Shown piece by piece: positions 1 to 64,000 of a DNA stretch of 64,000 nt (positions are counted from its first letter, which is position 1; each line of letters begins with the position of its first letter). The notes beneath the pieces are model-generated. The model ran no database searches. It had not been told where the DNA came from and saw nothing but the letters and a program-made list of their open reading frames with translations. The translations under genes and the position numbers were made by a program. The stretch is taken from the IMG/VR virus record IMGVR_UViG_3300046514_000858, positions 29,746-93,745 of that record. The stretch is one strand, 5' to 3'. Source of the DNA: a virus.

Positions 1-131
1 TGCAGGGGCAAGGGTGACGAACCACCGGCCGATGCCGGGTAACAGGCTGATCACTTAGGGGATTTTTGAATCGCTTTTCCTGTCATACCCTCCTCGTTCG
101 GTCGTCTCTAATACGGCTGATGAAAGGAGAA
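1..131. other. Left edge and leader of first gene
   Basis: No convincing coding sequence is visible in the first 74 bases; any gene entering from the left edge ends before about base 60. The rest is the P-A promoter-like element and the ribosome-binding leader of the first gene. Confidence 0.5.
81..107 (+). promoter_or_regulatory. P-A promoter-like element
   Basis: TGTCAT at 81-86 and GGTCGTCT at 100-107, preceded by TTTTCC. The 19-base offset is the same in all eight copies. It is followed by TAAT, CTGATGA and an AAGGAG site for the gene at 135. Confidence 0.65.
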
Positions 132-134
132 ATG

Positions 135-407
135 ATGGGTGCCTCGCGACTGGTTCCGGTGATCGTGAAGTTCGTCTGCGCGGGAAACGTGGCTATGACG
201 CCTTCCGCGTGGCAGTCGAAGTACTGCGGCAAGCCCAACGACGCGAATCTGGCCAAGCACATCGACCACCTCTCGAAGTCCTTCTTGCCCGGCGGTGTCA
301 ACGAGCACTGCGGCCCCACCAAGATCGTGTCCGCCGAGGTCATCCGTCAGTCGACCGGTGAGGTGCTGGCGAAGTGGATGATGCCGATGTTCGAGGTGAT
401 CGCGTGA
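135..407 (+). CDS. Hypothetical protein (90 aa)
   Basis: Unrecognised small soluble protein. I chose the second of two adjacent ATGs because AAGGAG (124-129) then has a 5-base spacer; the upstream in-frame ATG at 66 would run through the P-A element. Basic N-terminal half with two well separated cysteines and a hydrophobic, Met-rich C-terminus. Its stop overlaps the GTG of a tiny Cys-rich ORF, so the two are probably translationally coupled. It is the first gene of a P-A unit. Confidence 0.6.
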   Translation: MGASRLVPVIVKFVCAGNVAMTPSAWQSKYCGKPNDANLAKHIDHLSKSFLPGGVNEHCGPTKIVSAEVIRQSTGEVLAKWMMPMFEVIA

Positions 408-502
408 GCGCCCCGACCTGCGGATGTCCGGTCGACGCACCCGAGGCCGACTCGACCCAGTACCCGTGTCCCTGCGGGGATCATTGTCAGATTTGTAAGT
501 GA
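404..502 (+). CDS. Cys-rich mini-protein (32 aa)
   Basis: A GTG start overlaps the previous stop (GTGA). The 32-residue product contains seven cysteines in three pairs or near-pairs (TCGC, CPCG, HCQIC), which suggests a small metal-binding knuckle. Coupled translation and the cysteine spacing argue that it is real; nothing else identifies a function. It is short enough that gene callers would skip it. Confidence 0.4.
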   Translation: MSAPTCGCPVDAPEADSTQYPCPCGDHCQICK

Positions 503-516
503 AGTCAGAGGACACT

Positions 517-696
517 ATGAACAGCCTCGACAAGCAGATCGCCGCAGCCGACCGAGTATGGCGCGCACACGGGCAGCGCCTACTCGCTGTAGGCGCGATC
601 TGGACACCCGTCCTGCAGCATCTCTTCGACATGAAGGAATACCTTGAATCCCAGCGTCGACATGCCCGGAAGTCCAAGCGTTCCTGTAAGAGTTGA
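517..696 (+). CDS. Hypothetical protein (59 aa)
   Basis: The start at 517 follows AGAGGA with a 6-base spacer; an in-frame ATG lies 18 bases upstream without a ribosome site. The product is helical with a Lys/Arg/Ser-rich tail. It ends about 15 bases before a strong terminator, so it closes the first rightward unit. Its 3' end contains a GTCCAAG and a GCGTTCCTG string; as both lie inside codons and precede no gene, I treat them as chance. Confidence 0.5.
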   Translation: MNSLDKQIAAADRVWRAHGQRLLAVGAIWTPVLQHLFDMKEYLESQRRHARKSKRSCKS

Positions 697-712
697 CTTC
701 TTTCCGCAACCG

Positions 713-751
713 CCCCCGGGATCGTACCACACACGATTCCGGGGGTTTTTT
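713..751 (+). terminator. Rho-independent terminator
   Basis: Inverted repeat CCCCCGGGATCGT / ACGATTCCGGGGG around a short ACCACAC loop, followed directly by six T. It ends the unit begun at the first P-A element; the T run abuts the next P-A element. Confidence 0.85.
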
Positions 752-753
752 AT

Positions 754-780
754 TGTTACGCTCCGCGCGCCGGGTCGTCT
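754..780 (+). promoter_or_regulatory. P-A promoter-like element
   Basis: TGTTAC at 754-759 and GGTCGTCT at 773-780, then TACT, GTGATGAATGGAGG. It starts immediately after the terminator T tract, so it re-initiates transcription for the gene at 806. Confidence 0.7.
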
Positions 781-805
781 TACTCTCGTGATGAATGGAG
801 GAAAA

Positions 806-1018
806 ATGATCGTGAGCAAGGAAGCCAAGGCCGCCGCGCGCGCCGAGAAGGCGCTGGACAAGCAGATCGAGGCCGAGTACTACAAGCAGGGCTCGGGCGT
901 GATGGTCGACATCATGGACATCGGGAAAATCTTCCGCGACGTCAAGCTGGAGCTCGCCGCGGGGACGCCGTTGCCGACTGCCATTTCGGCAGCTATCGCC
1001 AAGTACCGCAAGAACTAG
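806..1018 (+). CDS. Hypothetical protein (70 aa)
   Basis: Starts 4 bases after GGAGG (797-801); a GTG two codons downstream is an alternative. Highly charged, Ala/Lys/Glu-rich helical N-terminus followed by a small C-terminal helix. No family recognised. It is the only gene between the P-A element at 754 and the next P-A element at 1043, so it is probably monocistronic. Confidence 0.6.
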   Translation: MIVSKEAKAAARAEKALDKQIEAEYYKQGSGVMVDIMDIGKIFRDVKLELAAGTPLPTAISAAIAKYRKN

Positions 1019-1042
1019 ATTCCGTTTCCCGCGTCACTTTCC

Positions 1043-1069
1043 TGTTACGGCCGATACGGTGGGTCGTCT
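1043..1069 (+). promoter_or_regulatory. P-A promoter-like element
   Basis: TTTCC then TGTTAC at 1043-1048 and GGTCGTCT at 1062-1069, followed by TACTTCCGTGATGA. Same spacing as the other copies. Confidence 0.7.
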
Positions 1070-1079
1070 TACTTCCGTG

Positions 1080-1175
1080 ATGAGAAAGATGATCGCGGCC
1101 CTGCGGGAGTGGTTCTCTGCGGGGCAGGTTGACCCGGCGGAGTTGAAGAAGGTGCTCGACGGGTTCTGGATCTAG
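1080..1175 (+). CDS. Small ORF (31 aa)
   Basis: This ORF begins at the ATGA that follows the P-A element. A 31-residue amphipathic product rich in Lys/Glu with three Trp/Phe near the end. It lacks a clear ribosome site, so the start may instead be the ATG three codons later. A possible leader peptide for the downstream pair of genes. Confidence 0.35.
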   Translation: MRKMIAALREWFSAGQVDPAELKKVLDGFWI

Positions 1176-1191
1176 CGGAAGGGAGACTCGG

Positions 1192-1320
1192 ATGGAGATG
1201 AAGATGTCGGAAGGGGAGCTGCTGGTGATGGCGCTGGGCGGAGATCCGGCGGAAGCGTGGGAGCTGTTCGAGCCCGCCCCGGTGGCCCCCGCCCCGGCTC
1301 TGGTCTTGGTGGAAGCGTAA
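1192..1320 (+). CDS. Small acidic protein (42 aa)
   Basis: ATG follows GAAGGGAG (1179-1186) with a good spacer. The product is acidic and ends in a Pro/Ala/Val-rich tail. It stops 10 bases before the next start and the intervening AAGGAGG overlaps the stop, so it is the first member of an operon with the 304-aa gene. Function unknown. Confidence 0.45.
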   Translation: MEMKMSEGELLVMALGGDPAEAWELFEPAPVAPAPALVLVEA

Positions 1321-1330
1321 GGAGGATCGG

Positions 1331-2245
1331 ATGGCGAAGAAAGAAGAGAAGCTGACCCCGGGCCTCGACAAGGTGAAGGCATCGCTCGACGCGACCTTCG
1401 CCCGTATCGAGCCCAAGCTGAAGAGCATCCTGCAGGCGGCCTACCGCAAGGACGCGGATCGAGCCTTCGCGGCTCTGATGGAGTACGCGCCGAAGGCCAA
1501 GACGGGAGACCGACTGGGTGAGTACGGTTCCCCGTCGGAAAATTACTACCACTGGACCCAGTACGACAAGGACGCCGCCATGAAGGTGTGGTACGCGTCC
1601 TTCAAACGCACCGCCGACGACTCGGTGCCCGCCGCGGCTTACAAGACGATGCCTCCAGATCACATGCAGTCTTTCGCCGACATCGTGGAATGGGCCAAGT
1701 ACCTCTCGGTCAGCTACCACAACGCTGACAAGCGCGCGAAGGATTCCGTCGAGAACGCGCGGGACTCCTTCGTTCGGAAGAACGTCGCGAAGTTCGGCAA
1801 CGTCCTCGTCGCCTGCGACATCACCACGGTCGACGGTCGCGTCGAGTGGAAGGGTGGATACTTCGAGGGCTTTCTGAAGATCGGCCTGCCGACCGGCCTG
1901 ATCACGGCCGAGGTCTCCCTGAAGTACGTGCTGCGCCGGATCCCCCGGACGACGCCCTACTACCAGTATCCCCTGATCTTCCTCTGCGCCAAGATCGGCG
2001 AGAAGGAAATGAACCGTCCCTCGGAGGCCGAGCTCCGCGAGGCGCTCGGCAACGGCAAAGCCCCGACTCCCGCGGAGGTCTTCGCCGCCAAGGGCTACTG
2101 CCCCGGGTCCGGGAAGGAATCGCACCCGACGTTGAAGGCGTGGGGCCGCGACCGCAAGATTTGCAGCGAGTGCAAGGGCGTGTTCTACGCGAGCCCCACG
2201 TCCGGACTCGTGCGTGCCCACCGCGCCTACGTGAAGAAGAGCTAG
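1331..2245 (+). CDS. Hypothetical protein with C-terminal zinc-ribbon-like tail (304 aa)
   Basis: Strong AAGGAGG (1319-1325) upstream. The body is mixed alpha/beta with no recognised motif. The last 60 residues contain a CPGSG...CSEC pattern (two Cys pairs about 27 residues apart) with intervening His and Lys, typical of a zinc ribbon, which suggests nucleic-acid or protein binding. It sits in a P-A unit with small genes on both sides. Function not assigned. Confidence 0.7.
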   Translation: MAKKEEKLTPGLDKVKASLDATFARIEPKLKSILQAAYRKDADRAFAALMEYAPKAKTGDRLGEYGSPSENYYHWTQYDKDAAMKVWYASFKRTADDSVPAAAYKTMPPDHMQSFADIVEWAKYLSVSYHNADKRAKDSVENARDSFVRKNVAKFGNVLVACDITTVDGRVEWKGGYFEGFLKIGLPTGLITAEVSLKYVLRRIPRTTPYYQYPLIFLCAKIGEKEMNRPSEAELREALGNGKAPTPAEVFAAKGYCPGSGKESHPTLKAWGRDRKICSECKGVFYASPTSGLVRAHRAYVKKS

Positions 2246-2254
2246 GAGGATTCA

Positions 2255-2527
2255 ATGAGTCGCTACGACGAGAATTCGCCGCGCGCGCTGATCGCCAAGA
2301 TCCGCGAGAGCTACAAGCAAAACTGCGTGATCGACATGCGCGGCTTCTGGATGCCCGCCGACGAGAGCGGCAAAGAGCCGGTGCAGCTCACGGACGAGCA
2401 GAAGCTCGCCGTCGAGACGCGTCTCAAGGACAACTTCCGGATCTGGTGGCAGACGTGGGTCGGCCCGCGGCTCGATATGATCGAAGACCGCGTCGTCAAG
2501 AATCGCAAGCCGATTCCTCCGGCCTAG
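2255..2527 (+). CDS. Hypothetical protein (90 aa)
   Basis: Preceded by AGGAGGA with a 4-5 base spacer, 9 bases after the previous stop, so co-transcribed with the zinc-ribbon gene. Basic, Trp-rich central helix (FRIWWQTWVGPR) and a Pro-rich end. No family recognised. Confidence 0.6.
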   Translation: MSRYDENSPRALIAKIRESYKQNCVIDMRGFWMPADESGKEPVQLTDEQKLAVETRLKDNFRIWWQTWVGPRLDMIEDRVVKNRKPIPPA

Positions 2528-2529
2528 TC

Positions 2530-2538
2530 GCGTTCTTA
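2530..2538 (+). promoter_or_regulatory. P-B element (leaderless-type)
   Basis: GCGTTCTTA, 6 bases before the ATG at 2545. There is no ribosome site between it and the start codon. Confidence 0.55.
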
Positions 2539-2544
2539 GATGGT

Positions 2545-2808
2545 ATGAACGTCACAAGGTGGTACAAGACCTTCGCAGCAATCGCCGGGTGGAAGAAGCG
2601 CCGCCTTCATGATCGTGCCGAGTACGTCGGCACCGACTTCCGCTGCTTCGTGGTGAATCACGACGCGCTGGTGAGCTGGTCGCGCAAGTTCAAGTTCGAT
2701 TTCTACATCAGCGACGACAAGGTGTCCATCCACGAGCCCGGACTCATCATCCACGCGGGCTGGATCGTCGCCGTGATCCGCTGGCCGTTCGGCCGTCGCA
2801 TCAGGTAG
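2545..2808 (+). CDS. Hypothetical protein, leaderless-type start (87 aa)
   Basis: Only the part from 2545 of a longer open frame is taken as the gene, because upstream codons overlap two real genes and the ATG sits 6 bases after a P-B element without any Shine-Dalgarno. The product has a basic Trp/Lys/Arg-rich N-terminus and beta-rich remainder (VSIHEPGLIIHAGWIVAVI). It overlaps the end of the convergent gene by 8 bases. Function unknown. Confidence 0.55.
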   Translation: MNVTRWYKTFAAIAGWKKRRLHDRAEYVGTDFRCFVVNHDALVSWSRKFKFDFYISDDKVSIHEPGLIIHAGWIVAVIRWPFGRRIR

Positions 2809-3334
2809 GCTTGGCCGCGTAGCGTTCCAGCGCCCCGAGGCTGCGCTTGGCGCGCTTCAGTCGCGTGGTGAGAGCCTTGATCTTCCGCTCCAGTCCCTTG
2901 ATCTGCCGCTGGCGCTTCTCGATCTTCTTCGCCCGGATGTCAGCGATCAGCGGAGGAGGGATCGGCGGGAGCTCGGCTTTCTTCAGAGCGCCATTCATCC
3001 AGCCGTTCTTGATTGCCCATGCCCGCAGCTTCCGCTCGATCCGCGCGTGCACTTTCGAGTGGGGCCGCCCTCCGATCTTCTCGGTGTAGTACCAGTGCGA
3101 GAAGAGGTGGATCAGATCACCCCATCCCTTCTCGACGTTGACACGGAACTCGCTTCCGCGCAGCCACGTATAGCGGTTGCCGGAAGTCTCCGTGATCCGG
3201 TAGGGGAATTTGTGGCCGCTGAGATGTCGGTACATCTTCCGGACTGCTCGGGTGGCCTCGTCGAGGGTCAGTGGAGTGACCGGGTCGACCGGCTTGATCA
3301 GGTTCACTTTCTCGTACGCCTGCGCGATGTTCAC
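2801..3334 (-). CDS. Hypothetical protein with C-terminal coiled coil (177 aa)
   Basis: GTG start 6 bases after AGGAGG on the minus strand. The N-terminal half contains an aromatic/His segment (HLFSHWYY, then PHSK.H) that could bind metal; the last 55 residues are a Lys/Arg-rich heptad-like coiled coil. Third gene of the leftward operon driven by the minus-strand P-A element at 3916-3942. No family recognised. Confidence 0.65.
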   Translation of the reverse strand: MNIAQAYEKVNLIKPVDPVTPLTLDEATRAVRKMYRHLSGHKFPYRITETSGNRYTWLRGSEFRVNVEKGWGDLIHLFSHWYYTEKIGGRPHSKVHARIERKLRAWAIKNGWMNGALKKAELPPIPPPLIADIRAKKIEKRQRQIKGLERKIKALTTRLKRAKRSLGALERYAAKPT

Positions 3335-3343
3335 GCCGTCCTC

Positions 3344-3664
3344 CTAGAATTTCAACTGGCCGTTGATCTTGTCCCGTAGATTCCTCGCAGCCACGAGCCG
3401 CCCGCGGGAATCGACGTCGTTGTTATCGCTCGCGATATCGATGATGCTTCCGCAAACGGTCTCAGCCAACCACTTCGCATCGCGGTCATTCAACTCCAGC
3501 CACGACCGTGTCTCCTCCGCGCGCGCGAGGCGCGCGTACAGGTGCGTCGCATACCCCAGCGCGCAGGTCTTGTACTGCTCGACGCCCTCGTCTTCGATCC
3601 ATGCTTCGAGGTCGTTCCACACCGCGCGTTCCTGAGCCCGCGTGACTTTCACCCGCACCGTCAT
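3344..3664 (-). CDS. Hypothetical protein (106 aa)
   Basis: Start chosen at the ATG preceded by AAGGAGA on the minus strand; the longer frame has no ribosome site. All-helical with a central aromatic segment (YATHLYARLARAEE). Middle gene of the leftward operon, separated by 9-10 bases from each neighbour. Function unknown. Confidence 0.6.
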   Translation of the reverse strand: MTVRVKVTRAQERAVWNDLEAWIEDEGVEQYKTCALGYATHLYARLARAEETRSWLELNDRDAKWLAETVCGSIIDIASDNNDVDSRGRLVAARNLRDKINGQLKF

Positions 3665-3674
3665 ATCTCTCCTT

Positions 3675-3878
3675 CTAGCTCTGGGCCAGAACCGCCAGTC
3701 CGAACACGATGGCCTTGTCGAACGCGTCGTCGTCCAGTTTCTCCAGTTTCTCCCACGACTCCGCACTCACGAGGTACCCGTACTTCGGGATCACGCCCGA
3801 GGTTTTCGCGAAAATCTTGAAGCCCTTCTTGGTTTGCTGGGCTTTGAAATTCGCCGTCTCTTTCACCGCAACGCCCAT
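3675..3878 (-). CDS. Hypothetical protein (67 aa)
   Basis: First gene of the leftward operon. The start is the ATG after GGAAAGGAGATCGGC; the same leader sequence (GGAAAGGAGATCGG) precedes the gene at 4587 on the other strand, so both share P-A element plus leader. The product looks like a small alpha/beta fold (FKIFAKTSGVIPKYGYLVSAE). Function unknown. Confidence 0.6.
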   Translation of the reverse strand: MGVAVKETANFKAQQTKKGFKIFAKTSGVIPKYGYLVSAESWEKLEKLDDDAFDKAIVFGLAVLAQS

Positions 3879-3915
3879 GCCGATCTCCTTTCCACACGTA
3901 CCGATCACGTAATAT

Positions 3916-3942
3916 AGACGACCCACCCCGCCGATCATGACA
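3916..3942 (-). promoter_or_regulatory. P-A promoter-like element (minus strand)
   Basis: On the minus strand TGTCAT (3942-3937) and GGTCGTCT (3923-3916) with the same 19-base offset, followed by ATATTACGTGATCGG. It drives the leftward operon; the plus-strand copy at 3967 lies back to back with it. Confidence 0.7.
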
Positions 3943-3966
3943 CGAAATCGCGATTATCATTTTCTT

Positions 3967-3993
3967 TGTTATACCCGCCCGGGTGCGGCGTCT
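3967..3993 (+). promoter_or_regulatory. P-A promoter-like element
   Basis: TGTTAT at 3967-3972 and CGGCGTCT at 3986-3993 (two differences from GGTCGTCT), followed by TACTGTCGTGATGAGCGAAGGAGG. Divergent to the minus-strand copy 25 bases away. Confidence 0.65.
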
Positions 3994-4021
3994 TACTGTC
4001 GTGATGAGCGAAGGAGGTCGA

Positions 4022-4186
4022 GTGAGTGTGAAGCGCGGGCCCGGGAAGAAGAGCTACTGGCTGACCTGCTGGGCGATGAAGGCAAGCGCGGCTGGCATGC
4101 CCATGGAAGAGATCAAAGTGAAGATGGCGGAGATGAAGAAGAAGTCCATCGCCGAGATCATGGCGTGGACGAAGGAGAACTCATGA
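4022..4186 (+). CDS. Hypothetical protein (54 aa)
   Basis: GTG start 4 bases after AAGGAGG; the upstream ATG of the open frame lies inside the P-A leader. Basic N-terminus, Met/Lys-rich amphipathic helix at the end. Its stop overlaps the next ATG (ATGA). Function unknown. Confidence 0.5.
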   Translation: MSVKRGPGKKSYWLTCWAMKASAAGMPMEEIKVKMAEMKKKSIAEIMAWTKENS

Positions 4187-4503
4187 AAGCGAAACTGAAG
4201 CGCCTCCCGGTGTACCGCTCGGCCCTCGGCGATTCCTCGAACGACGGGATCTCCGGGAAGGAATCCCACGTCTATCTGATCGAGCTCGACGGCTTGATCC
4301 CGCCCCAGATCCCGCTAGAGGCCGTCTTCCGCGCCGAACAGCGCGGTCCGAAGTACTTCGCCCTGATTCCCTTCGTGTCGCCCGTCAAGATGTGCGGCCC
4401 GATGTTCGGCGGGAACCTCGCCATGGACGAGGATTCCGGCCGGATCTACAAGATCCACGACCGCTTCGAGACGCCGGAGCTGAATGCACTGTTGAGTTCT
4501 TGA
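4183..4503 (+). CDS. Hypothetical protein (106 aa)
   Basis: Translationally coupled to the preceding gene through ATGA, with GAAGGAG inside that gene as ribosome site. Beta-rich (VYLIELDGLIPPQIPL, KYFALIPFVSPV). The P-A element of the next unit begins 10 bases after its stop. No family recognised. Confidence 0.6.
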   Translation: MKAKLKRLPVYRSALGDSSNDGISGKESHVYLIELDGLIPPQIPLEAVFRAEQRGPKYFALIPFVSPVKMCGPMFGGNLAMDEDSGRIYKIHDRFETPELNALLSS

Positions 4504-4513
4504 CGCTTTTTCC

Positions 4514-4540
4514 TGTCACGGGCGTCGGGGTCGGGCGTCT
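4514..4540 (+). promoter_or_regulatory. P-A promoter-like element
   Basis: CTTTTTCC then TGTCAC at 4514-4519 and GGGCGTCT at 4533-4540, followed by CAGATACGTGGCGATGATG. Same 19-base offset. Confidence 0.65.
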
Positions 4541-4586
4541 CAGATACGTGGCGATGATGATCGGAAACTGCGGAAAGGAGATCGGT

Positions 4587-4967
4587 ATGAGCGAGCTGAA
4601 TCTGGTGGCCCTGTTCGGGAAGGCCCACGCGGCGGGGAACGCGGCGGCTGCGGCCTTGATCCCGGTTCCCATGATCGTCGCGGAGCACGCGAGTCCGCTG
4701 GATGACGCCTCCCCGGTGGTCCAGAGCTGGCAGGTGGAAGGCGGGGTGTGCGGCTTCGCGTGGGTGACGATCTCCCCCGGGACCTCGAAGGCAGCGCGGT
4801 TCGCGAAGGAGCACTACGGCGCGCGGAAGGGGTACTACGGCGGAATGGAGCTCCGGGTGTCCCAGTTCGGGCAGAGCATGCAGAAGAAGGAAGCCTACGC
4901 CGGAGCGTTCGCCGCGGTCCTGAGCGCCGCGGGGATCACGGCCTACTCCGGTTCTCGGATGGACTAA
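4587..4967 (+). CDS. Hypothetical protein (126 aa)
   Basis: ATG follows AAGGAG (4575-4580) in the leader GGAAAGGAGATCGG that is also used by the minus-strand gene at 3878. Ala/Gly-rich, with an aromatic Gly-rich middle (HYGARKGYYGGMELRV). Shows no recognised domain. Single gene between a P-A element and a P-B element. Confidence 0.6.
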   Translation: MSELNLVALFGKAHAAGNAAAAALIPVPMIVAEHASPLDDASPVVQSWQVEGGVCGFAWVTISPGTSKAARFAKEHYGARKGYYGGMELRVSQFGQSMQKKEAYAGAFAAVLSAAGITAYSGSRMD

Positions 4968-4988
4968 GCGCATTTCTTCCGAGATCAC

Positions 4989-4997
4989 GCGTTCTTG
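4989..4997 (+). promoter_or_regulatory. P-B element (leaderless-type)
   Basis: GCGTTCTTG, 6 bases before the GTG at 5004, with no ribosome site in between. Confidence 0.5.
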
Positions 4998-5003
4998 TCT
5001 GGT

Positions 5004-5465
5004 GTGAAATGTACGCAATGTCCCCGTATCGCGCAATACGATAGGCGACGTTGTCCTAAGTGTTTGGCAACTTCGCGCGCTTGTGCTAGGGCATATTATG
5101 CCGCCAACCCCGAACGTGCTCGTGCTGCGGTTCGAGCCTATCAGGCAACTCACAAGGCGGCGCTGAGACTCTACAACCGAAAGTGGCGCACCAAGAAATG
5201 TCGGGAGTACAATTCTTGGGCGTGCATGATTCAGCGTTGCACAAATTCCAAACACCATGCCTTTCACAACTACGGTGGCCGCGGCATTAAGGTCTGCGCG
5301 CGCTGGCGTAATTCCTTTGAGCACTTTCTCGCCGACATGGGTCCGCGGCCAAGTCCGAAGCATTCCATCGACCGCTTCCCCAACAACGACGGCGACTACG
5401 AGCCCGGCAACTGTCGCTGGGCTACGGCGAGAGAGCAGGCGCGTAATCAACGAGGGCGTGTATGA
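5004..5465 (+). CDS. HNH/AP2-type DNA-binding or homing endonuclease-like protein (153 aa)
   Basis: The C-terminal 85 residues match the widespread phage family with the pattern W-x-x-M-x-x-RC, YGGRGIKVC-x-RW, F-x-x-DMG-x-RP, SIDR and NCRW, usually annotated as HNH or AP2-type homing endonuclease. The N-terminus has a CTQCP...CPKC zinc knuckle and an Arg/Tyr-rich linker. The gene is noticeably less GC-biased at third positions than its neighbours, which suggests later acquisition. GTG at 5004 is chosen from P-B spacing; a TTG lies 9 bases upstream. Confidence 0.75.
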   Translation: MKCTQCPRIAQYDRRRCPKCLATSRACARAYYAANPERARAAVRAYQATHKAALRLYNRKWRTKKCREYNSWACMIQRCTNSKHHAFHNYGGRGIKVCARWRNSFEHFLADMGPRPSPKHSIDRFPNNDGDYEPGNCRWATAREQARNQRGRV

Positions 5466-5728
5466 CCATAAAATTTATCGACGTCGACCAGAAAGCCATC
5501 GCGGATCGGGACCCGAACCCCATCAACATCCGCATCCGGACGCCGATGCCATCTCCCCTCGGAGAGTTCGCGTGCCTGCGCGCGCGCGAGGTATTTATCT
5601 CCGGCCCCAGTGAGATCCGCTACTGCCCGGTTCATCCCCAGCCGTTCGGTGCGCGCGTCTGGGTTCAGACCGATTCACCGATCATGTACAAGTCCAGCGA
5701 ATTATTGGACTGGCAGCGAATCCCGTGA
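5462..5728 (+). CDS. Hypothetical protein (88 aa)
   Basis: ATG overlaps the preceding stop by four bases (ATGA). Beta-rich with two cysteines and a Pro-rich centre. It overlaps the following GTG by four bases, so this is a tightly coupled set with the HNH/AP2 gene and the next gene. Function unknown. Confidence 0.55.
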   Translation: MTIKFIDVDQKAIADRDPNPINIRIRTPMPSPLGEFACLRAREVFISGPSEIRYCPVHPQPFGARVWVQTDSPIMYKSSELLDWQRIP

Positions 5729-6216
5729 ACTCCACGCTGGCCGCCCCGACCCTCGATCTCAAGGTTGAGCCGATCCTGCGACCCGACGGCAAGGCCCGGG
5801 CCTACGCCATCAACGGGCGCATGCACACGCTGATCGACCGGGACAACCAGCGCTATCTCTACCGCCTCGGGCGTTTCATCGTCAAGGTCGGCGTGCAGAG
5901 CAAGATGGAGGCCGCTCGCGCAGCCGGGTCGTGCGCCGGGTCGCCCTACTTCTGGCCGCTCGTCGGCTCGGGCAAGGTGAACGGCCTCAAGTACGACGAC
6001 GTCTGGTGGACCGCGCAGGAGATCCTGCCGTTGAAGCGCGCGATCTACACCTACGACCGGGACGAGTGGTGCGCGGCCTACCATGTGATCCTCGGGGTGG
6101 CCGCCGATCACCACATCTACGATATCGAGCTGGACGAATTCCCGGACGGCCTGATGAGGCCGCACAACTGGACCATTTTCCGGGACACCCCGGTCATCTA
6201 CGACTACGGCATGTAA
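5725..6216 (+). CDS. Hypothetical protein, possible reduced kinase-like fold (163 aa)
   Basis: GTG start overlapping the previous stop. The order of segments (YLYRLGRFIVKVG with a buried Lys, then HHIYDIELDE, RPHNWTIFRDTPVIYDYG) resembles the VAIK lysine, catalytic loop and D-Y-G end of kinase-like phage proteins, but the catalytic HxD-N order is not clear and the protein is far shorter than a kinase. I offer the fold only as a suggestion. Confidence 0.55.
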   Translation: MNSTLAAPTLDLKVEPILRPDGKARAYAINGRMHTLIDRDNQRYLYRLGRFIVKVGVQSKMEAARAAGSCAGSPYFWPLVGSGKVNGLKYDDVWWTAQEILPLKRAIYTYDRDEWCAAYHVILGVAADHHIYDIELDEFPDGLMRPHNWTIFRDTPVIYDYGM

Positions 6217-6226
6217 GGAGGACAAC

Positions 6227-6439
6227 ATGGGACAGCAGAAGAAAGACGCGCCCGTTCAGAAAACCCCCAAGAAGGGCAAGAGTGTGCACACGGTGCACTC
6301 CTCGGTGAAGTACGCCATCCGGCACGGCTACACGCCGGGATCGAGCCCGCGTCGCACGGGCAAGCGCTGGAATTCCGGCCGTCGCGAGCGCATGCTCAAC
6401 GCCCCGACGAAATCGGCGGGCCTGCCGAAGGTGCACTGA
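6227..6439 (+). CDS. Small basic protein (70 aa)
   Basis: Preceded by AAGGAGG. Very basic with Lys/Arg/Gly/Ser/Pro throughout and no hydrophobic core, so it is likely a nucleic-acid-binding or disordered protein. Last gene of its unit, 13 bases before the next P-A element. Confidence 0.55.
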   Translation: MGQQKKDAPVQKTPKKGKSVHTVHSSVKYAIRHGYTPGSSPRRTGKRWNSGRRERMLNAPTKSAGLPKVH

Positions 6440-6452
6440 CCGCCGCTTTTTC

Positions 6453-6479
6453 TGTTACGCCGCGCCTCCATGGTCGTCT
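6453..6479 (+). promoter_or_regulatory. P-A promoter-like element
   Basis: CTTTTTC then TGTTAC at 6453-6458 and GGTCGTCT at 6472-6479, followed by CTATTACGTGATGAATGGAGG. Confidence 0.7.
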
Positions 6480-6504
6480 CTATTACGTGATGAATGGAGG
6501 AAGC

Positions 6505-6975
6505 ATGGACGCCAAGGCAGCCGGTCCGATCAAGCAGGTCTGGGAAGGCGCGGTCGGGACGGCCAAGCGCTGTCGCGCGGTTCTAAAAGCCAAGTTCCCC
6601 GGCACCAAGTTCTCGGTCCGCTCCAAGACGTACTCCGGCGGATCCTCGGTTTACATCGACTGGACCGATGGTCCCCTGACGGAAGCTGTCGACAAGCTCG
6701 TGAAACCCTTCGAGGGCGCGTCCTTCGACGGCATGGTCGACCTGATGAGCTACGTCGACGTGGTCGTGGTGGATGAGTCCGGCGAGCTGGTTCAGATCCA
6801 CGGCGCGAACTACATCCTGACCCAGCGTTCCCGCTCGGCTGAGCGCGAGAAGCTGATCGAGGCGGAGCTCCGGCAGTACTGGTGCGAGAAGGAAGCAGAG
6901 GAAGCGATCAAGTTCCACGACTGCCGCCTGTACGCGGAGTCGGAAGCTCGGATGATGAAGGAGGGCAAGCTGTGA
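6505..6975 (+). CDS. LPD29-like domain protein (156 aa)
   Basis: The segment K-x-x-x-FPGTKFSVRSKTYSGGSSVYI followed by WTDGP and a later F-x-x-FDGM (about residues 30-80) is the signature of the large polyvalent-protein-associated domain 29, found in phage and mobile-element proteins, often those acting in early takeover. The remainder is a charged helical tail. Start at the ATG 4 bases after GGAGG of the P-A leader. Its stop overlaps the next ATG. Confidence 0.75.
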   Translation: MDAKAAGPIKQVWEGAVGTAKRCRAVLKAKFPGTKFSVRSKTYSGGSSVYIDWTDGPLTEAVDKLVKPFEGASFDGMVDLMSYVDVVVVDESGELVQIHGANYILTQRSRSAEREKLIEAELRQYWCEKEAEEAIKFHDCRLYAESEARMMKEGKL

Positions 6976-7307
6976 TGGATCAAGCGAAGATGGTCGGCGT
7001 GCTGGTGCTGGCTCGGGTCGCCGCGGAGGACTCCGTGCGTCCGTTCTCGGACGGCGGGACCTGCAATATGGATTCCTGCGTGATCGTCGCCCCGCCGGAG
7101 GTGAACATGGCGCTGGCGTGCGCCGCGGCCGGGCTGGGCTCCTACTACCGCGGAGGCAGCAAGAAGCGCGACATGTGGGCCGGGAAGTGGTTTCTGCACG
7201 CGCCCAAGGGCGGGCAGGGCGACGCCCGCACGAAGCAGGCCGAGGCGATGGACAAGGTCATGAAGGAGTACGGCATCGAGTCGACGGTGTACTACCAGAT
7301 GGATTGA
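6975..7307 (+). CDS. Hypothetical protein (110 aa)
   Basis: ATG overlaps the previous stop by one base. Contains two Cys in the N-terminal third and a Gly/Lys-rich centre (GLGSYYRGGSKKRDMW). Co-transcribed with the LPD29 gene. No family recognised. Confidence 0.55.
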   Translation: MDQAKMVGVLVLARVAAEDSVRPFSDGGTCNMDSCVIVAPPEVNMALACAAAGLGSYYRGGSKKRDMWAGKWFLHAPKGGQGDARTKQAEAMDKVMKEYGIESTVYYQMD

Positions 7308-7309
7308 TG

Positions 7310-7323
7310 GTCCAAGAGGGTGC
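7310..7323 (+). promoter_or_regulatory. P-C element
   Basis: GTCCAAGAGGGTGC ending directly before the ATG at 7324, without a ribosome site. Seven bases separate GTCCAAG from the start codon. Confidence 0.5.
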
Positions 7324-8073
7324 ATGTTGAAAGCGTCTCGTCCCAGTTCTCCCTTCGACGACCCCTTCCGTAAGGGCAACGCGAACTCCGGCAACCATGG
7401 CCATTCCGGTCGCCCGGGCCAAGTCGGAGGCAGCGCCCCCGGCGGCGGGCAGAACGCGGCGGTCAATCCCGTGATCCGGGCCCAGACCGAGCACGTCATG
7501 GCGCAGGCCCGGGCGATGGACAACAAGATCACGCCTCTGATCGCCATGACCGTCGACACGAGCGGTGGCCAGATGATCGGTCTCGAACATCGCATCAAGA
7601 CCTCGGCCGACCGCATCTCCCAGAAGATCGCCGAGAAGATGGCCACCGAGAATCTCACGCCTGAGCAGGCGCGTAACAACATCTACGACTCCCTCCGCTT
7701 CACGGCATCGTTCAGTCCGGACCAGTACACCGCCGGAGTGGAGAAGCTGTTGTCCAACCTCAAGGCGCAGGGTATCGAAGCAGCCCCGGGCAAGGACAAG
7801 AATTATTGGCCCCCGCCGCCCGGTGTCTACCACGGCCTCAACTACGTGATGACCGACAAGAGCGGCTTCAAGTTCGAGCTCCAGTTCCACACGCCCGAGA
7901 GCTTTGCCATCAAGCAGCAGAACCACACCGTCTACGAAGCATTCCGGAACGCGGGAGGCAGCAAGGAGCAGCGCCTCCAGCTCTGGAACGAGATGAACCA
8001 GCGCTGGGCTGGCGTGACCGTGCCGCCGGGCGTCAAGCGGCTCGGCCGGTCGGTGAATCAGGAACAGGCATGA
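7324..8073 (+). CDS. RelA/SpoT-like nucleotidyltransferase-fold protein (249 aa)
   Basis: After a Gly/Ser/Pro-rich N-terminus of about 45 residues, the motifs fall in the order of alarmone synthetase domains: HRIKTSADRISQK (89-101), YDSLRFT (121-127), YHGLNYV (169-175), ELQFHT (185-190) and H-x-x-YE-x-x-R (201-208). In RelA/SpoT enzymes these are the ATP-binding, first metal-site, Y-x-S/G-H/N and E-x-Q-x-R/H-T motifs. The D of D-x-x-R and the E of E-x-Q are kept. The role could be (p)ppGpp-type signalling or a toxSAS-like toxin; activity is inferred from motifs only. It is preceded by a P-C element and is monocistronic or leads into the gene at 8084. Confidence 0.7.
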   Translation: MLKASRPSSPFDDPFRKGNANSGNHGHSGRPGQVGGSAPGGGQNAAVNPVIRAQTEHVMAQARAMDNKITPLIAMTVDTSGGQMIGLEHRIKTSADRISQKIAEKMATENLTPEQARNNIYDSLRFTASFSPDQYTAGVEKLLSNLKAQGIEAAPGKDKNYWPPPPGVYHGLNYVMTDKSGFKFELQFHTPESFAIKQQNHTVYEAFRNAGGSKEQRLQLWNEMNQRWAGVTVPPGVKRLGRSVNQEQA

Positions 8074-8083
8074 GGAGGATGGT

Positions 8084-8314
8084 ATGACGAAGATCCGCTA
8101 CTTCGAGTTGCAGCCCGCCACGGAACCCAAGCCGACCGGGATCCTGCGCCTCACGATCACGGACACCCAGCTCACGCTGGAGCACTACGATCCCAAGTCG
8201 GCCACATGGATCGATGACCCCAAGGCCCTCGACTTCCTCAACGGCGACGACGCCGACGCCGAGGAGATCCCGTCGGGCGAGGCCCTCAAGTTGATCTTGC
8301 AGCTCACCGTCTGA
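8084..8314 (+). CDS. Hypothetical acidic protein (76 aa)
   Basis: GAGGAGG overlaps the stop of the RelA/SpoT-like gene, so it is co-translated with it. Beta-rich, acidic (NGDDADAEEIPSGE). Position directly after a possible nucleotide-signalling toxin makes an antidote or regulator conceivable, but nothing in the sequence proves it. Confidence 0.55.
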   Translation: MTKIRYFELQPATEPKPTGILRLTITDTQLTLEHYDPKSATWIDDPKALDFLNGDDADAEEIPSGEALKLILQLTV

Positions 8315-8330
8315 TTTGTAGCATCTGGCG

Positions 8331-8339
8331 GCGTTCCTA
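8331..8339 (+). promoter_or_regulatory. P-B element (leaderless-type)
   Basis: GCGTTCCTA, 5 bases before the ATG at 8345, no ribosome site. Confidence 0.5.
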
Positions 8340-8344
8340 CAAGT

Positions 8345-9022
8345 ATGAGGATGCTGCTGGCCCTCCTATTCCTGATCCCGCAGGACTGCGAACAAGAGCA
8401 CCCCAACCGCGACGGCCTGAGTACGGACGATCTCGTCGAGGCCCTCGAAGCGGCCGATATAGACGCGGCCAACTGGCGGGCGTCGTACCATCGCATTGAC
8501 TTAGAGAACGACGAGATCATAGCGCGCATGTCGCTCGTCTCCGCCGAGTGGGAGTTCATGGTCAATGAGTGCGAGCGCGCGGGACAGGCCCACGTCCTGA
8601 ACACTCTTGAGCGCGTGCTGGTGCAGCGCTTTATCGAACCTCTCGATCTCTGGATGTCGAATCCCCATGTGACGGGCCATCCCTTCCCTCGCTTCGTCGA
8701 CGGCGAGTGCTGGTACGCCATCGTGATCCAGCCTCTGGACGCACTGAAGAGCGATCCGGTCTGGCTGAAGTTCCCGCTGGAGACGAAGAAATACGGCAGC
8801 GCCCTCGGTTATGGAGACGATAAGAACGAGAGCATCCTCCAGCTCCACTACAAGCGCACGATGCGCAAGAGCATCTTGGATTCGCTGGAGCACCATCTCG
8901 TGCTGCTATTGGACCAGCCCGAGTGCGTCACCACACTCATCACCGGAACGCCGCACCTCTACCGCCTGACCTTCCGGGAGAGCAACATAGAGCATCTCCG
9001 CAAGGAAGATCGGATCTATTGA
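8345..9022 (+). CDS. Hypothetical protein, leaderless-type start (225 aa)
   Basis: The start is fixed by the P-B element. The first ten residues are hydrophobic (MRMLLALLFLIP) but are too short for a standard signal peptide; the rest is helical and acidic with several His. Its stop overlaps the ATG of the acetyltransferase-like gene. No family recognised. Confidence 0.6.
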   Translation: MRMLLALLFLIPQDCEQEHPNRDGLSTDDLVEALEAADIDAANWRASYHRIDLENDEIIARMSLVSAEWEFMVNECERAGQAHVLNTLERVLVQRFIEPLDLWMSNPHVTGHPFPRFVDGECWYAIVIQPLDALKSDPVWLKFPLETKKYGSALGYGDDKNESILQLHYKRTMRKSILDSLEHHLVLLLDQPECVTTLITGTPHLYRLTFRESNIEHLRKEDRIY

Positions 9023-9474
9023 TGGGCGCGCACATCCTTGGCGATTTCCGCACGCAGCCGCACTGCGAATTGCCCGAGTCCTACTTCACCGGCCGAGACT
9101 GCTGGGTCGACTGTCGCGCGCCCGACATGTTGCACATCTCCCGGGACTGCAACATCGGCTGGGAGGCCCGGCTGGTCTGTCAGTCCCACAACCCGATGCC
9201 CGGCAAGTTCGGCGACGTGACCGCGCGCTCGATTATCATTCGGCCCAAGGCGTTTATCGCCGGGTTCGCGACGCTCTACAACTGCGAGATCGGCGAGGGG
9301 TCTGTCGTGGCGCTCGGGGCCGTGGTGAGAAGTCGGATCGTGCCGCCGTGGGTGATCGTCGAGGGGAATCCGGCGCGCATCGTGAGCAGCTTCGACCATG
9401 TGCTCGGGAAGTGGGTCGAGGTGCCGGGGGAATCAGGACTTGGGGAGAACCTTCCAATGCGTCATCGGCGGTAG
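9022..9474 (+). CDS. Hexapeptide-repeat acyltransferase (150 aa)
   Basis: Left-handed beta-helix hexapeptide pattern (IIIRPKAFIAGFATLYNCEIGEGSVVALGAVV in short steps) ending with the PPWVIVEGNPARIV motif typical of sugar O- or N-acetyltransferases (WbbJ/maltose acetyltransferase/QdtC-like). Short compared with about 180-220 residues for full-length relatives. It would use acetyl-CoA on a sugar, fitting the FdtA/FdtB genes in this window. Overlaps the 3' end of the convergent gene by 42 bases. Confidence 0.8.
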   Translation: MGAHILGDFRTQPHCELPESYFTGRDCWVDCRAPDMLHISRDCNIGWEARLVCQSHNPMPGKFGDVTARSIIIRPKAFIAGFATLYNCEIGEGSVVALGAVVRSRIVPPWVIVEGNPARIVSSFDHVLGKWVEVPGESGLGENLPMRHRR

Positions 9475-9984
9475 GACCTCGCCATCGGGCACGACGATCC
9501 CGTAGCCCGCGACCGGCACGGGCACCGAGTAGTCGGGCACGATCACCCGGCCGTACTGCTGGAGCACCGCGGGCGGGACCTTGTGGCATCCGGCCTGCCC
9601 GCAATCCAAGTCGACGTTGTTGACGTAGAGGATCCCTTCCGGGAAACGATTGTGGACGATAGCCAGCTCTTCGCCGAGCGGTCTCTCCGATCCCCACGTC
9701 GTGTCGAAGTAAAACACCGACGGCCGGGGCGCGTCGACCTCGCGCAGGTATTCAACGGAGCTGGCGACCTTGAGCTGCAGCCACGGGTACCGGCCCCGCG
9801 CGATCTCCAGCGTCTCGGCGTTGATGTCGCATCCCATCCCGATCTTGCCGGGCACGAGCTCCGAGAAGTACCCGACGGTCTCGCCCTCGTGCACGCCGAC
9901 CTCGACCCAACCCTTGATCTGGAACCGGCCGATCATCCAACCCGTGATGCACATGCGCTGGAAATTGTCTTGATGAGTGGTCAC
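9433..9984 (-). CDS. Class I SAM-dependent methyltransferase-like protein (183 aa)
   Basis: Rossmann motif WVEVGVHEGETVGYF (motif I, about residues 26-40), then MGCDINAETLEIAR with the acidic residue that binds SAM ribose. Resembles FkbM/cephalosporin-hydroxylase-type small-molecule methyltransferases. GTG start 5 bases after a minus-strand P-C element, leaderless. A sugar or saccharide substrate is suggested by its neighbours. Confidence 0.7.
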   Translation of the reverse strand: MTTHQDNFQRMCITGWMIGRFQIKGWVEVGVHEGETVGYFSELVPGKIGMGCDINAETLEIARGRYPWLQLKVASSVEYLREVDAPRPSVFYFDTTWGSERPLGEELAIVHNRFPEGILYVNNVDLDCGQAGCHKVPPAVLQQYGRVIVPDYSVPVPVAGYGIVVPDGEVLPPMTHWKVLPKS

Positions 9985-9996
9985 GTAATCTTGGAC
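9985..9996 (-). promoter_or_regulatory. P-C element, minus strand, divergent pair
   Basis: Minus strand GTCCAAGATTAC, then GTG at 9984. Together with the plus copy it forms the palindrome CTTGGAC-CA-GTCCAAG. Confidence 0.65.
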
Positions 9997-9998
9997 CA

Positions 9999-10012
9999 GT
10001 CCAAGAGAATAT
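9999..10012 (+). promoter_or_regulatory. P-C element, plus strand, divergent pair
   Basis: GTCCAAGAGAATAT, two bases from the minus-strand copy, upstream of the methyltransferase at 10026. The minimal spacing shows the element needs no separate upstream box. Confidence 0.7.
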
Positions 10013-10025
10013 CAAGGGAATAATT

Positions 10026-10631
10026 ATGATCGACAAAGGACTGCTGTGGGACGACACCAAGATGATGGGATTCTATCCCGTGATCGATCCCGTGTACGGC
10101 CCGGACTATTGGGCCAAGTACGAGGGCTACGGCAAGACGCCCATGGGCAAGGCCATCACCGCGTGCCGGGCGTGGTTCGTGGGCCAGTGCCTGAAGCCGG
10201 ACGAGCAGCTCCTTGACGTCGGCATCGGATCGGGCGACTTCGTTCGGTCCCGTCCTAACACGTTCGGGCAGGACGTGAACCCTGTCGCGCTGGCGTGGTT
10301 GCAGGGCCTCGACCTGCTCGGCAACTACGACGAGATCCCCAACTACAGTTTTTGGGACACGCTCGAACACATCTTGGACGCGAAGGGCGTCGTCGCCAAG
10401 ATCAAGAATTACTGCTTCGTCTCGCTCCCGATCTTCCGCGACCGCGAGCATGTCCTGAAGAGCAAGCACTTCCGGCCCGACGAGCATTACTGGTATTGGA
10501 CTGAAGTGGGTCTGATCAACTGGTTCGATGAGCAGGGCTTCGCTCTGCGCAGGATGACTTCGATTGAGTCAGTGCTCGGCCGCGAAGACATCATGAGCTA
10601 CGCCTTCCAGCGCTACGGCGTTCGGTCGTGA
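10026..10631 (+). CDS. Class I SAM-dependent methyltransferase (201 aa)
   Basis: SAM-binding motif LLDVGIGSGDFV (about residues 63-74), followed by a GQDVN acidic turn and FWDTLEHI, the aspartate-containing motif typical of Methyltransf_23-like enzymes. Acts in the cytoplasm, probably on a sugar or lipid-linked precursor given the glycosyltransferase next door. Its stop overlaps the GTG of that gene. Confidence 0.8.
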   Translation: MIDKGLLWDDTKMMGFYPVIDPVYGPDYWAKYEGYGKTPMGKAITACRAWFVGQCLKPDEQLLDVGIGSGDFVRSRPNTFGQDVNPVALAWLQGLDLLGNYDEIPNYSFWDTLEHILDAKGVVAKIKNYCFVSLPIFRDREHVLKSKHFRPDEHYWYWTEVGLINWFDEQGFALRRMTSIESVLGREDIMSYAFQRYGVRS

Positions 10632-11329
10632 ACGCAGCCGTCCTTGTCCCTAGCTACGACAAGTACGCGGACGTCTGGCCCATCGCCGAGACGTGCTTCT
10701 CCCGCTTCTGGCCCGACCGCTCCATCCCCATGTACTGGATGACGAATGGGCTTCCGGTCCCGCGCATGGCCACGGGCGTGTGCGTGCCCGCGCGCGCGAG
10801 GCAAGAGTGGGGTGAGGGCATTGCTCAGGCGCTGGACTCCGTGCCCGAGGATCTGGTGCTCTTCTGGATCGAGGAGGTCTTGCTTCTCAGTCCCGTCCCC
10901 AATCAGCGGATCATGGAAGCCATTCGTCTGATGAACGAGGATCCCACCATTCAGGTCGTCAACGTCAACCGGTACTACTACGCCGCCGCTGCGGGCGATG
11001 GCTTCATTGACGCGCCCGACAAGATGTTCGACGTGATGGCGATGCCCGCGATCTACCGGAAGTCCGTGCTGAAGAGGCTGGTGTTAGAGAACCCGGACCC
11101 GCCGGAGTTCGAGCGCCGCTCGGCGATCAGCTTCCACAAGCTCTACCCCGACGGCCGAGTCCTGATCCCGGGCTCGAAGATGTTTCGCTTCTGCGACAAC
11201 CTCATGATCATCGGCCGCTGGCGGAAGTGTGCGCTGAATCACTTGCAGGAGTTGCAGATCCCGGTCGACGCGTCCATCCGCGGCGTCGCCGATGACGACT
11301 GTCGCTTCATGAACGGGACGGATCAATAA
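10628..11329 (+). CDS. GT-A-like glycosyltransferase (233 aa)
   Basis: N-terminal pattern AAVLVPSYDKYADVWPI and FWIEEVLLL resemble the nucleotide-sugar-binding half of GT-A proteins. It is a paralogue of the gene at 45282 (same S-Y-x-D/K-x-W start, P-E-D-x-VL-hydrophobic-x-E-E/D segment and late aromatic/Arg motifs). GTG start coupled to the upstream methyltransferase. Exact donor and acceptor unknown. Confidence 0.65.
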   Translation: MNAAVLVPSYDKYADVWPIAETCFSRFWPDRSIPMYWMTNGLPVPRMATGVCVPARARQEWGEGIAQALDSVPEDLVLFWIEEVLLLSPVPNQRIMEAIRLMNEDPTIQVVNVNRYYYAAAAGDGFIDAPDKMFDVMAMPAIYRKSVLKRLVLENPDPPEFERRSAISFHKLYPDGRVLIPGSKMFRFCDNLMIIGRWRKCALNHLQELQIPVDASIRGVADDDCRFMNGTDQ

Positions 11330-11330
11330 T

Positions 11331-11419
11331 TGGTCGCAGGTGGAGGAGTCGAACCTCTGCCCACCGCCGGAGACTTGGCCTTGGGACACGGGAGCTACCC
11401 GTCCTCCGGATCACCCGCG
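11331..11419 (-). tRNA. tRNA-like gene with encoded CCA, anticodon unresolved
   Basis: On the minus strand, CGCGGGT and ACCTGCG pair as a 7-bp acceptor (one G-U) followed by A-CCA. AGAGG-TTCGACT-CCTCC is a T arm with the standard 7-base loop and one mismatch. The interior does not fold into standard D and anticodon arms; GGAG/CTCC could be a D stem and ACGGG/CCCGT an alternative hairpin. Total length is 89, in the range of class II tRNAs. It may be a divergent or decaying tRNA. Confidence 0.5.
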
Positions 11420-11448
11420 ATTTGTTGTGCACCGTATAGCTCTTCCGT

Positions 11449-11589
11449 CTATGCCCAGTAAAATTTACGACACTTGGGGTGCATCCGCACAAGGCCACAT
11501 TTGCTGGCGACCCACTTCCATCCCTCCCGGAGTCTGTTTCGACACAGCCAGCAGAGCGGCAGCCTTCGTTTTCTTTTAGACTTCTTCAT
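11449..11589 (-). CDS. Small basic Cys-containing protein (46 aa)
   Basis: A 46-codon frame starting with a Lys/Arg-rich run and carrying C-x2-C, then C and C spaced as in small zinc fingers (CWLC...KCG...PKC). It fills an otherwise empty gap between the 11595 gene and the tRNA-like gene on the same strand. No ribosome site is visible, which lowers confidence. Confidence 0.45.
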   Translation of the reverse strand: MKKSKRKRRLPLCWLCRNRLREGWKWVASKCGLVRMHPKCRKFYWA

Positions 11590-11594
11590 AGCGT

Positions 11595-11930
11595 TCAATC
11601 GTGTGTCTGCTTACAAGCAGGGCACGGGTAACCGGGAACGTAGGCCGCCGCCTCGCACTTCGGGGTTGGACGAATCCGCTTTTCTGTTGCCGTCAGAATA
11701 TCTTCCATGCTGTTCGCGGCCTGCCGGATCGTGAACCAGTGGCGTTTTAGTTCGTCAATCTGCAGGTTTGCTGTGCGCAATTCGAGGGTTCGCGTATTGG
11801 CGAGATCCCACCCCTCCTTCGCGTGCTTCTTCATCAACTCCAATTCGGCCTTGTTGCAGTAGCTTTCCGGGTGTGGCTCATGCGGTAGAGACTTGCTCCC
11901 GCAAATCTTGCACGTTCTAAAGTCGCTCAT
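11595..11930 (-). CDS. Zinc-finger hypothetical protein (111 aa)
   Basis: The start was taken at the ATG overlapping the stop of the upstream cupin-like gene (ATGA); the longer frame upstream is a shadow of that gene. N-terminal CKICGSK...YC and C-terminal CPACK pairs flank a coiled-coil-like middle. Likely metal-binding, function unknown. Confidence 0.6.
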   Translation of the reverse strand: MSDFRTCKICGSKSLPHEPHPESYCNKAELELMKKHAKEGWDLANTRTLELRTANLQIDELKRHWFTIRQAANSMEDILTATEKRIRPTPKCEAAAYVPGYPCPACKQTHD

Positions 11931-12400
11931 GCTTCGATCTCGTAGCGGTCGTGCCGCACCCAGCCCTTCTTGGTCCAGAACCCCCAGCTCCGGCGGATCG
12001 CGCCGCAGAAGACTAGAGTCACGATGGGGCGGCTGCTGACCCAAGTGATGGCGTGCCTGTCTTCGGCGCGCTTCCAGTTCACCCACCGGACGTGCCGCGG
12101 CTCACGGTCGGCATCACAGTCGTCGCACCGGCACGGGCCGCAGCAGGGTTCGGTCGGCACGTCCTCGACGTAGCTGCCCCAGAGCACGAGGGACAGGAAC
12201 GACCACGGATGGTCGTGCAGGTCCCGCTGCTGGTCCGGGCGGTAGATCAGGTGCAGCTTGATGGAGAACCACGGGGTGAGGAGAATGTTCAGGCGGCGCA
12301 TGTACACGCTGCGCCCGTCGCCGATGATCTTCCAGTACCACCAGCCCCACTTGCGAGCGGCCTTGGGGTCGGTCAGCTCGTCGCCTTCCAGCTTCTCCAT
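11927..12400 (-). CDS. Cupin-like hypothetical protein (157 aa)
   Basis: Contains LHDHPWSFLSLVLWGSYVE, a His-rich strand pair typical of cupin metal sites, and a later ItWV..RP..TLVFCG..R.WGFWT stretch matching the second cupin strand block. A Cys-rich insertion (CCGPCRCDDC) lies between. Relatives are common uncharacterised phage and actinobacterial proteins. ATG 5 bases after a minus-strand P-B element, so leaderless-type. Confidence 0.65.
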   Translation of the reverse strand: MEKLEGDELTDPKAARKWGWWYWKIIGDGRSVYMRRLNILLTPWFSIKLHLIYRPDQQRDLHDHPWSFLSLVLWGSYVEDVPTEPCCGPCRCDDCDADREPRHVRWVNWKRAEDRHAITWVSSRPIVTLVFCGAIRRSWGFWTKKGWVRHDRYEIEA

Positions 12401-12405
12401 GTCTA

Positions 12406-12414
12406 CAAGAACGC
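12406..12414 (-). promoter_or_regulatory. P-B element (leaderless-type, minus strand)
   Basis: Minus-strand GCGTTCTTG, 5 bases before the ATG at 12400. It lies 11 bases from the plus-strand P-A element. Confidence 0.55.
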
Positions 12415-12425
12415 GCGCATTTTCC

Positions 12426-12452
12426 TGTAATGCGCATGGGCGTGGGTCGTCT
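12426..12452 (+). promoter_or_regulatory. P-A promoter-like element
   Basis: TTTTCC then TGTAAT at 12426-12431 and GGTCGTCT at 12445-12452, followed by TATAGGCGTGATGAAAGGAG. Divergent to a P-B element. Confidence 0.65.
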
Positions 12453-12477
12453 TATAGGCGTGATGAAAGGAGCCGAC

Positions 12478-12696
12478 ATGACCTGCGAAAACTGTGGGAA
12501 GCGCACGATCACCGCGACGTTCGTCTACTGTTGCGCCCGCGCGACTTTCCTGCCCATCGCCTGCTCGGCCAAGTGCCAGAAGGCCCTCGGCGGTGTCGAC
12601 CCGACCAAGGTCGCCGACTGCGGTGAACACTGTGCCTGCGGGGACTGCGTCGACTGTGATCTGGCGGCCCGCGACAAGGCCGCGCTCAAGAGCTAG
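12478..12696 (+). CDS. Cys-rich zinc-binding protein (72 aa)
   Basis: Eleven cysteines in 72 residues: CENC at the start, VYCC, ACSAKC (a TRASH/MYM-like C-x3-C), then CGEHCACGDCVDC. Strong AAGGAG from the P-A leader. It precedes the recombinase gene by 9 bases and shares its transcript. A metal-binding regulator or adaptor is plausible. Confidence 0.6.
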   Translation: MTCENCGKRTITATFVYCCARATFLPIACSAKCQKALGGVDPTKVADCGEHCACGDCVDCDLAARDKAALKS

Positions 12697-12705
12697 GAGA
12701 CTGCG

Positions 12706-13308
12706 ATGAAACAGTGGGATCTCCACCGGACCGAGCTACTTCAAGATCGCGAGTGGTCGAAGCTGAAGCGCTTCCTCGACGACGAGTCGGATCTCGCCGA
12801 GTTGAATGGCAACCGCACTGCCATCCAGAACCGCGTGATCTGTTACGTAGCGGTCTGGGCCGGGCTCCGGCGCGCCGAGATCGCGAGCCTCGACCTCGAC
12901 GACTTGTACCTGACGAACGACTCTCCCTTCCTCGTCGTGAAGGACGGCAAGGGCGGCAAGCGCCGGGAGGTCATGATCTCCCCGATCCTCCGGGCCATCC
13001 TTAAGAAGTTCATTCGCGGCATGGAACCGGGCCCCGTCTTCCGGCCCCAGCGCGGCGAGCGGTACACGGGCAACGGCCTCTGGCGCGTGTGGGCGGTCGC
13101 CTGCGCGGGCGCGGGGATCCTGCCTCGGTCGATCCACAAGGCCCGTCACTTCTACGGTCAGAAGCAGTACGAGGCGACCAACGATCTCCGCTTCGTCCAG
13201 AAGCAACTCGGCCACTCCCGGATCGTGACCACTCAGGTCTACGTCGAGATTTCCAATACGAAGGCGGTGGAGAATCTGGCGGGCCTCGACAAGGTGCTGC
13301 GGGCTTAG
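12706..13308 (+). CDS. Minimal tyrosine recombinase/integrase (200 aa)
   Basis: All catalytic residues are visible: Arg55 in GLRRAE, the beta-hairpin Lys (82 or 85) in GKGGKR, H144-x-x-R147 (HKAR), His170 in LGHS and nucleophile Tyr179 (TTQVY). The N-terminal core-binding (SAM-like) domain of typical 300-400 aa integrases is almost wholly absent. It could integrate the phage, resolve multimers, or mobilise a local segment. No att core was found nearby. Ribosome site TAGGAG overlaps the previous stop. Confidence 0.85.
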   Translation: MKQWDLHRTELLQDREWSKLKRFLDDESDLAELNGNRTAIQNRVICYVAVWAGLRRAEIASLDLDDLYLTNDSPFLVVKDGKGGKRREVMISPILRAILKKFIRGMEPGPVFRPQRGERYTGNGLWRVWAVACAGAGILPRSIHKARHFYGQKQYEATNDLRFVQKQLGHSRIVTTQVYVEISNTKAVENLAGLDKVLRA

Positions 13309-13592
13309 GCTATTGCGGCCTGTGGGGTGCGGTTACCTTTTATCTTATTACATTTAGCGCAGAGAACCTGCAACTTCCCTTCCTTCTCCTCCTGCTCGTA
13401 GCGCCTCACGCGGCCGAGCTGGGAGAACGCCCGGAGGTACCAGTCCCGCGGCTTCTTGTGGTCGACTTCGAGCTTGTTCTTCTTCGAGCCCTTGGTGCCG
13501 CAGTGGACGCACTTCCGACCGAGGCGATCAATGATCGCTTCCCGGCGGACCTGCGCCCGCAACGCCCGCTGTCGTGTCTCTAGGTTGCCCAC
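13305..13592 (-). CDS. HNH endonuclease (95 aa)
   Basis: Classical HNH: KCVHCG (first Cys pair), LEVDHKKP with catalytic His, and LQVLCAKCNKIKG (second Cys pair with final Asn/Lys). Either a small homing nuclease or the packaging-associated HNH protein that many HK97-like phages place near terminase. GTG start. Its start overlaps the end of the upstream gene by 65 bases, and its stop overlaps the recombinase stop. Confidence 0.85.
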   Translation of the reverse strand: MGNLETRQRALRAQVRREAIIDRLGRKCVHCGTKGSKKNKLEVDHKKPRDWYLRAFSQLGRVRRYEQEEKEGKLQVLCAKCNKIKGNRTPQAAIA

Positions 13593-13869
13593 TCTCTAAG
13601 GAATGCTCGGATCCTGCAGCTTTCAACGCCGCCATGATTTTCGCCATCTCTGTGGCGTCCTTGATCGTGCCCTGCTGGTCTCGCTCGGTGATGAGACGGT
13701 CGACGATCTGCCGCGGGCCCGGCCCCGGCAGGTCGACGTAGGCGTTCATGAAGAACTCCAGCGCCGCGGCGATCACCCGGCCCCGTCCCATGCGGGTGGC
13801 CGTGCACAGATGGACCAGCACGTCGTCGGCATCTCCCACCATTTGGATTGTTTCGAGTTCGTGCTTCAT
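13528..13869 (-). CDS. Hypothetical protein, possible RHH-like segment (113 aa)
   Basis: ATG 5 bases after a minus-strand P-B element, no ribosome site. A central TRMGRGRVIAAALEFFMNAY segment resembles the second helix region of ribbon-helix-helix proteins; the C-terminal 30 residues are Gly/Ala/Pro-rich and lie over the HNH start, so the true end may be functionally unimportant. Regulator role is only a suggestion. Confidence 0.5.
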   Translation of the reverse strand: MKHELETIQMVGDADDVLVHLCTATRMGRGRVIAAALEFFMNAYVDLPGPGPRQIVDRLITERDQQGTIKDATEMAKIMAALKAAGSEHSLESGQPRDTTAGVAGAGPPGSDH

Positions 13870-13874
13870 ATTTA

Positions 13875-13883
13875 CAGGAACGC
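13875..13883 (-). promoter_or_regulatory. P-B element, minus strand, divergent pair
   Basis: Minus-strand GCGTTCCTG, 5 bases before the ATG at 13869. Eleven bases from the plus-strand copy. Confidence 0.6.
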
Positions 13884-13893
13884 TTGTGTGCGC

Positions 13894-13902
13894 GCGTTCT
13901 TA
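13894..13902 (+). promoter_or_regulatory. P-B element, plus strand, divergent pair
   Basis: GCGTTCTTA, 5 bases before the ATG at 13908; mirror image of the minus-strand copy. Confidence 0.6.
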
Positions 13903-13907
13903 TTGGC

Positions 13908-14246
13908 ATGGAAGCAACGCCCAAAGAAATCGCGCTGAAGACCATCGCCCGGATGCGGCCCGAAGTCGCCCGCCGGTCGCTGCTGGTGGGCCGCTGGTAC
14001 AACGGCGGCTTCTACGTCGCGCCCGACTTCTCGTGCTGCTGCCCCTTCGGTGCTGGCGTGATCACCAATCCCCGCCACGCAACAGCCGAGTCCTACTGCG
14101 CGGTCGACGAGGAGGTCAGCCGCGCGTTCCGGATGGCCGGGTTCTACGACGCCGAGCAGATGCTCCTCTCCAAGTTCGTGGCCGGACTGCCCGAGCTCAC
14201 GCAGGAGGAGATCCGCGCGGCCATCGCGGAGGCGATGATCCAGTGA
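13908..14246 (+). CDS. Hypothetical protein, leaderless-type start (112 aa)
   Basis: Start fixed by P-B spacing. Contains a FSCCCPFGAGV segment and helical C-terminus (LTQEEIRAAIAEAM). Its stop overlaps the following GTG by three bases (GTGA). No family recognised. Confidence 0.6.
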   Translation: MEATPKEIALKTIARMRPEVARRSLLVGRWYNGGFYVAPDFSCCCPFGAGVITNPRHATAESYCAVDEEVSRAFRMAGFYDAEQMLLSKFVAGLPELTQEEIRAAIAEAMIQ

Positions 14247-14518
14247 AGAAGATCGAGATGTTCTACGTCCAGCGCAGCACGGACGGCCACGTTTTGTACA
14301 TCCGCAAGGCTCCCAACAAGCGGTGGGAGGCGAAGATCGACCAGATCCACGGGTCGGCGTACCTGTTCGAAGACATCGCGCCGGGCACAGGGGGCTGGTA
14401 TTTTTTCGAGCCCGTCGTTTCTCCGACACAGATCAAGAACATCGACGTCACAGAAGTATCGCTCGTGGCGAAAGCGCCACACGGAAAAAGATTTCTATTG
14501 AAAGGAGATAGGTCATGA
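14243..14518 (+). CDS. Hypothetical protein sharing the EVSLV-K motif with the scaffold-like gene (91 aa)
   Basis: GTG start coupled to the preceding gene. Beta-rich. Residues near the end (VTEVSLVAKAPHGKRFLL) match the N-terminus of the protein at 21518 (IDEVSLVDKAANRRAFAV), a segment known from phage prohead-protease/scaffold proteins. The resemblance is short and may reflect a common protease-recognition or capsid-binding tag. Confidence 0.55.
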   Translation: MKKIEMFYVQRSTDGHVLYIRKAPNKRWEAKIDQIHGSAYLFEDIAPGTGGWYFFEPVVSPTQIKNIDVTEVSLVAKAPHGKRFLLKGDRS

Positions 14519-14949
14519 AAAGAGGTTTCACGCTCTTTGAAGGCATGGTTGTCTTCGCCGCCGTCGCGATCCTCGCACTCCTCTTCCTGCCGTTCGTCCT
14601 GTGCCTCTTCCCGTCCGGCTGCGATCCGTCGTATTCCGACGGCGACCGGGTCGGAGTGGTGACGAAGCTGAGCCACAGGGGCCTCAGCATGAAGAGCTGG
14701 GAAGGCCAGCTCAACGTGGGGAGCACGAGTACCGACGGGAACGGTGTCGCCGTTCCCACCACATGGGCGTTCAGCGTCGAAGACGAGGCCGTCGTGCAGC
14801 GGCTCAAGGAGGTCGCCCAGACCGGCCAGCGAGCAACGCTCCACTACCACCAGTATCTGGTCAAACCGTGGCGATTCGACACGGAATACGTGATCGACAG
14901 CGTGGACGTCGAGAAACCGGACGGCACGAACAAGAGCCTCCGACACTGA
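14515..14949 (+). CDS. Membrane protein with prepilin-like N-terminus (144 aa)
   Basis: N-terminus KRG-FTLFEGMVVFAAVAILAL has the layout of a class III (prepilin) signal: basic leader, Gly at -1, Phe at +1, Glu at +5 and a 20-residue hydrophobic helix. The C-terminal half begins DGDRVGVVTKLSHRGL followed by SWEGQL, a pattern found in many uncharacterised bacterial and phage proteins. Acts at the inner membrane; cleavage by host prepilin peptidase is an inference. Preceded by AAAGGAGA and followed by a strong terminator. Confidence 0.65.
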   Translation: MKRGFTLFEGMVVFAAVAILALLFLPFVLCLFPSGCDPSYSDGDRVGVVTKLSHRGLSMKSWEGQLNVGSTSTDGNGVAVPTTWAFSVEDEAVVQRLKEVAQTGQRATLHYHQYLVKPWRFDTEYVIDSVDVEKPDGTNKSLRH

Positions 14950-14965
14950 AGTACGAGTCAACCGA

Positions 14966-15000
14966 AGCCCGGGGATGCAAAGTCCCCGGGCTTTTTCTTT
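14966..15000 (+). terminator. Rho-independent terminator
   Basis: AGCCCGGGGA and TCCCCGGGCT pair around TGCAAAG, followed by TTTTTCTTT. It separates the left-arm genes from the head module. Confidence 0.85.
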
Positions 15001-15025
15001 GCCCCGCACCCATACCGCAGGTGCG

Positions 15026-15037
15026 GTCCAAGATGGT
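15026..15037 (+). promoter_or_regulatory. P-C element
   Basis: GTCCAAGATGGT directly before the ATG at 15038 (5 bases after GTCCAAG). First P-C element of the head module. Confidence 0.6.
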
Positions 15038-15169
15038 ATGCTCCGCGCCATCGGTCGGAAGGTCGCCATCATCGCGGCGACCATCGTGCTCACCGCCTTC
15101 ATCTTCGCGTTCGCGACGGAGTTCTTCCGGGCCGTCTCGCGCACCAAGCAGGATCTGCAGGTGCCCTGA
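15038..15169 (+). CDS. Small single-span membrane protein (43 aa)
   Basis: Start fixed by the P-C element. One hydrophobic helix (about residues 9-27) between a basic N-terminus and a charged C-terminus. Its stop overlaps the terminase ATG (TGATG), so the two are coupled. Location is unusual for a holin; it might be a membrane anchor or an inhibitor peptide. Function unknown. Confidence 0.5.
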   Translation: MLRAIGRKVAIIAATIVLTAFIFAFATEFFRAVSRTKQDLQVP

Positions 15170-16965
15170 TGAAGATCACCCCGCAGATCCTCGCCAACGA
15201 CGACCGCATGACGGCCGACGAGGTGGACAAGATCACCGCGGCCTACGCCGGGAAGACCCCCGCCCAGATCGTGGCCAAGGATGAGAAGATCCTCCTCCAC
15301 TACCTCAAGAATCCGCCCCAGCGCGAGATCGAGCTCTACACCTTCCTGACCGCGCTGACGCATGAGCCGATGCCGTGGCAGTCGATCTGTGAAGACCACT
15401 GCACGCCTTGGGATTTCATCTGGTACAGCTACCGGGTCGACCTGCCGCAGTTCCGGGAGAAGACGTCCCGCCATCTCATCTACGTCGGCCCCCGCGGGGG
15501 CTACAAGACCCTGTCCGTGGCGAAGCTGATCGCCGCCGAGCTCCTGCTCAAGCGCGGCTGTTGGACCGTCGGGATGGGTGCCATCGAAGCGCACGCCAAG
15601 CGCACGTACCAGTACGTTCAGCGCTACCTGTCCCACCCAGTGCTGCTGAGCCTCAAGGCCGCCGAGCTGATGACGATGGCCGAGACCAAGATGTGGAACG
15701 GCTCGGTCTACAATCAGGTCTGCGCGACGTGGGCGGGCGTGAACTCCCAGCACCCGCACAAGATGCGCACCGAGGAGAACGACCTCATCTCCGACCCCTT
15801 CATTCTAGAAGAGGCGAAGATGATGCCGAGCTCGCACGGCAAGCTGCGGGCGCACATGTCCTACGTCTCCTCGCGCAAGTTCGAGGACGGGATCATGGAC
15901 CAGCTCGTCGCCAACGCCGATGCCAAGGGCTACGACTACATGATCTCGTGCTACAAGGACTCGGCCGAGCAGTGCACCGAGGCTCGGCACGGTGAACGCG
16001 CCGTTGCGCCGCTGGAGGTCGAGGATCTGGAAGACCCCACCAAGACGGTCATTCTCCCGCCCGACAAGATTTTCAAAAACTGTGTAACCTGCCCGATCCT
16101 GCCGTCGTGTCAGGGCGACCTCGCGCGCGCGCACGGGGCCGTCGCCATCGACGACGTCATCTCCGACTGGCGCGTCCTCGACCGCGACGTCTGGATGTGG
16201 CAGAAGGAATGCAAGCGCACCCGGTCCTCCGCGACGTTCTTCCAGTTCTGGAACGAGCATGTGCAGGAGGGCGATTTCAACTTCCGGCCGGAGTGGGGCC
16301 CCGTCGATCTCTCCTTCGACTTCACCGGAGGCGGCGAGGATCCGACCGTCATGGGCGTCTGGCAGACCGACCCCGTGAACGACAACGATTTCATGATCGG
16401 CGAGAAGGTCTGGGACGGCGCGAAGCTGGCCGACTTCGTCTTCGCCGACGCCATCGAATATCTGCAGAAGCTGGGCGTGCAGTCCATCCGCAACATGATG
16501 GGCGACTCGGCCGCCCAGACGTGGATCAACGAGCTCAACAGCAAGATCAACCCGGCGACCGGCAAGGAGTTCTTCCACATCAAGCCGGTCAAGAAGATCG
16601 AGCGGGTCGAGGGCTGGAAGCTGATGCGCCAGCGGGTCCGGGACAATTCCGGCTGGCACCACATCTTCGCGAACAAGAAGGAGTGCCCGCTCTTCTGTGC
16701 TGAGGTCCGGCGGGCGAAGAAGCACAAGACCATCAAGGACGACATCCCCAAGAGCTGCTCCGACCACTCCCTCGACCAGTGCCGGTACCGGCTGGTGGAG
16801 CTACGGTACAGCGGTCTCCGGCAGCCCAACATCCGATTCGTGGGGGAGGGGCACACCTACCGAAGTGACCCCGCAGCCATCGCCGACCAGCGGTCCAAGG
16901 ATTCAGCGAGCGGTGCAGGTCTGACCCGCATGCTCCACCTTGACCCTGATCTGGACGACGAGTAA
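15169..16965 (+). CDS. terL: Terminase large subunit (598 aa)
   Basis: ATPase Walker A GPRGGYKT at residues 107-114 in the N-terminal domain, then a Cys cluster (CVTCPILPSC, about 305-315) seen in one lineage of phage terminases, then the RNase-H-like nuclease domain starting near LSFDFTGGGEDP with its first metal-binding Asp. It pumps DNA into the prohead through the portal and cuts concatemers. Overlaps the portal start by one base. No small terminase gene was recognised upstream. Confidence 0.9.
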   Translation: MKITPQILANDDRMTADEVDKITAAYAGKTPAQIVAKDEKILLHYLKNPPQREIELYTFLTALTHEPMPWQSICEDHCTPWDFIWYSYRVDLPQFREKTSRHLIYVGPRGGYKTLSVAKLIAAELLLKRGCWTVGMGAIEAHAKRTYQYVQRYLSHPVLLSLKAAELMTMAETKMWNGSVYNQVCATWAGVNSQHPHKMRTEENDLISDPFILEEAKMMPSSHGKLRAHMSYVSSRKFEDGIMDQLVANADAKGYDYMISCYKDSAEQCTEARHGERAVAPLEVEDLEDPTKTVILPPDKIFKNCVTCPILPSCQGDLARAHGAVAIDDVISDWRVLDRDVWMWQKECKRTRSSATFFQFWNEHVQEGDFNFRPEWGPVDLSFDFTGGGEDPTVMGVWQTDPVNDNDFMIGEKVWDGAKLADFVFADAIEYLQKLGVQSIRNMMGDSAAQTWINELNSKINPATGKEFFHIKPVKKIERVEGWKLMRQRVRDNSGWHHIFANKKECPLFCAEVRRAKKHKTIKDDIPKSCSDHSLDQCRYRLVELRYSGLRQPNIRFVGEGHTYRSDPAAIADQRSKDSASGAGLTRMLHLDPDLDDE

Positions 16966-19409
16966 TGCGCGCCATCGACTTCATCACCAACAGCGCCCGC
17001 CAGTACCTCGGAGCTCCGGAATCGATCCGTAAGGCCGCCCCACTCCCGCCGCCCGCCCCCGTGCGCGACACCCGCGAAGTCGAGCTGGAGAAGGCCCGGG
17101 AAGCACTGCGCTCGACGCAGGCGCAGATGGAGCGTCTGATCAAGGTCCAGCAGGGCCGCATCACCGACCCCAACGAGATTGAGCGGCACGAGCCGATGGA
17201 GGCTCCGCTCATCTCCGAGCGGTTCAGCTACGTCGACCTCCGCAACTTCCTCAAGCTCTACGGCAACCACGTCTGGACGTATCGCTGCTCCAGCGTGATC
17301 GCGGCGTCCTGCGCCTCGGTGAAGTTCGTCTGGAAAGAGAACGGCGACCCGGTCAAGCCCAACAAGCTGTCCGGATTCTACATCAAGCCGAACTCGTACA
17401 TGACGTGGCACGACCTGATCGAGGTCGCGTTCATCCACATGGAGCTGGCGGGCAACGCCTTCTGGGAAGTTCAGCGCGACTCCAAGGGTAAGATCGTCGC
17501 CATCTATCCCCTCCGCCCCGACCGCGTCCGCATCATCCCGGACGCCAAGAAGCGCATCAAGCGGTACGAATACTGGGTCCCGGGCGCGGCCGACTACATC
17601 AAGTACGAGCCGCAGGAGATCCTGCATCTGAAGTACGCCGACTCCATGTCGGAATACTATGGCATCCCTCCCTGCGCCGCCGCGCAGAACGACATCATCC
17701 AAGACCTGTACATGACGGCGTGGAACAAGAAGTTCTTCATCGAAGGAGCCACGCCCGGCGGCGTCCTGAAGACCCCGAACACGCTGACCGAGATCGCCTA
17801 CAACCGCCTCATGAAGGTGTTCGCGCGGAAGCACCGCGGGAACCCGGCGGAGATCGCGATCCTCGAAGAGGGTCTGGACTTCGTGCCCGTCGGATCCAAG
17901 CACACCGACATGCAGTACCTACAGGGCAAGGAACAGCAGCGCGACATCGTCATCGCCGCGTACGGCGTGCCCCCGGTGCTGGTGGGCGTCGTCGGCCGCT
18001 CGACGGGCGCGGTCAACGACGAGAAGAAGATTTTCTGGCAGCACAACATCATCCCGAAGATTCAGCGCTTCGAGAGTTTCCTGAACGACTTCCTCCTCCT
18101 GACCGGATTCCAGATCGACTTCATCACGAAGACGCTGGCGACGATCATTGAGGACGAGAAGATCAAGGCCGACATCGCCCAGTCGAACGTCACCCACGGC
18201 ATTTGGACCATCAACGAGGCGCGTCTCATTGAGTGGGACATGCCGCCGGTCGAATGGGGTGACTCGTGGTGGGCTCCGGTCGGCCTCTACGACGTCAAGA
18301 ACCCGACCAAGACCCATCCCACCGCCATCGCGGCCAAGTACGCCGCCCAGCAGGCGGCGGCAGCTCCGAGCGTGGGCAAGGATCCCATCGGCCGGGCGCA
18401 GCCCGGGGTCGGTGAGACCGCCGCCGCGGGGAGTCCGACGCAGGTCGCGAGTCTGCAGAAGCCTGTGGGGCGGCCCAAGACCAAGAGCGAGGACGACCAC
18501 ATCTGGATCGACAAGCGCGAGCTGGCCGAGCCGGACTGGACCAACCGCCAGCAAGTCGCGGACTACACAGAGTACCTCGTTTGGAAGCAGTCGGCCGGGC
18601 CGGACGAGCGCGAGCTGTACAAGCGCGTCCGCGGGCTCTTCGCCGATCAGGGCCAGCGGATCATCGCCTCCCTGAATAATCACTGGCCCTTCCGCAAGGC
18701 GGACGGAGAGAACGACGACCTGATCGTCGACGCTGTCTTCGACGCCCAGCAGGAGGACAACTCCACGCGCGTTGTGCTCATGGCGGGTGCGGAGAAGCTC
18801 CTCAAGAAGTACGGCTCGGCTCTGCTGAGCTCGCTCGGCATCAACAAGGACTTCCGCCTCACCAACGACCGCGTCCAGAAGTTCCTCGCGGACTACGCGG
18901 CCGAGAAGGTTCGGATCATCAACGAGACGACCCGCAACCTGCTGCGTGAGGCTCTGTCCGAGGCGTACAAGAACGAGACGCCGTACAAGGAGCTGATCGG
19001 GAAAATCGCCGACATCTTCGACGGCGACGTCTCCGTCAGCCGGGCCGAGCGGATCGCCCGCACGGAGATGGTCACGCTCACGAACACCGCGCGCTACGAG
19101 GCCGCGGTCGACAGCGGCGTCGTCCAGTACAAGCGTTGGATCAGCGAGCAGATCCCGACCACCCGCCAGCGTCCCGGCGGCGAGAACCACGTCATCCTGC
19201 ACGGCGTTGTGAAGGCACTCGACGAGCCCTTCGAGGCGCGCAGCCGGACGGGTGTGGACATGATGAGCGCCCCCGGCGATCTGAACGCGTCCGGCGAGAA
19301 CGTATGCGGCTGCTTGTGCATCGCCAGCTACTACTCGGGGACCTCGGAATTCGCCGACCTCCTCCTGCCGGACGGCGTTCCGGCGGCGGACTCGGGCGAA
19401 GCGCCCTAA
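16965..19409 (+). CDS. Portal protein fused to MuF-type head protein (814 aa)
   Basis: Residues about 85-430 match HK97-type portals (LAGNAFWEV, the tunnel-helix region ending in AYGVPPVLVGVV and NDEKKIFW). After a Pro/Ala-rich linker, residues about 560-800 match the SPP1 gp7/Mu F family: helical region, RAERIARTEMVTLTNTARYEA, then G-x-x-M-x-x-PGD and NVCGCLC. Usually these are two genes; here there is a single frame. The portal forms the DNA channel and connector; MuF proteins are minor capsid or ejected proteins. Confidence 0.9.
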   Translation: MRAIDFITNSARQYLGAPESIRKAAPLPPPAPVRDTREVELEKAREALRSTQAQMERLIKVQQGRITDPNEIERHEPMEAPLISERFSYVDLRNFLKLYGNHVWTYRCSSVIAASCASVKFVWKENGDPVKPNKLSGFYIKPNSYMTWHDLIEVAFIHMELAGNAFWEVQRDSKGKIVAIYPLRPDRVRIIPDAKKRIKRYEYWVPGAADYIKYEPQEILHLKYADSMSEYYGIPPCAAAQNDIIQDLYMTAWNKKFFIEGATPGGVLKTPNTLTEIAYNRLMKVFARKHRGNPAEIAILEEGLDFVPVGSKHTDMQYLQGKEQQRDIVIAAYGVPPVLVGVVGRSTGAVNDEKKIFWQHNIIPKIQRFESFLNDFLLLTGFQIDFITKTLATIIEDEKIKADIAQSNVTHGIWTINEARLIEWDMPPVEWGDSWWAPVGLYDVKNPTKTHPTAIAAKYAAQQAAAAPSVGKDPIGRAQPGVGETAAAGSPTQVASLQKPVGRPKTKSEDDHIWIDKRELAEPDWTNRQQVADYTEYLVWKQSAGPDERELYKRVRGLFADQGQRIIASLNNHWPFRKADGENDDLIVDAVFDAQQEDNSTRVVLMAGAEKLLKKYGSALLSSLGINKDFRLTNDRVQKFLADYAAEKVRIINETTRNLLREALSEAYKNETPYKELIGKIADIFDGDVSVSRAERIARTEMVTLTNTARYEAAVDSGVVQYKRWISEQIPTTRQRPGGENHVILHGVVKALDEPFEARSRTGVDMMSAPGDLNASGENVCGCLCIASYYSGTSEFADLLLPDGVPAADSGEAP

Positions 19410-19427
19410 GCCCGACGCGCGCGACCT

Positions 19428-19441
19428 GTCCAAGAGGATAG
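19428..19441 (+). promoter_or_regulatory. P-C element
   Basis: GTCCAAGAGGATAG, 2 bases before the ATG at 19444 (9 bases after GTCCAAG). Confidence 0.6.
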
Positions 19442-19443
19442 CA

Positions 19444-19629
19444 ATGAACTCATTGAACGCACTCGCCCCCTCCAAGAAATACCGCATCGTCTACCGCGGC
19501 AAATCCTACCTCGCCGACGTGATCGACTGGGACCAGTCGAGCGGCATCCTGACCTACGACGGCACCGCGATGATGATCTTCCGACCCGACGAGCTGGCCA
19601 TCCTGCGTACTGATCAGATTTCTCTCTGA
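19444..19629 (+). CDS. Hypothetical protein (61 aa)
   Basis: Small beta-rich protein following a P-C element with no good ribosome site. Located between portal-MuF and protease genes. No family recognised; a head-associated small protein is possible from context. Confidence 0.55.
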   Translation: MNSLNALAPSKKYRIVYRGKSYLADVIDWDQSSGILTYDGTAMMIFRPDELAILRTDQISL

Positions 19630-19646
19630 CATTGAAGGAACATCGC

Positions 19647-20051
19647 ATGTCCGACGACGCCTCGAAGTTCAAGCCGTTCAGCGCCAAGGGTCGTGAATTC
19701 TTCGAAGATGGTATCTGGATCCTCGTCGTGGTGGGCGGGGCCGAGTACTACGTCAAGGTCGACAAGGACAACCTGAAGGCGGCCTTCGAGGGCAAGTCCT
19801 TCGACGCGCACATGCCCATGGCGATCCAGCTCCAGCAGCCGCCGATCTTCATGCCGAAGCTCTACGGCACCATCGACGCCTTCCGGATCCACGGCGGTTC
19901 GTTCTCGACGACCGCGCTTGTCCATCCGGAGCTCTCGGCCGCGCTGGACAAGCAGCTCCAGCATGGCCTCTCGATCATCGACGTCGTGACGGAAGGTGAC
20001 GCTCCTCCTCCGCCGAAGCCCGGAGAGAAGGTGAAGCTCCACCTCACATGA
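19647..20051 (+). CDS. Hypothetical head-module protein (134 aa)
   Basis: Start taken at the ATG preceded by GAAGGA; an in-frame TTG lies upstream. Mixed alpha/beta with a hydrophobic strand (GIWILVVVGGAEYYVKV) and a Pro-rich stretch near the C-terminus. Function unknown. Confidence 0.6.
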   Translation: MSDDASKFKPFSAKGREFFEDGIWILVVVGGAEYYVKVDKDNLKAAFEGKSFDAHMPMAIQLQQPPIFMPKLYGTIDAFRIHGGSFSTTALVHPELSAALDKQLQHGLSIIDVVTEGDAPPPPKPGEKVKLHLT

Positions 20052-20079
20052 ACCGCCCGGCCCCGACCGGGGAGGGCGC

Positions 20080-20403
20080 ATGGAATACAGACTCCGATGG
20101 GGAGTGATTGAAGTTCGGGCGACCCTCGACGTTCAGGGCCTCCTGCACTTCGCCTGCCCGTTCTACGGGCGGGATACGTTCTTTCGACCCGATGACTTCC
20201 GCGCGAGCGCGCGCGAGATCCGGACGGTCGGGGTAGCACTGTGCGAATTCCGCGGATGTAACGTGCCGTACGAGATCGTGCACTCGTACTTCATGCCGTT
20301 GCGATTCGAGGACCTCAACAAAATGTGCATGTACCAGCAGTGGTACATGCCCGAGATGATGCACGCAGTCTGGAAGGCCCGCAATGAGCGACGACGCGAA
20401 TAA
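20080..20403 (+). CDS. Hypothetical protein (107 aa)
   Basis: Good GGAGGG ribosome site. Rich in aromatics and Met, with three Cys. Its end overlaps the next gene by 20 bases. No family recognised. Confidence 0.55.
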   Translation: MEYRLRWGVIEVRATLDVQGLLHFACPFYGRDTFFRPDDFRASAREIRTVGVALCEFRGCNVPYEIVHSYFMPLRFEDLNKMCMYQQWYMPEMMHAVWKARNERRRE

Positions 20404-20662
20404 CATTGACTTCACCCTCGACAATCCCAAGACTAAGAAGCGCCGCCGCATGCTCTTCTTCAAGCGGCCGAAGGGATCGAGCATCCCCGTCGGCCTCAAG
20501 TGGACCTGCCTCTGCGGGACGGTGAACGTGCTCAACGACAAAGAAAAGCAGTACTGCGCCGACTGCGGGAGTTGCCTGCAGAATCAGGAGAACCTGAACC
20601 CGGCGCACACGTACTACACCCTCGTGATCGTCGCGCATTTCAACCCCGCAATTCGCCGCTGA
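20384..20662 (+). CDS. Zinc-ribbon protein (92 aa)
   Basis: CLCG and CADCGSC pairs 16-17 residues apart form a zinc ribbon in the middle; basic KKRRRM segment precedes it. Located in the head module just ahead of the P-C element for the protease. Function unknown. Confidence 0.6.
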   Translation: MSDDANNIDFTLDNPKTKKRRRMLFFKRPKGSSIPVGLKWTCLCGTVNVLNDKEKQYCADCGSCLQNQENLNPAHTYYTLVIVAHFNPAIRR

Positions 20663-20679
20663 GTATTTCGGTTCCTATG

Positions 20680-20693
20680 GTCCAAGGGAATAG
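20680..20693 (+). promoter_or_regulatory. P-C element
   Basis: GTCCAAGGGAATAG, followed by ACCGTAGGAGC; here a ribosome site is present and the ATG is at 20715. Confidence 0.65.
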
Positions 20694-20714
20694 ACCGTAG
20701 GAGCTGAAATACCC

Positions 20715-21467
20715 ATGCGCAACATCAAGCTGTCGAGCGTTTCCTTCACCATCTCCAAGGCCGCGAAGGCCCCCAAGGCACCCCTGAGCGCCCCGTCCGG
20801 CGCGCCCACGGATGTCGTCGATCCGAACGATCCCGGCGACATGGATCAGTGCTGCGACGACCACGCCCCCACCTCCCCCGTCATGAAGGGCATGTCCCAC
20901 GTCGAAGCGTACGGCGTGCGCAAGCTCTGCAAGGCCGCGAAGGGCGAGCATTACCCCTTCAGCCAGTGCCTGATCGACCGCCAGAAGGACGGCTACTCGC
21001 AGGAGTCCGCCTCCAAAATCTGCGGTGCCATCAAGGCCGGGACCGTCGTGCACAAGAACGAGTTCATCGTCACCCCGAACGAGGATGGCTCGGTCAACTG
21101 GAAGCTCAACGTGGAGTTCACCAAGGTCGACGCCGAAGAGCGGATCGTCAAGGGCGTCGTCTACGAGCCCGACGTCGTCGATTCGCAGGGCGACAGCGCC
21201 TCCGCCGACGAGATCCGCAAGGCGTGTCACGGCTTCATGGCCGACTCGAAGACGCTCGGCGTGATGCACAAGGAGACCGCCGGACCCCGCGCGTCCATCG
21301 TCGAGAACTACATCACCGACAACGACCAACGAATCGGCAACCAGTCCGTCAAAAAGGGAACGTGGATGATGGCCGCGAAGGTCCACGACGACGAGCTGTG
21401 GAACGCGATCAAGAAGGGCGACATCACCGGTTTCTCCATGGGCGGGCGCGCGGAAAACGCGGACTGA
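20715..21467 (+). CDS. XkdF-like prohead maturation protease (250 aa)
   Basis: C-terminal 150 residues match the putative phage serine protease XkdF family: VVYEPDVVDSQGD, LGVMHKE, IVENY, KKGTWMMAAKVHDDELW and ITGFSMGG. The catalytic pair in this family is thought to be His in MHKE and Ser in GFSMGG. N-terminal third has a CC-DDH patch and a CLIDRQKDGYSQESASKICG motif common in phage proteins. It would cleave scaffold and capsid N-termini in the prohead. Confidence 0.85.
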   Translation: MRNIKLSSVSFTISKAAKAPKAPLSAPSGAPTDVVDPNDPGDMDQCCDDHAPTSPVMKGMSHVEAYGVRKLCKAAKGEHYPFSQCLIDRQKDGYSQESASKICGAIKAGTVVHKNEFIVTPNEDGSVNWKLNVEFTKVDAEERIVKGVVYEPDVVDSQGDSASADEIRKACHGFMADSKTLGVMHKETAGPRASIVENYITDNDQRIGNQSVKKGTWMMAAKVHDDELWNAIKKGDITGFSMGGRAENAD

Positions 21468-21500
21468 CGCGAAAAACAGAAGCACCGCGCGGGATGTGCT

Positions 21501-21514
21501 GTCCAAGAGAGTAG
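21501..21514 (+). promoter_or_regulatory. P-C element
   Basis: GTCCAAGAGAGTAG, 3 bases before the ATG at 21518; no ribosome site. Confidence 0.65.
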
Positions 21515-21517
21515 ACC

Positions 21518-21880
21518 ATGAAACTCAAGAACATGCGAATCGACGAGGTGAGCCTCGTGGACAAGGCGGCCAACCGCCGGGCGTTCGCAGTCGTGAAGCG
21601 CGACCTGTCGAAGTCGGCGGAAGACGAGGCGGTCAAGGCGAAGGCGGAGGCCGATGCTAAGATCGCCGCGGAAAAGGCCGCGTCCGATAAGGCTGCCGCC
21701 GATAAGGTGGCCGCGGATGCGAAGGCCGAAGCCGACCGGAAGATCGCCGAGAAGATCCGACTTGAGACAGAAGAGGCTCAGCGTACCGCCGCGAAAGCGA
21801 AGGAAGACGCCGAGCTGAAGGAAGCGAACGAAACGCTTCAGGCCGCGAAGGCTTTGCTGGAGCTGGTCACGCAGCTCTGA
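21518..21880 (+). CDS. Scaffold-like coiled-coil protein (120 aa)
   Basis: The N-terminus carries IDEVSLVDKAANRRAF, known at the junction of prohead protease and scaffold proteins. The rest is an almost uninterrupted Ala/Lys/Glu coiled coil of about 90 residues. Position between protease and major capsid gene and the coiled coil support a scaffold role; no direct homology is claimed. Confidence 0.65.
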   Translation: MKLKNMRIDEVSLVDKAANRRAFAVVKRDLSKSAEDEAVKAKAEADAKIAAEKAASDKAAADKVAADAKAEADRKIAEKIRLETEEAQRTAAKAKEDAELKEANETLQAAKALLELVTQL

Positions 21881-21987
21881 GCCGCCCTCGCAAATTTTCA
21901 CATCGACACCTCATTGAACCAACCGCATAGCGGGTATGTGCCCGCGCGGTCACGTCCTTAGACTCCAAGCAGCCGACGAGAAAAATC
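21881..21987 (+). other. Leader of the major capsid gene
   Basis: About 107 bases without an ORF. Apart from a small GCGGGTATGTGCCCGC hairpin I see no P-C element and no terminator, so the capsid gene is probably transcribed from the P-C element at 21501. Confidence 0.4.
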
Positions 21988-23346
21988 ATGGACCTCAAGA
22001 AGATTCAGGACGAGATCGCGCAGACGATGGCCGAAGCGCGCAAGCAGATCGAGAAGAAGAACGCCGGTCAGGGCTCCTTCAACGCCGAGGCGTTCGAAGC
22101 GAAGTTCATGAAGGCGCTCGCCGACCGCGACGCCATCCACGCCGCCGAAAAGCGGAAGGCCCCCTTCATCATGGAAGAGGAGCCCACCAAGCCCCAGCCC
22201 CGCGTGCTTCTGGAGAAGTCCGAGCGGCCGGAGGTCAAGGAGTTCCAGAAGTTCAACGACGACTGCGTCATGCTGGCGTCGCTGACCCGGAAGCACCCCA
22301 CCACGCTGGAGTACTTCCAGAAGAACAAGGACCGCTTCCTCGACGAGCGCGGCAGCACCGAAGTCGCCAAGGCCATGGCCGCCGCGACCGGCGGCTCCGG
22401 CGCGGACTGGGTCCCGACCGAGTTCAGCTCCGATCTCTACGACCGCGTCCGGCTTGACGCCGTGATCGCGGGGCAGTTCGCCGAGATCCAGATGCCGACG
22501 CCCATCTACAAGCTGCCCACGGGCGACACCGATCCGACCACGTATCTCACGCCCGAGAACACGTCGGACACCCCGAACCTGTACCCGGCGTCCACGCCCT
22601 CGACGGGCAACGTCACCCTGACCGCGTCGAAGCTGACCACGAACATGGTCTTCAGCGACGAGATCACGGAGGACTCGATCATCCCGATTCTGGAGTACCT
22701 CAAGAACCGCCTCGCGAAGTCCATGATGTACACGCTGGAGGACGCCTACCTGAACGGCGACAACTCCACGACCCACATGGACGCCGACGTCACGGTTTCG
22801 ACCGACGCCCGCAAGGTCTGGAAGGGCCTGCGCAAGCTGGCGCTGGTCTCGAAGGACACGTCCTTCTCCTCGTGGGCTCCCGCGGTGGTCGCCACCGGCA
22901 TCGGCCTGCTCCGCTCCATGCGCTCGAAGATGGGTCGCTACGGCACCCTGCCCAGCAAGCTGGCCTACATGGTCGGCGTGCGCGGCCTGATCGCGCTGCT
23001 GAGCATGCCCGAGATCATGACGCTGGAGAAGTACGGCCCGCAGGCCACGATCCTGACCGGCGAGATCGGCAAGGTCGACAACATCTCGGTGCTCGTCTCC
23101 GAGAAGTTCCGCGAGGACCTGAACGCGTCCGGCTTCAACGACTCGACGACCAACGTCCGCGCGGCGATCCTGCTCGCCCACCTCCCCGCCTTCGTGCGCG
23201 GCACGCGGCGTGGACTCCGGGTCCGGCCGTGGGTCGACCCGCGCTCCGGCACCCAGAACCTCGTGCAGGACTGGCGCGGCGACTTCCAGCCGGTCTTCGC
23301 CACGGGCCAGCCCTACGTGGTCAAGGGCGTGGACTGGGGCATCTGA
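21988..23346 (+). CDS. Major capsid protein, HK97 fold (452 aa)
   Basis: First 110 residues are a charged coiled-coil delta-domain likely removed by the protease. From about residue 130 the HK97 pattern follows: GGSGADWVPTEFSSDLYDRVR, LTASKLTTNMVFSDEITEDS, the A-domain stretch PSKLAYMVGVRGLIALLSM, and a C-terminal GLRVRPWVDPRSGTQN. Length matches family members with a delta-domain. It builds the shell. Confidence 0.9.
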   Translation: MDLKKIQDEIAQTMAEARKQIEKKNAGQGSFNAEAFEAKFMKALADRDAIHAAEKRKAPFIMEEEPTKPQPRVLLEKSERPEVKEFQKFNDDCVMLASLTRKHPTTLEYFQKNKDRFLDERGSTEVAKAMAAATGGSGADWVPTEFSSDLYDRVRLDAVIAGQFAEIQMPTPIYKLPTGDTDPTTYLTPENTSDTPNLYPASTPSTGNVTLTASKLTTNMVFSDEITEDSIIPILEYLKNRLAKSMMYTLEDAYLNGDNSTTHMDADVTVSTDARKVWKGLRKLALVSKDTSFSSWAPAVVATGIGLLRSMRSKMGRYGTLPSKLAYMVGVRGLIALLSMPEIMTLEKYGPQATILTGEIGKVDNISVLVSEKFREDLNASGFNDSTTNVRAAILLAHLPAFVRGTRRGLRVRPWVDPRSGTQNLVQDWRGDFQPVFATGQPYVVKGVDWGI

Positions 23347-23374
23347 TCCCGGCTCTGCAACCAAGTCACTAAGA

Positions 23375-23417
23375 CCCCGGGTCTGTCCAAGTGGATGGAC
23401 CCGGGGTTTTTCTTTTT
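23375..23417 (+). terminator. Terminator with a P-C string in its apex
   Basis: CCCCGGGTCTGTCC pairs with GGATGGACCCGGGG (14 bp, two wobbles) around AAGT, followed by TTTTTCTTTTT. It ends the capsid transcript. GTCCAAG at 23385-23391 lies in the upper stem. Confidence 0.85.
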
Positions 23418-23433
23418 CATTGCAGAGCACCGC

Positions 23434-24240
23434 ATGACGCTATACGCCTGCCTGAACGTCTATCAGGAGGAAGCGCTCCTCCCTGACTGCCTCCGCTCAA
23501 TCCGTCACGTTCTTCCGCAGGCCAAGATCATCCTGATCGACGGGGCCTATGCGTCGTGGGTCCGGCACGTCCGGATCGAAGCCGCCGTCGAGCTGTCGCT
23601 CGGCAACACCGGCATCGGCAACGACATGCTGGCGCGCTTCGTCAGCGCCGAATCGACCGACCGCACCATTGAGATCGCCAAGTCCTTCGACGTCGAGCAC
23701 ATCGTGATGCCGAAGACCCAGTGCATGTGCGGCGGCAAGAAGTTCGACTACGGGTACTACGAGAAGGGCGCGTACCTGCCGTGGCCGACCGAGTGGGAGA
23801 AGCGCAATCGATTCTTCGAGTTCGGCAAGAACGGGGACTACTACTTCATCGTCGACGGCGACGAGCGCCTGCGCGGCACCCTGCCGGAGCTCAAGGAGGA
23901 CCACTACAACGTGATGCTCCAGCGCGACGACGAAATGGGGGCCTATCCCGTGCAGCGCGTCTTCAAACACCAGCCCGGCATCAAGATGGAGGGCGCGCAC
24001 ATGGCGGTCTGGGTCGACAGCCCCGCGGGCCCGCGGCTGCTGCGTCGCCTAGATCGCAAGGACAAGCAAGGCAACGTGATCGAGAAGTCCGACGCCCACC
24101 TCCTGCAGGGCATCACCATCGACCATCTCTTCAACGAGCGCGGCTCGACCGATCAGGTCCGGCACATGGCGAAGGGCGCGTATTACCGGCATGGCCTCAG
24201 CAAGGAAGAGGAAGGCTTCCGTCAGAAGTTCGACGTATGA
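23434..24240 (+). CDS. GT-A family 2-like glycosyltransferase (268 aa)
   Basis: Starts YACLNVYQEEALLPDCLRSI, the typical GT2 opening, followed by ESTDRTIEIA and the metal-binding D-x-D motif in FIVDGDERL. A Cys pair (CMCGGKKF) is embedded. It transfers a sugar from a nucleotide sugar. Its place between the capsid gene and the head-tail genes suggests a virion protein as acceptor. Overlaps the next ATG. Confidence 0.8.
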   Translation: MTLYACLNVYQEEALLPDCLRSIRHVLPQAKIILIDGAYASWVRHVRIEAAVELSLGNTGIGNDMLARFVSAESTDRTIEIAKSFDVEHIVMPKTQCMCGGKKFDYGYYEKGAYLPWPTEWEKRNRFFEFGKNGDYYFIVDGDERLRGTLPELKEDHYNVMLQRDDEMGAYPVQRVFKHQPGIKMEGAHMAVWVDSPAGPRLLRRLDRKDKQGNVIEKSDAHLLQGITIDHLFNERGSTDQVRHMAKGAYYRHGLSKEEEGFRQKFDV

Positions 24241-24806
24241 CCGAGCCAATTTTCACGATTCAGGTCTCGGGCACGGTTGAGCTCATCGCCAAGCTGCAGC
24301 AGCTCGCGTACCTCCCGAAGTCGCCCCGCATGCGGGCGCTGCTGGAAGACGCGGGCAATGCATACGTCGTGCTCGCCATGCAGGACGTGCCCAAAGCGAC
24401 CCGCTTCCTGAAGGCGTCGATCAACCATCAAGTCGAGGGCTGGGGCAGCGACAACCCCGGCGTTCGGATCGGCGCGGGCGGCCCGGGCGCGGGCTACGCG
24501 TACTACGTCGAGGTCGGGACCCGGCCGTCGGTCCGCTTCGCTCGGCAGCGGCGCTTCATGCACTGGTTCATGGAGGGCGGCAAGACCCTGCAGGTCCCCT
24601 TCGGGCCCCGCGGCATGACCGCGTACGGCGTCTCCATCGCCAGCGGCTCGGCCGAGAGCGTCTTCGCCAAGAAGGTGCGCCACCCCGGCACCCGGCCCCA
24701 GCCGTTCTTCTTCAAGCAGATGGAGATCATCGGCCCGCGGTTCCTCGAAGCTCTGGCGCGCCTGATCAACGAAGACATGGCAGTCGGGGGACCCTCACCC
24801 TCCTGA
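24237..24806 (+). CDS. HK97 gp10-like head-tail/tail completion protein (189 aa)
   Basis: Pattern YAYYVEVGTRPS then HPGTRPQPFFFKQM near the C-terminus is that of the HK97 gp10 family. ATG overlaps the glycosyltransferase stop. It probably acts at the head-tail joint or tail end. Confidence 0.75.
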   Translation: MTEPIFTIQVSGTVELIAKLQQLAYLPKSPRMRALLEDAGNAYVVLAMQDVPKATRFLKASINHQVEGWGSDNPGVRIGAGGPGAGYAYYVEVGTRPSVRFARQRRFMHWFMEGGKTLQVPFGPRGMTAYGVSIASGSAESVFAKKVRHPGTRPQPFFFKQMEIIGPRFLEALARLINEDMAVGGPSPS

Positions 24807-24811
24807 AGAGG

Positions 24812-24825
24812 GTCCAAGGAAGTAG
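24812..24825 (+). promoter_or_regulatory. P-C element
   Basis: GTCCAAGGAAGTAG followed by ATCGTAGGAGC, as at 20680; ATG at 24841. Confidence 0.65.
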
Positions 24826-24840
24826 ATCGTAGGAGCCGAT

Positions 24841-25422
24841 ATGACCGATTGGACCACCCTCGCGCGCGTGAAGCGTCATCTCAACCTCGACGCTGACAAC
24901 ACGGATCTGGACGACAAGATCAACGACCTGATCCCGGCCGCGTCCCTCGCGCTCGAACATCACATCGGCCACCCGCTCCATGAGGCGACCTACACGGAGT
25001 ACTACGACGGCGACCGCACGAACGAGATCATCCTCGACCACTATCCGGTCAGCGCGATCACCTCGATCAACGACGATCTGACGCGCGTCTTCGATGCCGC
25101 GTCTCTCCTGCTGCCCGCCAACTACGTGTACGACGCGAACGGCCAGCGCAACATCGGCAGCGTGCGCCTGTTTCAGGGCACGGCCACCTTCTTCCAGCGC
25201 GGCATCCAGAACGTGAAGGTCGTCTACGTCGCCGGGTACGCCACCCTCCCGGAAGACGCGGAGATGGCGGCGGTGCACCTCGTCGCGTGGCTGCTCAGCC
25301 GGTCCGGCTCCGAAGGCATGTCCGCGGCCACTCTCGGCGCGAAGAGCGAGAGCTACGAGCCCGATTCCATCCCGCCCTACATCAAGCGCATGGTGGCGGC
25401 CTACAAGAAGTACGCTGTCTGA
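24841..25422 (+). CDS. Head-tail connector protein, gp6/YqbG-like (193 aa)
   Basis: Helical start (LARVKRHLNLDADNTDLDDKINDLIPAA) followed by a YYDGDRTNEIILDHYPV strand block and KVVYVAGYATLPEDAEMAAVHLVAWLL, the typical layout of HK97 gp6/SPP1 gp15 adaptor proteins. It forms the ring under the portal. Confidence 0.8.
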   Translation: MTDWTTLARVKRHLNLDADNTDLDDKINDLIPAASLALEHHIGHPLHEATYTEYYDGDRTNEIILDHYPVSAITSINDDLTRVFDAASLLLPANYVYDANGQRNIGSVRLFQGTATFFQRGIQNVKVVYVAGYATLPEDAEMAAVHLVAWLLSRSGSEGMSAATLGAKSESYEPDSIPPYIKRMVAAYKKYAV

Positions 25423-25775
25423 TGAACTACCGCTCGCTGCACTTCTTCAACCAGAAGGCTCGCATCCTCCGTGCCAACTACATGGTGGACGTGACCACCA
25501 TTCGGGACCGCATCCTGACGGACTACTCGACCGTCAAGGACAAGGTGTCCTGCATGGTGCAGGATGGCGGCAACGACGTGATCAATCACCCGCTCGCGGG
25601 CATGATCTCCGTCGACCGCGCCGATGTCTACTTCCCGGGGAATTGTGGCGTGCTACCCAACGACCTCCTCTTGATCCGCGGCGTGTACTACGACGTCGGC
25701 CAGATGGACGATCATTCCTTCAACGGCTGGGAGATCGTCGCGCACTGCGTCAAGCGGAACATCCAGCGGAGCTGA
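25422..25775 (+). CDS. Head closure/stopper-like protein (117 aa)
   Basis: Overlaps the adaptor stop (TGATG). Small beta-barrel-like sequence with DVTTIRDR and a GVYYDVGQMDDHSFNGWEIV C-terminus, as in SPP1 gp16/HK97 head-closure proteins. Position between adaptor and tail terminator supports the call. Confidence 0.65.
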   Translation: MNYRSLHFFNQKARILRANYMVDVTTIRDRILTDYSTVKDKVSCMVQDGGNDVINHPLAGMISVDRADVYFPGNCGVLPNDLLLIRGVYYDVGQMDDHSFNGWEIVAHCVKRNIQRS

Positions 25776-25776
25776 T

Positions 25777-26271
25777 ATGACGACCAACGCCTACCCCGTC
25801 CTGCCGATCTGGAACGAGCTCGCACGCCTGCTGGAAGCCGAGCTGAAGTCTTCGATGGGCCTGAAGTCCATCATCCAAGGCAGCTTTGCGTCCCAGCCCA
25901 CCCCGGGCCTTGCCACCCTCGTGCCCGGCATCTGGGTCCATCCCTCCCCGGCCATGACCGTCGAGGAGACGGAGATGCCCCGGGTCATGATCCAGAAGCA
26001 CAATTTCCGCCTCATCTACCTCCGCAAGATGGGGCTCAACGAGAACCCCACCCAGATCACGGCGGCCGACGCCGTCACCATCGCCAACATGCTGACGGCC
26101 AACTTCACCCTGCCCGCGGCCTCCATGCCCGCCAACGCCCAGATCCTCTGGATGATGGTCAGGACCGTGGAGTTCGAGCCGCAGGAGGACGATCTCGTCG
26201 CCACTATCTCGGCCGACGTCCGCGCGGCGGCCCTGCAGGTCGAGGTGACGGTCCGGGTTAACGCCCGCTGA
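25777..26271 (+). CDS. Tail terminator/completion-like protein (164 aa)
   Basis: An alpha/beta protein with central strands (HNFRLIYLRKM, ILWMMVRTVEFEP) and final strand AALQVEVTVRVN, the usual pattern of gpU/gp17-type tail terminators. Called mainly from gene order, before the tail tube gene. Confidence 0.55.
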   Translation: MTTNAYPVLPIWNELARLLEAELKSSMGLKSIIQGSFASQPTPGLATLVPGIWVHPSPAMTVEETEMPRVMIQKHNFRLIYLRKMGLNENPTQITAADAVTIANMLTANFTLPAASMPANAQILWMMVRTVEFEPQEDDLVATISADVRAAALQVEVTVRVNAR

Positions 26272-26297
26272 GCCTGCAGAGCATCCTCGTACCTCCT

Positions 26298-26311
26298 GTC
26301 CAAGAGAATAG
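26298..26311 (+). promoter_or_regulatory. P-C element with 58-base leader
   Basis: GTCCAAGAGAATAG, followed by a CCCCGTCCTATGGGG hairpin and a leader to the ATG at 26370. Confidence 0.6.
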
Positions 26312-26369
26312 CCCCCGTCCTATGGGGATGGTCTCGTTTTACTCCACTCTTTGACAGGACATTAGGACC

Positions 26370-27350
26370 ATGGCGCAGAATGTTGGCCTCGGCATGCGGT
26401 CTCACATCGGCTTCGGAGACGAAGTCGTTTGGGGAAGCGCAGTCGCCCGCACCCACTTCATCGAACTCATCTCCGAAAGCATCTCGAAGCAGGTCGCGCG
26501 GATCGAGTCCAACTCCGTTCTCCGCCGCGGCGTCCTGAACGACCACGTCATCGCCGGGATGATCTCCGTGGCGGGCGATCTGGTCTTCGACGCGACGTAC
26601 GGCGGATGGCTCAAGATCGCCAAGCACGCCTTCGGCTCCGTCGACACGACCCAGCCGGACGTGACGAACGCGCCCACCGCGTACCAGCACGTCTTCACAA
26701 TCTCCGACACCCCGCTCGCGGGCATGACCATGGAGGTCTTCCGCGACAGCTCCCAGTTCGTGACGGAGCCCAACAAGGCGTTCGTCTACCGGGGCATGAA
26801 GGTGTCGAGCATCGAGTTCTCGTGCGGCGTCGACGAGATCCTGCGCGTGACCGCGAGCCTGATCGGCACCGACGAGACGCGCGAGGCGAAGAGCACGCCC
26901 TCGTACGGCACCTCGAAGGTCTCCGTCTACCATCAGGGCATCGTCAAGTGGAACGACGTCGACGTCGAAGTCGACCACTTCACCCTGAAGCTCGACAACG
27001 GCTTCGGCCCCCGTCCCAAGCTGGGGTCCCAGTACAGCCGCGAGCCGGTGCCCGAGAACAAGCTGTCCCTGTCCGGCTCCTTCGAGATGGAGTTCGCCTC
27101 GTGGGCCGAGTACGACGACTTCTCGGCGACGACCCAGCGCGAGTTCAAGGTCTCCTTCACGGGCGACCTCATCGCCGCGGGGGTCTACGAGGAGATCATC
27201 CTGACCTGCCCCGTCTCGCTGCTCGACAACGTGCGCGTCCTGATCGACAAGCCCGGCCGCATCAAGATCGCGGCCGACTTCAAGGCGTACCGCACCACGC
27301 TGGCGAACGAGTGCACCATGACCGTGCGCAACACGGACACCGTGATCTGA
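26370..27350 (+). CDS. Major tail tube protein (326 aa)
   Basis: Begins MAQNVGLGMRSHIGFGDEVVWG and has duplicated beta-barrel strand blocks (MTMEVFRD, MKVSSIEFSCGVDEILRVTASLIG, SLSGSFEMEF) typical of phage tail tube proteins in the gp13/TTP family. It forms the hexameric tail tube rings. Own P-C element implies high expression. Confidence 0.8.
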   Translation: MAQNVGLGMRSHIGFGDEVVWGSAVARTHFIELISESISKQVARIESNSVLRRGVLNDHVIAGMISVAGDLVFDATYGGWLKIAKHAFGSVDTTQPDVTNAPTAYQHVFTISDTPLAGMTMEVFRDSSQFVTEPNKAFVYRGMKVSSIEFSCGVDEILRVTASLIGTDETREAKSTPSYGTSKVSVYHQGIVKWNDVDVEVDHFTLKLDNGFGPRPKLGSQYSREPVPENKLSLSGSFEMEFASWAEYDDFSATTQREFKVSFTGDLIAAGVYEEIILTCPVSLLDNVRVLIDKPGRIKIAADFKAYRTTLANECTMTVRNTDTVI

Positions 27351-27421
27351 ACCGGCTCGGGCCCCGCGGGACCTTGTAAGCCCCGGGGTCCAGCCGCCAT
27401 TGCTGAGTTTTTGAGGAACGT

Positions 27422-27838
27422 ATGGAAACCGCCAAAGAGACCCCCACCTCCGAGCTGCGCGAAATGGCCAAGGGCAGTCTCGTGACCGCTCCGGTCGTCA
27501 AGGATCGCGACGGCAAGGATTGGACCCTCCTTCCCCTCGACCTCTCCGATATCGTCGACTACGAAGAGTCGGTCGGTGATTCGCTGTTCAGCGAGTCGCT
27601 CGGACAGATCAAGGCCAAGAACATCATGTTTCTGATGTACCTCTCGCTCCGCAAGACCGGCTGCAGCGATGCCGATCTGGAAGCGAAGAAGTACGCCTTC
27701 CCCGGCTACCGCGCCTTCCTCCGCCGGTTCAACGTCGGAGCGTTCGTGGAGTCGGTCACGGCCCTGCCCGCGCTCCTGCAGATGTCGGGGCTGGATCAGG
27801 AGAAGAGTGCCGCAAACCCTCAGAAGGCGGACCAGTAA
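27422..27838 (+). CDS. Tail assembly chaperone, short product (138 aa)
   Basis: Located between tail tube and tape measure. Small acidic helical protein with a core typical of gpG-like chaperones (DLSDIVDYEESVGDSLF). GAGGAA ribosome site. A second frame without a start codon follows in the -1 frame, as expected for the G/GT arrangement. Confidence 0.7.
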   Translation: METAKETPTSELREMAKGSLVTAPVVKDRDGKDWTLLPLDLSDIVDYEESVGDSLFSESLGQIKAKNIMFLMYLSLRKTGCSDADLEAKKYAFPGYRAFLRRFNVGAFVESVTALPALLQMSGLDQEKSAANPQKADQ

Positions 27839-28068
27839 AGCGGCGGCGCAAACTCAGGGACGCCACCATCGACTGGTTCGCCCTCTACAAGGGCCTCCGC
27901 AACGAACACATCGTTACGTCGCGCAGCGAGTTTATGCGACTGAACATCGGACAGATCCGCTTCTTCCTCCGTAAGCAGGACGAGCAGGCGGCGCTGAAGA
28001 AGAAGTCCAAGGAGCTGAACGACAAGCTGAAGGCGCAGGAGGCTGCGCGTAAGAAGCTGGACACATAA
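27838..28068 (+). CDS. Tail assembly chaperone frameshift extension (T part, about 76 codons)
   Basis: Frame -1 relative to the upstream gene reads through 27838-28068: R-rich start, then DATIDWFALYKGL, LNIGQIRFFLRKQDE and a Lys-rich coiled-coil end. There is no start codon near its beginning and the frame is open well upstream, so it is probably made by -1 frameshifting from the 27422 gene, as the lambda GT product is. I could not identify a perfect slippery heptamer. It ends 1 base before the tape measure ATG. Confidence 0.65.
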   Translation, partial: KRRRKLRDATIDWFALYKGLRNEHIVTSRSEFMRLNIGQIRFFLRKQDEQAALKKKSKELNDKLKAQEAARKKLDT

Positions 28069-28069
28069 G

Positions 28070-30571
28070 ATGGGCGTAACGAACGAACAGGTCCTGACCG
28101 CGGTCCTTCGCATGCGCGACGAGCTGTCGCCGGGCATGAAGAAGGCTCAGCAGGCGACCAGCGATTTCGACAAGACGATGGGCGGCGTCAAGAAGACGCT
28201 CATCACCCTCGGAACCATACTGGCCGGGCTACAGGTCGCCCAGTTCATCAAGAGCATCATCAACACCGCCAGCGAGCTCGAAAAGCTGTCGAAGCAGACG
28301 GGCGTCTCCACCACCAACCTGCAGAAGATCGCCGCGTCCGCCAAGTCCGCGGGCGGGGACATTCAAGACGTCGCGATGGGCTTCCGCACGCTCAGCATCA
28401 ACGCCCAGCAGGCCGCCGCGGGCAATGATGTGGCGCGGGCTAAGTTCGAAGGTCTCGGCATCAGCATTCGTGACGCCAGCGGCAAACTCAAGAGCGCCGA
28501 GATTCTCTTCGGTGAGGTCGCGGATGTCATCCACGACACCGAGAGCTCGACCCTGCGCATGACCATCGCTCAAGAGCTGTTCGGACACTCTGCCCTGCGC
28601 CTCCTCCCGACACTCGAACAGGGCCGGGATGGTCTGTACGCTGTCGGCGATGCAGCGGAGCGGTTCGGCGGGATCCTGAGCAAGGACTCGGTCAAGGCCC
28701 TCGACGATTTCGGGAATCAACTCACCGCGACCAAGGATGTCATGACGGCGGTGATCGGCAACTGGCTGGTCCAGTCGGGCGTCACCGTGCCCGCGATCAT
28801 CGACCTGTTCGGCAAGCTGGTGCAGGGCGTGCAGGGCGTCATGCTGGGCTGGAAGATCATTTTCAATTCCGCGTGGCAGACGATCAAGTTCTTCGCCAAC
28901 GCGGTCAATGATATCCTGACCGGCATTGTCACGACCATCGCGGTCTTTCTCGCCAAAGCCCTGCATCCTATGACCGAGTTCGCCAAGACTCTGCTCCAGT
29001 GGTTCGGCAAATACCTGCCGGATGGCATCAAGGATACCCTCGGCGGCCTGATTTCCTTCGCCGACAACCTTGCGGGCAAGGGACTCGTCGATCCGCTGCA
29101 GGAGACTATCTCCAAGATCGACAAAGGTTGGGAGCAGCTCGGCACGAACGTCGACAAGTACAACAACGAGACCGCGGCGAACACCGTCGAAAAGGTCGAC
29201 CTGACCCTCAACAAGCTCGAAGAGCTCAAGGCCGCCATCGGAGCGGTCAGCGGCACGGCTAAGAAGGCCGCCGCCACGCCTGTTCTGAGTGCTTCGGCCG
29301 CGCTCGACGATCTCCTCCGTCTCGGCGGCGAGGCGACAAACGCCGGACCGAACGGCAAGGTCTCGGATGCAGAGCGCGAGATCCGCATGAAGGAAGCCTC
29401 TCTGCGGAGCAAGCTGCAGGCTTTTCAGGAGGAAACCGGCATCAAGGTCACCACCGAACAGCTCCGCCAACTCGCTATCGCGGCGCAGCAGGGCGATGAG
29501 TCGCTCAAGAAGATGCTGGACGACATCAAGCGGATGGCGGAGGCCGACCCGTTCACCGGTTTCGAGCTGGCGATCTACGATCTGTCGAAGGCGTCCTACT
29601 CCTTCCGCGACGCGTGGACGGGGATTTTCAATGACCTGAAGTCTGGCTTCTCGGACATGTTCGCCAACGCCATCGAGGGCACGGACAGCTTCTCGAACGG
29701 CTTCAAGAAGGCGATGAAGTCCCTTAAGCACGACCTGATCAAAATGTTCACGGACTTCGCCACATCGTCGCTGTTCCAGTCGGCGGGCGGCGGCCTCCTC
29801 GGAATGCTGGGCCTCGGCGGGGGCGTGAGCGGAGCTCCGGGATCCACGACCGGCCCCGGCAGCAACAACATGGCGCAGCAGGGCACGAACATCGCCGGGC
29901 AGGCGCTCTCCTCCGGCGGCGTGACCATGTCCAACTTCACCACCGCTCTGGGCGGGGTCGGCATGAGCGCGGGATCGCTCGGTGCGGTGGCCGGGCTCGG
30001 CGCGGCCGGTACTGCGCTGGCGGTGAGCGGCGTCTCGAACGGCAACGTCACACAGGGCACGGTCGGCGGCATCGTGGCGGGCGCGAGCATGGGCGCTATC
30101 GTGGGATCCATCATCCCGGGCCTCGGCACCGTGGCGGGCGCGGTCATCGGTGGCATCATCGGCGGCGTCACGGGCTACCTCGGCTCCAGCCGCAAGAAGC
30201 GCAAGAAGGCGCGCGAGGCCGCCCGGCACGCGGCGGAGGCGCTGGCCGCCTACAACGCTGCCATCGCCAAGGCCCGCGTCGTCCTGAAGCAGGACATCCG
30301 GAATAAGATGGGCGGCGGGCTGGCGACCGAGGAAGCGGCCTCCGACTACGGGCGGCTCTTCTCCGGTGACCTCTCGGCCGACGAGATCATGGCCTTCGGC
30401 GATCCCGCCGCGGTGGCCGCGAAGGCGTCCGAGGTGAACCGGCAGACCAACGTCAACGCGCCCATCACGGTGAACGCGCAGATCACAGGCTCGTACGACG
30501 TTGCCGTTCTCGCGCAGGAGCTGAGCTACCATCTGCAGAATCAGATGGGCGGTTCGGCGGGAGGCATCTGA
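28070..30571 (+). CDS. Tape measure protein (833 aa)
   Basis: Long helical N-terminus with Gln/Ala-rich coiled coils, a hydrophobic middle (about residues 220-330, WLVQSGVTVPAIIDLF, IAVFLAKALHPM), a Gly/Ala/Ser-rich region with membrane-like helices (about 590-700) and a basic tail. This is the standard plan of siphovirus tape measures, which set tail length; 833 residues predict a tail on the order of 120 nm from the usual 0.15 nm per residue. Confidence 0.88.
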   Translation: MGVTNEQVLTAVLRMRDELSPGMKKAQQATSDFDKTMGGVKKTLITLGTILAGLQVAQFIKSIINTASELEKLSKQTGVSTTNLQKIAASAKSAGGDIQDVAMGFRTLSINAQQAAAGNDVARAKFEGLGISIRDASGKLKSAEILFGEVADVIHDTESSTLRMTIAQELFGHSALRLLPTLEQGRDGLYAVGDAAERFGGILSKDSVKALDDFGNQLTATKDVMTAVIGNWLVQSGVTVPAIIDLFGKLVQGVQGVMLGWKIIFNSAWQTIKFFANAVNDILTGIVTTIAVFLAKALHPMTEFAKTLLQWFGKYLPDGIKDTLGGLISFADNLAGKGLVDPLQETISKIDKGWEQLGTNVDKYNNETAANTVEKVDLTLNKLEELKAAIGAVSGTAKKAAATPVLSASAALDDLLRLGGEATNAGPNGKVSDAEREIRMKEASLRSKLQAFQEETGIKVTTEQLRQLAIAAQQGDESLKKMLDDIKRMAEADPFTGFELAIYDLSKASYSFRDAWTGIFNDLKSGFSDMFANAIEGTDSFSNGFKKAMKSLKHDLIKMFTDFATSSLFQSAGGGLLGMLGLGGGVSGAPGSTTGPGSNNMAQQGTNIAGQALSSGGVTMSNFTTALGGVGMSAGSLGAVAGLGAAGTALAVSGVSNGNVTQGTVGGIVAGASMGAIVGSIIPGLGTVAGAVIGGIIGGVTGYLGSSRKKRKKAREAARHAAEALAAYNAAIAKARVVLKQDIRNKMGGGLATEEAASDYGRLFSGDLSADEIMAFGDPAAVAAKASEVNRQTNVNAPITVNAQITGSYDVAVLAQELSYHLQNQMGGSAGGI

Positions 30572-31344
30572 TGGCCACTCCTTCGATCAAGTTCGATAGC
30601 GTCGACCTCGCCGAGTACATCGCGACGTGGGGCGAGAACGCCAACGCCCGCATCAACGCCGTCACGGTCCCCCGGCGGCACGGTGCCCTCATCACGGAAT
30701 CCGTGGTCGAGGACGCCCGGACCATCAACGTCGCGGGCCGGATCTCCGCCGACACCGCCTCGGGCCTGCGCGATCTGCTGGACGCTCTGTCCGAGCTCTT
30801 CACGCGCCGCGGCAAGCGTCTGCAGCTCTGGGACGACCGGTACATCGTGGCCTACAAGGCGACCTTTGCCTTCGCGTACGTGGTCGGCTCGGCCCTGCGG
30901 GCGGTCGACTTCACGCTCCAGTTCTTCTGCCCCGACCCGTTCTGGTACGGCACCTCGGCAGAGACCACGAACTACGACCTGACCGAGGCCGACGTCCCGC
31001 TCGACATCACCAACAACAAGTACCGCCGGACGATCACGATCAACAACCCCGGCAGCGCCTACATCTTCCCGCTCATCACGGTCACGACCGGCCTTGAGCC
31101 CCTGACCACGATTGTGGTGCGGAACATCACCAGCGGCCGGTATTTCGTGTACACCGGGACGCTTCCCATCGGCAAGGCGCTCGTGATCGACATGGCCAAT
31201 TTCACGGTCAACAACGACGGCGTCGAGGACCTGACCAACTTTCAGGGCGACTTCTTTGCCCTCCAGCCGGGGGACAACGAGATCCAGATCGAGGGCACCG
31301 CCCCGGCCAACTACCAGTTCGACTACCCCATCCGGTACAACTGA
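30571..31344 (+). CDS. Distal tail protein (Dit-like) (257 aa)
   Basis: Order after the tape measure and the pattern INVAGRISADTASGLRDLLDAL, LRAVDFTLQFFCPDPFWYG, then a Fn/galectin-like second half fit siphovirus distal tail proteins. Overlaps the tape measure stop by one base. It connects tube and hub. Confidence 0.75.
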   Translation: MATPSIKFDSVDLAEYIATWGENANARINAVTVPRRHGALITESVVEDARTINVAGRISADTASGLRDLLDALSELFTRRGKRLQLWDDRYIVAYKATFAFAYVVGSALRAVDFTLQFFCPDPFWYGTSAETTNYDLTEADVPLDITNNKYRRTITINNPGSAYIFPLITVTTGLEPLTTIVVRNITSGRYFVYTGTLPIGKALVIDMANFTVNNDGVEDLTNFQGDFFALQPGDNEIQIEGTAPANYQFDYPIRYN

Positions 31345-32021
31345 TGAACCGGGAGGACTTCCTCTTCCCGGCCGGTACCGTCGCCGCCCGGCCCCGGCGG
31401 AGGGGTCTGGCCCGTATGATGGTGCTGGACCGCGCCACGGGCGATTTAACGCATCGTACGGTCCAAAACCTCCCAGAGTACCTTTCCGGCTGGGAAACGT
31501 GGGCAAACGCCTCCTACGCAGCGCAGCACCCCAATCCAGAGCTGCACCCCCTCTACGCCGCCGTTCCGGGGTCCCACGCCACCCCCAGCGCCGGGATCCC
31601 CCTGCCCGAGGATGTGGTCAAACGGCTGGAAATCAAGACGTTCACTCTCCACATCGGCGGTCCAAGAGATCAGCCGGACATTCGCCAAGGATTCAAGACC
31701 GGGGTGGGCTGGCGGGAATGGTACCAAATTCCCGCCCCGCCCAAGACCCCGGTCGCTGCCATCGGAACGACGGCGGTCAAGGCCATGGAGACGTGGGCTC
31801 GAACCGGCCAGCTTGAAGGCTGGAGCGACCTCTTCATCCAGCCCCCCTTCGAGTTCAAGGCTGTCGGGAAGCTGCTGACGAATTGGCACTTTCCCGGCGA
31901 GCCGCTGCTGGCGCTGACCTGCGCCTTCGGCGGATATGAATTTGTGCGTGAGGCATACGAGGCGGCTGTGGCCGAGAAGTATCTCTTCTCCTGCTACGGC
32001 GACCGCCTCCTGATCATCTGA
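31344..32021 (+). CDS. Tail-module hypothetical protein (225 aa)
   Basis: Overlaps both neighbours by one base (TGATG). Trp-rich in the second half (GWREWYQIPAPP, WSDLFIQPPFEFK). Position between Dit and hub genes suggests a tail-tip component. No family recognised. An internal GTCCAAG at 31661 is within codons and is not considered a promoter. Confidence 0.55.
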   Translation: MNREDFLFPAGTVAARPRRRGLARMMVLDRATGDLTHRTVQNLPEYLSGWETWANASYAAQHPNPELHPLYAAVPGSHATPSAGIPLPEDVVKRLEIKTFTLHIGGPRDQPDIRQGFKTGVGWREWYQIPAPPKTPVAAIGTTAVKAMETWARTGQLEGWSDLFIQPPFEFKAVGKLLTNWHFPGEPLLALTCAFGGYEFVREAYEAAVAEKYLFSCYGDRLLII

Positions 32022-35000
32022 TGAGTTGCACGGGTCCGGCCCCGACCTTCGCGGATATCGGCGATTGGGTCCTCTCTCACGACGGATCCGGTTGCGAGAA
32101 CACCGCCACCATCCACGTCAACGCCGAGTGCGGCTCGTCCGGCTACACCGTCAAGCTCATCCGCACCATCGACGGATCCGACACGACGGTCTACACGGCC
32201 TCCATCCCCAACGGACCTTTGACGGCGATGGCGTTCTCGTACGAGGACCTTCCGCCGTGCGGGCACAAGACCATCGAATACCGCTGGGAGATCCAGTGCG
32301 ACGGCGTCCTGCAGTCGACCAGCTACAACATGTCGACGGATCAGGGTGGCGGCCAGACCCTGACCGGGCACACGATCAATGTCTCCTCGTGCGAGGCCAC
32401 CGACCAGATCCGGGTGCAGCAGAATTGCGGCAACTGCGCGGCCACCCTCAAGCTCTATCGGTCGGCCATCAACTCCTCGGTCACCTTCGATCCGGGCGAG
32501 GTGATTTACACGGTTTCCGTCGGCGCGGGCGTGACCGACCAGACGTACTCGTACGGCGACACTCCGACCTGCGGCTACGGCCAGTACCACTACCAGTGGC
32601 GGCTCACGCCGTCCGATGACGCGGCGATCACGTCGGACGAGCAGACGTACGATCAGGAAACCGCCCCGACAGTCGACGGCTTCACGCTGACCCCCGCAGG
32701 TTGCGACAACGTTGCCAGCGTCCACGTTCTCCAACCCTGCGGCCGGTGCGGTGCGATCCTGAAACTATACCGCCACTTCAACGGCTCGGTGGCCTTCAGT
32801 CCCGACGAAGTCATCCACACGGAAGATGTGCCGCAGGGATTCTCCGATGCCACGTACAGCTACACCGACACGCCCTCTTGCGGTAAGGGAACGTGGCACT
32901 ACGCGTGGAAGCTGGAATGGGACAACGGCTCGACCGGCGTCGCGGAGCTCACGGCCGATGGCGCGCTCCCGGCAACCCTCGTCGATCACGAGATCGCCAA
33001 AGACGCCGAGTGCAACATCACCAACAAGATCAAGGTCACGAATCCCTGCCTCGCGTGCGCGGGCACGATCAAGCTCTATCGGAAGCTCAACTCCGCGCCC
33101 GCGGGCGTGCCGGGCGAGCTGATCTATACCGACGCCGTCCCGGCGGGGCTGATCGTCCACAAGCAGTACATCTACACCGAGCATCCGGGAGACGGGCACT
33201 GGTACTACGAGTGGTCGGTCGTGGATGTGGACGGCAACGTCGACGACACGCTGCCTCCCAAGGACATCACGGTCGACTGCACGGTCTACGTTCCCGCCCG
33301 GGTCACGCTGCCTTCGGATGCGTTCGAGAAGCAGGTCGTGCTCGTGCAGGTCACGGGATCCCCCGCGGGCGGGCTGATCTTCACCGACAAGCAGATTCTC
33401 AATCTCGCCGAGCAGCGGCTGGAGTGGTGGTACCACAAGAACGGCGGCTGTGCCTACTTCCGGATCCTGACCCACGAGTTCCTCGACGGCGCGGACTTCA
33501 CCGACGCGATGGATGAGTCGTGGGAGGTCCACGTCCGCATCAAGCTGGGCGGCGAGGACACGTACACGACGTGGTACCGCGGCGTCATCCGATCCATCAA
33601 GCAGCAGGAACAGGGCACCGACCTCTACATGGACGTCCGCGGCTACGGCTACGTCGAGATGCTCAACAACATCATGGTCCAGCGGGAGTATCCCGTGGGC
33701 ATGACGGTCAAAGAGATCGTCGACGACATCATCGACAAGGACGTCCGGCCGTGGACTCGCATCGTCCGGCCGAGCGACATCGACGTCACGAACGGCGACA
33801 GCGGCGTCGATCCGTCCGGCTATGCCATCAAAGACCGCGTCCACTTCGAGTGCTCCGCCCTCACCGCGATCAAGTTCCTCGCCGAGCTGCAGGGCGACCG
33901 TGAATGGGGAGTTGACGCCCTCCGGCGCTTCTACTTCCGGGCCAACAACTCGGATGTCGTGGCCAACTTCTTCCTGCTGAAGGACGTCATCGACCGCGTC
34001 GCGGGCGGCAAGATCCTCGGCCAGACCAACAGCTACAAGATGGCGGGCAAGTCCTTCGGCGCACGCGACTATCTCAAGGTGCGCGCGGACGTGACGGACG
34101 CCACCGCCGTGGGCCGCCGCGAGAAGGCAGTCGAGCTGCCGTGGCTGGAGGGCGACCTCGACGCCAGCCGCTGGGCCGACAACATCATCGGCATCAATCG
34201 GGGTGGGCAGCAGTGGGCCGTCATCACGAAGAAGCACGTCACCCAGCGCCTCGACGCCTCGCACCCGTTCGGCCGGGTCACCGTGTACGGCTCGGACATG
34301 TCGAACGACGTGCACACGTACGACATCGCCAAGATCCAGTACATCGAAGGCGGCCCGCGCGCGCCCGCGGAGGTGCGCGAGAAGGGCGTGCCCAAGAAGA
34401 CGGCCGACAACGACCAGCCGCTGAAGGTCCAGTATTACCTCGGCCACTACCCGAACGATCTGATCGACGAGCTCAAGGAAACCCTGCGCGACCAGATCGA
34501 GGCGCTCAAGGGCCGCCATAAGCAGTTCCGCTATCCCAACGACATCACGAACGAGGCGATTCTCATTCCGGGCAAGATCCCGGGCGAGATGAAGTTCTAC
34601 CACAAGGTTCCGGACGTCACGAACACGGATGTCCTGAACAGCGCCATCGACCTCTCGGACCCGACGAACCCCCGCGGCTCGCAGGTCGTCTGGATCGGCG
34701 GCCAGTGGGTGAAGGTCTCTGTCCGGCGCACGTTCACCTCCCTGTCCGGCGTCCGGGGCCTGTACATCGGCGAAGTCGCCTCGGTCATCACCGACATCAC
34801 CAACAGCTCGTTCGGTGTGATGTACTGGTGGAACGGGCTGGTCTGGGACGTGGTGGGCTCTGGAAGCGGCGGCGGTGGGGGCGGCGGGTCCTCCGTAGGT
34901 TCCGACCCTCCCACGACCATCCTTCCGGACGATGCGCCGAATCCCGGTGTGTCCGCGCTGGCCTCGCGCCAAGACCACCGTCACGGCATCGCCGCGGACG

Positions 35001-35368
35001 TCGCCGGGCCCATCGCGATTGGCGACAGCGCGGCCGAGGGCGTTGCGACCAGCTTCGCGCGTTCGGACCATCGGCACTCTGTGCCCGCGGGCACGCCGGT
35101 CGACATCACGAACGCGAACGCGGACGGCGTCGCCACGACGTTCGCGCGCTCCGATCACAGGCACCGCGGCATCCGTACCGTGAAGGTGAAGGGTCAGGCC
35201 GACATCGACGGCTACGTCGACATCACGGCCGGGCTCTACATCCGCGTCACGCAATCCGGTCAGACCCTTACGTTCGATGTTGATGATCTGGTGGCCTACA
35301 TCAACACGCTTGCTTTGGCCGCCTATAACCCGATCACCGATCCGGTGTTCTGGTCTCTCATGGGGTGA
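32021..35368 (+). CDS. Tail hub protein with four Cys-paired repeats and DHRH repeats (1115 aa)
   Basis: Residues 1-415 contain four repeats of about 100 residues, each with a C-x(1-2)-C pair followed by LKLYR or an equivalent and a YSY/YTY-D strand, likely Ig-like domains stabilised by disulfides or metal. Residues about 425-900 fit a baseplate hub (Tal/gp27-like) domain. After a Gly/Ser run, three SRxDHRH motifs recur about 35 residues apart, then a short C-terminal domain. DHRH/HxH repeats in tail fibres can bind metal along the trimer axis. It is probably the receptor-facing tail tip. Confidence 0.7.
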   Translation: MSCTGPAPTFADIGDWVLSHDGSGCENTATIHVNAECGSSGYTVKLIRTIDGSDTTVYTASIPNGPLTAMAFSYEDLPPCGHKTIEYRWEIQCDGVLQSTSYNMSTDQGGGQTLTGHTINVSSCEATDQIRVQQNCGNCAATLKLYRSAINSSVTFDPGEVIYTVSVGAGVTDQTYSYGDTPTCGYGQYHYQWRLTPSDDAAITSDEQTYDQETAPTVDGFTLTPAGCDNVASVHVLQPCGRCGAILKLYRHFNGSVAFSPDEVIHTEDVPQGFSDATYSYTDTPSCGKGTWHYAWKLEWDNGSTGVAELTADGALPATLVDHEIAKDAECNITNKIKVTNPCLACAGTIKLYRKLNSAPAGVPGELIYTDAVPAGLIVHKQYIYTEHPGDGHWYYEWSVVDVDGNVDDTLPPKDITVDCTVYVPARVTLPSDAFEKQVVLVQVTGSPAGGLIFTDKQILNLAEQRLEWWYHKNGGCAYFRILTHEFLDGADFTDAMDESWEVHVRIKLGGEDTYTTWYRGVIRSIKQQEQGTDLYMDVRGYGYVEMLNNIMVQREYPVGMTVKEIVDDIIDKDVRPWTRIVRPSDIDVTNGDSGVDPSGYAIKDRVHFECSALTAIKFLAELQGDREWGVDALRRFYFRANNSDVVANFFLLKDVIDRVAGGKILGQTNSYKMAGKSFGARDYLKVRADVTDATAVGRREKAVELPWLEGDLDASRWADNIIGINRGGQQWAVITKKHVTQRLDASHPFGRVTVYGSDMSNDVHTYDIAKIQYIEGGPRAPAEVREKGVPKKTADNDQPLKVQYYLGHYPNDLIDELKETLRDQIEALKGRHKQFRYPNDITNEAILIPGKIPGEMKFYHKVPDVTNTDVLNSAIDLSDPTNPRGSQVVWIGGQWVKVSVRRTFTSLSGVRGLYIGEVASVITDITNSSFGVMYWWNGLVWDVVGSGSGGGGGGGSSVGSDPPTTILPDDAPNPGVSALASRQDHRHGIAADVAGPIAIGDSAAEGVATSFARSDHRHSVPAGTPVDITNANADGVATTFARSDHRHRGIRTVKVKGQADIDGYVDITAGLYIRVTQSGQTLTFDVDDLVAYINTLALAAYNPITDPVFWSLMG

Positions 35369-35371
35369 TGC

Positions 35372-35704
35372 ATGGCTGGAACGCCGAAATGCCTGATTCA
35401 GTACCTGTTCACCAACGCGCTGACGACCGCCGTCACCGTCCCGGCGAACAAGCGTTGGACCGTGTCCATGATCCATGTGACGAACATCGACACGGTGCAG
35501 CGCACCTTCACGATCCATCACGTCGCGAGCGGAGACAGCGCGGCGGATAAGAACAAGCTCGCGAAGGCGGCGGCCCTCCCGGCGGCCGACTACTGCGAGT
35601 TCTTTGGCGGGGCCGTGATGGCGACGGGCGACTCGATTCAGGGTAACTCCGATGCCAACAACGGCATCTCGATTCAGGTCTACGGCATTGAGGAGTCCGT
35701 CTGA
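35372..35704 (+). CDS. Small virion appendage-like protein (110 aa)
   Basis: Beta-rich with a KRWTVSMIHVTNID strand pair and a C-terminal ATGDSIQG...ISIQVYGIEE motif seen in small phage tail or capsid-decorating proteins. Directly follows the hub gene; overlaps the next ATG. Function inferred from order. Confidence 0.6.
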   Translation: MAGTPKCLIQYLFTNALTTAVTVPANKRWTVSMIHVTNIDTVQRTFTIHHVASGDSAADKNKLAKAAALPAADYCEFFGGAVMATGDSIQGNSDANNGISIQVYGIEESV

Positions 35705-36612
35705 TGCCTCGTGGTATCTCCCGTCATAGAGGAGCAGAAAAGCAGACGATCCTCGACTTGGATACGAGGACCATCACTGCTCTGGCGGCCGACACCGACG
35801 ACTGGGCTGACCTTCTGGTCGGCGCGGCGTTCGCCATCGGCTGCACCGGAGCCGACCGCACGGTCAAGGGCATCGCGGGCGGGCGCGAGGGACGCACCAT
35901 TGAGCTGATCAACGTGCTCGGCTACAACGTCTTCCTGCAGAACGAGGCCACGTCCTCGGTCGCCGGAAACCGCATCCTGACCGGCATGCCGAGCAACGCG
36001 TCCTTCCAGATCCCGCCGAACGGCGCGGTGTTCCTGACCTATAACAACACCGTCAATCGCTGGGTTGTTGCCCACGGGAACGTGAACTACTACCCCGAGA
36101 CGGATGCCAACGTCGCCGTGCTGTTCCGCAACAAGAAACCGAATCGCGCGGGCGGCATGATGACGCAGGGCACCTTCCTGCAACTGCTCGGCACGTCTCA
36201 GGGATTCCTCAAGCCGAAGTTCACCGCCAAGACCAGCGGCGACATCGGCAATCAGGCGTTCGGAGTGGTCTCTGGCGCTCAGGTATCCTTCACGATGCCC
36301 GCAGCCGGAGACGTGATTGTCGCTGTGCATGCCACTTCTAAATCCGGCACGCCCGGGGCGGTAGTGGCCATCGCTTCGGCTATCGGTGTAAGATTCGACT
36401 CTGATACGGCTCTGGTCTTGAACAGCGTGGACATGGTCAACGGCGGCGGCTCGGACTACATCAACGCCTTCCCTCTCTTTGGAGTGTGGGGCAAGTCGCT
36501 CGCTGCTGGCGCTCATACGGCTGATCTTTGTTGGGGAGACTCGTCCGGAAACTACGGCATGTACGCCGACGCGTCCCATCCTGCAGTCATCGCAGTTTTG
36601 TATCCGGGGTAA
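35704..36612 (+). CDS. Tail appendage protein (302 aa)
   Basis: Beta-rich with Asn/Gly-rich turns, including INVLGYNVFLQNEATSS and FLTYNNTVNRWVVAHGN, a pattern common in tail-fibre head-binding and shaft regions. C-terminal half is a second compact beta domain. Overlaps the upstream stop (TGATG). Not assigned to a named family. Confidence 0.6.
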   Translation: MPRGISRHRGAEKQTILDLDTRTITALAADTDDWADLLVGAAFAIGCTGADRTVKGIAGGREGRTIELINVLGYNVFLQNEATSSVAGNRILTGMPSNASFQIPPNGAVFLTYNNTVNRWVVAHGNVNYYPETDANVAVLFRNKKPNRAGGMMTQGTFLQLLGTSQGFLKPKFTAKTSGDIGNQAFGVVSGAQVSFTMPAAGDVIVAVHATSKSGTPGAVVAIASAIGVRFDSDTALVLNSVDMVNGGGSDYINAFPLFGVWGKSLAAGAHTADLCWGDSSGNYGMYADASHPAVIAVLYPG

Positions 36613-36614
36613 GC

Positions 36615-37010
36615 ATGGGCATCACGCGATTCAATCAGTGGGAAGATCCGAGCCCCGTGATCGGCAAGGCTGATTTCGAGTGGTTCTACTCTGGCACTCT
36701 GCAGATCAACGACGACAACAAGATCCCGGTGAAGTCCAAGAGCATAGACGTCTACATCAACAAGCTGGAAGTGCTGCTGTACAGCGCGGCGGTCGATTCG
36801 GACGTCACAAACGGAGCCGTGGTCGTGAAGTTCTACAAGAACGCCGTCCTGATTGATCAAGTGCGCGTCGTAGGCGGGGCCGTGCAGGCTTCGACGACCA
36901 TCGCCCGCACTCTGGTCACGGCGGGCGACCGCATGACGGCGTCGATCACGCGCGTCGGCACGACCAATTACGGCATCACAGCTTCCATGTACGCGCGGGT
37001 GACGACGTGA
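36615..37010 (+). CDS. Tail appendage protein (131 aa)
   Basis: Compact beta sandwich-like sequence (VDVYINKLEVLLYSAAV, AVVVKFYKNAVLIDQVRV). Starts 2 bases after the previous stop and overlaps the next start, part of the appendage operon. No family recognised. Confidence 0.55.
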   Translation: MGITRFNQWEDPSPVIGKADFEWFYSGTLQINDDNKIPVKSKSIDVYINKLEVLLYSAAVDSDVTNGAVVVKFYKNAVLIDQVRVVGGAVQASTTIARTLVTAGDRMTASITRVGTTNYGITASMYARVTT

Positions 37011-37816
37011 CGATTCCTTTCTTTCTCGACTCGACTCAGGTCCCGTTCAACTACACCGAGATTTACGGGATCACGGACGTCGAGACCGGCGGCGTGGGCA
37101 TCATCACGACGTTCCGGGCGCAGGCCGTCACTGGCCTCGGCTGGACCGAGCCTTCGGCCGCACTCTTCAAGACCCCAGTCGACGCGGCGAGTCGGTGGTT
37201 CGACGTCCTGCTGACCCGCATCTCGGCAACAGTCCTTGAGTTCCGGATGCGCAACTCTGCGGGCACCACGATCACGACGCGCCGCATCCAGATCACGTCG
37301 GGGTTCGCGGTCCGCTTCTTCACGAATACCATGGGATTCCTGATCGAAGCGCTGCAGGCTGACCCGGCGTCGTCCGAGACGTTGCAGGGTCATATGCTTG
37401 ATCAGAGTCCGAATCTGCAATCGGACGTGTCTAATTACGTCGTCATGGGCGGTCGTCGCAGCAACACGAGCACGGACGATGGAAGCGGCAACATTGTGGG
37501 TAACCTCGCGGCCATCGACAACGGCACGCCCGCGTTTGTGGCGGGACGGTTGCCCTCCTCTCTGAATCCGGCGAGTGCGGGTATCGCCTTACTGAACAGC
37601 CAACAGAGTGTTCTTCTGCGGGATCTGCTCATTCACATCAATCAGGCTGGCACGATCCGATGGAGTGGGCGCATCTGCCACGCGCTCCAAATTGATTCCG
37701 GTATTCCTCCCGGCTCGGATAGGGCGGTCAAAATCGACACCAGCACGACGGCGACATATCGGGTAACCGGCAACCCGCTATTCCAGACCGTCAGAATGTG
37801 CATGAGGAAATCCTAA
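37007..37816 (+). CDS. Tail appendage protein, paralogue 1 (269 aa)
   Basis: Shares with the next gene GITDV, a conserved GWTEP-x-x-ALF-x-x-PVD-x-A motif, TRI-x-AT-x-x-EFRMR and a C-terminal RVxG-P-x-x-R-C-RK block, spaced alike. GTG start, overlapping the upstream stop. Probably one of two tandem-duplicated receptor-binding or fibre subunits. Confidence 0.65.
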   Translation: MTIPFFLDSTQVPFNYTEIYGITDVETGGVGIITTFRAQAVTGLGWTEPSAALFKTPVDAASRWFDVLLTRISATVLEFRMRNSAGTTITTRRIQITSGFAVRFFTNTMGFLIEALQADPASSETLQGHMLDQSPNLQSDVSNYVVMGGRRSNTSTDDGSGNIVGNLAAIDNGTPAFVAGRLPSSLNPASAGIALLNSQQSVLLRDLLIHINQAGTIRWSGRICHALQIDSGIPPGSDRAVKIDTSTTATYRVTGNPLFQTVRMCMRKS

Positions 37817-38602
37817 ATGGCCTCTCCTGATTTCATCAACGACACGATCTGTCCGTGGTACTACCACCAGAGCACGGGCATCACGGACGTCAATACGATC
37901 ATTTCGGATCTACGGACGGCGCTTGTCACCAATCTCTCGTGGACCGAACCGACGACGGCGCTCTTCCAGTCCCCGGTCGATTCCGCCGGGCGTTTCATGG
38001 ACATTCTGTGCACGAGGATCACGGCAACCAACATCGAATTCCGGATGCGGGATTTCCGAGCTGGCGTGCTTGTCACTGAGCGTATCCAGATCGACGCGAC
38101 AGCGACCGTTAACTACTTCGCTGGGAAATATTACGTTGTCGTCGAATCACTCAGGGCCACTCCTGAACTGATGCGCATGTGGATTCTTGAGCAGACTCCA
38201 GACGCGGCAGGGTCGAGCGGAAACTATACCGCGGCGCACGCATACCGTACAAGCGGCGATGTCGCGGATGGAAGTGAATCGGCTTGGAGGTTTTTCGTTT
38301 TCGAGAACGGAGTCTCTACGGTTGCCCATCGCTCCCATCTCTCCAACAGCATGGCGGGCAGCGTCATCACGCTCACGGATGCCGCCGGATCTCTCATGTA
38401 TCTTGAGCCTGAAATTTATATCTCTCCTCAAGGCGTCGCCCGCTGGGCGGGCAGGCTGTATCAGGCGTTCATTTGCGATTCCGGCATCGCGTTTGGAACC
38501 GACAAAACGATCCCGGTAGACGACGCAGGAACGACGGCAGTATTCCGAGTCCTCGGCCTACCGTCGATCAATAATTATCGCATCTGTGTTAGGAAGGCAT
38601 GA
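37817..38602 (+). CDS. Tail appendage protein, paralogue 2 (261 aa)
   Basis: Paralogue of the preceding gene (see shared motifs there), starting immediately after its stop. Codon third positions are noticeably less GC-rich than in the head genes, which fits faster exchange of host-recognition genes. Overlaps the next ATG. Confidence 0.65.
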   Translation: MASPDFINDTICPWYYHQSTGITDVNTIISDLRTALVTNLSWTEPTTALFQSPVDSAGRFMDILCTRITATNIEFRMRDFRAGVLVTERIQIDATATVNYFAGKYYVVVESLRATPELMRMWILEQTPDAAGSSGNYTAAHAYRTSGDVADGSESAWRFFVFENGVSTVAHRSHLSNSMAGSVITLTDAAGSLMYLEPEIYISPQGVARWAGRLYQAFICDSGIAFGTDKTIPVDDAGTTAVFRVLGLPSINNYRICVRKA

Positions 38603-38973
38603 TGCCGACGTTTCTCAATCTGCAAGCGCGAGCGACGGGCAGTCCAAAAAACGCCGTCGTGATTACTGCCGTTGCACACTGTGACCAAGTTCATACTGCC
38701 GACACTCTTGCTCATGTGGCAACTGACCGAACGTCGCTCTTGAAGACCCTATCTGGATCCGCAGCACAATCAGCTCCGCTCCTTATGAAACGGGAAACGT
38801 CGACCCCTAAGAACGCCGCGATCATCACGACGATAGGAGACGGGAATTGTGGCCTCTCTCTTGTGGATGTGGTCAGGCAAGAAAGCGGAACAAAAACCTT
38901 CGTTCATATGAAGGGCGACATGAACGGTAATTTCAAATCCGACCAAAAGCATCGCGGTGGCGTGGCTGGATGA
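38599..38973 (+). CDS. Hypothetical protein with internal duplication (124 aa)
   Basis: Two similar segments, SPKNAVVITAVAHCD and TPKNAAIITTIGDGNCG, about 50 residues apart suggest an internal duplication. Follows the appendage genes and ends just before a P-C element. Function unknown. Confidence 0.5.
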   Translation: MMPTFLNLQARATGSPKNAVVITAVAHCDQVHTADTLAHVATDRTSLLKTLSGSAAQSAPLLMKRETSTPKNAAIITTIGDGNCGLSLVDVVRQESGTKTFVHMKGDMNGNFKSDQKHRGGVAG

Positions 38974-38987
38974 GTCCAAGGAGATAC
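38974..38987 (+). promoter_or_regulatory. P-C element
   Basis: GTCCAAGGAGATAC; ATG at 38989 lies 8 bases after GTCCAAG. Confidence 0.6.
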
Positions 38988-38988
38988 A

Positions 38989-39471
38989 ATGAAGAATTTC
39001 AAGAAGCATCACGCTGAGCATCTGGACGGGACCCGCGGGTCGTGGCGGCCTGCCTTGATCGGTGCGCTCGTTGGCGCGGATGGTCACTACGTCTCGTGGA
39101 AAGAGATCGTGGTCGTCTCCTGCCACAACTGCGGCCTGCAGTACGGCGTCGGTGGTGACGAGGCTCAGATCCAACCGGACGGCACGACCGACATCCCGGT
39201 CCGCTGCCACCACTGCGGCCTGACCGATCACATGACCTTCGACTCCCACGCCGCCCCCGCCGGGCGCGAGCACTTCGCCAAGATCAAGGCCGAGGCCGAG
39301 AAGGGCGTGCGAGATGCACGTCTGAACGCGCTGCACGAGAAGATCAAGGCCGACATGCAGGCCGACCTTCACGACCGGGCTCTGGCCGAAGCACGCAAGA
39401 TCCTGCCGGACGGAGCGACCAACGCGCAGGAACTCTTCAAGTCCGCGATGGGCAAGAAGTTCACGGGGTAA
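38989..39471 (+). CDS. Zinc-ribbon hypothetical protein (160 aa)
   Basis: CHNCG and CHHCG pairs about 30 residues apart form a zinc ribbon (residues about 45-80), followed by a helical Lys/Ala-rich C-terminus. Sits between the tail appendage and sugar genes. Function unknown. Confidence 0.6.
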   Translation: MKNFKKHHAEHLDGTRGSWRPALIGALVGADGHYVSWKEIVVVSCHNCGLQYGVGGDEAQIQPDGTTDIPVRCHHCGLTDHMTFDSHAAPAGREHFAKIKAEAEKGVRDARLNALHEKIKADMQADLHDRALAEARKILPDGATNAQELFKSAMGKKFTG

Positions 39472-39487
39472 GGCTTCGAGTCTCGCT

Positions 39488-39501
39488 GTCCAAGATTGCG
39501 T
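39488..39501 (+). promoter_or_regulatory. P-C element
   Basis: GTCCAAGATTGCGT upstream of the sugar cassette; ATG at 39519. Confidence 0.55.
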
Positions 39502-39518
39502 ACATCGCAGGACAGTGA

Positions 39519-40118
39519 ATGACCACGAAGCTGCATATCGGCTGCGGCACCGTTTATCTGGACGACTGGATCAACGTTGACGTGCCCTCCTCGGATTGTC
39601 ATCTCGCCACCGACCGCCCAGATCTCGTCGCCAAGTACCGCACCACGGCCGACGACTATTACGCCCGGCACAAGAAGACGGTCGAGGATCTTCGCAAGGG
39701 GCCGCTCCATCAGGAGTACGTCTGCGACCGCTACGGGTCGTACGAGTTCCTCCCCGCCGCGCCCGGCACGATCACCGAGATCCTCGCGCGACATAGTTTC
39801 GAGCACCTCTCCATCACGGAAGCCCGGCGTGCGCTCGTTCTTATGAATAGGGTTCTCGCGGCCGACGGACAGCTTGTGCTGGACGTGCCCGATCACGAGG
39901 CTACGCTCCGGCTCTACCGAGAGACCGGTGACGAGTTCTTCGTGCGCCATCTGCTCGGCCCACGGAGAAACGACTGGGGTTTTCATTGCATGAGCTACAC
40001 GCCGGAACGTCTGGACGGGCTCTTGCATGACTACGGCTTCTCCCTGATCGCCGACGAGCCCAACATCCACGTCTACCCCGCCTTCTGCCGTCGTTACGTG
40101 AAGCGCGAGGCGATCTGA
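39519..40118 (+). CDS. SAM-dependent methyltransferase (199 aa)
   Basis: KLHIGCGTVYLDDWINVDV (SAM motif I with following acidic strand), RHSFEHLS and RVLAADGQLVLDVPD are the hallmark segments of type 11 methyltransferases associated with glycan biosynthesis. Opens the 39.5-45.9 kb cassette and overlaps the next gene by one base. Confidence 0.8.
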   Translation: MTTKLHIGCGTVYLDDWINVDVPSSDCHLATDRPDLVAKYRTTADDYYARHKKTVEDLRKGPLHQEYVCDRYGSYEFLPAAPGTITEILARHSFEHLSITEARRALVLMNRVLAADGQLVLDVPDHEATLRLYRETGDEFFVRHLLGPRRNDWGFHCMSYTPERLDGLLHDYGFSLIADEPNIHVYPAFCRRYVKREAI

Positions 40119-40813
40119 TGGATCAGCCCCTTCTGAGCGTGATCGTCGGCACTATTGATCGCCCTCAGCACATCGCCAACTGCATCGAATCCGTCCGGCG
40201 GCACACGACCATTCCTTACGAGCTCATTGTCGGCGACGCATCCGAGCGGCATCCTCCACTGGTTTCCAGCGGCCCCCTACGCGTCGTACGGGAGAAGCCT
40301 CGTCTCGGCCACGCCAAGGGCTACAACCAGCTCTTCCGGCAGGCCCGCGGCAAGTGGGTCTGCTGGCTGAACGACGACGCGCGCGTCACGCCCGGCTGGG
40401 CCAACAACGCGGTCGCGTTCATGGAGTACACCCCATGGGTCGGCCTCGGGTGCTTCTACTACTCCGAGCACGGCTGCTGCTTCCACCTCTCCCAGTATCA
40501 GGATTTCATCTACGCCAACTTCGGGATCCTGTCGAAGCAATTCGGCGACCGCATCGGGTGGTTCGATGAGTGCGTCCGGATGTATGGGGCCGACAACTCC
40601 ATCACCTTCAAGACGATCCTCGCCGGGAAGGGCGTGTCCGGCATCCCCGGCGCGAAGATCATGCACGAGCCCATCTCGGACGACATTCGCCGCGGCAACA
40701 TGGCGGGACAAAAATCCGACGAGAAAGCGCTTTTGGACAAGTATCGACCGTTCATGTGGGAAATGAAGAAGTCCATGGCGCGCCTTCCGCAGTCACCATT
40801 GAGGATTCCATGA
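40118..40813 (+). CDS. GT2-like glycosyltransferase (231 aa)
   Basis: N-terminus LSVIVGTIDRPQHIANCIESV and WVCWLNDDARVTPGW (the D-D/DxD metal site) define a GT-A family 2 fold. Overlaps the downstream ATG. It extends or caps a saccharide from a nucleotide sugar. Confidence 0.85.
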   Translation: MDQPLLSVIVGTIDRPQHIANCIESVRRHTTIPYELIVGDASERHPPLVSSGPLRVVREKPRLGHAKGYNQLFRQARGKWVCWLNDDARVTPGWANNAVAFMEYTPWVGLGCFYYSEHGCCFHLSQYQDFIYANFGILSKQFGDRIGWFDECVRMYGADNSITFKTILAGKGVSGIPGAKIMHEPISDDIRRGNMAGQKSDEKALLDKYRPFMWEMKKSMARLPQSPLRIP

Positions 40814-41226
40814 TCAAGAAGACGACGATCTCGTTCCACGATACCGGCGACCGCGGTGATCTCGCCGTCTTCGATCTGCCGGGCCCGGAGTGGCAGGGCG
40901 TCCGGACATGTCCATTCGAGCCCCGCCGGATCTTCTGGATCACGAACATGCAGCAGCTCGGCCGCCGGGGCGGCCACGCGCATCGCAAGGGCGAACAGTT
41001 CCTCTTCTGCCCGACCGGCGGCGTCCAGATCGCGTACCAGTGCCCGGAAGGCAAGGGGCTGGTGGTGCTGAAGGGCTCCAGCGTCGGCGCGTACGTCCCG
41101 CCTCTGCACTGGCTGGACATCCGGAACCTGCACACGAAGACGGTGCTCGTCGTGCTGGCCTCGAATCCGTATGACGAAGCGGACTATATCCGCGACCCCG
41201 AGGAGTTCAAGAGGCTCTGCAAGTGA
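40810..41226 (+). CDS. WxcM/FdtA-like dTDP-sugar 3,4-ketoisomerase (138 aa)
   Basis: Single cupin of the WxcM C-terminal type: RGDLAVFDL, RRGGHAHRKGEQFLFC with the catalytic His pair, VPPLHWLDI and NPYDEADYIRDPEEF. In FdtA/QdtA the reaction is isomerisation of dTDP-4-keto-6-deoxyglucose to the 3-keto sugar. The aminotransferase that uses this product is the next gene. Confidence 0.85.
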   Translation: MIKKTTISFHDTGDRGDLAVFDLPGPEWQGVRTCPFEPRRIFWITNMQQLGRRGGHAHRKGEQFLFCPTGGVQIAYQCPEGKGLVVLKGSSVGAYVPPLHWLDIRNLHTKTVLVVLASNPYDEADYIRDPEEFKRLCK

Positions 41227-42299
41227 AGGTTCCCTACCACGACCTGCAGCCGATCCTCGACATCGAATCCTCCGCCATCGCGGACGCCATGGCTCGCGTC
41301 ATGAAGTCGGGCCGCCTGATCCTCGGGCCGGAAGTGGAAGCATTCGAGTACGAGCTCGCCGAGCGGATGGGATACGCCCACGCCATCGGAGTGGCCAACG
41401 GCACGGACGCCATTGAGCTCGTGCTGGCCCAGCGCCCCTCACACGGCGGCAACGAGGTGCTAGTCCCGGCCAACAGCGCGCCCGCGACGGTGACCGCGGT
41501 CATGCGCGCCGGATGCAGGCCGGTATACTGCGAGGTCCAGCGCAACGGGATTATCAACCCGGAGAAGCTGGGCTACTTCCTGACGCCCCAGACCTTCGCC
41601 GTGCTGGCAGTGGACCTGTATGGACAGCCCTGCGACTACCGGGCGCTGGCCAACTTCGCACACGCGCGCCAGCTCGCGCTCTACTCCGACGGCGCGCAGG
41701 CGTTCGGATCTCAGAGCACCGCCCGACTCTACGTCAACGCCCAGACCATCAGCTTCTACCCGACCAAGGCGCTCGGCGCGCTTGGGGACGGGGGCGCGAT
41801 CCTGACCAACGATCAGGGTCTGATGCTCGACCTCCGGGCCCGGCGCTTCTACGGGATCTACGACCGCCGCACCCTGCAGCAGGACTTCCTCGGCTGCAAC
41901 TCCCGGCTGGACGAGCTGCAGGCCGCGATCCTGCGTGAGCGCATGGATGTCGCCGAGAAGTGGTGCGAGGTCCGCCGCGCGGTGGCGTGGTTCTACCACA
42001 AGTGGATCCGGACCGATCTCCAGCGCCGCTCCTACGACCACAACCAGAACTACCACATCTTCAACATCCACTGCCAAGATCGGGACGGATCCCGCGAGCG
42101 GCTGGCCGGGCGAGAGATCGAGACGGCCATCCATTATCCGATCCCGGCGCACCGCCAGTCCCCCAGCGCCGCGCCGTATCGCGACTTGCCGATCACTGAA
42201 GACTTCTGTCGGACGACGCTGTCACTACCGATCTGGGTCGGGATGTCCGACGACCAGATCCATAGTGTAGTGGGCGGCGTCAACGAGTTGTGCAAATGA
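41223..42299 (+). CDS. DegT/DnrJ/EryC1-family sugar aminotransferase, FdtB-like (358 aa)
   Basis: PLP-dependent fold type I: VANGTDAIELVL phosphate-binding loop, LYGQPCDY, YSDGAQAFGS (PLP-binding Asp) and FYPTKALGALGDGG with the Schiff-base Lys182. Followed by a C-terminal HYPIPAHRQ. With the FdtA-like gene it should yield a 3-amino-3,6-dideoxyhexose on dTDP. Overlaps both neighbours by four bases. Confidence 0.88.
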   Translation: MKVPYHDLQPILDIESSAIADAMARVMKSGRLILGPEVEAFEYELAERMGYAHAIGVANGTDAIELVLAQRPSHGGNEVLVPANSAPATVTAVMRAGCRPVYCEVQRNGIINPEKLGYFLTPQTFAVLAVDLYGQPCDYRALANFAHARQLALYSDGAQAFGSQSTARLYVNAQTISFYPTKALGALGDGGAILTNDQGLMLDLRARRFYGIYDRRTLQQDFLGCNSRLDELQAAILRERMDVAEKWCEVRRAVAWFYHKWIRTDLQRRSYDHNQNYHIFNIHCQDRDGSRERLAGREIETAIHYPIPAHRQSPSAAPYRDLPITEDFCRTTLSLPIWVGMSDDQIHSVVGGVNELCK

Positions 42300-43351
42300 A
42301 GATCGCCTTCGTCGACACCTACTATCCTGACGTCCTCGTCGGGCGTGACAAGGTCTCGTACGCGTCGCGCATGGCCGATCTGATGCGCCTCCACTTCGGG
42401 ACGGCGTACTACTACTCCGACGCGTTCAAGAAGATGGGCTGGACAGCCATCGACATCATCGGGAACGACACGGATGGCCGCAAGCTCTGGTGCGCCGAGG
42501 CGGGCCTCACGTACGAGAACGATCAGGCGTCCGTCATCGACCAGCTCGTCATCTTCGAGCCGGACATCGTTTACATGCAGGACCTCGGCTTCTTCGAACC
42601 CACCCAGATCGCGGGTCTCAAGAAGCGCCTGTACTGGAAGTTTGTGTCCCAGCACTCCTGCCCGTGGGCCGGAGACAACCGCATTAAGGCGTTCGACGCC
42701 GTCTTCTCGTCCTTCCCGCACTACCTTCCGCGGATCTCCGCGCTGGGCGTTCAGACGTCCATGCTGCCCATCGCTTTCGGCCACCGCGTGCTGGAGCACA
42801 TCAAGCCCCAGCGCCGCGACCTACCCGTGACGTTCGTCGGGGGTCTGAACGGCACGAGCGGGCACTGGGCGCAGGGCACTGTGATGATGGAGCATGTCGC
42901 TGCCGAGGTCCCGGCCTTCAAGTGGTGGGGCTACTTCATCGGCGAGCCGCGCAACTACCCGGCGCTCCAGCGCACCTATCAAGGCCCGGCGTGGGGCATG
43001 AAGATGTACAACGTCTACGCCCGGTCGCAGATGGTGATCAATCGCCACGGCGAGGTTGCCGAAGGCTACTCCAACAACATGCGCATGTTCGAGGCGACCG
43101 GCTGCGGCGCGCTTCTGCTCACCGAGCAGTCGAAGAACCTGCACGATTACTTCGCGCCGGGCATGGAATGCGTCGCGTACCGTGAGCCCGCGGAGCTGGT
43201 CGACATTATCAACAAGCAACTCCTCTGGCAGCCCGAGCTGGTGGCCGACATCGCGAAGCGCGGACAGGCTCTCACGCTGGAGAACCACACGTACGAAAAG
43301 CGGCTCGCCCAGATCGAACCCTTCCTGCAGAAGATCGCGGCGGGCAAATGA
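42296..43351 (+). CDS. GT-B-like glycosyltransferase, CgeB type (351 aa)
   Basis: C-terminal signature VINRHGEVAEGYSNNMRMFEATGCGALLLTEQ in short pieces, then NLHDYFAPGMECVAY and a helical tail, matches the CgeB/DUF3880-Glyco_trans_1_2 pattern. N-terminal Rossmann half begins KIAFVDTYYPDVL. Coupled to the aminotransferase gene through ATGA. Confidence 0.8.
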   Translation: MKIAFVDTYYPDVLVGRDKVSYASRMADLMRLHFGTAYYYSDAFKKMGWTAIDIIGNDTDGRKLWCAEAGLTYENDQASVIDQLVIFEPDIVYMQDLGFFEPTQIAGLKKRLYWKFVSQHSCPWAGDNRIKAFDAVFSSFPHYLPRISALGVQTSMLPIAFGHRVLEHIKPQRRDLPVTFVGGLNGTSGHWAQGTVMMEHVAAEVPAFKWWGYFIGEPRNYPALQRTYQGPAWGMKMYNVYARSQMVINRHGEVAEGYSNNMRMFEATGCGALLLTEQSKNLHDYFAPGMECVAYREPAELVDIINKQLLWQPELVADIAKRGQALTLENHTYEKRLAQIEPFLQKIAAGK

Positions 43352-44274
43352 AGCACTACTGCACGCTGTTCGATCTGAACTACGCCGCCAAGGGCCTCGC
43401 CCTGTACGAGTCCATCGCCCGTCACTCTTCGGAGGACTTCATCCTCTGGACCGTGCCGATGAACGACAAGACGTGGGATTTCCTGCAGCACACCAAGAAT
43501 CTCCGACCGAACATGGCGGTCTTCCGCGACAGCGAGGTTTTCAACGACCGCTTCTGCAAGGCGGCATATGATCGAGAGATCAGCTACCGCTGCTTCATGG
43601 CGGCCCCTTGGCTACTACACCATCTCCTCGACATGCCGAGCATCGACGAGGCGACCTACCTTGACGCCGATCTGGGATTCTACGCCGACCCCAAGATCGC
43701 GCACGACGAGATGGGCGACAACTCCGTCGGCATCGTGCCTCACCGCTTCATGCCGCACGACGTCGCCCGGCTGTCGCCCAACGGCTGGTTCAACGTCTCT
43801 TGGGTCACGGTGAAGCGCGACAAGTGGGGGATGCCGATCCTGTCGCGCTGGCGCGAGCAGACGCTGGAGAAGTGCGACCGCGAAAGCTGCGGCGATCAGA
43901 AGTACCTAAACGAGTGGCCGACCTTCTGGAACGAAGACGGCGACGGCGTGCACATCTTCAGCCATGAAGGCATTGGCGTCGCTCCGTGGAACGCCATGAA
44001 ATATCGTTTCTTCCCGGGCCCCAAGATCGCGCTGCAGGACGGCCCGGGGTTCGGATCGTGGCAGAAAAAGGAGATCGTCTTCTACCACTACCACGAGCTG
44101 AAGCGCCGCGCGAAGAACGATTATCAACTGACCGGCTACCCGCTACCCGAGGCGTGCAAGGAGCTGATCTACAAGCCGTACATAGCCCAACTTGAGGTGG
44201 GCGAGGATCTCATCACCGAATACGAAAGGACATCGCCATGGTCAAAATCCACTCCCTCCGCACCGACGACCTGA
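43348..44274 (+). CDS. GT8-like nucleotide-sugar transferase (308 aa)
   Basis: YLDADLGFYADP contains the D-x-D metal site in the context of GT8/GT-A enzymes; HEGIGVAPWN and FYHYHEL follow. Start overlaps the previous stop, and its C-terminal 12 codons overlap the next gene in another frame. Confidence 0.75.
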   Translation: MKHYCTLFDLNYAAKGLALYESIARHSSEDFILWTVPMNDKTWDFLQHTKNLRPNMAVFRDSEVFNDRFCKAAYDREISYRCFMAAPWLLHHLLDMPSIDEATYLDADLGFYADPKIAHDEMGDNSVGIVPHRFMPHDVARLSPNGWFNVSWVTVKRDKWGMPILSRWREQTLEKCDRESCGDQKYLNEWPTFWNEDGDGVHIFSHEGIGVAPWNAMKYRFFPGPKIALQDGPGFGSWQKKEIVFYHYHELKRRAKNDYQLTGYPLPEACKELIYKPYIAQLEVGEDLITEYERTSPWSKSTPSAPTT

Positions 44275-45188
44275 AGCTCCTCGGATACACCCAGTTCTCC
44301 GGGCTCAACTTCAAGGGCGCGACGATGGTCGACACCATCGAAGAGGCCGATGCCGTCTTCATCCCGCTCCCGACCCGACCCGTGCTCGACCCGAGCCAGC
44401 GCGGCATCCACATGGGCGCGCCGGAGCTGCAGGAGATCATCACCAAGTTCGGGCTGGAGGAGAAGCGCGTCATCACGTACGATTGCAGCGACTTCACGGC
44501 GGACTACACCGCCACCAACCCCAACTGCATCTTCATCCGCTGCAGCGCAAAGGGCTGGTACGTCCGGCAGATGCCGCGGACCATCTCGTGGCCGTGGCCC
44601 GTCGAAAACTGGGCCGACGTCGTCCCGATGCCGGAAGGTGGATTCAAGTACGACGTCTCCGGCCACATGTGGCTCAGCTCCTCCACCCGAGTGAACGCCA
44701 TCGACAGCGTCCGGGAGACCTTCGGCGCGCGGGCGGACCTCGTGACCCGCAAGGAGTTCTGGGGCTACCTCGAACGCGACGACCTCGCCCGGGCCATGCC
44801 TATGAAGGTCGCCATGAAGAAGTCCATGCAGGAGAGCCGAGTCTCCCTCTGCCCGGCGTCGATCCCCAACGTCTTCCCGTACCGGTTCTTCGAGGCTCTG
44901 AGCGCCGGACGCGTGCCTGCGCTGTTCTGCTCCGACTACGTCCTACCGTTCGGCACCAAGGTGAAGTACAACGACTTCTGCCTGATGTTCGGCGAGGAGG
45001 ACAGCAGGCAGGCCGGGCCTCTGATCAAGGAGTGGCTGTCGCGTCACACAGACGACGAGATCATCGCCATGGGCCTGCGCGGGCGCGAGGCGTTCCAGCA
45101 GTGGCTCAACGTGCGTGATCGCGGCGACGAGCTCATGACGTACGCTATCGAAGAGGCGCTGCGATACGACGGGCTACTCAAGCCCTAA
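44238..45188 (+). CDS. Exostosin-like (GT47) glycosyltransferase (316 aa)
   Basis: C-terminal half matches exostosin-type transferases: SRVSLCPASIPNVFPYRFFEALSAGRVPALF followed by LPFGTKVKYNDF, with R-F-x-E-A-L-x-A-G nucleotide-sugar motif. Starts 37 bases inside the previous gene. AAAGGAC may serve as ribosome site. Confidence 0.72.
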   Translation: MVKIHSLRTDDLKLLGYTQFSGLNFKGATMVDTIEEADAVFIPLPTRPVLDPSQRGIHMGAPELQEIITKFGLEEKRVITYDCSDFTADYTATNPNCIFIRCSAKGWYVRQMPRTISWPWPVENWADVVPMPEGGFKYDVSGHMWLSSSTRVNAIDSVRETFGARADLVTRKEFWGYLERDDLARAMPMKVAMKKSMQESRVSLCPASIPNVFPYRFFEALSAGRVPALFCSDYVLPFGTKVKYNDFCLMFGEEDSRQAGPLIKEWLSRHTDDEIIAMGLRGREAFQQWLNVRDRGDELMTYAIEEALRYDGLLKP

Positions 45189-45281
45189 GACCCGCGGGTG
45201 GTATGTACCCGACCAAGTCCGGTCGGGGAGGACCGGGATTCCCGCCGCCGGACAACACCGGCTTCTAGGGTCCAAGATGGC
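45189..45281 (+). promoter_or_regulatory. Intergenic region with P-C element
   Basis: No ORF; several short GC hairpins but no T tract. Ends with GTCCAAGATGGC (45270-45281) immediately before the GTG at 45282. Confidence 0.5.
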
Positions 45282-45968
45282 GTGCACATCGTAGTCGCAT
45301 CGACTGCATCGTACTCAGACGCGTGGGGCCCGTTTCAGGCGCTCTTCCGGATGTTCTGGAAGGACTGTCCGTTCCCGGTCACGCTCGTCACCGACCGCGG
45401 CACAGAACCGTGGGATCTCGGCCAGCGCTTCGACGTCGGTGATGATCGAGGATGGTGCAAGAACCTCCTCGCCTTCGTGAAGGACGTGCCCGAGGACAAG
45501 GTCCTCCTCCTGCAGGAAGACTTCTGGCTCAACTTCCCGACCGACACGGCGTTTATCAATCGCGCCGTCGCAGCTATGAATGCCGACCCCAAGATCGCGG
45601 CGTTCCGCATCTATCCCTGCCCCGGGCCAGAGGGACCGATCAACGAGGAGTATGGTCTTCTCCGGCCGGGCTCGGCCTACCGCGTGAGCTGTCAGGCCAC
45701 GATCTGGCGCAAGGACGAGCTCGTCAACCTCCTCGAACGATTCGATCACCCGCGGGACTTCGAGATCCAAGGCACCATCTACGCCAACGCCGAGCGCGCA
45801 CACTTGAAGTACGTCGCCGTCGAGGAGCGCGATCCGAACAAGTGGCCGATCCAGTATTACTGCTCCGCCATCACCCGCGGAGAGTTCGACCGGGGCGCGC
45901 TGGAGTTCTGCAAGAAAATGGGCGTGCCGGTGCATGAAGGCCGCCCCATCATGGGCGGTCCAAGGTAA
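45282..45968 (+). CDS. GT-A-like glycosyltransferase (228 aa)
   Basis: Paralogue of the gene at 10628: begins IVVASTASYSDAWGPF, has DRGTEPW and VLLLQEDFWL and ends with an Arg/Tyr/Glu motif. GTG start 5 bases after P-C, without ribosome site. The acidic pair in LLQEDFW could be the metal site. Confidence 0.7.
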   Translation: MHIVVASTASYSDAWGPFQALFRMFWKDCPFPVTLVTDRGTEPWDLGQRFDVGDDRGWCKNLLAFVKDVPEDKVLLLQEDFWLNFPTDTAFINRAVAAMNADPKIAAFRIYPCPGPEGPINEEYGLLRPGSAYRVSCQATIWRKDELVNLLERFDHPRDFEIQGTIYANAERAHLKYVAVEERDPNKWPIQYYCSAITRGEFDRGALEFCKKMGVPVHEGRPIMGGPR

Positions 45969-45971
45969 TAG
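45958..45971 (+). promoter_or_regulatory. P-C element
   Basis: GTCCAAGGTAATAG overlapping the end of the glycosyltransferase gene; ATG of the XhlA-like gene at 45985. Confidence 0.6.
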
Positions 45972-45984
45972 CAACGGATTGCCC

Positions 45985-46272
45985 ATGACTTCAGACGAAA
46001 AACTTGACCGTCTCAGCAACGAAGTACACCAGCTCGGACTCGGGCTCGCCCGAGTCGAAGGCGGGATCACGGCACAGAACGCCTTGCTGGGCCAGTACCG
46101 ACACGAGATCGCAGAGGCCAAGACCCAGACCAACAAGCTCGAAGGCCGCATCTGGGGCATCGTGATCGCCGTCGCCGGGTTCGGCCTCTCGTCCATCGCC
46201 GCCCTCGTCATGTCCGCCACCCTGCATACCAAAGCCCATGAGGCCGTCGCCATGGTGGCGCGGCTCTTTTGA
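45985..46272 (+). CDS. XhlA-like coiled-coil membrane protein, possible holin partner (95 aa)
   Basis: A coiled coil (DEKLDRLSNEVHQL...LEGRI) leads into one C-terminal transmembrane helix (about residues 58-80, GIVIAVAGFGLSSIAALV). This is the plan of XhlA/haemolysin-type proteins that assist holins. Its place after the tail genes and before a lipoprotein suits a lysis cassette, but no endolysin was recognised. Confidence 0.65.
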   Translation: MTSDEKLDRLSNEVHQLGLGLARVEGGITAQNALLGQYRHEIAEAKTQTNKLEGRIWGIVIAVAGFGLSSIAALVMSATLHTKAHEAVAMVARLF

Positions 46273-46283
46273 TTGGAGTGACC

Positions 46284-46862
46284 ATGAACCGCTTCGCCCG
46301 CGTCCTGCCTCTTCTCGCTCTCCTGTGCCTGTTCGCCCTGTCCCTCACGGGATGCGGCCTGCTGGATACCTTCTTCCTCGGGGATCCGACCGATCCGACC
46401 TCGGTCTCGAATCCGCCCGCGAAGCAGTTCGCGGACGCGATCAGCGTTCTTATCCCGGTATGGGGTCCCATCTCCGCCACGGCCCTGACCGGATTCGGCT
46501 GGCTCTATGCTCACCTGCGCGGCAAGAAGCGCGAGTCGGCGTTCCCGGCGCTGGTCCTCGACATCATCAACGCGGTGATGGCGGCCAAGGGCGGCACGTT
46601 GAACTACGATCTCCTCTACACGACCCTCAAGGATGCGACCACTCTGTTCGCCAACAAGGACAAGTTCGTCAAGCTGGTGGACGATGTGCAGGCGTCGCTG
46701 AAGCAGGTACTCGCTGATGGGTTCCAGCCGGAAGACATCGGGAAGGTCGTCGACGCCGTCAAGGCCGACTTCGTTGACGTCGCGGCCATTCCCAGCGCAC
46801 CTGCTGCGCCCGTCGCCCCCGCCGCCCCCGCCCCGGAAGCCCCGGCAGCGCCGAGCGCCTAA
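46284..46862 (+). CDS. Lipoprotein with second hydrophobic segment (192 aa)
   Basis: Signal peptide with lipobox LTGC (Cys at residue 24), a second hydrophobic stretch (about 52-75), a helical body and a Pro/Ala-rich tail. TGGAGTG ribosome site. Could be an envelope-facing lysis accessory or superinfection-exclusion lipoprotein; the Pro-rich tail recalls spanin-like proteins, without clear homology. Confidence 0.65.
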   Translation: MNRFARVLPLLALLCLFALSLTGCGLLDTFFLGDPTDPTSVSNPPAKQFADAISVLIPVWGPISATALTGFGWLYAHLRGKKRESAFPALVLDIINAVMAAKGGTLNYDLLYTTLKDATTLFANKDKFVKLVDDVQASLKQVLADGFQPEDIGKVVDAVKADFVDVAAIPSAPAAPVAPAAPAPEAPAAPSA

Positions 46863-46863
46863 G

Positions 46864-47322
46864 CTCGGCCCCGGCGGCTGGCGCTTCAAAGAGAAGCGCG
46901 AGAACGCCGAATACTGGCTCTGTTCCGAAGGGACGATCTTCTGCGGTGGAGAATACCGTCCGGGACTGGGCCTGTGCACCAACTGCCGCACGCGCCGCTA
47001 CCATCAGAAAAAAGGGAAGGACACGCGCCGCAATGTCTGGACGTTCATCCGGTATCACGATCAGAGCGGCGCGCGGTCCGGCGGTGGTGGCCACCTCTTC
47101 ATCCGGTACTCTCCTGCCCTATTCCAAAACAAGAAGCGTCGCAATCTCTCGTACGCGCGCGTTCTTTATGAAAGGGTGATGAGGACAACATTGTCACCCG
47201 ATCAAGTGGTCGTTTATCTGGGGGCTGGGTCAGTGCCAACGTTTGAAGAGCTCCATGTCGTGGGTCGTGACCAGACTCATGACGCTCAACTGACCAAAGT
47301 TCTCATGTACCGCGGATTCTAA
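46864..47322 (+). CDS. HNH-like protein without a clear start (about 152 codons)
   Basis: The frame begins inside or just after the lipoprotein gene and has no start codon near 46862; the only upstream ATG in frame is 46717, deep in the lipoprotein gene. GPGGWRFK, CSEGTIFCGG, CTNCRTRRYH and YARVLYERVMRTTLSPDQVV resemble HNH/NUMOD-type phage endonucleases, but the final catalytic HH-N block appears degenerate. Either a frameshift fusion, an unusual start, or a decaying gene. Third positions are less GC-rich than neighbours. Confidence 0.5.
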   Translation, partial: LGPGGWRFKEKRENAEYWLCSEGTIFCGGEYRPGLGLCTNCRTRRYHQKKGKDTRRNVWTFIRYHDQSGARSGGGGHLFIRYSPALFQNKKRRNLSYARVLYERVMRTTLSPDQVVVYLGAGSVPTFEELHVVGRDQTHDAQLTKVLMYRGF

Positions 47323-47332
47323 GGAGATCACC

Positions 47333-48232
47333 TTGAAGAGCCTGAAAGTTGAGCTGGAGCCCGCAAAGAACGGCTGGGCAGAGATCGACGTCACGTCGTG
47401 CCTCCACTTCGGTCATGCCTGCCATCTTCGTGAGCAGACGCTCGCGCTCTTCGACGAGGTGATGCAGACCCCCGGGCGTTACCTGTGGTCGCTCGGCGAC
47501 AATCAGGACAACGGCACCAAGAACTCCCCCGGGGCAAGCGTGTACGAGAACACGCACAACCCCAAGCAGCAGCTCATCCTCTCGGCCGCCATGTACCGCC
47601 CGCTCGTGAAGGCGGACAAGGTCGTCATGTTCCAAGACTCGAACCACTCCGCCCGGATCATGAAGGACGTCGGCTTCATCACGTCGGAAGACGCGATGTA
47701 CCGTCTCCTGACCGGCGACGCGCTGTCGAAGCGCGACTGGAAGGTCGTGGAGAAGTACGCCATCGGCGGCTTCGCCGGGCGCGACAAGGCGCAGGCCGAG
47801 AAGTGGATCGTCGACCTCGCCGCCGACTGCCCGGACGTGCGCACTCGGAAGCCTCTCTGGGGCGGCTGGCAGGCCATCACCGAGGTCAAGGTCGGATCCC
47901 AGACGTACACCGTCCACTCCATGCACGGCGAGGGCGCGGGCACCGCGTCGGCGTCGGCGCTGCAGGCCGTCATGAAGCAGCAGGAGATCGCCCACGCCGA
48001 CCTATTCCTCCGCGGCCACCACCACAAGCGCGTGCTGGCCGATGCGGACTACGCGCACTTCACCTCGCACGGGCAGGACGCGGAGATGCGCCGGATCGGA
48101 TACCTGACCACGGGCTGCATGCTCGGCTACCACAACTCGTACGGCGAGGCCAAGGGCTACCGTCCGACGTCGCCCGGCATGGCCCGCCTCCACCTGAACG
48201 CCAAGGAGCACCGTTTCCGTCTGTCAATGTAA
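47333..48232 (+). CDS. Calcineurin-like metallophosphoesterase (299 aa)
   Basis: TTG start 6 bases after AAGGAG. Metal-ligand motifs appear in the expected order: HFGH (about 27-30), LGDNQD (54-59), a NH pair (SNHSA), HGEG and GHHHKR (about 229-233). Such phage phosphoesterases act on nucleic acids or phosphorylated metabolites; the substrate here is unknown. Confidence 0.8.
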   Translation: MKSLKVELEPAKNGWAEIDVTSCLHFGHACHLREQTLALFDEVMQTPGRYLWSLGDNQDNGTKNSPGASVYENTHNPKQQLILSAAMYRPLVKADKVVMFQDSNHSARIMKDVGFITSEDAMYRLLTGDALSKRDWKVVEKYAIGGFAGRDKAQAEKWIVDLAADCPDVRTRKPLWGGWQAITEVKVGSQTYTVHSMHGEGAGTASASALQAVMKQQEIAHADLFLRGHHHKRVLADADYAHFTSHGQDAEMRRIGYLTTGCMLGYHNSYGEAKGYRPTSPGMARLHLNAKEHRFRLSM

Positions 48233-48342
48233 TCCCCGGCGGATCGGGGTGTGATCGACTTGTGCCTGCTTATTCCGGGCGCTCGCCGTGAGGCCCAGAA
48301 GCCGCCACCCTGATCCGTCGATTATCAACGCTTGAGGAATCT
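48233..48342 (+). other. Short intergenic region
   Basis: A CCCCG/CGGGG hairpin follows the phosphoesterase stop without a T tract. No P-A, P-B or P-C element is visible. Confidence 0.35.
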
Positions 48343-48909
48343 ATGAGCCGCGAAACCATGAAGCCCTGTAAGTCCTGCGGGTCCACCTGCGATGGACAGT
48401 TCAGCGCCTTCTGCTCCACCAAGTGCAAGACCGGCCAGCAGGCCGTCGAGCAGCTCGGCACCCAGCTCATCAACCTGAAGCCCGCCGCCGTGAAGCACAT
48501 CTACTTCTACGACTTCGCGTTCGGCGACCTCTGCGATCTGTTCACGACGTACCTGATCAAGCATCTGAACGCCTCCGACCTGACGAAGCAGCGGGTCATC
48601 CTGCGCGCGCTGGAACGCGTCGAGCGGGCGATCACGACCAAGCTGGACAAGTGGAATCCCGCCCCCGCGATCCGCAAGACGATCAAGGACGAGATCGAGG
48701 CGCTGTACCACGCCAACATGCTGATCTGGCGGTGGAAGGATGAGCACTTCACTCATGGCCCGGAGTATCGCCTCCAGACTCCCACCGACGAAACGTGGGC
48801 CGACTTCGTGGACGCCTACGCCCTGCGTGACGCCGCGCGCCGTCAGCTCGACCGTCTCGTCGAAGGTTTCACCATGACGGACAAAACCTATGATCAGCCC
48901 CGATCCTAA
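48343..48909 (+). CDS. Zinc-finger hypothetical protein (188 aa)
   Basis: N-terminal CKSCGSTC...FCSTKC zinc knuckle (residues about 9-28), helical remainder with an aromatic centre (HIYFYDFAFGDLCDLFTTYL). GAGGAA ribosome site. Overlaps the epimerase gene by 20 bases. No family recognised. Confidence 0.6.
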   Translation: MSRETMKPCKSCGSTCDGQFSAFCSTKCKTGQQAVEQLGTQLINLKPAAVKHIYFYDFAFGDLCDLFTTYLIKHLNASDLTKQRVILRALERVERAITTKLDKWNPAPAIRKTIKDEIEALYHANMLIWRWKDEHFTHGPEYRLQTPTDETWADFVDAYALRDAARRQLDRLVEGFTMTDKTYDQPRS

Positions 48910-49849
48910 GAGAGTCCTCGTCACTGGGGGCTACGGATTCGTCGGCCGCAACCTTCTTGGCTACCTGAAGCAGAACCATCCTGAAGTCAACGCCATGTAC
49001 TTCAGCTCCAAGAAGTACGACCTGACGGATCTCGCCGAGACGCGCGCCCTCTTCAAATTCTCCAAGCCCGACGCCGTCATCCATCTCGCGGCGACGTGCG
49101 GCGGGATCTTCGCCAACATGATGAACCCGGCGACGTTCTGGGGAGAGAATCTACGCATGGGCCAGAACATCCTCGACGCGTCGGTCGAGTTCGGTGTCCA
49201 GAAGCTGGTCATGATGGGCTCGGTCTGCAGCTATCCCAAGGAGCCCGCCACGATGCCATTCGCCGAGGACCAGCTCTGCATGGGCTGGCCCGAGATCACC
49301 AACCGGCCGTACGGGATTGCCAAGCTGGCGCTGCTGGAAGGCTGCCGCGCGTACAACGCCCAGCACAACCTCCAGTACACCTACCTTATCCCGACGAACA
49401 TGTACGGCCCGGCCGACAACTTCGAGCTGGAGTCGAGCCATGTCATCCCGGCGATGATGCGCAAGTTCCACGAGGCCGTGGCCTTGAAACGGAGCGAGGT
49501 GGTGCTCTGGGGCGACGGCACCCCCTCCCGGGACTTCCTGTACGTCCACGACTGCGCCCGGGCGATCTACAAGGCGCTGGACACGGACACCGGCACCCAG
49601 CCCCTCAATCTGGGCAGCGGGCAGGAGACCACCATGACCGGCCTCGTCCAGATGCTGCGGTCCGTGACCGGCTTCGAGGGCGACGTGGTCTGGAACCTCG
49701 ACCGCCCAAACGGACAGCCCCGGCGGTTCATCGACTACCGGGAGGCCCAGCGGGTCATGCACTGGACGCCCCTGACCACCACTTTCGAGGGGATCCAGAA
49801 GACCTACGCGTGGTACCGCAAAAACGGTGCCATGACCCTCCCGAACTAA
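48890..49849 (+). CDS. GDP-L-fucose synthase-like NAD(P)-dependent epimerase/reductase (319 aa)
   Basis: Extended SDR: RVLVTGGYGFVGRNL (NADP-binding), VIHLAATCGG, GSVCSYP, ITNRPYGIAK (catalytic Y-x3-K) and GDGTPSRDFLYVHDCA. The CGG/ICAN, SCSYP and TN-x-PY context is specific to Fcl/WcaG, which convert GDP-4-keto-6-deoxymannose to GDP-L-fucose. No GDP-mannose dehydratase was found in this window, so the precursor would come from the host or elsewhere in the genome. Confidence 0.82.
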   Translation: MISPDPKRVLVTGGYGFVGRNLLGYLKQNHPEVNAMYFSSKKYDLTDLAETRALFKFSKPDAVIHLAATCGGIFANMMNPATFWGENLRMGQNILDASVEFGVQKLVMMGSVCSYPKEPATMPFAEDQLCMGWPEITNRPYGIAKLALLEGCRAYNAQHNLQYTYLIPTNMYGPADNFELESSHVIPAMMRKFHEAVALKRSEVVLWGDGTPSRDFLYVHDCARAIYKALDTDTGTQPLNLGSGQETTMTGLVQMLRSVTGFEGDVVWNLDRPNGQPRRFIDYREAQRVMHWTPLTTTFEGIQKTYAWYRKNGAMTLPN

Positions 49850-49858
49850 GCCGGACGG

Positions 49859-49867
49859 GCGTTCTTA
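49859..49867 (+). promoter_or_regulatory. P-B element
   Basis: GCGTTCTTA upstream of the helicase. An ATG lies only 1 base after it, unlike the usual 5-6. Confidence 0.4.
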
Positions 49868-49868
49868 C

Positions 49869-49934
49869 ATGGCAAGGCCCTTCCGGCTGCGCCAGAGGCC
49901 CGCTGTGGGCCCGTACGGACGAGGGATGACCTAG
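49869..49934 (+). CDS. Possible 21-aa leader peptide
   Basis: ATG immediately after a P-B element opens a 21-residue Arg/Pro-rich frame ending in TAG before the helicase. It may be a leader peptide or no gene at all; the element-to-start spacing is atypical. Confidence 0.2.
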   Translation: MARPFRLRQRPAVGPYGRGMT

Positions 49935-49973
49935 AACACCAACCTGACCCGTTTGACGCGCTGGAGGGCATCT

Positions 49974-51479
49974 GTGAAGGCCGTAGTGAAGCCTGTCTGG
50001 ACGTACCTGCAAGATGTCTCCCTTTTGGAGCAGGACCGGCTGGACAAGGCTTTTGCCATCCCCATCCCCGGGGTGATGTTCCAGCCCCGCATGCGCAGAA
50101 TGATCCAGCAGAAGCTCTGGGACGGCTGCTTCCACTTCTACGACAAGAAGCAGGCCCGGATCCAGTCCGGCCTCCTCCAGAAGCTCCGGCAGGCGTTCCC
50201 GCAGGTCGTGGTGGAAAACCACTGCCTCGACAACCACCTCCAGCAGTGGGCCGACGCCAAGGTGGCGGCGCGCACCGTCGAGATCAACGGCATCACCTTC
50301 TCGACCGACCAGCGCAACAGCATCATCTCCGCCGTCGAGAACGTCCGGGGCATTCAGAAGCTGGCCACCAACGCGGGCAAGACCGAGGTCGGGGCCGGAC
50401 TGATCAAGGCGCTGCAGCTCAAGGCTCTCTGGGTGATCCACCTGAAGGGTCTCCTCCACCAGACGGCCGAGCGGCTGGAGCTCCGCCTCGGCATGCCGGT
50501 CGGTCGGATCGGGGACGGCATCGACAAGCCGCAGGCGTTGGTCGACGTCGCCATGATGCAGTCCATCCGCCCCAAGACGAAGGCGGGACGCGAGCGGCTG
50601 GCCCAGTACGACGTGATCCTGTTCGACGAGGCGCACCACCTCTGCAGCGACACCCAGCAGAGCATCGCCAAGGCGTGCGTCAATGCCCCCTTCCGGTACG
50701 CGTTCGGTGGATCCTTCCCGAAGGAGGACATCAAGCGCCTCAAGATCATGGCCGCGACCGATGCCACCGTCCTCTACGATCTAACCAACAAGGACCTGAT
50801 CGCCAGCGGCTGGAGCGCGAGCCCGACCGTCCACATCCAGACGATCCAGCACAAAGACTTCGACGACAAGAAGTACCTGATCGAGCAGGAGATCCCGGCC
50901 GACATGGACGGAGATCCGGAGGATGAGGAGGCGGAGACCGATACGATCCGCCGGGTGCTCTACCACAAGGTGGATGAGGATCTGATTTCCAACAACCCCA
51001 AGGTCGACGAGGTCGTGCTGACCGAGATCGAGAAGTATTTCATGAAGGGCATGACAACACTGGTGCTGGTCGACCGGCTCGCGCACGGGGAGCGACTTGG
51101 CCGGAAGCTGGGCGGCAAGGGCATCAACTACGAGTTCCTGAACGGATCGCACAACAGCGCCTTCCGGGAAGCCAAGCTGCGGGAGTTCAAGAAAGGTACC
51201 CTGCCCGTCATCATCGCCACCAGCATCCTCGACGAGGGCATCGATGTCCCCCGCGTGCAGTGCGTCGTACTCGCGGGCGGCGGCAAGTCGAGCGTGAAGC
51301 TCCTGCAGCGGCTCGGCCGCGCGCTGCGTCGGAAGCAGGGCATCGGCGAGAACGTCGCCCACATCGTCGACTTTTTCCACTTCGGATCTAAGTATTCCTC
51401 CAAGCACGCGCGCGAGCGGGAGAAGGTCTACAAGTCCGAAGAGTTCGAGATCGTTCGAGAAGGGACAACCACTCTGTGA
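49974..51479 (+). CDS. Superfamily II helicase, UvsW-like (501 aa)
   Basis: Motif I ATNAGKTE (131-138), DEAH box (218-221), motif III-like GGSF, motif V TSILDEGIDVPR and motif VI QRLGRALRRK. The N-terminal 100 residues act as in T4 UvsW-type enzymes. ATP-dependent branch migration or recombination-dependent replication is expected. GTG start taken 6 bases after GGAGGG; a TTG is available 21 bases upstream. Overlaps the DnaB-like gene by one base. Confidence 0.85.
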   Translation: MKAVVKPVWTYLQDVSLLEQDRLDKAFAIPIPGVMFQPRMRRMIQQKLWDGCFHFYDKKQARIQSGLLQKLRQAFPQVVVENHCLDNHLQQWADAKVAARTVEINGITFSTDQRNSIISAVENVRGIQKLATNAGKTEVGAGLIKALQLKALWVIHLKGLLHQTAERLELRLGMPVGRIGDGIDKPQALVDVAMMQSIRPKTKAGRERLAQYDVILFDEAHHLCSDTQQSIAKACVNAPFRYAFGGSFPKEDIKRLKIMAATDATVLYDLTNKDLIASGWSASPTVHIQTIQHKDFDDKKYLIEQEIPADMDGDPEDEEAETDTIRRVLYHKVDEDLISNNPKVDEVVLTEIEKYFMKGMTTLVLVDRLAHGERLGRKLGGKGINYEFLNGSHNSAFREAKLREFKKGTLPVIIATSILDEGIDVPRVQCVVLAGGGKSSVKLLQRLGRALRRKQGIGENVAHIVDFFHFGSKYSSKHAREREKVYKSEEFEIVREGTTTL

Positions 51480-52807
51480 TGAAAACCCCATTTACCGTCG
51501 AGTTCGAGCAGGCCGTGCTGGTCTGTCTCGTGCAGGATCAGAAGTTCATGCGCGAGGCTCTGTCGGTTCTCAGGCCGGAGTATTTCGTCGAGGCCCTACA
51601 CGCGTCCGCCTGCGCCTGTATCTCCTCGGCCTACGTCAAGACCAAGCTGCCGCCCAGCAAGGTAGGGCTGCTGTCAGGGCTCGTCGAGGCGGAGCGCCAG
51701 CGGCTGCGCTCGAAGAAGAACTCCGAGGAGGAGATTATCATCGAGCCGTGCCGGAAGCTGGTGGACGTTCTCTATGCTCCGCACAACGCCATGGCCGACG
51801 TCCAGCAGCGCTTCCTCGAATTCTGCCGCCAGCGCGAGATGGAGAACGTCATCCTCGAACAGCACGAGAAGCTGGAGAAGGGCGAGATCGGACCGGCCGA
51901 GGTCGCCGACGCCGTCCGCCGCACGCACCAGCGTCTGTCGTCGAAGTCTCAGGGCGGCAGCAACTTCTTCATGGACCTGATGAACCTGCCCGCGGAGATC
52001 ATGGAGCAGCGCGGCAAGATGTGGACGACCGGCTTCCCCGGCCTCGACGAGAAGATGGGCGGCGGCGTCAGCGCGGGCACGCTGGCCGTCGTGCTGGCCG
52101 GGCCCAAGGGCGGCAAGTCCACCGTCCTCCGCAACACGGGCTACAAGAACATGGCGCGCCAGAAGACCAAGGTCGTGCACTTCACCTGCGAGATCAGCGA
52201 GAAGAAGACCAAGAAGTGGTACGCCTCACGGATGAGCAGGATTCCGTACCACAAGCTGCACGAGCAGCCCGACCTGATGGTCCAGCGCTGCGCCGAGTTC
52301 TGGGAGAAGAACGAGTCCATGCTGATCGTCAAGGGCTACCCGGCGGCGACCGCAACCTGCGACGACTTCCGGTCGTACCTCTACTGGCTGGAGCTGGACC
52401 AGAACATCAAGGCCGATCTCGTCATCATCGACTACGGCGACGAGGTGCTGCCTATCGAGAAGAAGGGCGAGGTCCGTCACGACCTCGGGCAGGTCTACAA
52501 GGAGATGCGTGTCCTCGCCGACGAGTTCGCCGTGCCCGTGGTGACCGCGTCCCAGACCAACCGCGAGTCGCTCGACAAGCAGGTCATCACGATGAAGGAC
52601 ATCTCGGAGTCGATCCAGAAGGTGCAGGTCGCCGATCACATCTTCTCGGTGTGCATGACCGACGAGGAGCGCAAGCAGGGCAAGGGTCGCCTGTTCTTCG
52701 CCGGATCCCGCGAGGCCGAGACCGGCGGGCAGATCAACATCGTCCACGACTTCGGGACCAGCTTCATGGAGCAGGCCCGGGACCAGCTCATTATCACCCA
52801 CAACTGA
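51479..52807 (+). CDS. dnaB: Replicative DNA helicase, DnaB-like (442 aa)
   Basis: N-terminal helical domain (about 1-160), then RecA-like core: TGFPGLDEKMGGGVSAG, Walker A GPKGGKST (208-215), Walker B DLVIIDYGDEV and ASQTNRES. It unwinds DNA at the fork and loads primase. Overlaps helicase and primase genes by one base each, forming a replication operon. Confidence 0.88.
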   Translation: MKTPFTVEFEQAVLVCLVQDQKFMREALSVLRPEYFVEALHASACACISSAYVKTKLPPSKVGLLSGLVEAERQRLRSKKNSEEEIIIEPCRKLVDVLYAPHNAMADVQQRFLEFCRQREMENVILEQHEKLEKGEIGPAEVADAVRRTHQRLSSKSQGGSNFFMDLMNLPAEIMEQRGKMWTTGFPGLDEKMGGGVSAGTLAVVLAGPKGGKSTVLRNTGYKNMARQKTKVVHFTCEISEKKTKKWYASRMSRIPYHKLHEQPDLMVQRCAEFWEKNESMLIVKGYPAATATCDDFRSYLYWLELDQNIKADLVIIDYGDEVLPIEKKGEVRHDLGQVYKEMRVLADEFAVPVVTASQTNRESLDKQVITMKDISESIQKVQVADHIFSVCMTDEERKQGKGRLFFAGSREAETGGQINIVHDFGTSFMEQARDQLIITHN

Positions 52808-53742
52808 TGAGCTCCATTCTCGACGTCTTGGATCGCAACGGAGTGACCGCCCGGCCGACCGGCAAAGCGTCGGAGTACGTCGTCACTTGTCCTGTATGTG
52901 CCAAGCCCAAGTTGTACGTCAACGTGGAGAAGAAGGTCTGGGTCTGCTACGTCTGCGGAGATGGCGGCTACGCATCGAAGCTCTTCAAGCTCTTCGGCAT
53001 CAAGCACCGCGAAGCCTTCAAGCCGGACCTCGACACGCTTCGCCAGCGGGCGCACGACAAGATGGCCGCCAAGCATGGGGTCGTCGAGGCGGTGGAGGAG
53101 ATCCATCCGCTGCCCGACGAGTTCAAGCCCATCATCCCGGGGTTCGCCGCCATGGGCATCGTCGGCACCACGATCTACGAGTACCTCCTTCGCCGCGGCA
53201 TGACGAACGAGCAGATCCTATCGTGGAAGGTGGGCTACTGCGCCGAGGGCCGGTACCGCGGCTGCTGCATCATCCCGGTCACCGACAAGTCCGGCGCGGT
53301 CGTGACCTTCCAAGGCCGCCGCGTCATGGGAGTCGGCCAGAAGAACGCCAACCCTCCGGGCGGTGGGGGCTTCCTGTTCAACACCGAGTTCGCGCAGGGA
53401 CACATGGGGATCGTGGTAGTCGAGGGTCCCTTCGACGCGGCATCGATCCACACGCGCCTCAGCAAGACGATGGGGATCTCCAGCATCGCTCTACTCCGGC
53501 ACAGTATCGCCGAGGAGGGCGCGGCCTACATCGCGAGGATTATCAAGCCCAAGATCGTCTGGGTCGGACTCGACCCGGACGTCGAGAACACGTACATGCA
53601 CAAAGTTGGGGGAGCGCTTCGGGCGAACGGGTGCCCGGAGGTCTTTGTCGCGCTCTTCCCGCAGGACCCCGATGAGCTACCGACTGATGCGCTGCTGGAC
53701 TGCCTCGACAAGGCCAAGCCCGCGCGCCAACTGAGGAAATGA
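52807..53742 (+). CDS. DnaG-type DNA primase (311 aa)
   Basis: Zinc ribbon C28/C31 and C47/C50 at the N-terminus, then a compact TOPRIM domain with GIVVVEGPFDAASI (catalytic Glu) and VGLDPDVENT (D-x-D). Shorter than host DnaG because the C-terminal helicase-binding domain is missing. It makes primers in concert with the adjacent DnaB-like helicase. Confidence 0.88.
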   Translation: MSSILDVLDRNGVTARPTGKASEYVVTCPVCAKPKLYVNVEKKVWVCYVCGDGGYASKLFKLFGIKHREAFKPDLDTLRQRAHDKMAAKHGVVEAVEEIHPLPDEFKPIIPGFAAMGIVGTTIYEYLLRRGMTNEQILSWKVGYCAEGRYRGCCIIPVTDKSGAVVTFQGRRVMGVGQKNANPPGGGGFLFNTEFAQGHMGIVVVEGPFDAASIHTRLSKTMGISSIALLRHSIAEEGAAYIARIIKPKIVWVGLDPDVENTYMHKVGGALRANGCPEVFVALFPQDPDELPTDALLDCLDKAKPARQLRK

Positions 53743-54557
53743 TGAGCGACAAGAAGATTGTGGAAGTGATCGGCCTCGGCGAGATCGGCGGCGCAGTATT
53801 CGGCGAGCTCCTGAACGGTCTCAACAAATTCGACCTGATCGGCGTGGACGTCAACCCGGCCAAGTTCGACACCACGCTCGGCGGAGTGGCCTACTACACC
53901 GAGCCCGTCCCGGCCGACGTGTACATCATCTCGGTCTGGACGATGGACCAGCTCATGAAGGTGATCGATCAAGTCGGGCCGGACGCGCAGAAGCGCAATG
54001 CGCTGGTCGTGATCGAGAGCACCATCGAGATCGCTCGCCTCGACGAGATCGCCGACAAGATGCAGTACTACGGACTTCTGGACTGCCTCGTCACCATGCC
54101 GCATCGCTGGAATCCGGGCGATCCCCACCACGGCGTGTTCAACCAGAACCGTGTGCTAGGCACATTCACGACAGCGGCGGCGACGAAGGCTATCAACTTC
54201 TACACCCACTTCATGCCGATCACCAACATCCATGTCACGGACTTCTGGACCGCGGCGGCGTCGAAGGTGGCGGAGAACGCATGGCGGGCGCTGGAGATTA
54301 TCATGTCGCAGGAACTCCTGCTGTCGTGCGCCCGCAACGGCTACGACTTCGTCCGGCTGCGCAAGGCGATGAACACCAAGTGGAACATCGACGTCAAGGA
54401 GGCTCGGGACGGGGTGAAGGGCAAGTGCCTGCCGAAGGATCTCGCCTTCTTCTGCGATGCCTTCCCTGACCACACACTGGCGCGGATCTCCAAGCTCCTC
54501 AACGAGGACTACATTCAGAAGTGGAAGCCGAATGATTTGGGGTCTCCGCGTTCATGA
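53742..54557 (+). CDS. Short nucleotide-sugar dehydrogenase-like protein (271 aa)
   Basis: Rossmann start VEVIGLGEIGGAV, DADVYIISV-type NAD fold, ESTIE, MPHRWNPGDPHHG and a central helical domain KVAENAWRALEI...QELL followed by GKCLPKDLAFF, all hallmarks of UDP-glucose/GDP-mannose dehydrogenases. The substrate-binding C-terminal domain of about 120 residues is missing and the catalytic Cys lies in GKCLPKD. It might make a uronic acid sugar or be a truncated relic. Either of two adjacent ATGs could be used. Confidence 0.72.
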   Translation: MSDKKIVEVIGLGEIGGAVFGELLNGLNKFDLIGVDVNPAKFDTTLGGVAYYTEPVPADVYIISVWTMDQLMKVIDQVGPDAQKRNALVVIESTIEIARLDEIADKMQYYGLLDCLVTMPHRWNPGDPHHGVFNQNRVLGTFTTAAATKAINFYTHFMPITNIHVTDFWTAAASKVAENAWRALEIIMSQELLLSCARNGYDFVRLRKAMNTKWNIDVKEARDGVKGKCLPKDLAFFCDAFPDHTLARISKLLNEDYIQKWKPNDLGSPRS

Positions 54558-54561
54558 TGGT

Positions 54562-54575
54562 GTCCAAGAGATTGG
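54562..54575 (+). promoter_or_regulatory. P-C element before the tRNA region
   Basis: GTCCAAGAGATTGG, 26 bases before the first tRNA-like sequence; its natural end is the terminator at 55022. Confidence 0.55.
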
Positions 54576-54600
54576 ACGACTGCTCTCTGAAAAGAAGATT

Positions 54601-54694
54601 GCTCCCGTAGTTCAACAGCTAGAACCGCGTCAAAGGTCGCTGCACAAAAACAGTGGACATGAAGCTAATGCAGGTTCAAATCCCGCCGGGGGCT
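54601..54694 (+). tRNA. tRNA-like gene, anticodon unresolved
   Basis: GCTCCCG pairs with CGGGGGC (one G-U) as acceptor, TA linker, D arm GTTC-AACAGCTA-GAAC, and T arm GCAGG-TTCAAAT-CCCGC (one mismatch). The 44 bases between D and T arms do not give a normal anticodon stem-loop; GCTG/CAGT with an A-rich loop is the best hairpin. Length 94 would suit a class II tRNA. No encoded CCA. Confidence 0.5.
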
Positions 54695-54837
54695 CTTAGA
54701 AAAGCTGGGGCAGAACGGGTGCAACTCCCGGACCACAATGGACGTGAAAGCGTTCGTGGATGGTGTAACAGCAGCACTCCCCACACTCTAGATTTTACCC
54801 ATCCTGTGCTTGGGAGTGTGGCAGGCACAGGACTTAT
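54695..54837 (+). ncRNA. Structured non-coding spacer with T-arm-like and inverted repeats
   Basis: Contains CGGG-TGCAACT-CCCG (T-arm-like), a GTGT/GCAC D-arm-like hairpin near 54768-54784, CCACACTC...GAGTGTGG and CCTGTGC...GCACAGG inverted repeats. The elements overlap and could be alternative folds. They do not combine into a canonical tRNA; I see no credible protein gene. Confidence 0.35.
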
Positions 54838-54911
54838 CGGTGGGTCGTCTAAGATAGGACGCCGGGGTTCAGCTCCGGCAATGCAGGTCTCGATTCCTGC
54901 CCCATCGACCA
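54838..54911 (+). tRNA. tRNA with anticodon UCA (opal-reading) and encoded CCA
   Basis: CGGTGGG and CCCATCG form the acceptor, then A-CCA. D stem GTCT/GGAC, anticodon stem CCGGG/TCCGG with loop GTTCAGC, giving U33, anticodon UCA and purine 37. T stem GCAGG/CCTGC closes an 8-base loop containing TCGA. D loop is short and lacks GG, so it is not fully canonical. If functional it would read UGA, used as an ordinary stop in most genes here. Confidence 0.55.
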
Positions 54912-54926
54912 ATATTTATACTTTCT

Positions 54927-55009
54927 GAGACCGGCCGCGTGTATGTCGGCCAAATCTTGGAGCGAGCGGTGCCCGACCGGCCATGCGACGCGGTAGCACT
55001 AACGGTCTC
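54927..55009 (+). ncRNA. tRNA-sized structured RNA without T arm
   Basis: GAGACCG at the start pairs with CGGTCTC at the end (7 bp). Inside, GCCG-CGTGTATGT-CGGC is a perfect hairpin and GTGC...GCAC encloses another. No TTC-type T arm. A string CCAAATCTTG with AGCGA just downstream is shared with the element at 57.8 kb. Confidence 0.4.
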
Positions 55010-55021
55010 GCACAAACAATC

Positions 55022-55067
55022 AACCCCGGATCGGCTCGCGAGAGTCGCCCCGGGGTTCTTTGTTTTT
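55022..55067 (+). terminator. Rho-independent terminator
   Basis: AACCCCGG (55022-55029) pairs with CCGGGGTT (55050-55057), followed by CTTTGTTTTT. It ends the tRNA transcript before the next P-C element. Confidence 0.8.
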
Positions 55068-55089
55068 CATGCTCGCCTCCGTCTCCATT

Positions 55090-55103
55090 GTCCAAGGGTA
55101 TAG
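55090..55103 (+). promoter_or_regulatory. P-C element
   Basis: GTCCAAGGGTATAG, 3 bases before the ATG at 55107 (10 after GTCCAAG). Confidence 0.6.
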
Positions 55104-55106
55104 CAC

Positions 55107-55253
55107 ATGAAACTGACAAAAGAAGAAGCTGCGAAAGAACTCAACAACTTACGACTTGCTGCTGACCCAACACCAAACAACGAACGACTGATCTCTTCAC
55201 TTGAACTAGCCATCAAAATTCTCACTCCATCTCCGAAGCGCAAGCGTTCTTAA
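55107..55253 (+). CDS. Small helical protein, AT-rich gene (48 aa)
   Basis: A 48-residue frame directly after a P-C element: KLTKEEAAKELNNLRL, then NNERLISSLELAIKIL and a basic KRKRS end. Two amphipathic helices, no ribosome site. Codon use is far less GC-rich than in neighbours. The last codons contain a P-B string (GCGTTCTTA at 55244-55252). Function unknown; a DNA-binding or inhibitor peptide is possible. Confidence 0.6.
   Translation: MKLTKEEAAKELNNLRLAADPTPNNERLISSLELAIKILTPSPKRKRS
55244..55252 (+). promoter_or_regulatory. P-B string inside the end of the small gene
   Basis: GCGTTCTTA overlapping the stop of the small gene and about 95 bases upstream of the structured RNA. No start codon follows at 5-6 bases, so it could start a non-coding transcript. 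Confidence 0.35.
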
Positions 55254-55346
55254 AGACATCGGGGCATTAGGCTCATCGGACTCAGGTCCTCAACCGCCGT
55301 TCGCCCTACCACGACATTTTCACATTTCGTCACCGGTCTCTGAAAA

Positions 55347-55673
55347 TCTGGAAGTGGTGATAGGACCAAGCGCCGACCGAGGCAATAGCACTCGACCGCG
55401 CGGGGAGCCGGAGATCCTACGGAATAGGATCGCCTCAGTGGCCGACCGCCTGAACCTCAAGGTTCTGCCTAACGTGGAATACACCCGGATGCAATCCCGA
55501 GGTGCCACGGGGGACTCTGATCTATCTCGTAAAGCAAGGCCACATGGGGGCCGAGCGAGAGACGCGCAATACGTAGGGCCTGCGCGCGCGACAGCGTGAG
55601 ACTGAGACCGACGCCGATGACAGGGGATTGAGAATATCCCTAGAAGGCTACGTCCGAAATTTCCACTTCCAGA
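55347..55673 (+). ncRNA. Candidate large structured RNA (about 327 nt)
   Basis: TCTGGAAGTGG (55347-55357) pairs perfectly with CCACTTCCAGA (55663-55673), closing 305 bases. Inside are perfect hairpins GATCCTA-CGGAA-TAGGATC (55413-55431), GAACC-TCAA-GGTTC (55452-55465) and GGGAT...ATCCC (55624-55640). GGTCTC just outside (55335) and GAGACC inside (55604) could form a pseudoknot. Both candidate ORFs here have improbable compositions and no ribosome sites. GOLLD and ROOL RNAs are known next to phage tRNAs, but I cannot match either. Confidence 0.55.
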
Positions 55674-55819
55674 GTCCAACCCTCCTTCCCACCGCGTCGT
55701 GCGGGGCTGGGGGAACTCTCTGCCTCTGACATCTCTGCTTCTTTCCGAGAAGAATCAGAGTTCTCTCTCTTTAAGTGCTGAGTAGAAGCATTCATGAGAG
55801 AGTGTTAGGAGACAGCGAC
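55674..55819 (+). other. Intergenic leader with weak terminator-like repeat
   Basis: GAACTCT (55713-55719) and AGAGTTC (55757-55763) form an inverted repeat followed by CTCTCTCTTT; this may end the RNA upstream. The rest is the leader with TTAGGAGA of the next gene. Confidence 0.4.
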
Positions 55820-56503
55820 ATGAGCAACAAGTACGACGCCCCCTGTCGGGGCAGCGAATCCCTGAACCACTGCGCCGAGCACATGCAGTCGATCTTCAAG
55901 TGTTCGGAGGAGAAGGACGCCCTACTGCGTCTCTCCCACGCCGCGACCGAAGCATCCCAGAAGGCCCATGGCGACGACCTGCTGAAGGTCAGCAAGATGC
56001 TCGTCGACAAGGCCGTCCCCGCCCACAACGCGAAGGTCCGTGAGATGGCCGCCCTGCGCCTCATCAACGCCGATCTGGAGGTCAAGCTCAGCGATCACAA
56101 GGCCGCCGTGGGCGAGCTGGAGGACGAAAAGGACGACGTCCACATCGATCTGTGCGAGCAGAACCGCAGCCTGCAGCGCATCGTCGAGCAGCAGAACACC
56201 GAGCTGGCCGAAGATGCCAAGCTGATCGAGGAGGCCACCGCCGCCCTCAACTCGGTGAGCGACGCGCTCGACAAGGCCAACGAGCAGGCCGCGGAGCTCA
56301 TGGCGTTCATCGTCACCAACGAGCTGCTCGACAAGATGTCGAAGGAGGAGCAGTCCAAGGATCCCATGGACGTGGAGCTGCCCGACCGCGGCTTCGCGTC
56401 CGAGGTCGAAGACGCCCTGCAGTCCGACCAACCCCCGCCGCCCGATCCGGAGCAGGATCCGCGCCCGGAGCCCCCGGCCATCGACGGCGAAGGGCCGATC
56501 TAA
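55820..56503 (+). CDS. Coiled-coil protein (227 aa)
   Basis: Start at the ATG after TAGGAGA; an in-frame ATG further upstream lacks a site. A short Cys-containing N-terminus (CRGSESLNHCAEHM) precedes about 160 residues of acidic coiled coil and a disordered Pro/Asp/Glu tail (QPPPPDPEQDPRPEPP). No family recognised; structural or scaffold-like role possible. Confidence 0.65.
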   Translation: MSNKYDAPCRGSESLNHCAEHMQSIFKCSEEKDALLRLSHAATEASQKAHGDDLLKVSKMLVDKAVPAHNAKVREMAALRLINADLEVKLSDHKAAVGELEDEKDDVHIDLCEQNRSLQRIVEQQNTELAEDAKLIEEATAALNSVSDALDKANEQAAELMAFIVTNELLDKMSKEEQSKDPMDVELPDRGFASEVEDALQSDQPPPPDPEQDPRPEPPAIDGEGPI

Positions 56504-56510
56504 GCCGACC

Positions 56511-56651
56511 ATGCGCCTCCCAGAGCGTCTGAACGCCGTGCTCACTGTGATCGCCTGTCTCCTCGCGGTGCTGGGCGCTCTGGGAGTTGTCGAGCTGGTG
56601 TGGTACTGGTTCATCCGATCCCTGTTCATCATGTGCGGAGGCAGCCCATGA
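56511..56651 (+). CDS. Small single-span membrane protein (46 aa)
   Basis: A 46-codon frame 7 bases after the previous stop, with a 25-residue hydrophobic helix (LTVIACLLAVLGALGVVELVWYWF) and a short Cys/Gly end. Its stop overlaps the next ATG (ATGA). Candidate small membrane effector or holin-like peptide. Confidence 0.5.
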   Translation: MRLPERLNAVLTVIACLLAVLGALGVVELVWYWFIRSLFIMCGGSP

Positions 56652-56893
56652 CCATCACGAAGATCGACCTCGCGCTCTGGACGCCCATGGGAGAGTGCGA
56701 CAGGCCCCACCGCCGGTCGTTGTGTGTGAACGGCAACTGGTACCACAAGGCTGGGAACGTGTTCGTGCATCTGGAGGGTTCCTTCACCCAGACCGAGCGC
56801 GGAGAGAAAGCGGCGCTCGTCGCGAAGGCGCTCGGCTACACGGTATTCACGTTCTCGCACAGTACGATTCAGTCCGAGGACGCGCGTTCCTAA
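56648..56893 (+). CDS. Hypothetical protein (81 aa)
   Basis: Coupled to the membrane peptide by ATGA; GGAGGC lies 8 bases upstream. Compact beta/alpha sequence with a paired Cys/His (CDRPHRRSLC). Ends with a P-B-like string GCGTTCCTA (56884-56892). Function unknown. Confidence 0.5.
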   Translation: MTITKIDLALWTPMGECDRPHRRSLCVNGNWYHKAGNVFVHLEGSFTQTERGEKAALVAKALGYTVFTFSHSTIQSEDARS

Positions 56894-56929
56894 TAACAAG
56901 GGAAACCGCGACTGAGTCAGGGGCCGCTT

Positions 56930-57034
56930 ATGTGCAGGACTGACGGGATCGCGTGTAAGACTGAGCATCCGGCCCGCATGACGGCATCCGCGGACTACGT
57001 GAGCGGGACAGCTCGTGCTCCTTTAATTTTTTGA
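56930..57034 (+). CDS. Doubtful small ORF (34 aa)
   Basis: AGGGG lies 7 bases before an ATG opening a 34-residue frame ending in TTTTTTGA. The product has no hydrophobic or charged pattern of note. Listed only because it fills a 150-base gap. Confidence 0.2.
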   Translation: MCRTDGIACKTEHPARMTASADYVSGTARAPLIF

Positions 57035-57042
57035 GGTGTGAG

Positions 57043-57468
57043 ATGGCGCGCGTGCAGACGATCATGACGACCGACCAGTACGAGAAGCTGGCGGCTACGC
57101 CGAGAGCCAAGCGCCCCGCGAAGGCGCGAGCCTTCAAGATGGTGTACGGCAACTTCTACTCGCACAAAGTGAGCCGCAAGGGCCACAACATCATGTATCG
57201 GATCGGGGAAACCGTGCGCAATCCGGACGGCGTAGACCGCGGAAGGTATCGGGAGTGCTCGTTCGGTCTCAACATTGCCTCCCTTCAGTGGCTGGCTCTC
57301 CACCCCCGCGCCAATATTTTGTCCAGCCATGCGACCACGCTCATGCTGATGGTCGAGTTCGATCCGCGCAAGGCTGTCTTCCCTGTCTACTCGGGCGGCA
57401 AGTTCCGCGTCGCCAAGCTGCGCGTGCTCGGGCTTGTCTCCAAAGGCACCGGCAAATTGAAGAGGTGA
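57043..57468 (+). CDS. DUF7666-like phage protein (141 aa)
   Basis: Pattern AFKMV..NFYS, Y-R-IGETV, CSFGLNI-x-SL, then LMLMVEFDPRKAVFPVYSGGKFRVAKLRVLG matches a common phage protein of unknown function with a C-x-x-GLH/N signature. Start at the ATG after GAGGTGTGAG; a TTG 12 bases upstream is in frame. Confidence 0.65.
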   Translation: MARVQTIMTTDQYEKLAATPRAKRPAKARAFKMVYGNFYSHKVSRKGHNIMYRIGETVRNPDGVDRGRYRECSFGLNIASLQWLALHPRANILSSHATTLMLMVEFDPRKAVFPVYSGGKFRVAKLRVLGLVSKGTGKLKR

Positions 57469-57471
57469 ACC

Positions 57472-57720
57472 ATGGCCGATCAGATCGTGCACAAGATGAC
57501 GATGAAGCGCGGGGCCCAGCCTGCGCAGTATCGTCTCCACCATCCGACCGATCCCGCGAAGTCGCCGAGCATGCTCAGCCAGATCCACGCGGCCGTGACT
57601 CTCGACGCGGTGGACAAGCTGGAGCGGCAGGCCGCGGGCATGACCGGCGCGAGCGCGAAGACGCGGCGGAGCTGGCAGCGGGCGATGGACGCCCGTCGTC
57701 GGGCTCTGGTGAAGCTGTAG
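57472..57720 (+). CDS. Hypothetical basic protein (82 aa)
   Basis: Starts 3 bases after the previous stop (GAGGTGAACC as ribosome site). Helical and basic, with an Arg-rich C-terminus (RRSWQRAMDARRRAL). Function unknown. Confidence 0.55.
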   Translation: MADQIVHKMTMKRGAQPAQYRLHHPTDPAKSPSMLSQIHAAVTLDAVDKLERQAAGMTGASAKTRRSWQRAMDARRRALVKL

Positions 57721-57812
57721 ATCCAGTACGTAGCAGGACTCACTCCTCCGGGGCCGCACCCCGCTGAACCTGTCAGCACGACGAAGATGAGATAAGGTCG
57801 TGCCCAAATCTT
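57721..57812 (+). other. Non-coding leader of structured element
   Basis: No ORF. A CCGGGG/CCCCG hairpin near 57749 and the string CCCAAATCTTGAGCGA at 57803-57818 that resembles 54951-54967. Confidence 0.35.
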
Positions 57813-57939
57813 GAGCGACCGGACAAGTGCGGCGCGCCGAGCAGCGCGCGGCGACGCATCTGAAGCTCGGACAGGCCCACACGGATTCTGAGCATGTGGC
57901 CGTGGGGGATAGCAGGTTCAAATCCTGCGCCGGTCGCTC
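57813..57939 (+). ncRNA. tRNA-like structured element (127 nt)
   Basis: GAGCGACCGG (57813-57822) pairs with CCGGTCGCTC (57930-57939), 10 bp. Just inside lies a perfect T arm GCAGG-TTCAAAT-CCTGC (57912-57928). A CCACACG/CATGTGG hairpin (one mismatch) closes a GATTCTGAG loop. Too long for an ordinary tRNA by about 45 bases and no encoded CCA, so it may contain an insertion or be a tRNA mimic. Confidence 0.45.
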
Positions 57940-57963
57940 GTTATTCTGGAGTGCTTCTGGGCT

Positions 57964-58032
57964 GGGTCACTGACACGCGGTGCGGTGCTGAAACACCAGA
58001 ACCATCCGTTTCAGCGGACAGGTCAGTGACCC
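57964..58032. ncRNA. Perfect 11-bp inverted repeat enclosing paired hairpins
   Basis: GGGTCACTGAC (57964-57974) and GTCAGTGACCC (58022-58032). Inside GCTGAAAC and GTTTCAGC form another 8-bp inverted repeat, and GGTG-CTGAAA-CACC and CCG-TTTCAG-CGG are competing hairpins. It lies just beyond the stop of the minus-strand protease. No T tract, so not a simple terminator. Confidence 0.5.
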
Positions 58033-58046
58033 GACTCCGGCGCACT

Positions 58047-58787
58047 TCAGCGGTCGAGGAAGCTGATGATGTCGAGCGGGTGGACGGCGTAGTTGACGTG
58101 GGTGATCGGATGCTCGCGGTGCGGATCGACCAGCTTGACATGCTTCATGATCGCCACCAGAGTCCAGTGGCCGCTGATCTTCACCCAGCACCCGCCCCCG
58201 CTGTTGCCGTACGTGATCGGCGCGGACGTGCTGATCGACCGCATCTTGGCTTCCAGATCGGAGATGTAGCCCGCGGTGAGGTGTGCGGCGTCGACGAAGC
58301 CCGCACCATCCGGATGACCCAGCGTCGCCGGGTATCCCATCACGAGGCACGGCAAGTAGACGCAGATGTCCTGCCCGTACTGTCGCTCCGTCAGGACCCG
58401 CGCCACTCCCGGGAAGCCGGACTTGCCTTCGAGAAGGGCCAGATCCTTCACGACGTCAAATGTTACGATTTTCATTTGACTATTCCAATTTGAATGATAC
58501 ATTCCATTATGATACGAGACGGTCGCCTCGGTGGATCCGCGCACGACATGATAGCACGTCAGGACTCGCGCGACCAGATCATCTTGATAGACGACCACGC
58601 CGCTACCCCCGCCTCCTTCCGGCGTCTCGATCAGCACGGTTGCCCGGGCGATCTCCTTGTCAATCTGGAAGGCCGCCTGCACTTCGGCCGACGGACTCGG
58701 GCCCGTGATCACGGCACCCGCCCCGAACATCACAACCGACGCCAGAGCCATCGCCACGTAGAGCCAGTGGGCTTTTAGGAAATTCAT
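58047..58787 (-). CDS. Membrane-anchored trypsin-like serine protease (246 aa)
   Basis: N-terminal transmembrane helix (about residues 4-28, LYVAMALASVVMFGAGAVI). Chymotrypsin/HtrA-type fold with catalytic His80 (TCYHVV), Asp115 (VVKDLALL) and Ser196 (YGNSGGG). No PDZ domain. N-in anchoring would put the protease outside the inner membrane. Start after GAGGTG on the minus strand, 17 bases beyond a P-C element; single gene against the flow of its neighbours. Confidence 0.82.
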   Translation of the reverse strand: MNFLKAHWLYVAMALASVVMFGAGAVITGPSPSAEVQAAFQIDKEIARATVLIETPEGGGGSGVVVYQDDLVARVLTCYHVVRGSTEATVSYHNGMYHSNWNSQMKIVTFDVVKDLALLEGKSGFPGVARVLTERQYGQDICVYLPCLVMGYPATLGHPDGAGFVDAAHLTAGYISDLEAKMRSISTSAPITYGNSGGGCWVKISGHWTLVAIMKHVKLVDPHREHPITHVNYAVHPLDIISFLDR

Positions 58788-58797
58788 GATGCACCTC

Positions 58798-58811
58798 ACA
58801 ATTCCTTGGAC
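58798..58811 (-). promoter_or_regulatory. P-C element, minus strand
   Basis: Minus-strand GTCCAAGGAATTGT followed by GAGGTG and the protease ATG at 58787. Confidence 0.5.
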
Positions 58812-58973
58812 ATCGAGCATTCATATATCTGCAGTGAAAAATAGGTGTAACTAAAAAGGTTACACGAAGTCTCTGAATTATCGCTGTAGGCGCAACAACG
58901 GTAGTTACGGGTGGTGGGCAGCCGGGTGTTCCGGCTGACGCAGTTCTGATGGACAGGTAGAGGGAACAAAATC
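58812..58973. promoter_or_regulatory. AT-rich divergent control region
   Basis: Unusually AT-rich for this genome. GTGTAAC-TAAAAAG-GTTACAC (58845-58865) is a perfect 7-bp inverted repeat, operator-like. On the minus strand TTACAC and TATATG are 17 bases apart, a sigma70-like spacing. CAGCCGG-GTGTT-CCGGCTG (58919-58937) is a hairpin ahead of the sigma-like gene. Confidence 0.45.
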
Positions 58974-59534
58974 ATGGCCAATCCGACGAATCTTGGAGTC
59001 TGCCCGAAGAGTTCCAATTTGCACTCCGGCCCGATCCCGCGCCACGACTTCGCCGCCCTGCTGGAGTTCTACCGGCTGTACATCCAGAAGATCGCCCAGA
59101 AGCACGCCGGGCCGCACCCCTACTGCTCCATGGAGGACATCTTCCAAGAGCTGAGCATGGTGCTCTGGCAGGTCCAGCAGAAGTACCCCACCAAGCCCGA
59201 CTCGGAGTTCCATGACATTCTCGTCAGCAGTCTCATCAACAAGATCGTCGCCCACTTCCGGGTGAAGCGCGTCGGCCGGGACAACGCCATGGTCCGGCTG
59301 GACGCCGACGCGGGCGGCGACGGTTCCCACGGCTCGCGGCGCGACCCCTACCCCATCGTCCGGACGGAGCAGTCCGAGGACTTCTACCGCGCCGGGATCT
59401 TCGAGCTGGTCGACACGTTGCCGCCGGAGACGAAGCAGGCCGCGCTCGACGCGATGGACCCGGCCAACCGCGGCCATGTCGGCGGCTCCAAGAAGGCGTA
59501 CCATGTCGTGAAGAACGCACTCAATGGCGTCTGA
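58974..59534 (+). CDS. Sigma-factor-like protein (186 aa)
   Basis: Residues about 25-105 (HDFAALLEFYRLYIQKI, DIFQELSMVLWQVQQKY, FHDILVSSLINKIVAHFRV-K) match sigma region 2, the core-polymerase and -10-binding part, of small phage and ECF-type sigma factors. Region 4 is reduced: LPPETKQAALD and a short helix-turn-helix-like end. Comparable in size to T4 gp55 (185 residues), which uses promoters without a -35 box. Candidate reader of P-C or P-A. Preceded by TAGAGGGAAC. Confidence 0.72.
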   Translation: MANPTNLGVCPKSSNLHSGPIPRHDFAALLEFYRLYIQKIAQKHAGPHPYCSMEDIFQELSMVLWQVQQKYPTKPDSEFHDILVSSLINKIVAHFRVKRVGRDNAMVRLDADAGGDGSHGSRRDPYPIVRTEQSEDFYRAGIFELVDTLPPETKQAALDAMDPANRGHVGGSKKAYHVVKNALNGV

Positions 59535-59922
59535 GAACCCAGCGCGTCCCAACTGCTTTGCACGTCTGCACGATCCGCAGAACGGGTTGTGTCAGGCGTG
59601 CGCGGTCATGGTGACCTGCGGCGTCGCGCGCATGAAGACGTGGTTGCTTGAAGGTCCGATGCCGACGATCCGCACGCCGCAGGTCCGCGTCAACGACTGG
59701 CCGCCGGGCACCTGCCGCTGGGCCGCCCGGGAGGCGATCAACCGACTCGACGGCACCTTCACCGAGATGGACGTGATCATCCCGTATCACGCCATCTGCC
59801 GTTCGATCAAGCATCGCCCGGGTAACCCCGAGCGCACAATCCGCCGGGTCGTCTCGGATCTCGTGCGCGCAGGCGTTCTTATCAGAACAGCGAAGGCGAA
59901 GCTACAACATGGATCTCACTGA
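59524..59922 (+). CDS. Cys-cluster plus wHTH-like protein (132 aa)
   Basis: N-terminal C-x11-C-x2-C-x5-C (CFARLHDPQNGLCQACAVMVTC region), a spacing recalling iron-sulfur or zinc sites in phage regulators. The C-terminal half (ERTIRRVVSDLVRAGVLI) looks like a winged helix. Overlaps the sigma-like gene by 11 bases and the polymerase gene by 14, so it is likely co-regulated with both. Regulatory role is inferred. Confidence 0.6.
   Translation: MASENPARPNCFARLHDPQNGLCQACAVMVTCGVARMKTWLLEGPMPTIRTPQVRVNDWPPGTCRWAAREAINRLDGTFTEMDVIIPYHAICRSIKHRPGNPERTIRRVVSDLVRAGVLIRTAKAKLQHGSH
59873..59881 (+). promoter_or_regulatory. P-B element upstream of the polymerase
   Basis: GCGTTCTTA inside the end of the wHTH gene, 27 bases before the polymerase ATG. 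Confidence 0.4.
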
Positions 59923-62900
59923 TCAGGACTACACCGACCTGCACGTCCACTCGACGTACAGCCTCCTCGACGGTACCGCTGATCCTTCGCAGCTCCTCGA
60001 AGCGACCAAGAAGCTCGGCCGGAAGCAGATGGCCCTCACCGACCACGGGTCCATCGACGGCTGGCTCCGGTTCCAGAAGGCCGCGCAGAAGATGGGCGTG
60101 CAGCCCATCTTCGGATGCGAGCTCTACATGCTGGAGAATTTCGAGGAGCGCGAGTCTGGCAAGCACAAGAACCTTCACCTCTCGGCGATTGCCAAAACCC
60201 CGGAGGGCGCGGGCAAGCTGATTCAGGCGCTCGGCTACGCCAACATGGAGGGCATGGGCAAGCACGGCTTCGCCGCGCGTCCGTTCCTTCCGCTCGACTA
60301 CCCCATCGCCCACAACTGGGGTGGCGACGTGATCATCATGACCGGCTGCGCGAGCTCGCCGTTCTGGAATGCGGTCGGCGGGGACGAGCTGCTCGGATTC
60401 TACAAGGACCACTTCAAGGACGACCTGTACGCCGAGATCATGCCGATCCACGACTGGGTCGATCCGCTGCTGCCTCCATCCGATCCGGCCCATCTCGTGC
60501 AGGGCGCGATCAACCGGAAGGCTCTTGCGGCGTGCGACCGGTTCGGCATCAAGCCCGTCGTGACCAGTGATATCCATTACGTCACGCCGGAGGATGGCCA
60601 GTTCCACGAAGTCGTTCTTGGTCTCGGCCAGAAGTACATGACGTGGAACAATCCGAAGAGGTGGAAGTTCGAGACGCACTGCAGCTTCGTCCATACGGTT
60701 TCCGGCCTGCAGGAATCGCTTTTCAAGATGGGGCACGATCATGATCTCTCATGCGCCGCCATTCGGAACACGCGCGAGGTGGGAGAGAAGTGCTTCCACA
60801 AAATTCACCAGCCCACCATCAAGCTCCCTGCGGTCATCGGCGAGATGTCCGACGAGGAAGAGCGCGAGCGTTTTCTTCAGCTCGTCATGGCGGGTCTTCG
60901 GGCCAGAGGAGTCGCAGATCGCCCGGGATATCTTGAACGCGTTGCGACCGAGTACGACGTCATCGCACCGAAGGGCTTCGTACGATACATGCTCATGGTG
61001 TGGGATGTCGTCAAGTGGGCCAAGACCCACGGCGTGCTCATCGGCCCTGCCCGCGGTTCGGTGGGCGGTTCTCTCGTGGCTTTCGCCCTTGGGATCACTG
61101 ATCTCGACCCTATTGTCCACCGTCTGTGGTTTGAACGGTTCATCGACCCGGAGCGCAACGACCTCCCCGACATCGACATCGACATCGAAGATAGGAACCG
61201 GCACCTCGTCGAGCAGTACCTGAAGGAGAAGTACGGCGCGTACAACGTCGCGCACGTCTCCACTTTCTCAACCATGCTCGGGAAGACCGCCATCAAGGAC
61301 GTGTCCCGCCTGTTCGAGGTCCCACTCGTCGAAGCCCAGCGCATGTGCAACTGCATTCCCAAGATCCACGAGTCCGATGCGCGGGCCCACTTCACGATCA
61401 AGGACACCATCGAAGGGGGAGATCCCGATGCCAAAGCGTTCGCGTCCAAGTATCCTCATGTCGTTCAGCACGCGGCCCAGCTTGAGGGGCAAATTCGCGG
61501 GTGCGGCATTCACGCGGCTGGCTTTGTTGTGTCGGCGGATGATCTTAGAACGTCTGCGAGAGCACATCTTGTCACTCGACACGGCAAGGTCTCGATCAAC
61601 TGGGACAAGAACGACGCCGAGTCCATGGGATTCGTCAAGCTCGACCTGCTAGGAATCTCTACGCTTTCAGCGGTCGCTGAGGCGGTTCGCCTTGTCGAAG
61701 CGCGGCACGCCCGGAAAATCGAAATGACCGAGCTGCCGCTGACCGATCCCAAGACGTACGAGATGATCGGCCGGGGCGAGACGGCGACGTGCTTCCAGAT
61801 CAACACCGCGGGTACGACGAAGTATTGCAAGAAGCTGAAGCCCGACAACTTCGAGCACCTCGCGGCGATTACGGCTCTGTGGCGGCCCGGCCCTATCGCG
61901 TCGGGGGCGACCGAGATGTACGCCAAGTGCAAGAACGGCGAGGTCCCGATCTCGTACATCAACGACGCGTGGCGCGACATCACCGAGATCAGCTACGGCC
62001 AGATCATCTATCAGGAACAGATGGCCCAGATGCTGATGAAGCTCGCGGGCTACACGTTCGCTCAGGCCGACAAGGTCCGGAAGATCGTCTCGAAGAAGGG
62101 CGGCGTGCAGGCGTGGGACGATGAGGAACCGAAGTTCGCGGCCGGGTGCGCGAAGATGGGGCTCATCGATCAAGACTCCGCCCACAAGCTCTGGCAGGAG
62201 TCGAAGATGTTCGCCCTGTACGCGTTCAATCGCGCCCACTCGGTCGGGTACGGCATGCTGTCCTACTGGACCGCGTACCTCAAGGCCAACTACCCGGGTG
62301 AATGGCTCTGCGCATTCCTGAACTACGGCAACGCGGAGCGCGAGGAGCACGGCATCATGAATCGCGACGTCGCGCTCAAGGAGGCGCTGCGTCTCGGGAT
62401 CGACATTCTCCCGCCGGACATCAACAACAGCGAGGTCATCTGGGGCGTGGAGACGAATCAGTACGGGCGTTCCGTCCTGCGCGTCGGCCTGAAGGACGTC
62501 AAGTATCTCGGCGAGACCGCGGTCGAGGAGATCCAGAAGCTCAAGAGCCGCGTGAGGCGGATCGAGTCCATTGAGTTCTTCATGGAGAACGTCGACCGGC
62601 GCATCTGCAACAGCAAGGTCGTCAAGGCCCTCCTCTTCTGCGGCGCGTTCGATTCACTCCTTCCGCCGGAGGAGCGCACCCGCTGGATCAAGCAGTTCGA
62701 GCAGATGTACTCCACCTTCGAGCACGACAAGAAGCGGACCGAGCTCCTGCTGTGCCCCGAGCCCGACACCAACGCCGACGACATCATCGCGCGCGAGCGG
62801 AAGGTGTACCTGCGCTTCGATCCTCTGACACTGGACGGCGTGCATGCGCCCGAGCGGATTGCCAAGATCATCGGTGCGACGCTGGACCTCGATCTCGACG

Positions 62901-63565
62901 AGCCCGTCCTGCGCCGCGGCACGAAGACGTGGCTGGTTACCGACGCGATGGCCGGACTCCTGCCGGGTGCCAATGGCGTCATGTCCGGCGCTGAGGCAAA
63001 CATCTCCGACATCGTCGACAAGATTACCAAGTGCAAGCTGTGCGAGCTCCGAGATAGCTGTAAGAAACCAGTGCGGCCCGAGAAGGGCGTGCTTCGGGCG
63101 ATGATCGTATCCGAGACGCCCAGCACGTATGAGGACAAGTTCGGTCGGGCGTTGATCGGAGACTCCGGCGGCGAGTTCTGGCCGAGGCTGGAGCAGGCCG
63201 GGATCCTGCGCACCGACGTACACGTCACCAACGTGGTGAAGTGCGCCGCTCCGAAGAAGACCAAGCCCACGGCCGACCAGATCGATGGATGCATGCACCT
63301 CGAAGAAGAGATCAAGCGCGTGCAACCGCTGTGCATCCTCGCTCTCGGCAACCCCAGTCTCTACTGGTTCACCGGTCGCGAGGGCGGCGTCATGTCGGCG
63401 AACGGCCGGACGGAGTGGTCCACCAAGGCCAATGCGTGGGTCACCTTCTGCATCTCGCCGTCCAATCTCGTGTACGCCCGGGAAGAGGACGAGTACACCG
63501 AGCGGGCGGGGCTGCTCACCGCGGCCATTCAAGAATTCGCGCGGTGTATCGGGCAGTTCGTCTAA
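59909..63565 (+). CDS. dnaE: DNA polymerase III alpha (DnaE) fused to a UDG-like domain (1218 aa)
   Basis: PHP domain starts DLHVHSTYSLLDG (9-21) with TDHGS; polymerase C-family palm has GPARGSVGGSL and PDIDIDIED with catalytic Asp421, Asp423 and Asp425; fingers include FNRAHSVGYGMLSYWTAYLK. The OB-fold/tau-binding C-terminus of bacterial DnaE is missing. Instead, from about residue 1040, KCKLCELRDSC, SETPSTYEDKFGRALIGDSGGEFW, VTNVVKC and ILALGNPSLYWF match family-4/5 uracil-DNA glycosylases with a Fe-S Cys set. The usual GEAPG is SETPS, so activity may be altered. The frame is continuous across the junction. Confidence 0.9.
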   Translation: MDLTDQDYTDLHVHSTYSLLDGTADPSQLLEATKKLGRKQMALTDHGSIDGWLRFQKAAQKMGVQPIFGCELYMLENFEERESGKHKNLHLSAIAKTPEGAGKLIQALGYANMEGMGKHGFAARPFLPLDYPIAHNWGGDVIIMTGCASSPFWNAVGGDELLGFYKDHFKDDLYAEIMPIHDWVDPLLPPSDPAHLVQGAINRKALAACDRFGIKPVVTSDIHYVTPEDGQFHEVVLGLGQKYMTWNNPKRWKFETHCSFVHTVSGLQESLFKMGHDHDLSCAAIRNTREVGEKCFHKIHQPTIKLPAVIGEMSDEEERERFLQLVMAGLRARGVADRPGYLERVATEYDVIAPKGFVRYMLMVWDVVKWAKTHGVLIGPARGSVGGSLVAFALGITDLDPIVHRLWFERFIDPERNDLPDIDIDIEDRNRHLVEQYLKEKYGAYNVAHVSTFSTMLGKTAIKDVSRLFEVPLVEAQRMCNCIPKIHESDARAHFTIKDTIEGGDPDAKAFASKYPHVVQHAAQLEGQIRGCGIHAAGFVVSADDLRTSARAHLVTRHGKVSINWDKNDAESMGFVKLDLLGISTLSAVAEAVRLVEARHARKIEMTELPLTDPKTYEMIGRGETATCFQINTAGTTKYCKKLKPDNFEHLAAITALWRPGPIASGATEMYAKCKNGEVPISYINDAWRDITEISYGQIIYQEQMAQMLMKLAGYTFAQADKVRKIVSKKGGVQAWDDEEPKFAAGCAKMGLIDQDSAHKLWQESKMFALYAFNRAHSVGYGMLSYWTAYLKANYPGEWLCAFLNYGNAEREEHGIMNRDVALKEALRLGIDILPPDINNSEVIWGVETNQYGRSVLRVGLKDVKYLGETAVEEIQKLKSRVRRIESIEFFMENVDRRICNSKVVKALLFCGAFDSLLPPEERTRWIKQFEQMYSTFEHDKKRTELLLCPEPDTNADDIIARERKVYLRFDPLTLDGVHAPERIAKIIGATLDLDLDEPVLRRGTKTWLVTDAMAGLLPGANGVMSGAEANISDIVDKITKCKLCELRDSCKKPVRPEKGVLRAMIVSETPSTYEDKFGRALIGDSGGEFWPRLEQAGILRTDVHVTNVVKCAAPKKTKPTADQIDGCMHLEEEIKRVQPLCILALGNPSLYWFTGREGGVMSANGRTEWSTKANAWVTFCISPSNLVYAREEDEYTERAGLLTAAIQEFARCIGQFV

Positions 63566-63578
63566 CTCCCGCGCAGCG

Positions 63579-63587
63579 GCATTCTTA
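63579..63587 (+). promoter_or_regulatory. P-B element (leaderless-type)
   Basis: GCATTCTTA (one difference), 6 bases before the ATG at 63594; no ribosome site. Confidence 0.5.
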
Positions 63588-63593
63588 TAGTGT

Positions 63594-64000
63594 ATGACCG
63601 ACAAGTTGAAAGTGACGCTGACAGTCGACGGAGTGGTGGCCAGCCTGACCCTCCCCGACGACCTGAACATCCACGAGGCCACCCTCAACCGTGACCTGTC
63701 GAATCAGCCCGGCGCGTACGCGTTCTTCGGCATGATCTCCACGCGACTGGGTCTCCACCGTGATCGTGTCTCCCAGACGTTGCGCGACACCACCTCCGCC
63801 GCATCGATTCGAGTGCGTGCTAACGCCGCCGCGCTCGGCGAGAAGACCACCGAGGACAAGATCGCCGCGAAGGTTTCGCTGGAGCCCGACGTCGTCAAGG
63901 CGCGGGAGGCGCTGCAGGTCGCCGAGCGCCAGAGCTCGGAGGCGGCCCTGATCAAGGACGCCTATTACCATCGCCTTCAGGCGCTCATCAGCCTGTCCGC
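63594..64000 (+). CDS. Partial phage protein, runs off the right edge (at least 135 aa)
   Basis: Start fixed by P-B spacing. Pattern TLPDDLNIHEATLNRDLSNQPGAYAFFG, KTTEDKIAAKVSLEPDVVKA and a helical A-x-x-RLQALI ending resembles a common phage family found among replication and recombination genes, of unknown biochemical role. No stop before base 64000. Confidence 0.6.
   Translation, partial: MTDKLKVTLTVDGVVASLTLPDDLNIHEATLNRDLSNQPGAYAFFGMISTRLGLHRDRVSQTLRDTTSAASIRVRANAAALGEKTTEDKIAAKVSLEPDVVKAREALQVAERQSSEAALIKDAYYHRLQALISLS

Follow-up and report, generated by a model that had tools for sequence, protein, structure and literature searches.

Does the DNA between a cluster of tRNA-like genes and the next protein gene of an uncultured phage encode a structured RNA of its own? 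The source is a bacterial virus, known from environmental DNA alone, whose record (G000) is 93.7 kb long; the window, that is the whole stretch of 64,000 nucleotides that was analysed, corresponds to its positions 29746-93745. The record encodes a terminase, a major head protein, a DnaB-like helicase and a DnaE-type polymerase. The terminase has no match among isolate phages (tblastn), and no isolate-phage polymerase is more than about 33% identical to that of the record. An earlier note had proposed a large structured non-coding RNA at 55347-55673, possibly of a new class.

Surroundings of the element

The candidate RNA sits between the tRNA-like cluster and the gene at 55820-56503, all on the plus strand, and both a hairpin and a small ORF fall between the tRNA-like genes and the candidate:

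54601-54695, plus strand: degenerate tRNA-like gene (Rfam; ARAGORN: Pro, agg)
54838-54911, plus strand: tRNA-like gene with encoded CCA and UCA anticodon (Rfam tRNA, 39.6 bits; ARAGORN at a lowered threshold: tRNA-SeC(tca))
55014-55065, plus strand: terminator-like GC hairpin with A and T runs on either side, 3' of the tRNA cluster (24-nt arms, 79% complementary)
55107-55253, plus strand: 48-aa ORF, GC 43%, doubtful gene (homologues are identical copies only)
55347-55673, plus strand: candidate structured ncRNA, domain B (MFE, window ranking, no Rfam match)
55820-56503, plus strand: next downstream gene, 227 aa, coiled-coil-like by inspection

Both tRNA-like neighbours are real by Rfam, as the earlier note had supposed, and exceed the Rfam tRNA threshold when the region is scanned by itself. 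An intron-containing tRNA was rejected as merely a low-threshold ARAGORN artefact. The UCA anticodon at 54838-54911 is opal-reading. A genome-wide recoding of TGA to match this tRNA was rejected, since TGA ends 28 of 46 coding-like frames, more than any other stop. At two other loci, coding-like sequence continues past an in-frame TGA. At 14512-16962 a 145-codon coding-like frame is followed by one in-frame TGA and then by the terminase frame, possibly by read-through or as neighbouring genes sharing a frame; at 21931-24822 the major head protein frame ends in TGA and ~297 in-frame coding-like codons follow (a glycosyltransferase-like ORF), possibly by read-through or by chance. The hairpin at 55014-55065 was not called by a strict terminator scan. 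The only promoter-like match is at 55319-55347, and a transcription start there would fall inside the closing helix of the candidate RNA.

Coding signal is absent from both strands of 55347-55673. The 81-aa frame on the plus strand and the 119-aa frame on the minus strand have a GC2 of 0.56 and 0.68, respectively, and a GC3 of 0.55 (GC by codon position), unlike the neighbouring genes (GC2 about 0.36, GC3 0.86-0.90), and neither frame matches Pfam or PHROGs. The suggestion that the element holds no credible ORF is thereby borne out, and translation of either frame is unsupported.

Predicted structure of the candidate RNA

The helices, hairpins and candidate pseudoknot strands of the element are the following:

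55347-55357, plus strand: closing helix, 5' arm, 11 bp, TCTGGAAGTGG (perfect complement of 55663-55673; mean pair probability 0.97)
55413-55431, plus strand: 7-bp hairpin GATCCTA/TAGGATC (pair probability 0.98)
55433-55443, plus strand: upstream strand CCUCAGUGGCC, which might pair with the GUAAAGC loop in an EGFOA-like pseudoknot topology
55452-55465, plus strand: 5-bp hairpin GAACC-UCAA-GGUUC with UCAA loop (fold prediction)
55473-55509, plus strand: hairpin CGTGG..CACCCGG / CCGaGGTGCCACG (pair probability 0.95-0.99)
55525-55562, plus strand: hairpin whose loop starts with GUAAAGC (55529-55535) and contains GGCCACAUGGGG (55538-55549)
55563-55586, plus strand: hairpin (fold prediction)
55571-55576, plus strand: ACGUAG, candidate pseudoknot strand with CUACGU at 55648-55653 (6-bp complement)
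55623-55641, plus strand: hairpin GGGGAT/ATCCCT (fold prediction)
55663-55673, plus strand: closing helix, 3' arm, 11 bp, CCACTTCCAGA (perfect complement of 55347-55357)

The perfect 11-bp closing helix described in the earlier note is exact, and it is extended by GAT/ATT (3 pairs) and GGAC/GTCC (4 pairs). Several perfect internal hairpins had been described as well, and these are present at 55413-55431, 55452-55465, 55473-55509, 55563-55586 and 55623-55641; the pseudoknot mentioned as possible is likely the 6-bp complement between 55571-55576 and 55648-55653. From the sequence, two pseudoknots are possible in the element, the other one joining 55433-55443 to 55538-55549 (11 bp, one bulge). 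This pairing is worth -17.5 kcal/mol in isolation, and enforcing it costs 2.6 kcal/mol.

How far does this fold exceed chance? On the plus strand the element has an MFE of -127.5 kcal/mol and a z of -2.18, a fold that 3 of 100 shuffles equal; on the minus strand z is -3.1 and none of 100 shuffles is as good. Among 195 same-length segments per strand it ranks 4th (plus) and 8th (minus), a ranking based on 10 shuffles per segment; with a better shuffle mean (100 shuffles) the plus-strand rank drops to roughly 10th-12th, so that the plus-strand fold belongs to about the top 2-6% of the 195. The minus strand is at least as remarkable, so stability does not decide the strand, and the plus strand is preferred because the surrounding genes and tRNAs lie on it. 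Elsewhere in the window, the 327-nt segments 14762-15088, 23264-23590 and 31766-32092 reach z values of -3.5, -4.3 and -4.2, stronger than the candidate on the plus strand. Perfect 11-bp inverted repeats with a spacing of 100-500 nt number 8 in the window (10.6 expected), and the probability of one 11-bp repeat in the 1.26-kb non-coding gap is ~0.08. The structure is real and moderately better than chance, with boundaries that were picked after the fact.

A possible larger RNA

Another long-range helix abuts the element, and the 327-nt size may therefore be an underestimate:

54922-54934, plus strand: second helix, 5' arm TTTCTGAGACCGG, which would close a putative domain A upstream (complementary to 55333-55345 at 12 of 13 bases)
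55333-55345, plus strand: second helix, 3' arm CCGGTCTCTGAAA, ending 1 nt 5' of the candidate RNA

The chance of such an abutting helix is 0.001 by shuffles, a post hoc value for a helix that was seen after the fact. Both long-range helices are present in the MFE structure of the 766-nt region, and the whole 766-nt fold has a z of only -1.54. In this model the candidate may supply the 3' domain of a longer RNA, ~750 nt in length, that begins 10 nt after the tRNA. The size of about 330 bases, below that of GOLLD and ROOL, thus holds for the element as delimited in the earlier note (327 nt), but possibly falls short of the full RNA. The complementary heptamers GAGACCG and CGGTCTC occur in two copies each in and around the RNA (54927, 55003, 55334, 55604); they have alternative pairings, whether local, within domain A or into the RNA, that could make a switch.

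Search for families and relatives

Scans of 55347-55673 with the Rfam 15 covariance models, GOLLD and ROOL included, give no match either at gathering scores or with E limits of 5 to 10, and blastn against 50,697 phages returns short chance matches only. The claim that the element is distinct from GOLLD and ROOL is thus upheld by the model search. Relatives were sought in viral and genome collections via the UDPG-dehydrogenase-like protein, the 55820 gene, DnaE, the terminase and the 48-aa ORF. The yield consists of one other viral contig with an identical neighbourhood (L002/L005/L006/L100; 1331 bases over the region, 100%), one useful diverged relative (L007 = G001) and otherwise loci too distant to help. 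The diverged relative is 69% identical to the phage of the window in DnaE, 54% in the UDPG-dehydrogenase-like protein and 56-57% in the terminase. A covariance model of the RNA itself (R1), run over 289 kb and five viral records, finds itself only. Since the only copies are identical and L007 has no detectable one, compensatory changes cannot be counted, nor can the element be called a family. The proposal of a new class stands insofar as the element lies outside the catalogued families; as a class it is not established, the copies found being identical ones of a single virus.

The syntenic gap of the relative is L007:4421-4975, 3' of a tRNA-Ala, and is followed by genes for a coiled-coil-like and a short membrane protein and then by a small gene 34% identical to 56648-56893 of the window (E 2e-11). 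The order is the same in both phages: the primase/UDPG-dehydrogenase-like region, a tRNA, the non-coding gap and the common downstream gene. Synteny was called on the gene at 56648-56893, which lies further downstream than 55820-56503; the counterpart of the latter in L007 bounds the gap. In both phages the GC of the gap is lower than that of the nearest downstream gene. The L007 gap has neither blastn similarity nor a covariance-model match to the candidate, and its fold is unremarkable (z -1.25). Directly 3' of the CCA-ended tRNA, each phage has a compact helical element (54922-55012 and L007:4422-4509), and the two have the 11-mer GCGAGCGGTGC in common. The relative has two further small RNA-like features. 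At L007:4163-4193, GGGGCCGAGGGGTTCGAAACCTCTCGGCCCC forms a near-perfect acceptor stem and T-arm without a D or anticodon arm, resembling a tRNA minihelix (weak mascRNA match), and at L092:11953-12029 (G001:46952-47028) a CyVA-1 RNA (RF02965) scores 49.4 bits, above the gathering score. CyVA-1 RNA is absent from the phage of the window.

Comparison with GOLLD and ROOL

GOLLD and ROOL are phage RNAs found near tRNA islands that have elaborate folds, form RNA cages and have no settled function (PMC12286853). ROOL is encoded by phages and prophages, often by tRNA islands, and has pseudoknots (PMC12286853). The locus offers the same setting, with tRNA-like genes at 54601-54695 and 54838-54911 and, elsewhere in the window, phage genes for terminase, capsid and replication. 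Like GOLLD, the candidate is phage-encoded, near tRNA genes and elaborately folded, and it would be of similar size if the abutting domain A were included (~750 nt); unlike GOLLD, it has no cmscan match and measures 327 nt versus >800 nt in many GOLLD members. With ROOL it shares the phage origin, the nearby tRNA genes and candidate pseudoknots, whereas it gives no cmscan match and a solved ROOL member has 659 nt. Judged by sequence, the candidate resembles GOLLD and ROOL in position only and is a member of neither by the Rfam test.

An EGFOA-like RNA in the syntenic slot

Within the syntenic gap, L007:4683-4803 matches EGFOA RNA (RF02955) with 29.6 bits (E 0.003) at relaxed thresholds, the gathering score being 37.7 bits. 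We consider this match sub-threshold yet convincing. The segment keeps the strings that are conserved best, namely CCGUC-N-UAGU and GUAAAGCUA-N-ACCUGG. In our reading of the consensus, the EGFOA loop CUAGAC would pair with an upstream GUC(c)UAG, a pairing that is unmarked in the structure line of Rfam; in L007 both of its sides have changed, from c-G to G-C. A pattern made from the EGFOA strings and scanned over viral contigs finds only L104, L105 and the known relative L007. L104:659-783 and L105:12149-12273 (minus strand) score 68.9 bits with the EGFOA model and lie in phage-like contigs, with a terminase-like gene about 300 nt further downstream. The L007 segment has chance matches only in isolate phages and plasmids. 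Since L007 holds an EGFOA-like RNA at the same slot, the slot looks like a site for structured RNAs in this virus lineage.

Could the candidate RNA itself be related to EGFOA? It does have a hairpin loop that opens with GUAAAGC (55529), where a weak 4-bp stem encloses a 17-nt loop, together with the possible loop-upstream pairing. The rest of the loop differs from the EGFOA GUAAAGCUA-N-ACCUGG loop, and the 16-base EGFOA loop string has no match at this site with 3 mismatches allowed. GTAAAGC occurs twice in the 64 kb. Among the roughly 90 GTAAAGC sites that were scored, of which many are duplicate loci, this one shares the top value for loop-upstream pairing. The joint shuffle P for GUAAAGC and the 11-bp pairing is 2-3e-4, a post hoc value whose descriptor was chosen after seeing the sequence. 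The candidate gives no match to RF02955 at E<=10, and the whole record contains none either; once L007 is added to the EGFOA model and the filters are switched off, the motif scores 0.3 bits. Allowing up to one mismatch, CCGUC-N-UAGU is absent near the candidate, which is also about three times as long as EGFOA RNA. The resemblance is a lead, not homology.

What the element may be

The reading that we prefer, with a confidence of about one half, is that 55347-55673 is a real phage ncRNA: a compact multi-branched domain with its ends joined by a long helix, an orphan that probably acts in trans as a folded RNA and not as a cis regulator of the next gene. The plus strand would be transcribed from the tRNA-side slot, between the tRNA cluster and gene 55820. 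The closing helix would bring the RNA ends together around a multi-branched core carrying the hairpins. The fold might be locked by a pseudoknot between a loop and a strand, formed either by 55538-55549 and 55433-55443 or by 55571-55576 and 55648-55653. The partner bound by the folded RNA would then be a protein, some component of the ribosome or a second RNA, as supposed for other tRNA-linked phage RNAs.

It is rather unlikely, though still the likeliest of the alternatives, that the gap is neutral intergenic DNA, possibly decayed tRNA genes, with the chance-level structure of a GC-rich sequence and ends picked for a chance 11-bp repeat. The neighbouring tRNA genes do look degenerate, repeats of this kind occur window-wide at chance level (8 versus 10.6), z is only -2.2 with several other segments stronger, and no sequence is conserved with L007. 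Nonetheless, independent signals coincide in one small gap (the closing helix with P 0.08, the abutting helix with P 0.001 and a fold in about the top 2-6%), and idle stretches of 300-900 nt are probably rarely kept in phage genomes, yet both relatives retain a gap here. An appreciably less probable alternative makes the element one part of a new two-domain RNA class at 54922-55673, ~750 nt long, starting 10 nt after the CCA-ended tRNA and built from two long-range helices set end to end. L007 would then be built alike, with a helix that directly follows the tRNA and meets a second closing helix at 4510, around an EGFOA-like core; what is catalogued as EGFOA would be one piece of a larger superfamily of tRNA-linked phage RNAs.

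Slightly less probable still is a strongly diverged EGFOA member, in which 55433-55443 pairs with the loop after GUAAAGC. In favour are the EGFOA-like RNA that L007 carries in this slot, with its compensatory c-G to G-C change in the loop-upstream pairing, and the joint P of 2-3e-4 for the motif and the 11-bp pairing. However, the motif search was post hoc, the candidate has no Rfam match at E<=10 and only 0.3 bits with the L007-extended model, and it is missing CCGUC-N-UAGU, which is retained in L104 and L007 despite the distance between these two. We regard as the least probable a leader that acts in cis on the gene with its start at 55820, be it a riboswitch, an attenuator or an element for processing. 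The element lies on the same strand and ends 147 nt before the start codon, and the L007 gap likewise precedes a gene of similar kind; but a strict scan finds no terminator-like site between 55673 and 55820, and Rfam types the EGFOA family of the L007 slot as an sRNA gene, not as cis-regulatory.

A trans-acting orphan RNA at 55347-55673 would be an unclassified RNA in a type of site that is already known; the most informative by-product is that L007 has an EGFOA-like RNA in this slot. If true, another unrelated RNA would lie at a site of the GOLLD/ROOL type, where a relative keeps an EGFOA-like RNA; this would suggest that structured phage RNAs generally settle at this position, and the unexplained EGFOA family would gain genomic context in an assembled phage.

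Follow-up and report, generated by a model that had tools for sequence, protein, structure and literature searches.

A shortened ECF-type phage sigma factor and the single-box promoter-like motifs that it may read

Profile comparisons of a phage gene product give well-supported grounds for regarding it as a sigma-like protein of the sigma-70 superfamily with an ECF-type region 2. It is a genuine phage sigma whose general kind is known, found in an unusual setting, and this shortened ECF-kind factor probably steers host RNA polymerase to single-box promoters located directly before start codons. The gene lies in a window of 64,000 nucleotides, the whole stretch of DNA analyzed here, which comprises bases 29746-93745 of a virus record totaling 93,745 bases. 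Genes were called with our own script, and start codons are approximate. The features of the locus are as follows.

58974..59534, plus strand: ECF-like sigma factor gene, 186 aa, ATG start, region 2 and a vestige of region 4 (profile matches, ECF alignment)
59046..59306, plus strand: part coding for sigma region 2, residues 25-111, with 2.2-like DIFQEL and 2.3/2.4-like EFHDILVSSLINKIVAHFR (TIGR02937 match, ECF alignment)
59367..59531, plus strand: part coding for residues 132-186, which hold the conserved VRTE.SEDFYRAGIF stretch and the truncated region 4 (pair and ECF alignments)
59524..59922, plus strand: Cys-rich, probable winged-helix protein whose gene overlaps the stop codon of the sigma at its start (homologue at the corresponding place in a relative)
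59909..63565, plus strand: DnaE-like DNA polymerase III alpha with a C-terminal UDG (uracil-DNA glycosylase) domain (family matches, homologue in a relative)

No close relative of the virus was found in the phage collection, and the locus was common to two other records. In a 27,989-base contig the sigma protein is identical, and in a 96,810-base contig (∼96.8 kb; G001) its homologue (L006:5053-5625) is 44% identical, the Cys-rich neighbor 38% and the polymerase 69%, in the same gene order. The two phages are largely collinear, with 62 reciprocal best pairs. Searches of viral contigs (with the protein and with the pair as queries) and of genome contigs, and tblastn in phages, returned nothing beyond the identical (100%) copy and the 44% relative, so that the collections searched hold two distinct homologues. 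The placement described in the earlier note, next to a Cys-rich, possibly winged-helix protein and then the polymerase, thus recurs in the relative. The Cys-rich protein had no match in family searches; from the look of its sequence it is possibly a winged-helix protein, and it may be a partner of the sigma. Matches of the polymerase in more distant phages (L007, L008) also reach through the UDG part. Elsewhere in the window, 57031-57468 has a weak match to the RIIB lysis inhibitor family (2e-5). At the left edge of the window (G000:C1 29580-29830; L004:10080-10330) lies a strongly structured RNA-like stretch with a long closing stem and a folding z-score of -5, for which no Rfam match was found.

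The earlier note had read the 186-codon frame as a sigma factor with region 2 and only a vestige of region 4, and profile comparisons bore this out. Residues 25-111 matched the NCBIfam model TIGR02937 (sigma70-ECF) with an E value of 1.4e-5, a match below the model's curated cut-off; the relative's sigma matched this model weakly (0.033) and PHROG 1740, 'RNA polymerase sigma factor', at 5.7e-5 over residues 11-162. When the sigma pair from the two phages was aligned by hhalign with eight bacterial ECF factors, the probability was 94% and the score 52.2 over 121 columns, whereas none of 200 column shuffles exceeded 19.5 and the next best among all predicted proteins of both phages reached 26.7. 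As yardsticks against the same ECF profile, two proven phage sigmas, 7-11 gp47, which has region 4, and phiEco32 gp36, which is without it, scored 69 and 35, respectively. Region 2 alone matched the ECF profile at 88.7%. The alignment of region 4 was confined to 17 columns of its first helix, no helix-turn-helix was recognizable, and the pair has ∼12 residues fewer in the ECF alignment. The further claim, a likeness to T4 gp55, failed at the level of the family: the proposed check against both groups matched region 2 to ECF and not to gp55, with a profile of 7 gp55 proteins giving 0.1% versus 94% for the ECF profile, and the single T4 gp55 sequence likewise gave no match. The C-termini of the two sigmas, KNALNGV and RNKLNDL, show by eye no hydrophobic/acidic clamp-binding tail.

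Both phages keep the 2.2-like DIFQ(E/D)L and the 2.3/2.4-like EFH...N.I..HFR.K, including the N, H, F, and R residues of the -10-reading stretch. ECF sigmas grip the -10 box with the loop that joins helices 3 and 4 of their region 2. The loop between DIFQ(E/D)L and the EFH stretch is where the two proteins differ by a 7-residue insertion, the longer form being that of the relative. AlphaFold models built from the two sequences were poor (pLDDT 41 and 50), a Foldseek search with them yielded no significant match, and a PDB sequence search with the sigma yielded none. In a second alignment, residues 6-97 of the weak model best fit sigma region 2 of sigma28, sigmaB, SigW, and sigmaE, with Z values of up to 7.7, which for helical models is still under the tool's own caution limit. 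As far as such a model can be read, this fit is consistent with sigma region 2.

Both phages have three classes of promoter-like motifs, mostly before start codons. The earlier note had named P-A and P-C, the latter as a promoter with no -35 partner, and left both undefined; we therefore derived the classes afresh and paired them with these labels according to how the note describes them. The main sites are as follows.

1038..1071, plus strand: best class I site, TTTCCTGTTAC-N16-CGTCTTA (others in the window start at 76, 749, 3962, 4509, 6448, and 12421)
59873..59881, plus strand: class II site GCGTTCTTA ahead of the DNA polymerase gene (in the relative, too, 28 nt separate the scanned class II motif from the ATG)
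13894..13902, plus strand: class II site GCGTTCTTA directly before a start codon (others at 2530 and 8331 and, on the minus strand, at 12407)
15026..15032, plus strand: class III site GTCCAAG-N5-ATG heading the packaging/structural block (further sites at 19428, 20680, 21501, 24812, 38974, 39488, and 45958)
58805..58811, minus strand: class III site GTCCAAG, 17 nt upstream of the divergent protease gene (18 nt in the relative)

Class I is a two-box motif, TTTCCTGWWAC-N16-CGTCTYA, with 19 sites scoring >14 versus 1.0 in shuffles and a spacer of 16 in all. Its upstream box spans 11 bp, its sites lie mainly in the small-gene block and outside the structural block, and G001 has a related set. By their sequence the boxes look like ECF-type -35 and CGTC -10 elements. 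Class II is a bare GCGTTCYTA (13 sites versus 0.7 expected), in place of which the relative has CGTCCTA; two class II sites are shared at orthologues, which is not significant alone (p=0.09). Class III is a bare GTCCAAG, found mostly at structural genes and identical in both phages. It is the top enriched 7-mer upstream of genes (14 versus 0.8 expected and 19 versus 1.0 expected in the two phages), and it occurs in both at 6 orthologous pairs (p=0.0009). Upstream of classes II and III we found no clear conserved -35 box, and GTCCAAG had no upstream partner at all; in one phage, class II has a weak AT-rich stretch 13-17 nt upstream that probably reflects stop codons of the genes before it. Promoter-like motifs without a -35 box, as the earlier note had proposed, are thus present in the genome, one of them in the sigma's own cluster directly before the DNA polymerase gene. 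Class II has the bare form given for P-C and is without the conserved -35 of the two-box kind, and its equation with P-C is one of description only. The counts make the boxes real signals but do not establish promoters.

At near sites, the box ends 3-12 nt ahead of the start codon and often 5-8 nt, which leaves no room for a Shine-Dalgarno sequence. Such a sequence lies between motif and start at 27 of 36 distant sites versus 2 of 39 near ones. Many boxes lie 5-10 nt ahead of the start codon, which implies leaderless mRNAs, and in the simplest reading each would be a -10-like box with transcription starting at or near the start codon. GTCCAAG was also considered as a ribosome-binding site and rejected, because the motif lacks Shine-Dalgarno complementarity and because a separate Shine-Dalgarno sequence accompanies most distant sites. 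Sigma70-type promoters showed no excess over shuffles, so host reading of early genes via TTGACA/TATAAT is not supported.

The sigma gene has an upstream region with its own signals, listed here.

58845..58874, plus strand: degenerate class I promoter-like site GTGTAAC-N16-AGTCTCT (the relative has a comparable one)
58845..58865, no strand assigned: perfect inverted repeat GTGTAAC TAAAAAG GTTACAC (7-7-7), overlapping the class I-like site

In both phages AGTCT replaces CGTCT in this site. From a loose pattern, chosen after the sites had been seen, the two phages have expected counts of 0.030 and 0.024 per stretch, and the class I weight matrix found no site above threshold before the sigma gene in this phage and one weak site in the relative. 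The inverted repeat may be an operator. In both phages, the upstream stretch contains one of the lowest-GC 60-mers of the genome. Divergent from the sigma gene is a trypsin-like protease gene (58047-58787, minus strand), with the GTCCAAG box at a near-equal distance in both phages; the 60-mer with the lowest GC in the whole genome falls within this gene, at 58455.

A second sigma-like protein of 211 aa (54% identical in G001) is encoded outside the window (G000:C1:6946-7581; L003:6946-7581). It was the best of the phage proteins against gp55, with a score of 27.3 compared to at most 19.4 in 150 shuffles, and it ranked second against the ECF profile and matched a SigM-family model at 0.005. It has KIKNPTNYLFRVCFNAGINYYKKEAK in common with T4 gp55, as well as gp55-like 2.3-2.4 residues, and its gene follows the SbcD/SbcC (gp47/gp46) genes, near which T4 gene 55 also lies. 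These likenesses are suggestive of a gp55-like sigma, a better gp55 candidate than the product of 58974-59534. A match of this protein to Melnitz phage was judged to be due to chance. The next gene has a weak match to a PHROG late transcriptional activator (E=0.025), which was not seen in the relative's copy.

Beyond the designation 'sigma' we infer everything that follows, namely, core binding, promoter assignment, timing, and leaderless starts. The sigma would be an early product, expressed from a degenerate two-box or AT-rich promoter that lies 100-130 nt upstream. The ECF-derived protein, with region 2 and a region 4 stub, is predicted to bind host core RNA polymerase through region 2 and to direct initiation; having no -35 reader, it would direct the polymerase to promoters of one -10-like box. 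Of the motif classes it might read, the two-box class appears least likely because the sigma has no domain 4. Class II (GCGTTCYTA here, CGTCCTA in the relative) is favored on three grounds: early synthesis, a class II box ahead of its own cluster's polymerase gene, and the parallel change of reading loop and class II, the last being one comparison of two homologues. The sigma would thus be a middle-gene switch. Class III boxes would fit the second sigma-like protein, since class III is unchanged and the second protein keeps the corresponding stretch, and would be read late. The class II box before the polymerase is upstream of the SSB, UvsX, SbcD/SbcC, and second sigma-like genes, which are contiguous in the relative; with the second sigma-like gene downstream of this box on the circle, an early-middle-late cascade could run through it. 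We give about an even chance to this reading, in which the sigma directs host RNA polymerase to bare class II promoters of middle genes and the second sigma-like protein serves class III. A broader scheme is tentative and on balance somewhat doubtful: three leaderless promoter classes would share a GTC-type core, one two-box, ECF-like, and early and two single-box, each with its own reduced sigma (ECF-derived for middle genes, gp55-like for late ones), and the start codon would be the transcription start of many genes.

Other assignments of the same parts were weighed against the class II reading. The sigma might itself read class III at structural genes, alone or with class II, the second sigma-like protein being something else. 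No other motif is as strong or as well conserved as GTCCAAG, support for the second sigma-like protein is weak, and phiEco32 gp36, one region-2-only sigma, serves middle and late promoters (PMC8948821). However, class III is invariant though the sigma's -10-reading loop varies, and a second candidate with gp55-like 2.3-2.4 residues exists, so we hold this assignment to be rather unlikely. It is improbable that the sigma reads class I while the co-translated Cys-rich/winged-helix protein stands in for region 4 and makes the -35 contact. Such a split sigma would have parallels in the two-protein SigO-RsoA factor of Bacillus and in MotA-type activation. The two genes overlap and are adjacent in both phages, and class I has the 11-bp upstream box, invariant 16-nt spacing, and ECF-type -10 box that such a pair might use, but class I also has the look of an ordinary ECF promoter that a host ECF sigma could read, a class I-like site precedes the sigma gene and so would need another reader first, and the partner's winged-helix nature is judged from the look of the sequence.

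Least probable of all, and very unlikely in our view, is that the protein is no longer a sigma and acts as an RNA polymerase-binding decoy whose region 2 occupies the core and shuts off host transcription. The loss of region 4 and the modest conservation (44% versus 69% for the polymerase) would agree with a decoy, but the retained -10-reading N, H, F, and R residues would be needless in a pure core-blocker, and three promoter-like classes need readers.

Under the preferred reading, with the shortened sigma serving class II boxes, the region-2-only ECF sigma and the genome-derived boxes form a small testable pair for promoter choice without -35 contact, and the two related phages could show how box and reader may change together. 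If true, the leaderless layout together with a second sigma-like protein would place this virus among the few phages with two sigma switches on the host polymerase.

Among known systems, E. coli RpoE and B. subtilis SigW represent the group 4 ECF factors to which region 2 of this sigma matches (94%), but their feature of a region 4 helix-turn-helix reading the -35 box is absent from it. Salmonella phage 7-11 gp47 is likewise a phage-encoded ECF-like sigma (69 versus 52 here on the same profile) and, unlike this one, has region 4 and two-box promoters, GTAAtg-16-aCTA (PMC8948821). T4 gp55, which opens promoters via a bare -10 box with helpers (PMC2988020, PMC7892883), resembles it in having region 2 only and a similar length, whereas the sigma at 58974-59534 has no profile match to gp55 and is not beside gp46/gp47 genes. 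In layout the sigma resembles phiEco32 gp36, which has an ECF-like region 2 and no recognizable region 4, opens promoters via the -10 box alone without domain 4, and serves single-box middle and late promoters with starts 6-8 nt downstream (PMC8948821). Our sigma is also a region 2 without recognizable region 4, and the motif layout, which may belong to it, is similar, although hhalign against the single gp36 sequence detected no direct match (0.7%). The single-box logic is thus known from phiEco32; new here are the box sequences (GCGTTCYTA/GTCCAAG versus tAATGTAtA there), and this phage also differs in having boxes that abut start codons and a second sigma-like protein.

Follow-up and report, generated by a model that had tools for sequence, protein, structure and literature searches.

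A UDG-like domain at the C-terminus of a phage C-family DNA polymerase: a recurrent fusion, here with an altered active site

What would a uracil-DNA glycosylase (UDG) domain do at the end of a replicative DNA polymerase? The question is raised by a gene in the window, the whole stretch of DNA analysed here (64,000 nucleotides, positions 29746-93745 of a 93,745-base IMG/VR virus record). The initial annotation had read one continuous frame with PHP, C-family polymerase and a UDG-like end, and the analysis agreed: the ORF of 1218 amino acids is intact, carries the corresponding Pfam domains, and holds a UDG domain and a replicative polymerase in a single reading frame. Its parts are as follows.

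59909..63565, + strand: DnaE-UDG fusion gene, 1218 aa, one uninterrupted frame with ATG start, stop included (Pfam architecture)
59936..60442, + strand: PHP domain (Pfam)
60878..61654, + strand: palm, DNA_pol3_alpha (Pfam)
61166-61192, + strand: PDIDIDIED, residues 420-428 (sequence)
61643-61645, + strand: third catalytic aspartate, Asp579 (sequence)
61661..62155, + strand: finger domain (Pfam)
62396..62659, + strand: helix-hairpin-helix (HhH) domain, HHH_6 (Pfam)
62660..62995, + strand: linker of about 110 aa without a recognised OB or tau-binding domain (Pfam; model partly of low confidence)
62996..63562, + strand: family-4-type UDG domain, residues 1030-1218 (Pfam, NCBIfam, AlphaFold, PDB match)

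Pfam placed PHP at residues 10-178, DNA_pol3_alpha at 324-582, the finger at 585-749 and HHH_6 at 830-917. The protein thus has the elements of a C-family DNA polymerase, namely PHP, palm with three catalytic aspartates, finger and HhH; PDIDIDIED, already noted from the sequence, was present in the palm together with the third aspartate. Alignment to 5lew showed that the nine positions that bind metal in the exonuclease site of M. tuberculosis DnaE1 were all kept (H12, H14, D21, H46, E71, H90, C147, D221 and H223, the last two just past the Pfam match), so proofreading by this polymerase may be intact.

The UDG family PF03167 matched residues 1062-1195 (E 1.7e-15; 7e-17 when the C-terminal end was searched alone), and three NCBIfam UDG models matched within about residues 1029-1195 at 62-79 bits, far under their cut-offs of 125 and 250. 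For the end domain, AlphaFold gave a model with a mean pLDDT of 93.2, whose best PDB match was T. thermophilus (Tth) UDGa, 1ui0 (TM 0.80/0.85). A 1200-residue model (residues 19-1218; pLDDT 82, pTM 0.68) matched Taq and M. tuberculosis DnaE and, separately, 1ui0. The NCBIfam DnaE models matched up to about residue 944, and neither Pfam nor NCBIfam gave a match to an OB or tau-binding family in the 1218-aa protein, which does not have the C-terminal OB and tau-binding region of cellular-type DnaE. The UDG domain therefore stands in place of the usual OB/tau-binding end, as had been proposed, and the possibility that the C-terminus aligns to a known DnaE domain was excluded.

Between the HhH and UDG domains of the homologous loci L006, L028, L029, L031, L034, L044 and L159, a conserved segment (LGGVYGNFKD...) was observed; none was seen in the window. 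An OB fold in this interval (e.g. in L006), OB-like by eye, was rejected: profile comparison with DnaE C-termini gave a probability of 0.2%.

The fusion was also encoded whole, at 68% amino acid identity, by L002, an independent 96.8-kb virus contig. The DNA of L001 was 99.6% identical to the window over 10 kb, with zero mismatches and one gap; L001 is the same or nearly the same virus and therefore not independent evidence. That two genes were wrongly joined in assembly or annotation has virtually no chance of being the explanation; the initial annotation had named an assembly error at the junction as a risk. Such an artefact was ruled out by L002 and by dozens of distant records with the same architecture, complete phage and plasmid genomes among them.

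The same fusion was sought in other phages by a scan seeded with polymerase stretches only. It was found in 57 of the 78 viral DnaE loci nearest by polymerase sequence (one of the 57 being a near copy of the window's virus). Of the rest, 18 loci had no UDG, 2 ran into contig ends and 1 was split into two frames, and most of the 18 UDG-less proteins ended about 20 aa past the polymerase and HhH region. A UDG-seeded scan yielded 80 loci. Classification of all loci gathered by then gave about 40 C-terminal DnaE fusions, a count that includes repeats of the same contig, versus about 25 N-terminal PolA fusions. A scan of genome contigs gave 57 loci, with a DnaE fusion in one only (L188). The DnaE-UDG fusion was also present in Nickievirus phages and on plasmids of about 104-117 kb from Acinetobacter and Cupriavidus, with A. 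baumannii and C. metallidurans among the hosts (L186, L187 and L246 from Acinetobacter and L245 from Cupriavidus measure about 104-115 kb); these Nickievirus and plasmid proteins are annotated as DNA polymerase III alpha only. In L187 (plasmid p6200), the polymerase and UDG parts are kept apart by a NUMOD4 gene. The data showed that the fusion is real and recurs within a single lineage, which comprises phages and phage-like plasmids.

A literature search, with subscription papers outside its reach, returned no paper describing a DnaE-UDG fusion, which apparently is undescribed so far. The earlier interpretation was thus right on the fusion and on the identity of the domains, but its statement that no characterised protein of this design exists was right only in part: it was borne out for DnaE in the literature searches, whereas UDG-PolA fusions are known and the DnaE version is widespread.

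When fused and unfused states were placed on the polymerase tree, five changes were needed, for which one gain, three losses and one split would be the simplest reading; with plasmid rows added, the base of the tree was not resolved. The UDG domains of the DnaE fusions, Nickievirus excluded, formed one clade (support 99/100), and the four "alone" UDG rows inside it were contig-edge fragments. The UDG was lost by truncation after the HhH about three times in the lineage. Such truncation is therefore tolerated, and the polymerase does not require the domain to be retained whole.

The active site of the window's UDG domain was examined by alignment.

63032..63043, + strand: Cys1042 and Cys1045, predicted 4Fe-4S site
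63110..63124, + strand: motif 1 SETPS, residues 1068-1072, for GE(A/G)PG (E41 kept, G42 to T)
63152..63154, + strand: Leu1082 in place of the uracil-pocket Phe (Tth F54); Leu in L002 too
63230..63232, + strand: Asn1108, the uracil-recognition Asn (Tth N80), kept, in VTNVVKC 1106-1112
63242-63244, + strand: Cys1112, predicted 4Fe-4S site
63290-63292, + strand: Cys1128, predicted 4Fe-4S site
63455..63457, + strand: Ser1183 in place of the catalytic His (Tth H155); the HP(S/A) motif reads SPS

In Tth numbering, G42T, F54L, N89K and H155S were changed, and E41, E47 and N80 were kept. The change of GEAPG to SETPS with retention of the Cys set and VTNVVKC had been seen in the initial annotation and was located here; loss of the motif-2 histidine was absent from it. 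The domain has the UDG superfamily fold and the four Fe-S cysteines of family 4 UDG, and lacks motif 1 GE(A/G)PG and the motif-2 catalytic His. UdgX is defined by a GEQPG motif and a KRRIH loop with nucleophilic His109 (PMC10359453); membership of this family was ruled out, as SETPS and AAPKKTKPT stand in the corresponding places. The nearest relative, L002, has AEAPG and IHPA with the main pocket residues intact, and shares F54L and N89K with the window.

The pocket was then compared across fused domains, and was counted as intact where E41, A/G42, N80 and H155 were kept. It was intact in 41 of 52 domains of the DnaE-seeded set, which was found without using UDG and is unbiased by motif; among the other 11, one had the QD doublet of family 1 and ten were changed in at least one of the four residues. 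In the UDG-seeded set it was intact in 31 of 41 domains. A cysteine was present at each of the four Fe-S positions in 51 of the 52 DnaE-seeded domains. The proposed water-positioning residue N89 was absent from all DnaE-fused domains but one and kept in 25 of 26 PolA fusions. Pocket loss recurred in several branches of the lineage, and degenerate domains persist in Nickievirus and in those Acinetobacter plasmids whose domains were read out. Several other degenerate members had no N80, which was missing likewise from most other members without H155.

Several further variants were observed. In L012 (858-3257), a family-A polymerase carries the UDG domain C-terminally instead of N-terminally. The UDG of phage SPO1 is fused to a family-A polymerase; an SPO1-type PolA fusion in L020 (Lysinibacillus phage LysYB1) has a degenerate UDG (E41D, F54M, N80G) and is located near thymidylate synthase genes. 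GQDPG, with the QD doublet of family 1 UNG, was found as motif 1 in L046, L048, L037 and L181; in Tth UDGa, the engineered double substitution E41Q-G42D restored most of the activity that the individual substitutions had cost (PMC5387724).

Selective constraint was estimated from 17 degenerate domains under 95% identity, several of them related. The Fe-S cysteines were kept at 61 of 68 positions versus 265 of 425 for other conserved sites (Fisher p 3e-6, the rows not all being independent). Omega was calculated pairwise by the Nei-Gojobori method; most pairs other than the four given here were saturated. In two degenerate pairs the UDG value was close to that of DnaE (nickie/hairong, 0.22 vs 0.19; L067/L068, 0.106 vs 0.104), and damaged domains can therefore be under full constraint. 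For L147/L175, at high divergence, the values were 0.26 and 0.18. For the window and L002, the only close relative compared, they were 0.61 (UDG) and 0.21 (DnaE), a difference equally compatible with relaxed constraint and with a new role. A relative-rate count gave no significant sign that the window's UDG had evolved faster (13 vs 7, p 0.26).

Genes for a DnaB-like helicase, a DnaG-like primase and a ResIII-type helicase are found close to the fusion gene, and the other end of the record holds gp32-like SSB, RecA and SbcCD-like genes. Thymidylate synthase (PF00303) was found neither in the window's record nor in 24 other IMG/VR DnaE-UDG records, and dUTPase (PF00692) in none of 39 records searched, the window's included; there was thus no evidence from either gene of a modified base in the window's record. 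However, dUTPase was rare in the comparison set too (1 of 23 records, 21 PolA-UDG and two Nickievirus), so a background rate would be needed before anything could be concluded. No second UDG gene was found in 25 records searched, including the window's. By eye only, the frame at 58047-58820 (- strand) looks like a trypsin-like serine protease (GNSGGG).

Kinetic data on Tth UDGa bear on what the substitutions may mean. H155 is the residue of largest effect: H155S lowered k2 from 0.23 to 7.2e-5 per second, about 3,200-fold, and Km stayed similar (7.6e-7 vs 9.7e-7 M); G42D showed no affinity for DNA containing uracil, and F54A carried a 17-fold cost (PMC5387724). From the sequence and by analogy, we give little short of an even chance to the reading that a replication-coupled UDG domain has here become a tethered module of the polymerase that holds DNA without excising uracil. 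A phage replicative C-family polymerase would long ago have gained a family-4-type UDG in the C-terminal position that the OB and tau-binding parts occupy in cellular DnaE. Because the pocket is intact in most relatives, replication-coupled recognition or excision of uracil was probably the original role. In the window, the excising chemistry would have been lost (His to Ser, motif 1 altered, Phe to Leu), with the fold and four Fe-S cysteines kept. The domain would most likely raise the grip of the polymerase on template or product, and the polymerase may still slow at uracil via the retained N80. We infer loss of excision, DNA binding and an effect on processivity for the window protein; weak uracil binding or excision by it is possible, since E41, E47 and N80 are kept. 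Excision cannot be the role that intact and damaged members share; the simplest candidate for such a role is the holding of DNA through the UDG fold, for which vaccinia D4 sets the precedent (PMC1936997).

It is unlikely, though the strongest of the alternatives, that the domain is a uracil sensor without excision, binding uracil in template or product so that the polymerase pauses. H155S is the very change that spares Km while cutting k2, E41, E47 and N80 are kept, and the retained PHP ligands mean that a paused polymerase could trim back; archaeal family-B polymerases provide a precedent, recognising deaminated bases via a different pocket (PMC8596578). However, G42T and F54L alter the pocket too, at positions where Tth UDGa lost binding or paid a cost. 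Several degenerate members lost N80, so recognition of uracil cannot be what all members share, and since most other H155-less members lack N80, a sensor would be special to the window.

A decaying relic, functionless in this phage and on its way out, is quite unlikely. It would agree with the roughly three losses by truncation and with an omega threefold higher in UDG than in DnaE between the window and L002. Yet the domain is full-length and confidently folding (pLDDT 93) with four cysteines although truncation is tolerated, its omega is below 1, and other damaged domains are strongly constrained.

Uracil excision by an active domain, in cis with the replisome, is likely the role of the intact relatives, but for the window protein, in which another residue would have to replace His155, it is very unlikely. 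The intact pockets in both sets argue for excision in the lineage, as do the inteins inside the UDG domains of L011 and L075, since such elements favour conserved active-site motifs. The UDG domain is interrupted by inteins carrying Hint and DUF559/Vsr-like endonuclease domains in L011/L013, where the break falls immediately before the Cys of NVVKC, in L075/L076, and also in L170 and L171; L129 has an insert in its UDG domain too. Against excision stand the missing H155 of the window and the absence of N89 from nearly all DnaE-fused domains in contrast to the PolA fusions.

For the lineage as a whole, the DNA-holding reading may be extended, at somewhat worse than even chances: the UDG fused to DnaE would have a replication role without need of excision, and several branches would independently have dropped excision and kept a processivity or template-binding module. 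Because a single lineage contains intact, damaged, split and lost versions, repair, uracil sensing and processivity can be tested against each other as the role of the UDG domain.

Among known systems, family 4 UDG (1ui0; T. maritima TM0511) is like the window domain in fold, four Fe-S cysteines, E41, E47 and N80, but the window domain is the C-terminus of a polymerase and carries G42T, F54L, N89K and H155S. UdgX has the same Fe-S UDG fold and a near-equal structural score. Cellular DnaE (Taq, M. tuberculosis, E. coli) shares PHP, palm, fingers, HhH and catalytic residues and gave the best PDB matches to the polymerase, whereas its OB and tau-binding end is replaced by the UDG here. UDG-PolA fusions of phages, as in PaBG and its group (PMC7412058), also place a family-4-like UDG on a replicative polymerase, but that polymerase is of family A with the UDG usually N-terminal; the window has a C-family enzyme, a C-terminal UDG and a replaced N89. 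A second polymerase family is thus joined with UDG in phages, and the label "DNA polymerase III alpha" has concealed the fusion both in phages and in plasmids from clinical isolates of Acinetobacter. The vaccinia UDG D4 has a replication role independent of its glycosylase activity (PMC1936997) and offers an analogy only, that of a UDG fold serving a viral polymerase independently of excision (PMC1936997; PMC4450493); it differs in being a family 1 UNG, a separate protein joined through A20 and a still active glycosylase. If the extended reading is true, the DnaE-fused UDG would be the bacterial-virus counterpart of D4.
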